A DNA stretch of 34,649 bases from Chloroflexota bacterium (GTDB taxonomy: Bacteria; Chloroflexota; Anaerolineae; Anaerolineales; UBA11657): positions 1 through 34,649 of the forward strand of contig QWRL01000006.1 of NCBI GenBank assembly GCA_003670425.1, read 5' to 3'. Below, one piece after another: positions 1-34,649 of the stretch (within the stretch, counting starts at the first letter, position 1; the number at the start of each line of letters is the position of its first letter). The notes beneath the pieces were generated by a model that was not told the DNA's origin, did not search any database, and saw only the letters and a program-made list of their open reading frames with translations. A program made the translations under genes and the position numbers.

Positions 1-880
1 GTTCGCTGCCGGGTTTTACGGACACCCGCACAGAGAAAGAGGACTCGCGCGCAAAAATATCCGCAGCGCGGCAGGCTGCGCGCAGCTCGGAGGTGGTCAT
101 TACGGCGCGCGTGGTGTGGCTGCGCGGGATCAGCTGCGCATAATCCGGGTAGTTGCCCTCGAGCAGCTGCGCCACAAGCACAGTGTCGCGCAGTTGAAAA
201 TAAACCTGGCCCTTGGCTGCCAGCAGGTACATGGTTACCAGCTCGTCCTGGTCGCCCAGCAAGCGCGCCAGCTCGGCCAGCGCCCGCGCGGGAATAATGG
301 CGGTGATGGGCGCAGGCACCGCTGCAGCAAGGTGCGCGGTGCACACTGCCAGCCGAAAGCCATCAGCTGCCGCCAGTTTCAGTTCGTTGCCCTTGATGCG
401 CAGCTCCGCGCCGGTGAGCACCGGCCGCGCATCATCCTTGGCAGCTGCAAACACCACCTGATTGATGGCGGAACGCAGATCCACCACATTGAGCTCGATG
501 CCGGCTTCTTTGTCCGGGCCGGGCAGCAGCGGAAACTCCTGCGCATCGATGCATTTGATGTCGTTGTTTACAGTGGCGCAGCTGACGTTGATAGACTGCG
601 TGCGCGCGGTGTAGCCCATGCTCACCTGTCCCTTGGGCAGCGCGTTCACAAGATCCACCAGAGTTTTTGCCGGCACGGTGGTGGCGCCTTCCTCTTCCAC
701 CTTCGCGCCAATCCAGCACACCAGGCCCAGCTCCAGATTAGTGGCAGAAAGTTTTAGGCGCGCATTGTCCGTTTCAATTTTTATGTTGCCAAGCACGGGC
801 AGCGTGCTGCGCGCTGCCACAGCGCGCCCCACAATATTTAATCCCTTCGCAAGATTCTCTTGCAGGCAAGAAACTTTCAT
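1..880 (-). CDS. dnaN: DNA polymerase III beta subunit (sliding clamp), 3' part cut off by the window edge
   Basis: Reverse-strand reading from ATG at 880 gives MKVSCLQENLAKGLNIVGRAVAARSTLPVLGNIKIETDNARLKLSATNLELGLVCWIGAKVEEEGATTVPAKTLVDLVNALP, a typical DnaN N-terminus. Absent from the ORF track because no stop lies inside the window. Confidence 0.95.
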   Translation of the reverse strand, partial: MKVSCLQENLAKGLNIVGRAVAARSTLPVLGNIKIETDNARLKLSATNLELGLVCWIGAKVEEEGATTVPAKTLVDLVNALPKGQVSMGYTARTQSINVSCATVNNDIKCIDAQEFPLLPGPDKEAGIELNVVDLRSAINQVVFAAAKDDARPVLTGAELRIKGNELKLAAADGFRLAVCTAHLAAAVPAPITAIIPARALAELARLLGDQDELVTMYLLAAKGQVYFQLRDTVLVAQLLEGNYPDYAQLIPRSHTTRAVMTTSELRAACRAADIFARESSFSVRVSVKPGSE

Positions 881-973
881 GTCACACTGCTCCGTTGAAT
901 GCTGCGCGCATCCGGCGAGTATACAGCAGCTATGCGCAGCACTGGCGGCGGCAAAACTATTTTCAAAATACCC

Positions 974-1003
974 TTGACACGGTGCATGTACATGCGCTAT
1001 CTT
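974..1003 (+). promoter_or_regulatory. Sigma70-type promoter for the SET gene: TTGACA (974-979), 18-nt spacer, TATCTT (998-1003), with palindrome GCATGTACATGC (984-995) in the spacer
   Basis: Direct reading of ttgacacggtgcatgtacatgcgctatctt; the gene starts at 1040 after a GAGGAG Shine-Dalgarno. Confidence 0.65.
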
Positions 1004-1039
1004 CTATGTAATTCGGCTTTTTAGACCAGTGAGGAGATT

Positions 1040-1501
1040 ATGTTTAAAGTAGAACAAGGAGGCAGCGCCTACGGCGCGCGCCTGGTGGCCACACAGCCAC
1101 TGACTGCCGGCACTGTCATTCACCGCATCACAGACTACCGCACCACCCCGCACCCCACGTACCAGACAATTCAAATCGGACCCAACACCCACATTAATGA
1201 GTTGGGCATGGTTGCGTACCTCAACCACTCGTGCGCGCCCAACACCATCATTGACACCAGCGAGCTGACAATCTCGGCGGTGCAGGACATCCCGGCTGGC
1301 GCAGACCTTACTTTCTTCTACGCCTCAACCGAATGGGAAATGGAGCGGCCGTTTATTTGCCTGTGCGGCGCGCCGCAATGCGTGCGCCTGATGGCCGGAG
1401 CCAAACATCTTTCCGTTGACACCCTGAGCCGCTATTTCATCAACGCGCACATTCGGGCGTTCATACTGGAGTCTTTGGGGGTGCCGGCGCTGGCGGCGTA
1501 G
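1040..1501 (+). CDS. Small SET-domain protein (putative protein-lysine methyltransferase)
   Basis: NHSCAPN motif, AGADLTFFY, and post-SET-like CLCGAPQC; SD gaggag upstream of the ATG. Confidence 0.85.
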   Translation: MFKVEQGGSAYGARLVATQPLTAGTVIHRITDYRTTPHPTYQTIQIGPNTHINELGMVAYLNHSCAPNTIIDTSELTISAVQDIPAGADLTFFYASTEWEMERPFICLCGAPQCVRLMAGAKHLSVDTLSRYFINAHIRAFILESLGVPALAA

Positions 1502-1520
1502 CCCGCAGCCGGCTATTCAG

Positions 1521-1541
1521 GCGCAACGCTACAAGTTGCGC
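1521..1541. terminator. Putative bidirectional hairpin GCGCAAC-GCTACAA-GTTGCGC between convergent SET gene and phoU
   Basis: Perfect 7-bp inverted repeat overlapping the phoU stop codon; no U-tract. Confidence 0.4.
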
Positions 1542-2203
1542 TCGCCCTCGTCCAGCTCCTTGAGCTGGCCACTGGAGGCAAAAATGACGCGCTCGCAAAT
1601 ATTCACGATGCGGTCGCCAATGCGCTCCAGATTATGCGCCGCAAACAGCAGCGCCAGCACGTAGTCGGTTGTCAGCTTGTCTGCGCGCAGCTGCGCGACC
1701 AGTTTGTGGAACACCGCCTGATATTGCGCGTCCATAATCTCGTCATCATCCGCCACTCCGTAAGCCTGCTGGGCATCGCGCGCCAGAAAGGCGTTCATCA
1801 CGCGGCGCAGCATGGTGATGCCCAGATCACCCATTTGCTGCAGCCCCGGGGGAAACGGCGCCAGCCGGTCGTCCTGCACGCGCATCGCAAGTTTGGCAAT
1901 GCCAGTGGCGTGGTCTCCCATGCGCTCCAGCTCGGAGGCAATATTTATGGTGGCCAGCACCACACGCAAATCCCGTGCGGCCGGCTGCTGCGTGGCAAGG
2001 GTCAGCAGGCACACATCCTCAACCGCAAAGCGCAGGCGGTTAATTTCTGCGTCGTCTGAGATCACCTGCTCCGCAATCTCAGAATCGAGCGCAAGAAATG
2101 CCTGCATTGCGCGCTCAACGGCAGTCTGCACCAGACTGCTCATGCGCAACAGGTCATCCTGCATGGCTGCCAGCTCTTTGTTCAATACTGCGCGCGCTAA
2201 CAT
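1529..2203 (-). CDS. phoU: Phosphate uptake/signalling regulator PhoU
   Basis: Two PhoU-type helical repeats (MSSLVQTAVERAMQAFLALD..., ELERMGDHATGIAKLAMR; NLERIGDRIVNICERVIF). SD ggag before ATG. Confidence 0.93.
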   Translation of the reverse strand: MLARAVLNKELAAMQDDLLRMSSLVQTAVERAMQAFLALDSEIAEQVISDDAEINRLRFAVEDVCLLTLATQQPAARDLRVVLATINIASELERMGDHATGIAKLAMRVQDDRLAPFPPGLQQMGDLGITMLRRVMNAFLARDAQQAYGVADDDEIMDAQYQAVFHKLVAQLRADKLTTDYVLALLFAAHNLERIGDRIVNICERVIFASSGQLKELDEGERNL

Positions 2204-2355
2204 TTATTTCTCCTTGCCGCCCCAATACTCCAGAATAAATTCAGTGTTACAGGGCGAGTTAATGCTGCGGTAAAAATTACCGGGGTGCAACTATGCATCC
2301 ACCCGCATTATGCGGCAGAAGCGGCGTCCATGCAAGTGCTTACCGTCACACAATA

Positions 2356-2384
2356 AAATTAAATTTGTTTGAGATTTGAGTCAA
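2356..2384 (-). promoter_or_regulatory. Candidate phoU promoter: TTGACT - 17 nt - TAATTT (minus strand)
   Basis: Minus-strand reading ttgactcaaatctcaaacaaatttaatttt in an AT-rich island upstream of phoU. Confidence 0.45.
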
Positions 2385-2440
2385 GCTGCTGCAGGCGGCA
2401 CCACACACAAATATTCGGGTGCGGTTTTGAAATGCAGCGC

Positions 2441-2491
2441 GGGTTAGCTAGCCGGCTGGGCAGCCAAGCGCTGCCGCCCGGCAGGCTACCC
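2441..2491 (-). other. Long imperfect hairpin downstream of the glycosyltransferase operon
   Basis: gggttagctagccggctGGGCAGCcaagcGCTGCCgcccggcaggctaccc; inner GGCAGC/GCTGCC stem and outer GGGTTAGC/GCTACCC arms; no U-tract. Confidence 0.35.
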
Positions 2492-2557
2492 AAGTTAAAT
2501 TCCGCCAACACTCGCAGCATGCTGGTCACGGCCAGCTGCGGTTGGCGCAGCGCCACT

Positions 2558-3697
2558 TCAGCGGTCTTCAACCTGCTGCAAGAGTTTTTCCAACCGCTCC
2601 GCAAAGCGCTGCGGGGTGAACTCGTTCAAGTATTTTTCGCGCGCTGCCCGCCCCATCCGCCTGCGGAGCTCAGCATCACCCAGCAGCTGGCACAGCCGGT
2701 CACTCAGTGCTGCACTGTCGCCCTTCGCGATCAAAAAGCCCGTGTTCCCATCTTCAACAATTTCGGGAATTGCTCCTTCCACCGTGCTGACCACCGGCAA
2801 ACCTTCCGCAATGGCATGCAATAGCACCAGCGAAAATGCATCGCGGTTGGACGGAAACAGGAACACATCCGCAGCGCGGTATTTCTGAGTGCGCACAAGT
2901 GCGTTTTCAACGTATCCGGAAAATATCACGTGCTGGCCCAGATTGTATTCGGACACAAAAGCGAGCAGCTCGTTCCGCAATGCCTCCGACTCGAACGGCC
3001 CGGCAAACTCAAAAGTAACGCGTGGGAATTTGGCGATCACTGCTGGCAGGGCACGCATGCTTGTCCAGATGCCTTTTGAGACGCTCACAAACGCAAGGCT
3101 TAGCACCCGGGCACTATCCGTTGCCGGCGGTTTGCTGGTGCTGGTGGTTTCCGGGAACAAGCGCTGGCTGTCCACCACTGCACCCCGGCCGATCCAAATT
3201 TTTTCCTTGGGCACCAGCCGGATGTAGATTTCGCGTTGGGAACGCCCCAACACCAGGATGCCCGTCACGTTGGCCATCAGCCAAGTTAATGCGGGCCGGC
3301 GCACTGGCCCGCCGGTATCGTAAAGCTGCCCGGCATACTGGCCCATGTCATGCAGTATTACGCGGCGCCCCAGCAGAATGCCAACACCACAGAAAAGCAG
3401 GTCCTTCCAGAATGGCAGCACATCAAAGCTGATGGCGTAAATCACATACTTTGGGCGGCGGGTGGCTATCAAATAAGTGTAGTGTGCCAAATACCACAGC
3501 ATCTTCCCTAGCTTGGTAACGGTCAGCTGCTTATGTTGGGCGTAGCTCCAAAAATGCAGGTCCAAAAATGTAATGTCGTTCTGTTCGGCAAATTCAGTTG
3601 CCATCAAAACTTCATACACCATGCTATGCCCGAAGTAGGGCGGTGGCAGCATGCCGCAGATCAAAATTTTGTGGCGCGAGTGCGGGCGTTTAGACAT
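2558..3697 (-). CDS. GT4-type glycosyltransferase
   Basis: Start reassigned to MSKRPHSRHKILICGMLPPPYFG (ORF track begins at 3934). GT4 C-terminal signatures: VTFEFAGPF, VIFSGYV, ADVFLFPSNRDAFSLVLLHAIAEGLPVVST. Confidence 0.85.
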   Translation of the reverse strand: MSKRPHSRHKILICGMLPPPYFGHSMVYEVLMATEFAEQNDITFLDLHFWSYAQHKQLTVTKLGKMLWYLAHYTYLIATRRPKYVIYAISFDVLPFWKDLLFCGVGILLGRRVILHDMGQYAGQLYDTGGPVRRPALTWLMANVTGILVLGRSQREIYIRLVPKEKIWIGRGAVVDSQRLFPETTSTSKPPATDSARVLSLAFVSVSKGIWTSMRALPAVIAKFPRVTFEFAGPFESEALRNELLAFVSEYNLGQHVIFSGYVENALVRTQKYRAADVFLFPSNRDAFSLVLLHAIAEGLPVVSTVEGAIPEIVEDGNTGFLIAKGDSAALSDRLCQLLGDAELRRRMGRAAREKYLNEFTPQRFAERLEKLLQQVEDR

Positions 3698-4571
3698 GGG
3701 CGTAAGCCAGTTGGCACTCTTGCAGAATATTGTCGATGGAAGCGGCGGGAGACCACAGCAGCTGGCGCGCTGCTTTTTCTGCCAGCACCGGCGAATACTG
3801 CACGGCACTGGTGTTGCTGTAGTGGATCGGCGATTGCGAGCGCGCCAGTTGCACAATGCGCTCCGCCAGCGTGTCCAGCCGGATGGCCGCGGCCGGCGCC
3901 AGATTAAAAATTCCGGATCTGCCGCCGCAAGCAATCAGTGCGGCGCAGGCAGCTGTCATGTCTGCAATATGCAGCAACTGCAGCATGCTGGTCTTGGGTG
4001 CAAAAATATCCAGTGGCCGGCCGGCGTATGCATTTGCAAACAGCACCGGCACCAGCGCCTTTTCGGCCTGCCCACGCCCCACAATGTTCACGGCCCGAAA
4101 GATGGTCAGGCGCTGGCCGGCGAACAAGGCTGCCAAAGCATGCTCGGCCTCCAGCTTGCTGCGCTCATAGTCCGCCAGCGGTGCGGTCGGCGAGCTCTCG
4201 TCAATCGGCTGGCCCGCCTGCTGGTACACCTTGCTGGTGGACATGAACACAAAGTCCGGCGCCGTCACAGCGCGCATTACATTTTGCGCACCGGCCACAT
4301 TTACGCGCTGCAGCTCGGCGTAATCCAGTGCGCCAACATGGGTGATGTTGCGCGCCGCAAGATGAAACACAAAATCAAACGGTTGTGCAATGTCAAAGGG
4401 CAGGCCAATATCCTGCGCATAGAAGCGCTGCAGTCCCGGCACTAAAACGGGATCCGGGGCCATATCCAAAGCAGACACCATGTGCCCGTCTGCAATCAGG
4501 CGCTGCACCAGCGCCCGGCCCACAAACCCGTTGGCACCGGTAACCAGCACCGAACGGCCGGAGTTAGTCAT
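3690..4571 (-). CDS. NAD-dependent epimerase/dehydratase (extended SDR)
   Basis: N-terminal VLVTGANGFVGRALV Rossmann motif; overlaps neighbours by 8 and 4 nt. Confidence 0.88.
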   Translation of the reverse strand: MTNSGRSVLVTGANGFVGRALVQRLIADGHMVSALDMAPDPVLVPGLQRFYAQDIGLPFDIAQPFDFVFHLAARNITHVGALDYAELQRVNVAGAQNVMRAVTAPDFVFMSTSKVYQQAGQPIDESSPTAPLADYERSKLEAEHALAALFAGQRLTIFRAVNIVGRGQAEKALVPVLFANAYAGRPLDIFAPKTSMLQLLHIADMTAACAALIACGGRSGIFNLAPAAAIRLDTLAERIVQLARSQSPIHYSNTSAVQYSPVLAEKAARQLLWSPAASIDNILQECQLAYAHV

Positions 4572-5311
4572 CCGGACTTGCGGCGCTGCTGGTCTTCCAG
4601 CCGCTTCATCAGCACCGTGGCCCGGTACAGCGACTCAAATGAGCCGGCATCCGTCCATGCCGATTTGAGAATTGAGTAAGTGAGCAGCCCCTGCCGCGCA
4701 TAGGTGGACAGCGCATCGGTCACCTCATATTCGCCGCGCGCGCTTTTCTTGAGCCCCTTGAGCAGTGTAAAAATATCCGGCTGAAACATCCACAGCCCCG
4801 TGTTCACATAACTTGAGGCGGGGCGCTTGGGCTTCTCCACAATCGATGCCACCCGATTGCCTTTGATGGTGACTACGCCGTACTTGCGCGGATCCTTGAC
4901 CTTGCTGATCAGGATCTTGGCTTTGAAGTGTTCCTTTTCTTTTTGGAAGCTGCGCACAAAACGCGCCACATCTTCGCTGACGACATTGTCGCCCAGGATG
5001 ACCATGAACTCGGAGTCGCGCACAAAGTCCTCAGCCAGCAGCAGCGCCGCTCCCGTGCCGGCAGCGCCCTCCTGCAGTTCGTAGCTGAAGCGCGCGCCCC
5101 ATTCCTTGCCGGAGCCCAGCAGCCGGAAGAAATCGCCCACGTGTTCGCCGCCGGTCACAATTAATATGTCGCGGATGCCCGCTTTCAAGAGCGTCTCCAG
5201 CGGATAAAAGATCATGGGCTTCTTGTAAACCGGCAGCAGATGCTTGTTGGTGACACTGGTCAGCGGCCGCAAGCGCGTGGCAGTGCCGCCCGCCAGCAGC
5301 ACGCCCCTCAT
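4568..5311 (-). CDS. rmlA: Glucose-1-phosphate thymidylyltransferase-type nucleotidyltransferase
   Basis: Start reassigned to MRGVLLAGGTATRLRPLTSVTNKHLLPVYKKPMIFYPLETLL; 4-nt overlap with the upstream rmlB. Confidence 0.88.
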   Translation of the reverse strand: MRGVLLAGGTATRLRPLTSVTNKHLLPVYKKPMIFYPLETLLKAGIRDILIVTGGEHVGDFFRLLGSGKEWGARFSYELQEGAAGTGAALLLAEDFVRDSEFMVILGDNVVSEDVARFVRSFQKEKEHFKAKILISKVKDPRKYGVVTIKGNRVASIVEKPKRPASSYVNTGLWMFQPDIFTLLKGLKKSARGEYEVTDALSTYARQGLLTYSILKSAWTDAGSFESLYRATVLMKRLEDQQRRKSG

Positions 5312-6348
5312 CGCTTTCGTCCCCAGTATCCGGTGAAGAAGCGCTGCTCCATGCCGGCTTTTACCGGCCGCCACCAGTCTTCGTTGGCGGTATACCAGTC
5401 GATGGTGCTGCGCAAGCCGCTGCGCAGGTTGTGCTCCGGCCGCCAGCCAAGGCGCTGCAATTTGCTGCAGTCGAGGCTGTAGCGAAAATCATGTCCCGGG
5501 CGGTCTTGCACATATTTGATGGAACGCTCATCGTGGTGCATCAGCTTCAAGATGCGGCGGACCAGTGCAATGTTGGTGCACTCCTGGCCGCCGCCCACGT
5601 TGTACACCTCGCCATTAATTCCGCGGTCCACCAGCATGTGAATGGCGCGGCAGTGGTCGGCCACGTACAGCCAGTCCCGAATTTGCAAGCCGGCGCCGTA
5701 CACGGGCACTTTTTGCCCGTCGATCAGATTGGTCACAAACAGCGGGATCACTTTTTCCAAATAAGCGCGCGGCCCATAGTTGTTGGAGGCGCGCGTGATG
5801 ATCACCGGCAAGCCATAGGTTGCAAAGAAGCTGTAAGCGAGCCGGTCACCACCAGCTTTGGCTGCGGCATAGGGGTTGCGCGGGCGCAGCTCGGAAGTTT
5901 CATAAAAGCTGCCGCGCTTGATCTGCCCGTACACCTCGTCCGTGGAGATTTGGATGAAGCGCTTGAGCTGCGGCTCTTTGCGGGCCTGCTGCAGCAGCGT
6001 GTGCACGCCCACCACATCCGTGCGCAAGAATGTGTGCGGGTCATCGATGGAGCGGTCAACCGCGGTCTCGGCGGCAAAGTTCACCACCACATGCGCGCCC
6101 GCCATGGCACGCGCCACCACGCGCGCGTCGCAAATATCGCCCTTGATAAAGGTAAAGTTTTTGTGGCCGCGGAATTGCTGCAGATTTTTGAGGTTGGCGG
6201 AGTAGGTCAACTTGTCCAGCACGCGCACGCGCGCGTTGGGTTCTTGCGCAAAAAGCAAGTGCACAAAATTGCTGCCGATAAAGCCGGCGCCGCCCGTGAC
6301 CAGCCAGGTACGCGCTGCAGGCGGACGGGCAGAGTTACGCGCAGCCAT
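5308..6348 (-). CDS. rmlB: dTDP-glucose 4,6-dehydratase
   Basis: WLVTGGAGFIGSNFVHLL, ISTDEVYG, NPYAAAKAGGDRLAYSF, NNYGPRAYLEKVIPLFV, RDWLYVADHCRAI. Confidence 0.93.
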   Translation of the reverse strand: MAARNSARPPAARTWLVTGGAGFIGSNFVHLLFAQEPNARVRVLDKLTYSANLKNLQQFRGHKNFTFIKGDICDARVVARAMAGAHVVVNFAAETAVDRSIDDPHTFLRTDVVGVHTLLQQARKEPQLKRFIQISTDEVYGQIKRGSFYETSELRPRNPYAAAKAGGDRLAYSFFATYGLPVIITRASNNYGPRAYLEKVIPLFVTNLIDGQKVPVYGAGLQIRDWLYVADHCRAIHMLVDRGINGEVYNVGGGQECTNIALVRRILKLMHHDERSIKYVQDRPGHDFRYSLDCSKLQRLGWRPEHNLRSGLRSTIDWYTANEDWWRPVKAGMEQRFFTGYWGRKR

Positions 6349-6439
6349 GGGTTGGCACCTCCAGCGCGTTTAGCAGGCGCAGCAAAATGCTGGCGCGTGG
6401 CATGGGACGCGGCAGTCTGTAGATGGGTGTGGCTTTCAT
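6335..6439 (-). CDS. Possible 34-aa upstream ORF overlapping the rmlB start by 14 nt
   Basis: MKATPIYRLPRPMPRASILLRLLNALEVPTHGCA, downstream of a TAAAAT hexamer on the minus strand. Weak support. Confidence 0.25.
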   Translation of the reverse strand: MKATPIYRLPRPMPRASILLRLLNALEVPTHGCA

Positions 6440-6582
6440 TATGTGGTTCACGCCTGCTATTTTACAATAAGGCGCACAGAAAATGATTGGAGCGGGCAAA
6501 AAATTTGTGCGCACGGACCACGCGGTATGCACAGCGGCGTTGCACCTGCAAGACACTGCCCACGCAGGTATTTTTATGTTTG

Positions 6583-6607
6583 CGCGCTGGCACACATGCG
6601 CAGCGCG
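6583..6607 (-). terminator. Hairpin CGCGCTG...CAGCGCG 8 nt downstream of the MCP stop
   Basis: Perfect 7-bp stem with an inner GCA/TGC pairing; no U-tract in the minus direction. Confidence 0.35.
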
Positions 6608-6614
6608 GCCACCG

Positions 6615-8195
6615 CTAGATTAACTGGGAGAGTTGCCGAGCAGCCACCTGTAAATTCTCCAACTCAACCCGGCTAGCTGTGACGCCTGCCTCGATTTGGT
6701 GCGTAGCGCCCGCGGGGCTGGTGAGCACTTCGAAGCCCGCCTGCAACGTTGCAACCTGCTCCTGCATGTCAAGCAAGCTCTGCTGGGCGCGCCCGGTGGC
6801 CGTGTGCAGCGCAGTCACAAGTTCCTCAAAGACCGCTGCACTTTGCTGTGCCTGCTCTACGGTGTCTGCGAGCTGCGGGGTGCCGGTGTCCGCATCTAGC
6901 GCTGATGCCCCCGTGCTGTTTTCAAGCTCCGCCACGAGTTTCTGGATGTGGTCTTCAGACTTGCGGCTCTCATCTGCGAGGCGGCGGATGTCGGTGGCTA
7001 CCACGGCAAAGCCTTTGCCATGTTCGCCACTGCGCGTGGCCGCAACTGCCGCGCGGCGTGCCAGCAAGTTTGACTGGGCGACAAACTCACCAACACAGCT
7101 GCTGAGGGAGCCGATTTGCGTATGATGCCCGGCCAGATGCAACAGCTGTTCGGCGTTGGCCCGCAGCTGCGCCTGCAGCCCGCCCAAGACAGCAAGCGTA
7201 TCCTGCCCAACCGCGCGCGCGCTTTGCGCAGTGGTCACCGATGCAGTACTGGTATCGGCGAGGGCGTTGTGCAGCTCTTCGAATGCTGCCGCGCAGCCGG
7301 CAAATGCGGCGCTTTGGGCTTGCATCACGGCAGCGCTGTTGTCCGCGGCCGCAGCCTGCTGCAGCACCGTCAGCGCCACCTGTTCAGAGTTGGCGCTTAC
7401 CGTGCTGGCAGCGGCCGTCATGGAATTAATGGCGGCACCCAGCGACCGGCGCAAGGACACCTTGCTGAACTGGTAGAGCGCCGCAAGCACCAGCACCAAC
7501 CCCGCACCCACGGCCAGCAAACCAGTGCTGCCGCCGGCCGGGGCCGCACCCGCGCGATCCTGCAGCTGCTGGCGCGCTATTTGAGCCGCCGCCTCCATCA
7601 CCGCGCGATGTTCTGCGTAGACCGGCGCTAGCTCAAGATTGAACACGCGCGCTGCCAGCTCTGGCGCCACGGCCAGCGCCGGCACCAGCCGCGTGCGGAA
7701 CAACGAGAAAAAGAGCTGCGCCGATTCATCAGCAGTTTGCAGCAATGTTTTCAAATCCCCGTCCGGCTGGTTTGCCTGCCAGTATTCGTGGCGCGCTACA
7801 AATTCTTCCTGCAGCACCGCCATGCGCTCCACCAGCGCAGCCTGTTGCCCGGGGTCAGTTGCAAGGATGAGGGCGCCGGCAGTGGCGTAGCTTTCCATGA
7901 GGTGCGCCGGCGGCGGCAAAATATCCGCGAGCAGCGCGTTGTCTGTGCTGATCTGCGCGTAGAGCGCGGCCGGCATGCTGCCCGTGTCTGCGCTTAGCAA
8001 TGCCACAAGCGCCGGTATAAGTACGGCCGCAACGCTGGCCGCAAAAAAAATGGTCAGCATGCTGCGCAGACTTAAATTCTGCGCCCGGGCCGACAACCCA
8101 GCCAGCCGAGTTCTGGCAGCCGGGCTTATGCGGGCGGCAACAGGTTGCAACAGGCGCGAGACAAATCCAGGAGTATTAGTTGCGTTCACAATCAT
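6615..8195 (-). CDS. Methyl-accepting chemotaxis-like protein without recognisable HAMP
   Basis: TM1 (SMLTIFFAASVAAVLIPALVALL), periplasmic-type region, TM2 (GLLAVGAGLVLVLAALYQF), then hairpin-tip motif EFVAQSNLLARRAAVAATRSGEHGKGFAVVATDIRRLADES. Confidence 0.87.
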   Translation of the reverse strand: MIVNATNTPGFVSRLLQPVAARISPAARTRLAGLSARAQNLSLRSMLTIFFAASVAAVLIPALVALLSADTGSMPAALYAQISTDNALLADILPPPAHLMESYATAGALILATDPGQQAALVERMAVLQEEFVARHEYWQANQPDGDLKTLLQTADESAQLFFSLFRTRLVPALAVAPELAARVFNLELAPVYAEHRAVMEAAAQIARQQLQDRAGAAPAGGSTGLLAVGAGLVLVLAALYQFSKVSLRRSLGAAINSMTAAASTVSANSEQVALTVLQQAAAADNSAAVMQAQSAAFAGCAAAFEELHNALADTSTASVTTAQSARAVGQDTLAVLGGLQAQLRANAEQLLHLAGHHTQIGSLSSCVGEFVAQSNLLARRAAVAATRSGEHGKGFAVVATDIRRLADESRKSEDHIQKLVAELENSTGASALDADTGTPQLADTVEQAQQSAAVFEELVTALHTATGRAQQSLLDMQEQVATLQAGFEVLTSPAGATHQIEAGVTASRVELENLQVAARQLSQLI

Positions 8196-8199
8196 ATTC

Positions 8200-10608
8200 T
8201 CACTCTGGCTTTAGTTCCACAGATGCAACAGCCGACCCACCAAGTACACCGCTACCCTCAGTGGCACGGGCGCGGGCAGCGGCAAACAGGTCGGCGGGGT
8301 GCAGCACAATGCAAACTTCGCCGGTGCCCAAAATGGCGCTGCCGCGCACGGTGCGCACGCGCTCAAGAATTGGGCTGTGCTGAATGACGGCCACGTCTTG
8401 CACGCCCGCCACGCTGTCCACCAGCACGCCCAGCCGCTCGGCGCCCGCCTGCATGATGATGCACGGCCACGCCACCGCGCTGCCGCGCACCTGCGCCACC
8501 GACTGCGCTTGTCGCAGCATTAGCAGCTCCTCCAACATCACCACCGAAACCGGCTGGCGATTTTCGCGGATTGTCTCGTGCCCGGCCATTATTAAAATAT
8601 CGTTGGCGGTGACAAGGCGGGTGGTCTCCACGGCTGCGCTCGGGATGGCGTAGCTGTGGTTGCCCACGCGCACCACAATCACCGGTGTGGTGGCCGTGCC
8701 AATTGGCAGCTGGATGGCAATCACCGAACCGCTGCCCGGCGTTGATTGCACCTGCAACGACCCGTTCAGGCGCAGCACTGCCGCGCGCGCAGCGTCCATG
8801 CCTGCATCCGTTGCGTTTAACCCCTGTAAAACTTGTGGTTCGGACGCCGCAAAAGTGGGCGTTGCGTTCGCGTCTTCTGCGCGCAGTAAATTTTTCCGCA
8901 GTCCCTTGTGCTTGATGGCTGGCTCGTTGAGTGCGGCGCCGTCATCAGTTATTTCAACGATCAACCTGGTGGTGGTCTGCCGCGCCTGCAGGTGGATGGT
9001 GGCGGTGGCGGGCTTGCCAGCCCGCACGCGCTGCGCTGGCAGCTCCAGGCTGTTTTCCACGACATGGCGCAAGATGTGCTTGATCACATCTGCAAGCTCT
9101 TCACAGGTGTGCATGTCTGCCGTGAGCTCGCCGCCCGCCATCACCAGCTGCACATCTTTGGATAGGCTGCGCGCGATGCCGTGCAGCATGCGCGGAAGAC
9201 GGCTGAAGATACTTGATAGCGGCAGCATGCCCAATGCGTGGATGTGTACCGTCAGATCGCGCACCAGCACGCTGAGCTGCGCATTATTGTTATAGGTGCT
9301 GCCGCGCAGCTGGCCCAGCGTGGTGCCCAGCTGCTCAAGATTCTGCACCTGCTGCTTTTTCAGATTATCGGATTGGGCCACAGCATCCCTTGTGCCGCGC
9401 ATCGATTCTTCCCAGAAGCCCACCAGCTGCTCCACCTGTTTGAGCAGCATGCTCACCTGTGCATGCAGCGCGGCTACTTTGCCGGCGCCCGGCCGCAGCG
9501 CGTCTACTTGCGCGGCAGCCATACTGGCGGCAGTTGTGCCGGTCACCGCCCCAACTGCAATGTTGGTGGAATGTTTGTGCACGGCAGGCGTGGCGTCCAG
9601 AGCAGACTGCGCTGGCTCGTTCACGATGATGCCGCCGTGCCGCAGCAAAACCGAAATGTTTAGGATGCAGAGCTCATGATCATCAAATGCGGCCGTGCCG
9701 CTGATGAAGCTGCTGCCAGAACTTTGCGTGACTGGCGCCGGATGGCAGTGCTGCGGGTCAATGTAGAGCACTGCAATTACTGCATCTACCAGCAGCCCAG
9801 CTGTGAACTCCGGCAGCGTTACCACCACCACGCTGCCACTGTGCCCGCCATCTTGTGCGGCGGCCGGCAGGCGCAGCGCATGGCGGATATCCACCACCGT
9901 CAAGATCTCGCCGCGCAGATTCATGTTGCCCACAATGTGCGCTGGGCAACAAGGCACCGTGGCCACACTGCCCAATTCGCAAAACTCGCGCACCAGATCC
10001 AGCTCTAGTCCGTAATACTCGTGGTTGATTGTGACTACTGCCAGGCCCAGCGGCTTGGCGGTGGCAGCAGCTGCAGCTTGCGGCCGCAGCGCGGCGGCGC
10101 GCTGCCGAAAAACTGCCAGTGCATCCAGCCCGCCGGCTGGTGCAAAACGCAGCGCACCCGTATCCGCTGGCTGCTGCTGCGCTGCCAGCAAGGGCCACAG
10201 TTCGCCGTACCGCAGCAGCCAGCCAATTTGTGCGCCCAGCCTGGCCATGCGCGTAGCCAACCGCAGCGCAACCGATTCGTCAAAGTCCGGCACGGGCACG
10301 AGGTCTGCAGTAGAGATCAATTTCATGTCCAGCACTTCATTTGCCAGAATACCCAGCGGACCGCGGCTGCCATTTAACAGCAGCACGCGGTCCGCCAACT
10401 GCACGCTGCCATCCGGGCGCCCCAGCTGTTCGCTGAGGTTTATCACCGGCACCGTGACGCCGCGCAGATTGAAAACGCCGGACACGCACGCCGCCTGCTC
10501 CGGCACCACTGTTAGCTCGGGCACCGGCAGCACCGAGTGCATTTCCGCAGCAGCCACAACAAACAGCGTGTTTTGAAACCGGAATGAAATGTGCGGTTCT
10601 TGTTCCAT
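8200..10608 (-). CDS. CheW-CheW-CheA(P3-P4-P5)-like fusion, no Hpt domain, degenerate ATP site
   Basis: Start reassigned to MEQEPHISFRFQNTLFVVAAAEMHSVLPVP. Two N-terminal CheW-like segments, CheA P3-like MLPLSSIFSRLPRMLHGIARSLSKDVQL, P4-like RVRAGKPATATIHLQA...EITDDG...RLNGSLQVQSTPGSGSVIAIQLP, C-terminal CheW/P5. Confidence 0.85.
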   Translation of the reverse strand: MEQEPHISFRFQNTLFVVAAAEMHSVLPVPELTVVPEQAACVSGVFNLRGVTVPVINLSEQLGRPDGSVQLADRVLLLNGSRGPLGILANEVLDMKLISTADLVPVPDFDESVALRLATRMARLGAQIGWLLRYGELWPLLAAQQQPADTGALRFAPAGGLDALAVFRQRAAALRPQAAAAATAKPLGLAVVTINHEYYGLELDLVREFCELGSVATVPCCPAHIVGNMNLRGEILTVVDIRHALRLPAAAQDGGHSGSVVVVTLPEFTAGLLVDAVIAVLYIDPQHCHPAPVTQSSGSSFISGTAAFDDHELCILNISVLLRHGGIIVNEPAQSALDATPAVHKHSTNIAVGAVTGTTAASMAAAQVDALRPGAGKVAALHAQVSMLLKQVEQLVGFWEESMRGTRDAVAQSDNLKKQQVQNLEQLGTTLGQLRGSTYNNNAQLSVLVRDLTVHIHALGMLPLSSIFSRLPRMLHGIARSLSKDVQLVMAGGELTADMHTCEELADVIKHILRHVVENSLELPAQRVRAGKPATATIHLQARQTTTRLIVEITDDGAALNEPAIKHKGLRKNLLRAEDANATPTFAASEPQVLQGLNATDAGMDAARAAVLRLNGSLQVQSTPGSGSVIAIQLPIGTATTPVIVVRVGNHSYAIPSAAVETTRLVTANDILIMAGHETIRENRQPVSVVMLEELLMLRQAQSVAQVRGSAVAWPCIIMQAGAERLGVLVDSVAGVQDVAVIQHSPILERVRTVRGSAILGTGEVCIVLHPADLFAAARARATEGSGVLGGSAVASVELKPE

Positions 10609-11029
10609 TAATTTATGAGCGCACAGGTGCGCCCGGTCACTCGCCCGGTACCTGCAATACCAATGGAAGGAAGTTATCGGCAAATCAGGCTTTTTCTGCA
10701 AATGGTTGCAGCATTTAAGCGCTTTACCGCGCCCAAAAAATAGCGGGGATTGACGGCGCTTTACTTTTCTGGGGTCTCGGAGCGGGCGTTAATGTGCAGA
10801 AATCACGCTGTAATTTGCAAATACTGGAAAGTGCCTGAATTAAAGCGTAAATTTATTAGCCGCGGGCAGCCGGGCGAATGGCGCCGCCTTGAAGCAGCTA
10901 CCTCCTTCATATCAATTGGCGCACTCAAAACGAGCGACGCGCCACCTGTCAGCTTTGCCGTTGTGGGTTTGCGCTGGCAGTGCCATCGACGCGGTGGGGG
11001 CAGCGCCCGGCGTGCCGGCGGCATTCTTG

Positions 11030-11064
11030 CCCGCAAGCGGGGCAGCCGCTGTAATGAGCGGCTG
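11030..11064 (-). terminator. Tandem hairpins immediately after the penicillin acylase stop
   Basis: CAGCCGCT-gtaatg-AGCGGCTG (11043-11064) and CCCGC-AA-GCGGG (11030-11041), 3 nt beyond the stop; no U-tract. Confidence 0.5.
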
Positions 11065-11067
11065 TGG

Positions 11068-13434
11068 TTACTTGCTGCGCGGCACCAGCACCAGCACTGC
11101 GCCCTGCACCTGCGCCCGGCCAAATGTCATGGGCAGGTACTCCACCGCCTGATGGCGCGAAATCAAATCTGCGTAGTGCGCACTGAGCACATTGCCGGAC
11201 TGGCCGGTGGTGTTGATGAAACGATCCGCATTGGGGTCCGCCATATCAATCAGCTGGCGATAGCTGGCCAGATGATTTTGCAAGAACGGGCTGGTGAACG
11301 AATAGCCGGCCTCGTTGACGGTATAGCTGTCGCCGCCATTGGCAATCTGGCGATGGAACAATGGCTTGAGCACCGCCACCTCGCTGAATGGCTTGTGCGG
11401 GAATTGCGTCTTGTGCAGTTGGCCCCATTGCCAGTTGTTCATGTTGGAGCCGGCCAGCTTTTCCAGCTGGTCCAGTGCGCGCTCCAGCGCTGTGTGCGCT
11501 GCAGCCGCGCAGTCCTCACGCGGCACGCTGAGCACATCGTCACACCAGTTGCTGCGTGCGTCGCCCAGCACTGCGGCCAGATAAACGGGATGCTTGCGCT
11601 TCGCAAATTGTTCGTACAAGTCGCCGTGCAGCTCGTCTTCAAACAATACGCGCCCGATCTGGTAAAACCACGCCTCATAAATTGTGGCGGGCACACTGTC
11701 CTGCGCCAGCGTGCCATCCCAGGCTTTGAGCTGCGCCAGCGCCTGCTCTTCTCGCGGCTCTTCCGGCTGCACCGCCTGCAGGAACGGCAGCAGCTCGCGC
11801 GCCTGCGCACTGCGCTGATCGCCCTGGATGCGCGCCATGTCGGCCAAAGTCAGCTTGTCGCTGTCGCCTGCCAGCTGCAGCAGCAGCTCGGTGATGCGCT
11901 GGGCGCGATATGGCGGCGCCCAGTCATTTGTGATGAAGTACGGATAGTCATCGCCCACCACGCGGTTGTTGGCGGTGACGATGTAACCGGCCGCAGGGTT
12001 GAAGGCCTGCGGCAGCTTGTCGAATGGAATGTAGCCGGTCCACTCATACTGGCTGTCCCAGCCGGGCACCGGCACGCTGCCATCGCCTTGCGCACGAATG
12101 GGGATGCGCCCCGGCCCGATGTAGCCGATGTTGCCGAGGTTGTCTGCGAAGACCATGTTTTGGCTGGGAGCCACAAAGTCTTTCAGCGCTGTGCGAAACT
12201 GATCCCAGTTGCCGGCGTAAGCTGCGCCGATAAATGCGTTCAGCGTTGTGTCTCCGGCATCCAGGGCGGTCCAACGCAGCGCCAATGGCTGGCCGGCGCT
12301 GCCCACCACGTCGCTGATCAGCGGCCCATGGCGCGTACTGCGAGCCGCATATTGGAGCGGCTCCTCCACATCCTTCACGCGGATGATCTCTTCCACAATC
12401 GTCAGATCCACAAACTTTCCATCAACCTCGTACTGGTTGGGGTTGTCCGGATTTAAGCGCTCGATGTACAGGTCTTGCACATCCGGCCCGAGGTTGGTGA
12501 GGCCCCACGCAATGTCATTGTTGTGGCCAATGATGACGCCGGGTATGCCGGGCAGTGAGGCGCCGGTTACATGCAGCTTGTCGCCCTGCAGCTCCACCAG
12601 ATACCAGATGGCCGGGATTTGGCTGCCCAGATGCGGATCATTGGCCAGCATGGGCTTGCCGCTGGCAGTGCGGCTGCCGGCCACCACCCAGCTGTTGCTG
12701 CCGGCGTTGATGCCGCCCAAGTGCAGCATGGATTGCAGGCTGTCGTCCAGGCGCAGCAGTGCGCTGGCTGCGCTGTCATCCAAGCCCGCCAAAATAGCGG
12801 GCGCGTTTTGCGGATAGCCCGGCAGCAGGGCAGCCGCACGCTTGGCGCCCACAGCCGGCAAGAGGCGCGCGCGCAGCAGTTCGGAGTCCCAGTTGCCGCC
12901 CAGGTCCCACATCATCATCTTGGACCACACCAAAGAGTCGTACACCGTCCACGGCTCGGGCTGCACGCCAAGGATCACAAACTCCAGCGGCAGCATTTGG
13001 TTCTCGCCCAGCCAGGCGTTGATGCCGGCGGTGTACGCCTCCAGTACGGCCTTGGATTGCGGATTGAGCGCGTCAAAGGCGCTGCGCGCAGCGCGGTAAA
13101 AACCAACCGTGCGCAAAAACTTGTCCGTGTCGAGCGTGGCCTTGCCCAGCATTTCGCTCAGGCGGCCGGCGCCGGTGCGGCGCTGAAACTCCATTTGAAA
13201 CATGCGGTCCTGCGCGTGCACATAGCCCTGCGCAAAAAATGCGTCATGGTCGGTGGAGGCAAAGATGTGCGGGATGCCAGCGGCATCGCGCACCACTTCC
13301 ACCTGGCCATCAAGGCCGGCAATGGTGGTGGTGCCGCGGGTTTTGGGCAGGCTGAGGCTGAGCACCAGCCAGGCGGAGAGCAGCAGCGCTACAAACACGC
13401 CAACAACAATCAGGGCAATCCGGAGTTTGCGCAT
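11068..13434 (-). CDS. Penicillin acylase family protein (Ntn hydrolase)
   Basis: AGIPHIFASTDHDAFFAQGYVHAQDRMFQME; catalytic-Ser region GGINAGSNSWVVAGSRTASGKPMLANDPHL; N-terminal TM/signal. Confidence 0.93.
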   Translation of the reverse strand: MRKLRIALIVVGVFVALLLSAWLVLSLSLPKTRGTTTIAGLDGQVEVVRDAAGIPHIFASTDHDAFFAQGYVHAQDRMFQMEFQRRTGAGRLSEMLGKATLDTDKFLRTVGFYRAARSAFDALNPQSKAVLEAYTAGINAWLGENQMLPLEFVILGVQPEPWTVYDSLVWSKMMMWDLGGNWDSELLRARLLPAVGAKRAAALLPGYPQNAPAILAGLDDSAASALLRLDDSLQSMLHLGGINAGSNSWVVAGSRTASGKPMLANDPHLGSQIPAIWYLVELQGDKLHVTGASLPGIPGVIIGHNNDIAWGLTNLGPDVQDLYIERLNPDNPNQYEVDGKFVDLTIVEEIIRVKDVEEPLQYAARSTRHGPLISDVVGSAGQPLALRWTALDAGDTTLNAFIGAAYAGNWDQFRTALKDFVAPSQNMVFADNLGNIGYIGPGRIPIRAQGDGSVPVPGWDSQYEWTGYIPFDKLPQAFNPAAGYIVTANNRVVGDDYPYFITNDWAPPYRAQRITELLLQLAGDSDKLTLADMARIQGDQRSAQARELLPFLQAVQPEEPREEQALAQLKAWDGTLAQDSVPATIYEAWFYQIGRVLFEDELHGDLYEQFAKRKHPVYLAAVLGDARSNWCDDVLSVPREDCAAAAHTALERALDQLEKLAGSNMNNWQWGQLHKTQFPHKPFSEVAVLKPLFHRQIANGGDSYTVNEAGYSFTSPFLQNHLASYRQLIDMADPNADRFINTTGQSGNVLSAHYADLISRHQAVEYLPMTFGRAQVQGAVLVLVPRSK

Positions 13435-13466
13435 GCGGGTTCTTAATCGGCGCGAATATGTTTTGC

Positions 13467-13482
13467 GCAGCGCTTGCGCTGC
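13467..13482 (-). terminator. Hairpin GCAGCG-CTTG-CGCTGC downstream of recF
   Basis: Perfect 6-bp stem with tetraloop, 33 nt beyond the recF stop; no U-tract. Confidence 0.3.
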
Positions 13483-13514
13483 CCATCTCGGCTGCGAATT
13501 TTACAACACGAGCT

Positions 13515-14717
13515 TTAGGGCCGTTGCTGCACAGTGCCGGCCAGCACCTCCCAGACCTGGGCGTGCGCACGGAACGGCGCGTCAAAGAGATTCGCGTCGG
13601 CAGTTGTCAGCAGCAGCTGCTCGGCGCCGGTGACGTGGCGCAGCAGCTGGGAGCGGCGCTGCTGGTCCAGCTCGGCCAGCACTTCATCCAGCAGCAGAAT
13701 GGGCCACTCGCCGGTGCGCGTGTGCATCCATGCCATCTGCGCCAGCTTGAGTGCCAGAACGGCCGTGCGCCCCTGCCCGCGTGAGCCGTACAGCCCAAGG
13801 TCCACACCATCCTCCATAAAGCGCAGCTCATCCCGATGCGGCCCGATGAGGGTGGTGCCGCGCGCGGTTTCCGCGGCGCGCAGTGCACGCAGGCGCACCA
13901 GCATGCCGGCGGCAATTTCTTCGACGCCTGGCTGCGCTGGTGCAGCTTCAGCAAACATGCCCGGCTGCAGTGGCACGGCGGCGTAAGAAGGGCGGTAGTC
14001 AAGCCGCAGCTGTGCGCTGCCGCCCGCCAATTCGCGATGCAGTGGTGCAGCGTGTGTTTGAATTTCTGCGATGGCAAGCACGCGGCGTGCCAGCAGCTGC
14101 GCGCCGTGCAGGCACAGCTGCCCGTCCCAAAACTCCAGCTGCGCAGCGCCGTTGGAACGCCGGTCATGCAGCGCTTTTAGCAGTGCATTGCGCTGCGCCA
14201 GCACGCGCGTGTACGCGGCCAGCGCTGCCGCATAAGCGGCATCCACCTGGCACAGCGTTGCATCCAAATAATTGCGCCGCCCGCCCGGCCCGCCCTCAAT
14301 CAGCGCCATGTCCTGCGGCAAAAACAGCACCGCGTTCACCACGCCGGCCATGTCGCTCACGCGCTTTTTGGCGCCGTTGAGCAGCACCGTTTTGCGCAGG
14401 CGCGGCTCGCCGGCCGCGCCGGATGGCTGGCCCAGTTCCAGCCGCACCTCCAGCTTGCGCACACCGCCGGCGGCAGCCACCTCGGCTGCAATTTTCAAGT
14501 ATGGGTTGCTGTCGGTGCGCGCTGCGTCCCAGTGCAGCAGCTGCCGGTCCGTGGCAGCCTGCGGCGAGTGCGCTGCCGTCAGGTAATGTACGGCCTCCAG
14601 CAGGCTGGTTTTGCCCTGCCCGTTGCGGCCGCACAAAATTATTGCGCCCGGCGGGAACGCAGCTTCAAAGTGCCGGTAATTGCGAAAGTTGGTGAGCGCG
14701 AGATGTTGAAGGTGCAT
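13515..14717 (-). CDS. recF: DNA replication/repair protein RecF
   Basis: MHLQHLALTNFRNYRHFEAAFPPGAIILCGRNGQGKTSLLEAVHYLT (Walker A), LLLDEVLAELDQQRRSQLL (Walker B / D-loop). Confidence 0.95.
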   Translation of the reverse strand: MHLQHLALTNFRNYRHFEAAFPPGAIILCGRNGQGKTSLLEAVHYLTAAHSPQAATDRQLLHWDAARTDSNPYLKIAAEVAAAGGVRKLEVRLELGQPSGAAGEPRLRKTVLLNGAKKRVSDMAGVVNAVLFLPQDMALIEGGPGGRRNYLDATLCQVDAAYAAALAAYTRVLAQRNALLKALHDRRSNGAAQLEFWDGQLCLHGAQLLARRVLAIAEIQTHAAPLHRELAGGSAQLRLDYRPSYAAVPLQPGMFAEAAPAQPGVEEIAAGMLVRLRALRAAETARGTTLIGPHRDELRFMEDGVDLGLYGSRGQGRTAVLALKLAQMAWMHTRTGEWPILLLDEVLAELDQQRRSQLLRHVTGAEQLLLTTADANLFDAPFRAHAQVWEVLAGTVQQRP

Positions 14718-14755
14718 TGGGCGGCGCGCCGTGCAAGCTGCGGCTAGCGGGCCGG

Positions 14756-14771
14756 TGCCGCATGCGCGGCA
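14756..14771 (-). terminator. Hairpin TGCCGC-ATGC-GCGGCA downstream of the kinase gene
   Basis: Perfect 6-bp stem 15 nt beyond the stop; no U-tract. Confidence 0.35.
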
Positions 14772-14786
14772 GGGTTGCAGCAGGCG

Positions 14787-16703
14787 TTAGGGCAGCTGGC
14801 TCACAACGCAGCGGAAGCCGATGTTGTGGGTGCCAACCTGGTTGTCAACTGCAAAGCCGTGGTACGCGGCGCGCTGCTTGGAGACGCCGTCTGTCCAGCT
14901 GCCATTGCGCAGGCCATACACGCCGCCGCGAAAACTTTCTTCCGGCGGGGGCGTGGCCGTAAGCACCTGATCCAGCTTGAACCAATGGCTGCGGTAAAAA
15001 CTGGACACGCGCTCCGCAACATTGCCGGACATATCAAGCGCACCATACGGGCTGGCGCCCAGCGGATACGTGCCAACTGCTGTGGTGTCGCGGCTTTGCG
15101 AGGCAAAGTTTGCGCGTGTGGAATCCGGCCGGGCAACGCCCCAGGGGTATTTGTTGCCATCCGGCCCGCGCGCTGCTTTCTCCCACTCCATGTCCGTTGG
15201 CAGGCGCCGGCCCGCCCACTCACAATAATTTGCGGACTGTGCCCAATTGAGCCACAGCACCGGATAGGTGGCGTACTTGTCATCGTCATAGTAGTTCGCG
15301 CGGGTGCCGGAGCTGAGCTTGGCCGGCAGGCTGCAGGCGTTTGCAGCCACGCACTGCTTGTACTGGCCCACGGTGACTTCGGTGCGGTCAACCCAAAACT
15401 CGGGCAGGTTGACGTTGTTCAGCGGCTGCTCATCCAACTGCGATGTGCGATCGCCAAAGTCTGAGCCCATGATGAAGTTGCCGGCTGGCACAAACATCAG
15501 TGTGGCGCCATCGCTGGCGGCGATGGCACTAGTGCCTATGGTGGGCGGCAGCGTGGGCGTGACGGTGGGTGTGACTGTGGGGGTGGGTGGCAGCGCGGTG
15601 GCGGTGGGCAGCGCAGTTGCCGTTTGCGTGGCGGTTGCGGTTGCGGTGGCAGCAACCACTGCCACGGCTGCAGCCGGCGTGGCCGTCTGCGCCACAACCA
15701 CCACCACCTGGGTGGACGCGGCCGGCACAAAACTCAGGCTGCCATTTATCTGCTGAAACACAAGCATCGCCACTAGCAATACGCCCAGCACGCCGCCAAT
15801 CACAATCAGTTCGCGCATCAGTGGTTTTACAAAACGCTGCAGCGCGTGCAGCAGTCCGGGCGGCTTCGGTTCCGCCACTTTAGGGGTCTCGTCCGGCATA
15901 GCGGGCATGTCCGGCCTTTCCACGGGCGGCACATCATGTGGCACAACCTTGCCCAGTGCTTTGCGCATTTCACGCACGCTTTCATAGCGGTCTTCCACGC
16001 GGAAGGCCATGGCCTTCTCCACGATGCGCACCAACTCCTTGCCCGGCGGCTGTTCAAAGGTGCGCAGCGCGCGGATGGCAAACCGGTCCGGTATGCCATT
16101 CTGGCTATCGCCCGGAATGGTGCCGGTGAGCATGAAGTACAGCACACTGCCCAGCGCGTACACCTCGCTGGCGGCCGTTACCTGGCCGGTCAGCTGCTCG
16201 GGGGCCACCAGTGTGGCGGGCGTGCCGGGCCGGTGCGTCTTGCCGATGCTGTAATCCACCAGTACCGCCTGGTCATCACTGGTCAGCAGAATGTTGGCTG
16301 CCTTGATGTCGCGATGGAAGAGCGCCATCGGCCGTTCGTGCAGATGATGAACCGCCACCAATATCTGCATAATCCATTCCACGGCGGCGGATTCAGCCAG
16401 TGGGCCCTCGTCTGCCACGCGGTCCGCCACGCTCACCCCGCTCACATACTCCGTGACCAGGTAGCGCACGTCGCCCAAGGCAAAATGGTCGAGCACACCG
16501 GCCAGATTGGGGTGCACCACCTGGCGCAGCGCTGCGGCAATCGTGTCAAATTCCGCGCCATCCACCGCATCGAATTCCTTCACCACGCACACCTGATTGT
16601 TGATGGTGTCGTACGCAGCGTAGACCGTGCCGGCCGGATGCGGCGACAGCAGCGCGTCTATGCGGTAGCGATGATGAACGTGGAGGCCGGGCTGCAGGGG
16701 CAT
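14787..16703 (-). CDS. Hanks-type Ser/Thr protein kinase - TM - Thr/Pro linker - SUMF1/FGE-like domain fusion
   Basis: HRDIKAANIL catalytic loop, VLVDYSIGK in the DFG position, VAPEQLTG; TM LIVIGGVLGVLLVAMLVFQ; SUMF1 domain MFVPAGNFIMGS...VDRTEVTVGQYKQCV...GRRLPTDMEWEKAARG...DMSGNVAE...NIGFRCV. Confidence 0.9.
   Translation of the reverse strand: MPLQPGLHVHHRYRIDALLSPHPAGTVYAAYDTINNQVCVVKEFDAVDGAEFDTIAAALRQVVHPNLAGVLDHFALGDVRYLVTEYVSGVSVADRVADEGPLAESAAVEWIMQILVAVHHLHERPMALFHRDIKAANILLTSDDQAVLVDYSIGKTHRPGTPATLVAPEQLTGQVTAASEVYALGSVLYFMLTGTIPGDSQNGIPDRFAIRALRTFEQPPGKELVRIVEKAMAFRVEDRYESVREMRKALGKVVPHDVPPVERPDMPAMPDETPKVAEPKPPGLLHALQRFVKPLMRELIVIGGVLGVLLVAMLVFQQINGSLSFVPAASTQVVVVVAQTATPAAAVAVVAATATATATQTATALPTATALPPTPTVTPTVTPTLPPTIGTSAIAASDGATLMFVPAGNFIMGSDFGDRTSQLDEQPLNNVNLPEFWVDRTEVTVGQYKQCVAANACSLPAKLSSGTRANYYDDDKYATYPVLWLNWAQSANYCEWAGRRLPTDMEWEKAARGPDGNKYPWGVARPDSTRANFASQSRDTTAVGTYPLGASPYGALDMSGNVAERVSSFYRSHWFKLDQVLTATPPPEESFRGGVYGLRNGSWTDGVSKQRAAYHGFAVDNQVGTHNIGFRCVVSQLP
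15535..15730 (-). repeat. Low-complexity Thr/Ala/Pro linker region in the kinase-SUMF1 protein
   Basis: Reads ...VVVVVAQTATPAAAVAVVAATATATATQTATALPTATALPPTPTVTPTVTPTLPPT. Confidence 0.8.
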
Positions 16704-16745
16704 GCCGAAATTTTGCGGTGAAAGCCTGAATGGAAACCAGCGTCA

Positions 16746-16751
16746 ATTATA
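16746..16751 (-). promoter_or_regulatory. Consensus -10 (TATAAT, minus strand) for the kinase gene
   Basis: attata on + at 16746-16751, about 43 nt upstream of the ATG at 16703; no clear -35. Confidence 0.4.
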
Positions 16752-16774
16752 GCTTTGTTGGTGCGGGCAGGCGC

Positions 16775-16802
16775 TTGACGCCCGTTACCGCCGCCCTATA
16801 CT
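16775..16802 (+). promoter_or_regulatory. Promoter TTGACG - 16 nt - TATACT directly abutting the GTG start codon (leaderless candidate)
   Basis: -10 ends at 16802; the GTG start is at 16809, where the transcription start would be expected. Confidence 0.6.
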
Positions 16803-16808
16803 TTTGCC

Positions 16809-17549
16809 GTGCCCACGCCGTTTTATCACTTGCAGGTGGCCGCTGCGCTGCCTGCTGCACTGCATGCGCCGGGTGCACACGGCGCATTCCTCTTTGGCAA
16901 CACCGCCCCGGATGTGCAAACGCTCTCCGGAGCTGCGCGCAGCGCCACGCACTTCTTTGACATGCCGGTGGCCAGCACGCCGCGCGCTGTGCGCAGCCTG
17001 CTGCACGCGCACCCGCAGCTCGCTGCACCCGGTCTCGCGCCCGCGCAGCGCGCATTCATTGCCGGCTATTTGGCGCACCTGACCCTGGACGAGCTGTGGC
17101 TGCAGGAAATTTTTCAGCCGGTGTTTGGGCCGCAGGCAGACTGGGAGAATTTTAGCGAGCGCCTGTTTTTGCACAACGTGCTGCGCACCTATCTGGACCA
17201 GCGCGACCGGCCGCTGCTGCCCGCCGGCATTGCTGCACTGCTAGCCGCTGCCGAGCCCGCCGGCTGGCTGCCGTTTGCAAGCGACGCACACTTGTGCAGC
17301 TGGCGCAATTTTTTGGTGCAGCAGCTGCAGCCGGGCGCTGCCGCCCAAACCGTCGCGGTTTTTGCAGAGCGCATGGGCCGTACCCCGCAGGAGTTCGAGG
17401 CGCTGCTGCAATCGCCTGCAGCCCTGCACGCGCGCATTTTCAGCCGCATCAGCGTGGCGCAACTGGCCGACTTTCAGCTACGAGGTGCCGCTTTGTGTGA
17501 AAAAGTGGTGCATGGCTTCCTGCAGCCGCCCGCAGCGGAAATGCAGTAG
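16809..17549 (+). CDS. Zinc-dependent phospholipase C-like protein
   Basis: MPTPFYHLQVAAAL...HGAFLFGNTAPDV...THFFD...FIAGYLAHLTLDELW, with His/Asp positions typical of the family; GTG start. Confidence 0.75.
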   Translation: MPTPFYHLQVAAALPAALHAPGAHGAFLFGNTAPDVQTLSGAARSATHFFDMPVASTPRAVRSLLHAHPQLAAPGLAPAQRAFIAGYLAHLTLDELWLQEIFQPVFGPQADWENFSERLFLHNVLRTYLDQRDRPLLPAGIAALLAAAEPAGWLPFASDAHLCSWRNFLVQQLQPGAAAQTVAVFAERMGRTPQEFEALLQSPAALHARIFSRISVAQLADFQLRGAALCEKVVHGFLQPPAAEMQ

Positions 17550-17621
17550 CCGAACCCGCGTTATAAATCCGTAAAAGTCTTACAAATCGGCTGGCCGTAA
17601 CAGGCAGGACGGTTAGACTGA

Positions 17622-19052
17622 GTGTGCATGCGCTCAGAAATCCGGGTAGCCCCGTCTGCTAAACAATGGTTGGCAGCTGCACTGCTGTGTGCGCTGTTGT
17701 CCGGCTGCGATTCGCTGGCAGCCAATTTTGCGCCTTCCCCGGTGCCGGTGATCACGGCCACGCGCAAGCCCACGCGCACGCCAACCGCCACCATCACCAA
17801 CACGCCCACAATCACGGTCACACCCAATGGCACTGCTTCCGCAACGCCGGAACCAAACGCCAGCGCAGCACCCGGCCAGCCACAAACCGGCACCGCTGCT
17901 GCAACCGAAACACCCACACCCGGCGTCACGGTCTCGGCTGTGCCCACCGTCATCGGTGGCGGTGGCCGCATTGTGTTTGTGTCCAACCGCGACAACCCGG
18001 ACGCCGAAGACATCTACATCATGGAAGCCGGCAGCGGCGCAGCCGGCCGATTGACGGACAACCCGGCGCGCGACATTTATCCCAAGTGGGCAGATGGCGG
18101 TCGCAAGCTCCTGTTTGCTTCCAATCGCGATGTGAACTTTGAAATCTACAGCATGCAGAACAACGGGCTGGACCAGATCCGCCTGACCAACAACCCGGCG
18201 CATGACACCTACCCGGCCTGGTCGGATGCGCTGCAGCTGATTGTGTTTGCCTCGGACCGTGACGGCAACTTTGAGATTTACACCATGAAGCTGGATGGCA
18301 GCGACCAGCGCCGCCTCACCAACAGCAGCGCCAGCGACAGTTGGCCGGTGTGGTCGCCCGACGGGCGCACAATTATTTTTCAGTCATTGCGGGACGGCAA
18401 CTGGGAGCTCTACAGCATGGCGATGGATGGCGGCAGCCAGATGCGCCTCACCGTCAACGAGCCGGACGATGCCTTTCCGGCATGGTCCGCTGACGGCAGC
18501 AAGGTGGCCTTCGTTTCGTATCGTGATGGCAGCGCCGAGATCTACCAGATGAGCGCCGCCGGCACAGAGCAGACGCGCATCACCAACAGCTCGGCAGACG
18601 ACAGTTACCCGGCTTGGTCGCCAGATGGTGCCCTGCTGCTGTTTGTTTCAGACCGCGATGGAAACTTTGAGATTTATACTACGCGCCCGGATGGCAGCGC
18701 ACAAACGCGCTTAACCAACAGCCCGGGCTTCGACTCTTACCCGGCGTGGGAGCCGCAGAAATCAGCTGCCAGCGCGCCAGCGGCCGGGTTGCCAACCGCA
18801 GCGGTGGCCGCAGCCACTGCAACAACGGCAGCCCCCACCGCACTGCCGGCATCTGTCACACCGACGCTCACTTCTACGCCAGCTTCCCCTACAGCTGTGT
18901 CCGCTGCCACCAGCACATCGCCCGCACCCGCGCCGGCTGCTGCCACGCTCGCACGCACTTCTACGCCCGCTTCCATCACAGCCGTGCCGTCCGCCACAAA
19001 AACTGCGCTGCCGGCTCCCATTTCCAGCCCCACGCCAACGCCCAAAGGCTAA
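17622..19052 (+). CDS. PD40/TolB-like beta-propeller lipoprotein with Ala/Thr/Pro-rich flanks
   Basis: Lipobox-like LLSGC; about six repeats of the type VFxSxRDGNFEIYxMxxDGSxQxRLTNxxAxDxYPAWSPDG. Start may be ATG 17628. Confidence 0.87.
   Translation: MCMRSEIRVAPSAKQWLAAALLCALLSGCDSLAANFAPSPVPVITATRKPTRTPTATITNTPTITVTPNGTASATPEPNASAAPGQPQTGTAAATETPTPGVTVSAVPTVIGGGGRIVFVSNRDNPDAEDIYIMEAGSGAAGRLTDNPARDIYPKWADGGRKLLFASNRDVNFEIYSMQNNGLDQIRLTNNPAHDTYPAWSDALQLIVFASDRDGNFEIYTMKLDGSDQRRLTNSSASDSWPVWSPDGRTIIFQSLRDGNWELYSMAMDGGSQMRLTVNEPDDAFPAWSADGSKVAFVSYRDGSAEIYQMSAAGTEQTRITNSSADDSYPAWSPDGALLLFVSDRDGNFEIYTTRPDGSAQTRLTNSPGFDSYPAWEPQKSAASAPAAGLPTAAVAAATATTAAPTALPASVTPTLTSTPASPTAVSAATSTSPAPAPAAATLARTSTPASITAVPSATKTALPAPISSPTPTPKG
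17940..18760 (+). repeat. Tandem PD40 repeats within the TolB-like gene
   Basis: Recurrent FASDRDGNFEIYTMKLDGSDQRRLTNSSASDSWPVWSPDG-type units. Confidence 0.85.
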
Positions 19053-20587
19053 GCCGGGTCTGCGCGTGCCAGTGCGGCCAGCGCTGCAAACTCTGCAGCC
19101 AGCGCGGGGTACAGCGCCTGATAGCGCGGGTAGTAGCGTGCGTATGCTGCAGCACCAGCACCCGGTGTCACCTGTTCCGTAACCTTTATGGTGGCTTGCG
19201 CCGCCTGCGCCACATCCGCAAATATTCCGGCGCCCACGCCGGCCAGCAGCGCCGCGCCAAAAGCCGCGCCCTCGGCCACATTTATTGTCGCAATCTCAGT
19301 GCCAAAAATGTCCGCCAGCATCTGGCGCCAGAGCGCACTGCGCGCACCGCCGCCGGAAGCACGCACCTGCGCCGGCTCAATCTGCAGTGCGCGCAGCAGC
19401 TGCAGGGAATCGCACAGGCCGTAGCTCACGCCCTCCAGCACGGCGCGCGTCAGGTGCGCCTTGCCGTGGCGCACGGTGATGCCCACAAATGCACCGCGTG
19501 CATCGGGGTCGGGATGCGGCGTGCGTTCGCCCGTGAGGTATGGCAAAAACAGCAGCCCCTCGCAGCCTGGCGCCACGCCCGCTGCACTTTCGGTGAGCAG
19601 CTCGTACACGTCCCGCCCGGCAGCCGCAGCCGCTTGCTGCTCGGGCTGCCCCAGCGTGTCCCGGTACCAGCGCAGGCTGCCCGCAGCAGACAGCATCACG
19701 CCCATCAAATGCCACATGCCGGGCACCGCATGACAGAACGCATGCAGCCGGCCCTGCGGCTCCACGCGGTATGTGCTGCTCGCAGCAAACACCACACCCG
19801 ATGTCCCCAATGTGGCAGACACCAGCCCTTCGCTGACAATGCCGGCACCCACGCCCTGCGCCGCCTGGTCGCCGGCGCCGCCGACTACCGGAGTGCCAGC
19901 CAGCAAGCCGGTGAGTTGCGCCGCAGCAGCACTGATGCGCGCAGTCACCACCGGCGACTCGCTCACCTCCGGCAGCCACGCGCGCGGGATCTGCAGCGCC
20001 TGCAACATCTCGGCTGACCACGCGCGCCGCCCCACATCAAAAAGCGAAGTCCCGGAAGCGTCCGAAACCTCGCCAAAATACTCGCCGGTTAATTTGTAGC
20101 GCAGGTAGTCTTTGGGCAGCAGCACCTTGCCGATGCGGGCGTAATTGTGCGCCTCGTGCTCCCGCACCCAGAGCAGCTTGGGCGCAGTGAAGCCGGTGAG
20201 TGCCGGGTTGCCCGTCAGCTGCAGCACGCGCGCCGCACCCACCGCTTGCGTGATGGCCGCGCACTGCACTGCTGTGCGCTGGTCGTTCCACAATATGCAC
20301 GGGCGGATGACTGCACCGTGCGCGTCCAGCAGCGTGAGGCCGTGCATCTGGCCGGTGAGGCCCACTGCGGCAATATCCGCGGCGTTCACTTGCGCCTGCT
20401 GCAGCACGGCCCGCACGGTGCTGATGGTTGCCTGCCACCACAGTTCCGGGTCCTGCTCGGTCCACTGCGGGCGGGGCGTATCGTAGCCGTACTCGCTGCT
20501 GCTCACTGCCAGCACGCGGCCGTGCTCGTCCACCAGCAGCGCCTTGGTGGCGGTGGTGGATGTGTCGATTCCGAGCAGGCATGCCAT
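19049..20587 (-). CDS. xylB: Xylulokinase (FGGY family)
   Basis: Start reassigned to MACLLGIDTSTTATKALLVDEHG; GLTGQMHGLTLLD, ILWNDQRTA, LPYLTGERTPHPDPDARGAFVGI, ASGGGARSALWRQMLADIFG. Confidence 0.92.
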   Translation of the reverse strand: MACLLGIDTSTTATKALLVDEHGRVLAVSSSEYGYDTPRPQWTEQDPELWWQATISTVRAVLQQAQVNAADIAAVGLTGQMHGLTLLDAHGAVIRPCILWNDQRTAVQCAAITQAVGAARVLQLTGNPALTGFTAPKLLWVREHEAHNYARIGKVLLPKDYLRYKLTGEYFGEVSDASGTSLFDVGRRAWSAEMLQALQIPRAWLPEVSESPVVTARISAAAAQLTGLLAGTPVVGGAGDQAAQGVGAGIVSEGLVSATLGTSGVVFAASSTYRVEPQGRLHAFCHAVPGMWHLMGVMLSAAGSLRWYRDTLGQPEQQAAAAAGRDVYELLTESAAGVAPGCEGLLFLPYLTGERTPHPDPDARGAFVGITVRHGKAHLTRAVLEGVSYGLCDSLQLLRALQIEPAQVRASGGGARSALWRQMLADIFGTEIATINVAEGAAFGAALLAGVGAGIFADVAQAAQATIKVTEQVTPGAGAAAYARYYPRYQALYPALAAEFAALAALARADPA

Positions 20588-20591
20588 GGCG

Positions 20592-21512
20592 TTACACAGG
20601 CTGCGGCGCGGGCAGGTGCGGCAGCACATGTGCTGTTACATCGGCCTCGCGCCCCACCGGCGGCACATCACGCACCAGATGCCAGTGCTCCACATGCTCC
20701 ACGCTTGCACCGGGCTGCAGCGTTGTCAGCGGCCCCAGGCTCTCCAGCTCCAGTATTTGCGCATCAGTGTAAGTTTCAAATGAGCAGCCGCGGTCCGGAT
20801 ATTCGGCACCCGGCCGGAAGGTGAAACTCTTAATGAACAGCTGCCCGGCGCGCCAGTAGGCTGCCCAGCCCGCGGGCACTGGGCCACCTGCTTTTTGGGG
20901 AGTTTGGGCCGCGGGATCCTGGCGCAGCAGTACATACTGGCGGCCCCACGTCCAGCGCGCATCGCTCATGTCTGTGTAGGACCACAAACTCAGGCTGCCA
21001 TTGGGCAGCAGTTCAGTGCTGTGGCTGCCGCGCGGCGCCAGTGGAAACACCGCCACACCGCCAGCTGCCATAACAGTGATGGCCCACGGCGCCAAAGTCA
21101 CGGGCCATAAATTTTGGTTGGTCAGGCGGTGGTGCAGCGTAGCCTGCGCCGCATGCGGGTCCAGCGTTAGCTGCAGCTCTTTTTGTATGCCGGTTGTTGG
21201 TTCGGCGGGCTGTGTCAGGCGGATGCCGTCATCCAGCACCTGCACCGGCACGGGCGTGTTGTCCGGGTGGTATGTGCGCGGCTGCGACTCGGGTGCATGC
21301 CACAAGCGATGTCCGCCATAGTTGCGCCACTGTGTTCCACCGGTCTTGCCCAGCGTGTCGGGCAGCTCACACAACACATTCTCACCGCCCACAAATGCAA
21401 AGCGCATAACGCGCGGCCCCACATCGCTGGTGGCTATCAGCTCCACAGTGCTGTTGCGCAGCCGCCAGCATGCCGGCCAGCCGCTGTAGGAAATTTTTTC
21501 GATGCTTGTCAT
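20592..21512 (-). CDS. DUF4380-like galactose-mutarotase-fold protein
   Basis: GPRVMRFAFVGGENVLCE...GGTQWRNYGGHRLWHAPE...NPxxxxY-type context; 4 nt upstream of xylB in the same direction. Confidence 0.65.
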   Translation of the reverse strand: MTSIEKISYSGWPACWRLRNSTVELIATSDVGPRVMRFAFVGGENVLCELPDTLGKTGGTQWRNYGGHRLWHAPESQPRTYHPDNTPVPVQVLDDGIRLTQPAEPTTGIQKELQLTLDPHAAQATLHHRLTNQNLWPVTLAPWAITVMAAGGVAVFPLAPRGSHSTELLPNGSLSLWSYTDMSDARWTWGRQYVLLRQDPAAQTPQKAGGPVPAGWAAYWRAGQLFIKSFTFRPGAEYPDRGCSFETYTDAQILELESLGPLTTLQPGASVEHVEHWHLVRDVPPVGREADVTAHVLPHLPAPQPV

Positions 21513-21678
21513 GTGCTGCGCTGAGCGCGCGCTGCCTCCACTTGCGCAAACTTAATTTGGGCGATCGCTGCCAGGGTGCGCGCATAATACCATGCGCACG
21601 GGTTGCGGCCGCACACTCGCGCAGCGGCAGCGGGTCTGCCCGCTGCGCGTGACCCAACCTTAAAGTTTTAAAATTCTG

Positions 21679-21707
21679 TTGACTTTCCAAAACTTTTCGG
21701 GTATTCT
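21679..21707 (+). promoter_or_regulatory. Sigma70-type promoter TTGACT - 17 nt - TATTCT upstream of the ATP-grasp/SET gene
   Basis: Direct reading ttgactttccaaaacttttcgggtattct; implies a leader of about 130 nt. Confidence 0.65.
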
Positions 21708-21846
21708 CCGCATACGCTGCTTAATCGGTCTGTGTGATTCACCACCAGCGCGTCCGCTCTTCTTTCTGTTTGTCCCCAGGTCAAAGTCAACTTCGCATCG
21801 GTGGTGCCGGCTAACCGGCTGCCCCAAGGAACAATTTCCGGTATCT

Positions 21847-23382
21847 ATGAAGATTTGCATTCTCAACGTTTGTTACGAAGATTCCAATTCACCCATCAAG
21901 GAGTACGAGCTGCAGTCCGACCCGGCACGCTGGCTGGATGGCCATCAGTGCGAGCTGCACCTGATCAAGAAATCCACGGCTGTGCGCCAGGTGCAAGAAC
22001 TGGCGCGCCAAAACTTCGACCTGTTCATTAACTTATGCGACGGCGCATGGGATGAGGACCGGCCGGGCATCGAAGTGGTGCAGGCTCTGGAGCGGCTGGG
22101 TGTGCCGTTCACTGGCGCTGGTGCCGGCTTTTACGAGCCGACGCGCGAGGAAATGAAGCTGGTGTCGCACTACTGGGGTGTCAGCACGCCGGCTTACATG
22201 CAGGTCAGCGAGATTGAAGACATCAAGCTGGCCGCCAAGGCGCTGCGCTATCCGCTGATCGTCAAGCACCCCAACAGCTACAACAGCATCGGCCTTACGC
22301 GCGACTCACGCGTAACAAATGCGGCGCAGCTTACGCAGCAAGCCAAGCGCATGCTGGATGCGTTTGGCGGCGCACTGGTGGAGGAGTTTATTGAGGGGCG
22401 CGAGTTCACCGTGCTCGTTTCCGAAAATCCGCGTGACGCGCTGGCACCCTTTGCGTATCAGCCGGTGGAGTTCAGCTTCCCCAAAGGCGACACCTTTAAG
22501 CACTTTGACCTGAAGTGGGTGAACTACGCCGGCATGAAGTGCTCGCCAGTGCGCGACCGCGAGCTGGCCGAACGCTTGAAGGATGCCGCGCGCAAGCTTT
22601 TTGTCGGCCTCAATGGCACCGGCTACGGGCGCTGTGACCTGCGTCTCAACGCAGCCGGCGAGCTGTTTATGCTGGAAATCAACCCCAACTGCAGCATCTT
22701 TTATCCACCAGAACAAGCCGGCAGTGCGGACTTCATTCTGCTCAACGACCCCGCCGGCCACCGGGGCTTCTTGGATGCGGTGATGGAATCTGCGCAGCTG
22801 CGCACCCGCAAGCTAAGCCAGGCGTGGACACTGCAGTTCAACAACCAGAGCCAGTTTGGCATGTATGCCGCGCACGAGCTGCGCGCCGGCGAGCTGATTG
22901 TGGCGTTTGAAGAAGCGTCGCACAATCTTGTGAGCAAAACCCACGCAATGCGCAAGTTCAGCCGCCAGCAGAAACGCTGGTTTGGGCAGTTTGCCTACCC
23001 GCTCTCTGAGGACACCTACGTGACATGGAGCGAGCATGCTGTCGACTGGAAACCGCTCAACCATTCCTGCGACCCAAGCGCCTGGCTGGAAGGGCTGAAC
23101 GTGGTGGCGCGCCGGCCGCTAAAACGCGGCGAGCACATCACCCTGGACTACGCCACTTTTTATACTGAGCAGATGCCGCAATTTGCGTGCAAATGCGGGT
23201 CGGCAAACTGCCGCGGCGTTGTGCGCGGCACGGATTACAAAAAGGCGTTTGTAGCGCAGTACGGCGACCATGTTTCCGATTTTGTGCGCACCAAGCGCAT
23301 AGCCCTGAATGGCGCGGCGCAGCCGCAAATGGAAACGCTGCCGGCCAAGCGGCCGCGGCGTGTGCTCGCGGCCAGCGCCTGA
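21847..23382 (+). CDS. ATP-grasp (D-Ala-D-Ala ligase-like) / SET-domain fusion
   Basis: Start reassigned to MKICILNVCYEDSNSPIKEYE (ORF track start lies in the promoter). ATP-grasp: LFINLCDGAWDEDRPG, YPLIVKHPNSYNSIGLT, ALVEEFIEGREFTVLVSE, GTGYGRCDLRLNAAGELFMLEINPNCSIFYP. SET: PLNHSCDPSAW, RGEHITLDYATFY, CKCGSANCRG. Confidence 0.9.
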   Translation: MKICILNVCYEDSNSPIKEYELQSDPARWLDGHQCELHLIKKSTAVRQVQELARQNFDLFINLCDGAWDEDRPGIEVVQALERLGVPFTGAGAGFYEPTREEMKLVSHYWGVSTPAYMQVSEIEDIKLAAKALRYPLIVKHPNSYNSIGLTRDSRVTNAAQLTQQAKRMLDAFGGALVEEFIEGREFTVLVSENPRDALAPFAYQPVEFSFPKGDTFKHFDLKWVNYAGMKCSPVRDRELAERLKDAARKLFVGLNGTGYGRCDLRLNAAGELFMLEINPNCSIFYPPEQAGSADFILLNDPAGHRGFLDAVMESAQLRTRKLSQAWTLQFNNQSQFGMYAAHELRAGELIVAFEEASHNLVSKTHAMRKFSRQQKRWFGQFAYPLSEDTYVTWSEHAVDWKPLNHSCDPSAWLEGLNVVARRPLKRGEHITLDYATFYTEQMPQFACKCGSANCRGVVRGTDYKKAFVAQYGDHVSDFVRTKRIALNGAAQPQMETLPAKRPRRVLAASA

Positions 23383-23386
23383 GACG

Positions 23387-23404
23387 GGCGCCGCAGCCGG
23401 CGCC
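23387..23404 (+). terminator. Hairpin GGCGCC-GCAGCC-GGCGCC 4 nt after the ATP-grasp/SET stop
   Basis: Perfect 6-bp stem; no U-tract. Confidence 0.4.
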
Positions 23405-23498
23405 ACACACAGCAACACCACGCCGTCCGCATTGGCTGCACAAGCCGGCGGGCGGCGGATTTGTTTAAGCCCGGCGCCATTGCTGGCGGGAGATGCTT

Positions 23499-24155
23499 AT
23501 GCCCGGCAAGTTAATTGAATTTGAAAGTGCCGGAGCCCTGCGCAGTGGCTATCTGGCATTGCCCGCCACACCCGCCACTGCGGGCGTGCTCGTCATTCAG
23601 GAGTGGTGGGGGCTGGTGCCGCACATAAAAAATGTGGCTGACCGCTTTGCCGCAGCGGGTTATGCCGCACTGGCACCGGACCTGTACAACGGCCGCGCCG
23701 CTACTGAGCCAAGTGCAGCCCAAAAGCTGATGCAAGAACTAAACATCGCGCAGGCCGCCACTGATATGGCCGCAGCAGCAGCGTTGCTGCGCACGTGGTG
23801 CAAACGCGTGGGCTGTGTGGGCTTTTGCCTGGGCGGCGGCCTCACACTGCAGCTGGCGGCTATGGGCGTGATTGATGCGGCCGTCCCCTACTACGGCGTA
23901 GTGCGCAGCGCGCCAGACTGGCATGGCGTGCGCTGCCCCATCCTCGGCCACTACGCCGCAGATGACAGCGCCACCGACGCCCTGCCCGAACTGCGGGCCG
24001 CACTGGCTGCGGCCGGCAAGCCGGCGCAGTTCCATATTTATCCCGGCACTGGCCACGCCTTCTTCAATGACGAACGCCCGCAGGTTTACAACGCAGCAGC
24101 TGCGCTGCTCTCATGGCAGCGCACGCTGCAATTTCTCGGGGAAAATTTGGGGTAG
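23499..24155 (+). CDS. Dienelactone hydrolase family protein
   Basis: GVLVIQEWWGLVPHIKNVADRFAAAGYAALAPDLYNG, nucleophile motif GFCLGG, YPGTGHAF. SD GGGAG favours ATG 23499 over 23493. Confidence 0.92.
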   Translation: MPGKLIEFESAGALRSGYLALPATPATAGVLVIQEWWGLVPHIKNVADRFAAAGYAALAPDLYNGRAATEPSAAQKLMQELNIAQAATDMAAAAALLRTWCKRVGCVGFCLGGGLTLQLAAMGVIDAAVPYYGVVRSAPDWHGVRCPILGHYAADDSATDALPELRAALAAAGKPAQFHIYPGTGHAFFNDERPQVYNAAAALLSWQRTLQFLGENLG

Positions 24156-24202
24156 CGCAGCACACGCTGCGCGTAATTGCGCAGGCACTGGGCTGCCTGC
24201 GC
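24155..24202. terminator. Tandem perfect hairpins between convergent dienelactone hydrolase and LysM genes
   Basis: GCGCAGC-ACAC-GCTGCGC (24155-24172) and GCGCAGGCA-CTGGGC-TGCCTGCGC (24179-24202). Confidence 0.6.
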
Positions 24203-24254
24203 TGCACCAGCTGCAGGCCGCTAGCCCGCCCGCCGGCAGCTGCCGCCCAGCCAG

Positions 24255-25718
24255 CTACGGGATCGTCAGCTTCTGGCCGATGGAAATGCGCGCCGGATCT
24301 TTGAGCTTGTTTGTCGTCGCAATTGCCGCTGCCGTCGTGCCGTAGCGCGCTGCAATTTTGACGAGGTTGTCACCCTTTACCACCGTGTAAACACGGCCGG
24401 CAGCCAAGCCACTTGTGGCTGCGGGCACAGCGGTCGCCGTAGTTTTTACAGTGGCAGCCGCCGTCGTCGGCACTGCCGTCGCTGCACTTGTGGGTGTGGC
24501 CGCCACTACGGATGCAATGCCGCTAAAGGCAGCTCCCTGATAGTAAAAGTTTGCGGTCTCGCCGGTGGATCCATCCAGCTTGACCACCGTAACCGTGAAA
24601 GTGTAGTTGCCGCTGTAACCCACCTTTAATCCGGTGATCTGTGTGGCGCCGGAATGCTGGCGGTCTACTACGCCGCCGGAACCTTGTTTGACCAATGCCA
24701 CCAATTGCGCTTCGGTAATGTCGCCTACAAAGCCCAGAGTGGTGGACCAGAACTGGATGCTGTGCACAAAATCGCGCGAGGTGGCGTCCAGCGCCTTGAC
24801 GGTGTCTGCCGGCCAGTTATTGCGAATGAAGAAAGAGTCAATCAGCTTGGCCGTGATCGCGGCGGTACTGTACAGCCGGATGGAGGACACAGTGTCTTCG
24901 CCCACCGTATTGTTGGAGAGTGTAATGTCATCACCCAAGATAGTATCGGACGAGCCGCCATAGGTGCCGCTGCTATAAGTTGCGCTTTGGTAGCTGGGCC
25001 GGGTATATAAAATTGCGACCGTGTGCGGGCCCACTTTTATGCTGGAGGCTTTATTGTCGCCAATGATGTTGCCGGCCAGCAAGGCATCACTCTCGCGAAA
25101 GGTTTCGTCCTGGCCAAGGTAGTCATTGAGTGCATACAGCGTGGCACTTGCCTGATACACCCGCGCGGGGCGCACTGCTGTCTCGCATACATCGCCAAGC
25201 CCGGTGCCCCAGGTGTTCTCCTGGTACGGGTTGTAAACCAGCGGGCAGTTGTCCGCGGAGCTTGGAATGCCATCAAAGTCACCACCCAGGTCCGGCGAGC
25301 ATTTGTCGCCGCGCGCGTCAGAGTGGCCAGGCACCACTACGCGAACTTCGCCCTCTTTGGGATCAAAAGTTAATACTTGCAGGCTGGTACCGGACCAGCT
25401 GTAGTTCTTGCCGGCCACTTGCAGTTTGTCGCCCACATAAATGAGGCTGGTGGCCTGCGGCGCATACCAAGTATTCTGCGGGGTGTACAACATGCTGTTG
25501 TGCGAAGAAGAAATTATCCAGGCGCTCACGTCGTCGGATTGGTCTGCATTGGCGATGGCGGTGCAGTTGTCCTGGGCATCCGGAATGCCGTCGTCATCGG
25601 TGTCGCCTACGGCGGCGCTCACCCGTGGCGCAGACAACGCACTTGCGCCCAGCACGGCAAAGGCCGCAGCTGCCAGCAGTAAACGCACAAATACCGAGAC
25701 TACTTTCGTTGCTTTCAT
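24255..25718 (-). CDS. Secreted protein with TSP3-like calcium repeats, beta/gamma-crystallin-like region and C-terminal LysM
   Basis: Start reassigned to MKATKVVSVFVRLLLAAAAFAVLGASALSA (signal peptide). TSP3: GDTDDDGIPDAQDNCTAIANADQSD and GDFDGIPSSADNCPLVYNPYQEN; crystallin-type DNKASSI and EDTVSSI; LysM YTVVKGDNLVKIAARYGTTAAAIATTNKLKDPARISIGQKLTIP. Confidence 0.82.
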   Translation of the reverse strand: MKATKVVSVFVRLLLAAAAFAVLGASALSAPRVSAAVGDTDDDGIPDAQDNCTAIANADQSDDVSAWIISSSHNSMLYTPQNTWYAPQATSLIYVGDKLQVAGKNYSWSGTSLQVLTFDPKEGEVRVVVPGHSDARGDKCSPDLGGDFDGIPSSADNCPLVYNPYQENTWGTGLGDVCETAVRPARVYQASATLYALNDYLGQDETFRESDALLAGNIIGDNKASSIKVGPHTVAILYTRPSYQSATYSSGTYGGSSDTILGDDITLSNNTVGEDTVSSIRLYSTAAITAKLIDSFFIRNNWPADTVKALDATSRDFVHSIQFWSTTLGFVGDITEAQLVALVKQGSGGVVDRQHSGATQITGLKVGYSGNYTFTVTVVKLDGSTGETANFYYQGAAFSGIASVVAATPTSAATAVPTTAAATVKTTATAVPAATSGLAAGRVYTVVKGDNLVKIAARYGTTAAAIATTNKLKDPARISIGQKLTIP

Positions 25719-25770
25719 AATAATTATCCTGCTCATGCGTGATCGGTGGCGCACCCGTTAAGTGCCGATA

Positions 25771-25776
25771 ATTATA
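25771..25776 (-). promoter_or_regulatory. Consensus -10 TATAAT (minus strand) for the LysM-protein gene
   Basis: attata on +, about 52 nt upstream of ATG 25718, which is preceded by an AGGA-type SD; no clear -35. Confidence 0.4.
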
Positions 25777-25823
25777 ATCTATCCGGCCGTTGCTTTGGCG
25801 CGAAACACACTGTATTTGTAAGT

Positions 25824-28214
25824 TCAGCGCTCGGTCCAGACCCACAGCTGCCGGCCGTCCGTCGCAAAATCCACCCGGCCGTTGCGGTCTGTGCGCAAAA
25901 CCGCGCGGCCAGCCAGTATTTGTAGCGTAGCCGCACCCGGTGCCCCATCCGGGTTGCCCGCGCCCACGGGGATTACCGCTGCCCACGGGTTGGCGCGCAG
26001 CATGAACAGCAGGCTGAGTACATCCACACCGCCCTGCTGCGCCACCTGCAAAACATGGGTGGCCGGCACCACACCCTCGGCGGCCAGCTGCCCGCTGCTT
26101 TTGCCGGTAAGGTCCGGCCCAAACAGAAAGCGCGCGGACCCGTGGCGCAGCTCCAGCAGCGTGCGCTGTGCACCCACCGCCAGCAGCCGCAGGCGCACAC
26201 CATCACCGAGGTCGTACTCGGCGTTTGGTTGGGCGCGGTCTTGTGGAATGCCGCGCCGCGCAATCCCCTCTGACCATTCGCGGTAGCCAGCCTCTTCAGA
26301 CGGCTCGGCAGCTTGCACTGTGCGCTCAATGGTGAAGCGCTCCAGCAAGCCGGGCAGGCCGTTTACGCTGCCGGCGCCAGAGCCGGCAGTCACCACCAGC
26401 TGCAGCGTGCGGCGTGTGAACGGCAGCTGCTCGCCGAGGGCAGCTGCCAGCCGGCGCGGGCTGGGGCCGCCATCCAGCAGCACCCGCGCACCGCTAGGCG
26501 TTGTGATCAACACTGCATCGCCGGCACCCACATCCAAAAAAGTAACATGCAGGCGGCCGTCCGGCAGGCGGGCGTACACGGACCATGCAATCACAGTTGC
26601 GAATGCCAGCCCGACCAGCGCGCCATCCTGCAGGCGCAGCGTGCGCTGGCGCAGCCACGCGGCTGCGGCCGGCACGGGATTGCGCGCAAACCATGTGACA
26701 CCAAAAATTATTGCGTAGCAGCCCAGCAGCCACTGCAGTGGAAAGCGGTCCAGTGGCAGCGCGGCGAACGGCAGGCGCGCCAGCAGCTGCACACATTGGA
26801 TGGTGAATGCAAGCAAGGGCCACACCACCCACGCCAGCAGCTGGCCGAGCGCTGGCGAGATGAGGCCGGCAACGGTGGCAAGCCCGCCCAGCACCATCAC
26901 TGCCGGCTGTGCGGGCAGCACAATCAGGTTGGCCAGCAGCCCCACCACGGACAGCTGCCGAAAGTAGTAAGCCGTGAGTGGCAGCGTGAGTACTTGCGCT
27001 GCGGCGGTCAGCACTGTGAATTCGCCCAGCGCACTTGCGATGCGCGCGCCGGTGGGCCCCGCCCAGCGCTGCGCCAGCGCCGTGATTGCAGATTGCAGCG
27101 CTTGGCTGTAAAGCAGCAGGCTTAGCGTGGCTCCCACGCTCAACTGGAAGCCCACATCCCAAAGTATGCGCGGCTCCCACGCCGTCATCGCAACCGCCGC
27201 AAAAATTAATGCAGTCAGCGCCTGTGCCGGGCGGCCCAGCCCCTGCGCCACAATCACCAGCGCACCCATCAACGCGGCCCGCACCACGGAGGCATCAGCT
27301 CCCGCCAGCACGGTATAGGCAGCAATGCCGAGCAGCGCCAGTGGGCGCGCGCGGCGCTGCCCCAGCACACTGCCCAACGCACTCATCAATACAGCCGCCA
27401 CCACGCTGATGTTGAATCCGGAGATGGCAATGATGTGCGCCGTGCCGGTGGTGCGGAAGTCATCCTGCAGGCTGCGCGGCAGGCCACTGTCCACGCCCAG
27501 CAAGATGCCGCTGAGCAGCGCGGCGTGCGGCTGCGGAAAGTTGCGCACAATAACGGCGAGGCTGGCAGCGCGCACCGCTTGCAGCCGGCGCTGCCACCAT
27601 AGGCTGGCACAAGTGATCACGCCGGCACCGGGCACATCCGCCGGGCAGGCCACCGCCGCAGCCGGCTGCAGCACTGCCAAAGACTGGACGCCAGTGAGTG
27701 CAGAGTACACGCTGCGGCGCGCCATCAATGCAGCGTAGTCAAAGTCCGCAAATGGCGCCGGCGCAGCCAGCCAGCCGCTGGCTTGCAACCGGTCGCCCAC
27801 TTGCAGCGGTGGATAGCGTGGCGCGCGCACCAGCACCAGGCCATGCACGCCGAGCGCCTGTGCGCTGCCGGTCGGGCGCAGGCTGTCGGCGCGCACGCGC
27901 AGCAATGCCGTCTGGTCGCGCTCCAGCGGCGCCTCAAGCACAATGCCGGTTACGTGCACCAGCCCGGCGCCGTTGTGGTGGGAGATGAATGCGGGGTCGC
28001 CCCATGCGGGCTGCGCACTTTGGGTGCGCGCTGCGCCCAGCGCAGCCACGGCTAGCAGCCCCAGCGCAATGCGCGCCCGCGGCCGCGCGCGCAGCAGCGC
28101 TGCTGCCAGTGCCGCCAGGCCGCCAACAAGCAGCCAAAGCAGCATTGGGAGCGCCAGCCATTCAGCCAGCGCAACACCACCCAGCCACGCCAGGCCAGAG
28201 TACAGCAGCGTCAT
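25824..28214 (-). CDS. comEC: ComEC/Rec2 family DNA uptake channel protein
   Basis: GILLGVDSGLPRSLQDDFRTTGTAHIIAISGFNISVVA competence core, multiple TMs, C-terminal metallo-beta-lactamase-like VTFLDVGAGDAVLITTPSGARVLLDGGPS. Confidence 0.93.
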   Translation of the reverse strand: MTLLYSGLAWLGGVALAEWLALPMLLWLLVGGLAALAAALLRARPRARIALGLLAVAALGAARTQSAQPAWGDPAFISHHNGAGLVHVTGIVLEAPLERDQTALLRVRADSLRPTGSAQALGVHGLVLVRAPRYPPLQVGDRLQASGWLAAPAPFADFDYAALMARRSVYSALTGVQSLAVLQPAAAVACPADVPGAGVITCASLWWQRRLQAVRAASLAVIVRNFPQPHAALLSGILLGVDSGLPRSLQDDFRTTGTAHIIAISGFNISVVAAVLMSALGSVLGQRRARPLALLGIAAYTVLAGADASVVRAALMGALVIVAQGLGRPAQALTALIFAAVAMTAWEPRILWDVGFQLSVGATLSLLLYSQALQSAITALAQRWAGPTGARIASALGEFTVLTAAAQVLTLPLTAYYFRQLSVVGLLANLIVLPAQPAVMVLGGLATVAGLISPALGQLLAWVVWPLLAFTIQCVQLLARLPFAALPLDRFPLQWLLGCYAIIFGVTWFARNPVPAAAAWLRQRTLRLQDGALVGLAFATVIAWSVYARLPDGRLHVTFLDVGAGDAVLITTPSGARVLLDGGPSPRRLAAALGEQLPFTRRTLQLVVTAGSGAGSVNGLPGLLERFTIERTVQAAEPSEEAGYREWSEGIARRGIPQDRAQPNAEYDLGDGVRLRLLAVGAQRTLLELRHGSARFLFGPDLTGKSSGQLAAEGVVPATHVLQVAQQGGVDVLSLLFMLRANPWAAVIPVGAGNPDGAPGAATLQILAGRAVLRTDRNGRVDFATDGRQLWVWTER

Positions 28215-28223
28215 GGCAAACCT

Positions 28224-28236
28224 AGAATGTCATTCT
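28224..28236. promoter_or_regulatory. Inverted repeat AGAATG-T-CATTCT just upstream of comEC
   Basis: Perfect 6-bp arms, 10-22 nt upstream of the comEC ATG (28214) in the comEC/HAD divergent intergenic region. Confidence 0.4.
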
Positions 28237-28306
28237 GCCACATACGCCGGCGCATGCGATCCGGCGGCATGCCGGGATGGCGCTGTAGTACACTCTGCGC
28301 GCAAAC

Positions 28307-29059
28307 ATGCAAAACACCGACTGGATGCATGCACTTGCCGCGCACTATAGGGCAGCCTGCAACACGCGCAGCGCACCGCTGCTGCTGCTGTGCGACATTG
28401 ACGACACGCTGCTGGACACGCGCTTCATGATTCGCGCGGTGCTGCAAACCGGCGATACAGAGCGTGGCACCGGCTACTTTTCAGATTTGGAGCTGGATGA
28501 AATTTGGATGCCGGAAAGCCGCATTGCGGAATTGCTGGCGCTACGCAGCGTGCCGCCGGCAGAGCAGGCGGCCGTACTGCGCAGTTATGCGCAGCACGCG
28601 TGGTCAGCTCCGGCTTTGCGCCACTGGCAAACTGCGCTGCCCGGCGCCATGCAGCTGCTGGCGTGGTTTCAGCAGCAGCCGCGTACCAGCGTGGCGCTTA
28701 TTACCGGCCGCTCCGCTTGGATGCGCGCAGACACGCTGCACTGCATCAACCGCCTCGGCGCGCCGCACGGCGTCAGCATTAGCGAGGCGCAGCTCTTTAC
28801 CTGCAGCGCCAACTGGGAAGACGAACACCTGCCTTCCATGAAAGTGGCCGGCTTGCAGCACTACGCTGCGCAGGGCTTTAGTGCGCTGGCCTTCATTGAT
28901 AACGAGCCCGCAAATCTGGCGGCTGTTGCTGCCGAACCGGCGAGCAGCGAGTGCCTGCTGCTGCACGCGGACACAATCTTCGAGACCGACCGCGCACTGC
29001 TGCCGGCGCGCGCAGTTTCCGGCAGCAGCTTTCATTTGGCAGCGCTGCAACCGGGCTGA
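28307..29059 (+). CDS. HAD-superfamily hydrolase-like protein
   Basis: LLLLCDIDDTLLDTR (motif I), VALITGRS (motif II), ALAFIDNEPANLAAV (motif IV-like). Confidence 0.78.
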   Translation: MQNTDWMHALAAHYRAACNTRSAPLLLLCDIDDTLLDTRFMIRAVLQTGDTERGTGYFSDLELDEIWMPESRIAELLALRSVPPAEQAAVLRSYAQHAWSAPALRHWQTALPGAMQLLAWFQQQPRTSVALITGRSAWMRADTLHCINRLGAPHGVSISEAQLFTCSANWEDEHLPSMKVAGLQHYAAQGFSALAFIDNEPANLAAVAAEPASSECLLLHADTIFETDRALLPARAVSGSSFHLAALQPG

Positions 29060-29060
29060 G

Positions 29061-29073
29061 GCGGCAGCGCCGC
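29061..29073 (+). terminator. Small hairpin GCGGC-agc-GCCGC after the HAD gene stop
   Basis: Perfect 5-bp stem 1 nt past the stop; weak. Confidence 0.2.
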
Positions 29074-29122
29074 ACGTAGCCCCCAGTGTCTGCGCCGCCG
29101 CCAAATCCAAGGGATAAATCAC

Positions 29123-30310
29123 ATGAATGAAAAAGTATCACAGTGGGTATTGACGGACACCGAACGCAACATTTGGGTGGAGACGCTGGAGTTGGGCGCG
29201 GCCGAGCTGGGTGTGGCCGCTCCGGCGCGCATCAGCAAGCGCGTGCTGCATGGCGGATTGCAGGAAGGTGTCGAGCTGGTGGAGGTGGACAACGGCGCGC
29301 TTTCCTTCAGCATTCTGCCGACGCGCGGCATGGGCCTGTGGCGCGGCAGCTATCGCGGCGAGTTCATTGGCTGGCGCGCGCCGGTGCGCGGCCCGGTGCA
29401 CCCGCAGTTTGTGCATGCCAACGAACGCGGCGGCCTGGGCTGGCTGCAGGGCTTTGACGAGTGCATTGTGCGCTGCGGCCTGGAGTCCAATGGTGCGCCT
29501 GGCGTTGACATCTTGCCGGGCAACACGGGCGAACCGGTGCCGATGCAGCTGGGCCTGCACGGGCGCATTGCCAACCTGCCTGCGCATTACGTGGCAGTTG
29601 AGGTGGGCCGTGAAGCACAGCCCGTGCTGCGCGTGCGCGGCGTTGTGGATGAAGCCGCGCTCTTCCTGCCGCAGCTGCGCCTCACCAGCTGCGTCAGCAC
29701 CACGCTGGGTTCAAACGCGCTGCTGATCACCGATGAGATTGAAAACCGCCAGCCGGTGCCGGCCGAGATGCAGCTGCTCTATCACTGCAACTTTGGCGCG
29801 CCGTTTATGGATGCGGGCGCGCGCCTGCTGCTGCCGCGCACCACAACCGCGCCGCGCGACGCCACCGCCGTGGCCGGCCTCACGCACTGGGACACCTACC
29901 GTGAGCCCACGCCCGGCTACATCGAGCAGGTTTACTTTCACCGGCCGCACAGCGCACCCGATGGCAGCACAATGGCGCTGCTGCACAATGCGGCCGGCAC
30001 GCGCGGCGTGGTGCTGCGCTACAACACGCGCCAGCTGCCGTGCTTCACGCAATGGAAGCAGTGCGGCGGCCTGGGCGAAGGTTATGTAACCGGCCTGGAG
30101 CCCGCCACCAACTATCCCAACCAGCGCGCCACCGAGCGCCGCCACGGCCGCGTGGTTAGCCTGCAGCCCGGCGAGGTTTACCGCGTTGAATTAAAAATGG
30201 AGGTGCTGCTGAGTGCGGCCGAAGTGCACGCAGCCGAGCGCGAAGTGGCTGCCTTGCAAGCGGGCATAACGCCACAAGTAAGCCGGCTGCCCCTGCCCGA
30301 CTTTTCCTGA
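29123..30310 (+). CDS. DUF4432-like aldose-1-epimerase-family protein
   Basis: SFSILPTRGMGLWRGSYRGEFIGWRAPVRGPVHPQFVHANERGGLGWLQGFDECIVRCGLESNGAPG; LLYHCNFGAPFMDAGARLLLP. Confidence 0.85.
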   Translation: MNEKVSQWVLTDTERNIWVETLELGAAELGVAAPARISKRVLHGGLQEGVELVEVDNGALSFSILPTRGMGLWRGSYRGEFIGWRAPVRGPVHPQFVHANERGGLGWLQGFDECIVRCGLESNGAPGVDILPGNTGEPVPMQLGLHGRIANLPAHYVAVEVGREAQPVLRVRGVVDEAALFLPQLRLTSCVSTTLGSNALLITDEIENRQPVPAEMQLLYHCNFGAPFMDAGARLLLPRTTTAPRDATAVAGLTHWDTYREPTPGYIEQVYFHRPHSAPDGSTMALLHNAAGTRGVVLRYNTRQLPCFTQWKQCGGLGEGYVTGLEPATNYPNQRATERRHGRVVSLQPGEVYRVELKMEVLLSAAEVHAAEREVAALQAGITPQVSRLPLPDFS

Positions 30311-30402
30311 ACGTGCGCAGCGCGCCTTAGCAGCCCCAACAATCTGCAGCCAATTCCCCGTGCGCAAGCGCAGCAGCCGCGCGGCGCAACTGCGCAAACT
30401 CT

Positions 30403-30432
30403 GTCAGCGCATGCGCTGACGGGCATGCGCCC
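30403..30432. terminator. Perfect 18-nt palindrome GTCAGCGCATGCGCTGAC plus GGGC-ATGC-GCCC hairpin between convergent DUF4432 and SDR genes
   Basis: Direct reading; second hairpin touches the SDR stop codon. No U-tract. Confidence 0.5.
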
Positions 30433-31073
30433 TAAATATCCAGCAGGCCGCTGTGCCCGTTCTTGTGCGCCTCCAGCATGCGCTGCGCAAGCTCTGCCGG
30501 TTCCAGTGCACCCGCTGGAATGCGAAAGGGAACCTTGGCCCAGAACGGCGTGTTCACCGCCCCCGGCCGCACCAGCGTTACGCGCCGCTTGCGTTCTTCC
30601 TTGCGCAACGTGTCGGTAAACGCCTCCAGCCCGGCTTTGGCAGCCACATACGCAGACAGCCCCGGCAGCTTCAGGCGTTCAACCACCGCGCCCACAAACA
30701 TCATGTGCGCCTCGGGCGTCAGCAGCGCCAGCGAAAAGTGCGCAGTGAGGTATGCGCCCGTGAGGTTGGCGTTTAGAATGCGCGCAAAATCGGCCGGCGT
30801 CAGTGCTTCCAGCTTCAATGACGCAATGTCACCGACTGCGTAGATGGACAGCGCCACATCCGAAGTTTCCATTGCAATCGCCTGCACTGTGCGCTGCACG
30901 GATTGTGCGTCCGCAACATCGGCCGCGTAACAGTGCGGCGTCAGCGCGCAAACCGCCGCAGAATCGTTGCGCGTAGCTGCATGGACTTGCCAGTCTTCGG
31001 CCCGCAAGGCGGCCACCAGCGCCTGGCCCAGCCCGCCCGCAGCACCCCAAATTACAGCGTTGTTCATATACAT
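30432..31073 (-). CDS. Short-chain dehydrogenase/reductase
   Basis: AVIWGAAGGLGQALVAALRAEDWQVHAATR, LNANLTGAYLTAHF, YVAAKAGLEAFTDTLRKE; SD aaggat. Confidence 0.88.
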   Translation of the reverse strand: MYMNNAVIWGAAGGLGQALVAALRAEDWQVHAATRNDSAAVCALTPHCYAADVADAQSVQRTVQAIAMETSDVALSIYAVGDIASLKLEALTPADFARILNANLTGAYLTAHFSLALLTPEAHMMFVGAVVERLKLPGLSAYVAAKAGLEAFTDTLRKEERKRRVTLVRPGAVNTPFWAKVPFRIPAGALEPAELAQRMLEAHKNGHSGLLDI

Positions 31074-31234
31074 TTATCCTTGCAGACACACGCCCGCGCG
31101 CAAAATTTTGTAAAGCATTGCATGTGGCGAGTTTAGCGCGGTTATATGGATGCAGCGCCACAAGTTGTGATGGATGCGGAGAACCGCTTCTGCGCGCCGA
31201 ACATGCATGGCGACCCAACCAGTGTGCACTAGTT

Positions 31235-31240
31235 TAGAAT
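31235..31240 (+). promoter_or_regulatory. -10 element TAGAAT 7 nt before the ATG of the PfkB kinase gene (leaderless candidate)
   Basis: tagaat tccagcc ATG; no clear -35. Confidence 0.35.
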
Positions 31241-31247
31241 TCCAGCC

Positions 31248-32207
31248 ATGCCCCGCTTTGACCTGACCAGCATTGGTGAAGCCATGTGGCGCCTGAGCGT
31301 GCCCACCGGCCGCCGCTTGGAAGACACGCGCACACTGGACGTAGAGGTGGCCGGTGCCGAAAGCAATGTCTGCACCGCGCTTGCGCGCCTCGGCCGGCGC
31401 ACCGGCTGGGTCAGCCGCGTGCCGGATCATGCACTTGGCAGCAGCATCGTGCGTGCCCTGCGCGCGGATGGCGTGGATGTGACCGCCGTGCGGCGCGCAG
31501 CAAACGAGCGGCTGGGCACTTATTTCATTGAGTACGCCACCCAACCGCGTGCCATTCAGGTGATCTACGACCGCACCGACTCAGCTGCGGCACACATGAC
31601 AGCAGCTGACGTGGATTGGGCATACCTGCTGGACACGCGGATATTGCACCTGACCGGCATCACCGCAGCACTGGGCGACAATGGCCGCACAATTGTGGCG
31701 CAGGCGCTGCAGCGCGCGCGCGCCGCTGGCATCGCCATCAGCTTTGATGTGAACTACCGCGCAAAAATGTGGCCGGCAGACACGGCAGGGGCTGCACTGC
31801 GCCCCATGCTGGCAGAAGCCGATGTGCTGTTCTGCAAAGGCGCGGATGCGCAGCGCCTGTTTGGCTGCAGCGGCGAGCCGCCACAATTGATGGCCGCACT
31901 GCAGAAGCTGACGCGCGCAACCGCAATCTACTGTACGTTTGGCGAGCAGGGCGCGGCGCTATTGCAAGGCAGCGAGTTTTTGTTTCAACCGGCGCTGCCG
32001 GTGCAGATTGTGGACCGCGTGGGCAGTGGTGACGCATTTGCCGCCGGCGCGCTTGACGGCTGGTTGGACAATGACCCGCGCGCGGGCTTGCGCCGCGGCG
32101 CAGGCCTGGCCGCCATTGCGCTGTCACAGTTTGGCGATCGTGTGCTTTCATCCCGCGCAGAGCTCGACGCCGTGCTTACCCAAAAATCAGCCGACATCGT
32201 GCGCTGA
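31248..32207 (+). CDS. kdgK: PfkB-family sugar kinase, probably 2-keto-3-deoxygluconate kinase
   Basis: LTSIGEAMWRLSVP, VEVAGAESNVCTALARLG, catalytic VDRVGSGDAFAAGAL; directly upstream of KDPG aldolase. Confidence 0.8.
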   Translation: MPRFDLTSIGEAMWRLSVPTGRRLEDTRTLDVEVAGAESNVCTALARLGRRTGWVSRVPDHALGSSIVRALRADGVDVTAVRRAANERLGTYFIEYATQPRAIQVIYDRTDSAAAHMTAADVDWAYLLDTRILHLTGITAALGDNGRTIVAQALQRARAAGIAISFDVNYRAKMWPADTAGAALRPMLAEADVLFCKGADAQRLFGCSGEPPQLMAALQKLTRATAIYCTFGEQGAALLQGSEFLFQPALPVQIVDRVGSGDAFAAGALDGWLDNDPRAGLRRGAGLAAIALSQFGDRVLSSRAELDAVLTQKSADIVR

Positions 32208-32239
32208 TTCTGAAGCAACGCCACTCAATTACCGCCAGC

Positions 32240-32863
32240 ATGTCCGCCCTGCAGCAGGTTCTGTCAGAAAAAATAATTGCCATTGTGCGGCTGGATGATT
32301 ACGCCAGCGCAGTGGATGTGGCGCGTGCGCTGGCTGCCGGTGGCATTCGCGTGCTGGAGTTCACGCTTACCGGCCGGGGTGCACTGGAAGCGATTGCCGC
32401 CACCCGGCTGGCATTGGGAGACACGGTGTGCGTCGGGGCCGGCACGGTGCTCAGCGCCGCTGATGCGCACACCACAATTGCGGCCGGCGCCCAATTTGTG
32501 GTCACGCCCGCGCTGCGCCCCACAGTCATAGAAGCATGCACAAGCCACAATGTGCTGGCGGTGTGCGGCGGCTTTACACCCACGGAGCTGCTGCAAGCAC
32601 ACGAGTGTGGTGCGCAGTTGGTAAAAGTATTTCCGGCGCAGGCTGGCGGCGCGCGCTACTTAAGTGACGTGCTGGCGCCGCTGCCATTTCTAAAGCTTGT
32701 GCCCACCGGCGGGATCAGCGCCTCAAATGCGCAGGAGTATCTGGCTGCCGGTGCCGTAGCCGTTGGTATTGGCGGCAGCCTTGTGTCTCGCAAGGCGGTT
32801 GCGGCGCGCGCCTTTGATGAAATCACGACGTCTGCTAGGCAGTGCCGGGCTGCAATCAGCTAG
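32240..32863 (+). CDS. eda: 2-keto-3-deoxy-6-phosphogluconate aldolase
   Basis: KIIAIVRLDDYASAVDVARALAAGGIRVLEFTLTGRGALEAI, VGAGTVLSAADA, AQLVKVFPAQAGGARYLSDVLAPLPFLKLVPTGGIS. Confidence 0.92.
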   Translation: MSALQQVLSEKIIAIVRLDDYASAVDVARALAAGGIRVLEFTLTGRGALEAIAATRLALGDTVCVGAGTVLSAADAHTTIAAGAQFVVTPALRPTVIEACTSHNVLAVCGGFTPTELLQAHECGAQLVKVFPAQAGGARYLSDVLAPLPFLKLVPTGGISASNAQEYLAAGAVAVGIGGSLVSRKAVAARAFDEITTSARQCRAAIS

Positions 32864-33150
32864 CCACAGCCCGCTCGCAGGCAGCAGCTAATCGAGTAGC
32901 GAACTATCTCCAGCACTATTTAACCTTACTGGACCAGTCCGTTGCGCGCATAATGCCCTCGGCATAAAGTCCGCAGGCGCATCGCAGGTTGCCGTATCCA
33001 ACTCAGCGCAGTAATCCTAGCAGGCTGCTAAGGAGCAGCACCTGCCCGCTCTGGGAGTAAAATGAGCAGACCGCATTGCAAACCCAAAGCCGATACATCG
33101 GGCGACAAGCTGTTCACGGCCTATCGGCATACCCTTGAAAGAGACGAACA

Positions 33151-33549
33151 ATGAATTGGATACGGATCGCTGCCATCGGATACGCTATCGTTACAGTGGG
33201 GATCGTCGCTTTCCAGATTGGGCTGGCCCTAGGCGCGCCTTGGGGAGCATACGCGATGGGTGGCGCATTTCCCGGCCAATTTCCGCCGCCTATGCGTGTG
33301 GCCGCCCTAGTGCAGGCGCTTCTACTGGTAGCCCTGGCGGGTGTTGTTCTGGCCCGAGCAGGTGTAGCGCTGCCTCGCTGGTCCCGCACATCTCGCCGGT
33401 GGATTTGGGTAGTCGTCGCCTTTTCCAGCCTCAGCCTGATCTTGAATCTGATTACCACCAGCCCGGGCGAACGGATGATCTGGGCACCCGTGGCGTTTCT
33501 TCTGCTGCTATGCAGCTTGGTCGTCGCCCGTGGGAGGCCAACTGGCTGA
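33151..33549 (+). CDS. Small four-TM membrane protein of unknown function, atypical codon usage
   Basis: MNWIRIAAIGYAIVTVGIVAFQIGLALGAPWG...SRRWIWVVVAFSSLSLILNLITTSPGERMIWAPVAFLLLLCSLVVAR; hydrophobic segments. Confidence 0.75.
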   Translation: MNWIRIAAIGYAIVTVGIVAFQIGLALGAPWGAYAMGGAFPGQFPPPMRVAALVQALLLVALAGVVLARAGVALPRWSRTSRRWIWVVVAFSSLSLILNLITTSPGERMIWAPVAFLLLLCSLVVARGRPTG

Positions 33550-33563
33550 CGATGTAGAGGAGA

Positions 33564-34214
33564 TCACGAGTGTTTGTGAAAAATATCGCCACGCAAATTC
33601 TTCCTTCGCCCGCGCCACGGCACCGCCACCCGAAATTTATCCACCGCGATCACCGCATCGGACAAAACAAAGAGCAATGCGCCAATGCCGAGCAGCGGCA
33701 CTGGCACACTGATAGCTGCGAGTGCCATCAGGCAGATGATGCCAAGGTAGATGCCGACAGGCACGCGCAAGCTGCCCAGCACCGGCCACAGCCACGCCAA
33801 CATGGCGCCTGCCAGCGCCAACAGCGTGAGCATCCCCGCAATTTGCAAGGCGTGTGGAATAGTGGCGTGCGGCAGCATCACAAGCAAATAGCATAGATGC
33901 GCGCCCAGGAACGCGGCAAGTCCCCGTACAAAATTATGCTGGCCATCCACCAGCGCAAGAAAATAATCGCCTACGCTCGAAAGCAGCAACGCCCCAGCCA
34001 GCATCCCAAGCGCCAGCCGGGGAGCCGCTTCCCCGCCGAACCCCAACAGCGGCAGCGGCACGAGTGCTCCCAGCGCAGCGCTTTTGACGGCAGTGCGCAG
34101 GGCGGACACGGGTCTGTGCATCAGGCCGAAATAGCCGAGTGCGCTCAGTAGCGACAGGAAAACCAGCGCTTGGCGCACTCCCTCAAGACCATCCCCGAAC
34201 GGCTGCGGACTCAA
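33564..34214 (-). CDS. YhhN-family (lysoplasmalogenase-like) membrane protein
   Basis: ALLLSSVGDYFLAL...NFVRGLAAFLGAHLCYLLV...VPVGIYLGIICLMALAA...GALLFVLSDAVIAVDKF. Confidence 0.82.
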   Translation of the reverse strand: MSPQPFGDGLEGVRQALVFLSLLSALGYFGLMHRPVSALRTAVKSAALGALVPLPLLGFGGEAAPRLALGMLAGALLLSSVGDYFLALVDGQHNFVRGLAAFLGAHLCYLLVMLPHATIPHALQIAGMLTLLALAGAMLAWLWPVLGSLRVPVGIYLGIICLMALAAISVPVPLLGIGALLFVLSDAVIAVDKFRVAVPWRGRRKNLRGDIFHKHS

Positions 34215-34274
34215 GAAAATTTGCCTGCGCGTGGTCGCTGGAATTTAACGCATGTACTGCGCTGCCCAAAACTA

Positions 34275-34306
34275 CAACACCGGCAGCTAAAAAGCCGGCT
34301 GTGTTG
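34275..34306 (-). terminator. Hairpin CAACAC.CGGC...GCCG.GTGTTG spanning the 3' end of the ABM gene
   Basis: Outer CAACAC/GTGTTG and inner CCGGC/GCCGG arms, overlapping the stop. Confidence 0.35.
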
Positions 34307-34616
34307 CGCGGGCAGTAACGCTCTCCCGCATGGCTTGGATTCGCGGGCCAAACTCTTTCATGTGCGCCTGCTCCATGTGCACCTGCAGCGCAGCCAGCGA
34401 ATCCCATTTTTCAATCAAGGTAATCCGGTTGGCGTGGAGGGGCTCCTGGATTCCCAATGGGGAGGCAATATCGCGGGTGTACACATATTCGATGCAGCCC
34501 GGCTCGGCCAGCACCAGTGGCCGCAGCTTTTCACACTCAGCAAGAAAATCAGGCAGGCGGCCGGGTTTTACAATCATCGTTACGACAATGTGGATCACTG
34601 GTTCCTCCGCAATCAA
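34287..34616 (-). CDS. Antibiotic biosynthesis monooxygenase (ABM)-domain protein
   Basis: VIHIVVTMIVKPGRLPDFLAECEKLRPLVLAEPGCIEYVYTRD...ITLIEKWDSLAALQVHMEQAHMKEF. Confidence 0.88.
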   Translation of the reverse strand: MIAEEPVIHIVVTMIVKPGRLPDFLAECEKLRPLVLAEPGCIEYVYTRDIASPLGIQEPLHANRITLIEKWDSLAALQVHMEQAHMKEFGPRIQAMRESVTARATQPAF

Positions 34617-34649
34617 GGTTAAGTGCGATCAGGCGCGGCGCAGTTTGTG

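Follow-up and report, generated by a model that had tools for sequence, protein, structure and literature searches.

A conserved fusion of a D-Ala-D-Ala-ligase-type ATP-grasp domain with a SET methyltransferase domain, and its probable BurB-like partner

The fusion gene and its surroundings

The window, that is, the whole stretch of 34,649 nucleotides of a Chloroflexota contig analysed here, comes from a 2.08 Mb assembly that is 75% complete. It carries a gene in which a ligase module precedes a SET domain (hereafter SET1), and, some distance upstream, a separate SET gene (SET2). The features discussed below are the following.

21847–23382, forward strand: gene of the ATP-grasp-SET fusion (511 aa; the coordinates include the stop)
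21847–22815, forward strand: D-Ala-D-Ala-ligase-type ATP-grasp module (residues about 1–323)
22825–23232, forward strand: SET1 plus post-SET module (residues 327–462)
23317–23379, forward strand: C-terminal tail of the fusion (residues 491–511), predicted disordered (pLDDT < 50)
21679–21707, forward strand: weak sigma-70-like promoter candidate before the fusion gene, of a kind expected at about chance frequency and so no evidence for a function
1040–1501, forward strand: stand-alone SET2 gene (153 aa), a BurB-like SET, about 20 kb upstream of the fusion

A single uninterrupted frame at 21847–23382 translates into 511 amino acids plus a stop. An earlier start would be possible at TTG 21679, but relatives share the same MKI beginning, which sets the start at the ATG of 21847. 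A first, sequence-only reading had seen here one open reading frame combining an ATP-grasp ligase with a C-terminal SET domain, and the intact protein bears this out: both Pfam domains exceed their curated cut-offs, Dala_Dala_lig_C with E=2.2e-17 over residues 125–280 (22219–22686) and SET with E=8.1e-8 over residues 337–435 (33.1 bits against a cut-off of 22.4), and the motifs then quoted (EINPNCSIFYP, YPLIVKHPNSYNSIGL, NHSCDPSAW and CKCGSANCRG) are all found. The AlphaFold model, computed from a 47-sequence input, has a mean pLDDT of 90.1 and a pTM of 0.80, with only residues 491–511 disordered. Two more genomes of the source genus have the gene, and comparison with Anaerolineaceae bacterium BD1 (dN 0.040, dS 0.485, hence dN/dS about 0.08) shows that it is under purifying selection. 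Taken with the quality of the model and with about 45 further full-length fusions that align across both domains, most of them at 46–60% identity, this argues that the fusion is no artefact of chance or of frame.

The ligase domain and the two SET domains

The best Foldseek matches of the ligase part are DdlB structures (E=6e-20), which, with the Pfam domains, supports the initial view of a SET methyltransferase attached to a fold of the carboxylate-amine ligases. Residue equivalences were read from an alignment to Yersinia and Pseudomonas Ddl, and conservation from 47 fusions. The residues that handle ATP and Mg2+ in E. coli DdlB (K97, K144, E180, E187, D257, E270 and N272) correspond to K104, K140, E179, E186, D264, E277 and N279, the first five being invariant and the last two conserved in at least 90% of the fusions; the likewise invariant R262 corresponds to DdlB R255, which anchors the acceptor carboxylate. 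The protein thus belongs with the ATP-grasp superfamily by its fold and by its ATP/Mg2+ residues, shares with DdlB (8evz; E. coli DdlB 1iov) the Arg for the acceptor carboxylate, and resembles a working ligase. The first D-Ala site, formed by E15, H63 and S150 in E. coli DdlB, is in contrast not found. The position of H63 is Asp65 and that of Y216 is Trp224, both invariant among fusions, that of S150 is a variable Asn146, and there is no equivalent of the GGxSxE loop; unlike DdlB, moreover, the fusion has a SET domain attached. All NCBIfam cut-offs for Ddl and Van ligases are missed widely, the best score being 76.8 against 243 bits (PRK01372), followed by TIGR01205 (69.6 against 245.65). Since the first-substrate site differs and the scores fall far under every curated cut-off, we reject the identification of this ligase as a Ddl.

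The same observations weigh on a role in the cell wall, where a variant D-Ala-D-Ala ligase and a tailoring methyltransferase would alter peptidoglycan or antibiotic resistance. The nearest fold is indeed that of Ddl, and the Van-type D-Ala-D-X ligases are themselves Ddl variants; yet Asp65 and Trp224 in all fusions, the distance from the Ddl and Van cut-offs, the presence of another Ddl-like gene in the source genome (C133:9740-10543) and the lack of conserved cell-wall genes next to the fusion make such a role very improbable. As a separate observation, a giant-virus protein annotated as a D-Ala-D-Ala ligase (BFVD A0A2H4UVJ7, from Bodo saltans virus) matches the ATP-grasp part at E=5.6e-22 with a TMt of 0.84, and is structurally nearer to it than any PDB entry.

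SET domains are known mainly as histone methyltransferases. SET1 is placed in the SET methyltransferase family by its Pfam match, by NHSC at residues 405–408, by Tyr435 at the catalytic position and by the zinc-type post-SET CxCx4C cysteines 448, 450 and 455. In the 47-fusion alignment H406 and C448 are invariant, while C408, Y435, C450 and C455 are kept in at least 90%, and an aromatic I-SET motif, W..WF..YAWP, is conserved around residues 371–401. A loss of catalytic residues, which the sequence-only reading had named as grounds for giving it up, was thus seen in neither domain across the fusion family. The best PDB matches of SET1 include MLL-type histone methyltransferases (MLL/KMT2A at E about 3e-8). 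In the SET tree it falls among generic bacterial SETs and not with BurB, the basal support being weak, and its nearest kin are uncharacterised bacterial proteins (such as C86:1888-2229 of the source genome) that have the CRGxxxGxDW C-terminal motif in common with it and, unlike it, stand alone and lack the W..WF..YAWP motif. That gene (G000:C86:1888-2229; L003/L114), the third and generic SET gene of the source genome, is kept in the genus and belongs to a functionally uncharacterised type that is widespread across Chloroflexota.

SET2 is of another kind. BurB, from Burkholderia thailandensis (PDB 9l4t, 9l4v), relies on proximity and desolvation to convert free methionine into S-methylmethionine, and binds methionine mainly through main-chain contacts (PMC12542666). 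The SET2 profile gives BurB 85.9 bits, against at most 42.2 for any histone methyltransferase, and the AlphaFold model of the window's SET2 (pLDDT 90) finds the BurB-SMM-SAM structure first in Foldseek, at E=2.2e-11, the next protein coming at 2.0e-6; in sequence and in fold alike, BurB is closer to SET2 than any protein methyltransferase. The tree separates SET1 and SET2 cleanly and puts BurB on the SET2 side, with weak support (74/65). Fold and size are common to SET2 and BurB, as are HSCxP, Y-x-S-T-E, F-x-C-x-C-x4-C and a GA signature. SET2 nevertheless has Asn62 (of NHSC) and Phe93 where BurB has Leu and Asp, and is paired with an ATP-grasp; its likeness to a methionine enzyme is drawn from sequence and fold. 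The substrate of a SET2-type enzyme cannot be read from side chains, because BurB holds methionine mainly by the main chain. The kinship makes methylation at sulfur or at another position of an amino acid at least as likely as N-methylation of lysine.

It is here that the main rival of the small-molecule pathway discussed below has to be considered, namely that SET1 methylates lysines of a bacterial protein (ribosomal, chromatin-like or other) to which the ATP-grasp also adds an amino acid, in the manner of RimK or of tubulin tyrosine ligases. Characterised SETs are mostly protein lysine methyltransferases, and the MLL/KMT2A match of SET1 fits this. A literature search on ATP-grasp or D-Ala ligase with SET found TTLL12 alone, a human protein that joins SET-like and TTL domains and is devoid of critical residues and activity (PMC3520985). 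It is a distant precedent: as in the fusion, a SET-like domain is paired with an ATP-grasp (TTL), but in reverse order, with a ligase of TTL and not Ddl type, a SETD3/4/6-like SET and no activity. Against protein modification stand the fold of the fusion's ligase, which is of the Ddl small-molecule type and not of the RimK/TTL type, the BurB-like nature of SET2, the recruitment of exporters and, in the neighbourhoods compared, the lack of a conserved substrate protein adjoining the fusion, so that we consider this rival rather unlikely. No characterised protein with an ATP-grasp-SET architecture came up in our literature search, made largely outside subscription papers and with no claim to priority, in agreement with the sequence-only reading.

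Distribution, partnership and neighbourhood

A scan of genome contigs with six peptide patterns, which gives a lower bound, recovered at least 56 loci, mostly full-length fusions. They are found in Chloroflexota, Acidobacteriota, Chlorobiota, Planctomycetota, Myxococcota, Pseudomonadota, Gemmatimonadota, Actinomycetota, Rhodothermota and Methylomirabilota, several of the labels being those of metagenome bins (the 'Klebsiella' label of L075 is probably a mislabel). Full-length relatives are 40–93% identical over about ten phyla. The fusion tree intermixes these phyla, Methylococcales for example being placed beside Chlorobium with strong support, a pattern suggestive of horizontal transfer. Among 400 sampled Chloroflexota the fusion occurs only in the window's genome, the other matches at E<=1e-60 being stand-alone ATP-grasps of one family. 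A mobile-element or defence role is unsupported: neither plasmids nor viral contigs gave a full-length match to the fusion, and it matches no PADLOC family.

Homologues of the ligase that stand alone, with no SET, are found in f12 Anaerolineales, in unrelated contexts, and in Bacteroidetes, beside miaB and an AhpD-like gene; neither setting offers a functional clue. That the ligase does not need SET is what would be expected if the two domains acted on unrelated substrates and were fused for co-expression only, or if SET1 were regulatory or structural. We regard this as unlikely, however, since the fusion has been maintained over about ten phyla with its SET catalytic residues conserved, and a second SET has repeatedly been gained by fusion or adjacency. 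In one Anaerolineales family, stand-alone ATP-grasps also occur as paralogues, some in tandem, with two or three copies per genome (G433:C1:1412006-1413865, G322:C8:70748-72645, G428:C55).

The second SET is SET2. Its gene immediately precedes that of the fusion in Chlorobium, Methylococcales, Caldilineaceae and a related genome; among Myxococcota, Planctomycetota and Acidobacteriota, and in a Pseudomonas, it forms the third domain of a protein of 640–690 aa. The window's copy, 59–64% identical to those of Caldilineaceae and of an Anaerolineales genome (G012), has all invariant residues, and the gene at 1040–1501 is a probable partner enzyme of the fusion. Among the fusion genomes tested SET2 was detected in 24 of 41, none being detectable in about 17. 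One Anaerolineales family with an unfused ATP-grasp displays a tighter association: of its 80 genomes, 39 encode the ATP-grasp and 28 encode SET2, every one of these 28 holding an ATP-grasp homologue (Fisher 6e-13 by genome). Counted by genus, all eight SET2 genera fall within the 12 of 26 that have the ATP-grasp (p=3e-4), a fairer figure because the genomes are related. SET2 is present and this ATP-grasp missing in three Anaerolineales genomes (G011, G012, G056); another (G014) shows the converse, a stand-alone ATP-grasp of 60% identity and no SET2. With SET2 missing from about 17 of the 41 fusion genomes and alone in three others, the partnership is not obligatory.

The sequence-only reading had called for the neighbourhoods of homologues to be compared. 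This returned recurrent SETs and an ABC exporter, and no further conserved pathway gene beside the fusion. In Chlorobium and in a Methylococcales genome SET2, the fusion and an ABC exporter form an operon in that order, to which Chlorobium adds a third SET gene, of 120 aa, after the exporter. By sequence, the ABC proteins next to the fusion form two groups with about 33% identity between them, one in Chlorobium and Methylococcales (63–67% mutual identity), the other in Schlesneria (Planctomycetota), Bryobacterales and a proteobacterium (40–43%). A single conserved ABC cluster is rejected on these identities, which give the two groups and some unrelated ABC ATPases, and suggest that export was recruited at least twice. 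Most fusions, that of the window included, have no exporter next to them, and the window's own neighbours (DUF4380, an FGGY kinase and a dienelactone hydrolase) are not kept beside distant fusions. The SET2 partner at 1040–1501, the three-domain forms and the exporter are additions to what had first been noticed.

Loci that unite an ATP-grasp with an ABC exporter resemble, in outline, those of graspetides (PMC8939145), and one may ask whether a ribosomal precursor peptide is cross-linked or extended by the ATP-grasp, methylated by the SETs and carried out by the exporter. We disfavour this view: two close Chlorobiaceae apart, no small ORF is conserved beside the compared operons and no linked precursor was found; the Methylococcales operon has no intergenic room; Pfam finds no C39 peptidase in the ABC proteins of L046, L050, L042 and L080; and the text of the graspetide survey does not mention the SET domain (PMC8939145). 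A peptide maturase is accordingly given little credence.

Several individual loci deserve mention. In the richest neighbourhood, at proteobacterial L080 (3866-9527), the genes around the fusion encode a split ABC exporter, a Cupin_8/JmjC-like oxygenase and a protein of the LicD family, possibly a pathway. Acidobacterial L069 (3955-10304) and the near-identical L070 hold an array that begins with a FAD/ferredoxin NosR-like protein (699 aa) and a SET (123 aa), and continues with a two-domain ATP-grasp-SET, a three-domain ATP-grasp-SET-SET and a further SET gene. At L082 (10196-13365, reverse strand) ORFs of 667–784 aa encode other Ddl-like ATP-grasps (about 33–36% identity) and adjoin the fusion on the opposite strand.

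A possible pathway to a methylated amide

Considering the exporters together with the ligase domain and a partner akin to BurB, we favour, with a probability of about one half, a small-molecule pathway: the ATP-grasp would form an amide, the SETs would methylate a building block or the product, and some lineages would export the result, a methylated amide that is probably a dipeptide. The Ddl-type ATP-grasp would use ATP to phosphorylate the carboxylate of an amino-acid-like donor, probably not D-Ala, and the acyl phosphate would condense with an amine, whether a second amino acid or another one, to yield a dipeptide-like amide. With SAM as methyl donor, SET1 would methylate the substrate or the product at least once. 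SET2 may methylate a free amino acid by a proximity mechanism like that of BurB (methionine to S-methylmethionine, or an analogue), and its product would probably feed the ligase; in some lineages the ABC exporter would carry the final product out. That the linkage is conserved over phyla suggests linked steps, so that the successive ligation and methylation proposed in the sequence-only reading find partial support. More tentatively, the fusions might represent an undescribed, phylum-spanning class of SET-ligases making an exported methylated dipeptide that serves as a signal, an antibiotic or a protectant; the dipeptide could, with similar reserve, be of sulfonium or betaine type, for example.

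Bacterial SET proteins are common yet little explained, and are usually treated as chromatin effectors (PMC3980110). That a unit of ligase and SET is conserved, and has a partner akin to BurB, points to a small-molecule branch among them. With two or three genes, the system is a compact and testable one for a new methylated metabolite, and cultured hosts of the fusion include Chlorobium ferrooxidans, Hyalangium versicolor and Pseudomonas sp. LP_7_YM.

Elsewhere in the window, a Ser/Thr protein kinase is fused with an FGE-sulfatase (SUMF1-like) domain at 14787–16703 on the reverse strand, and a chemotaxis hybrid at 8200–10701 on the reverse strand, which matches CheW three times and also carries a HATPase, adjoins an MCP-like protein at 6615–8195.
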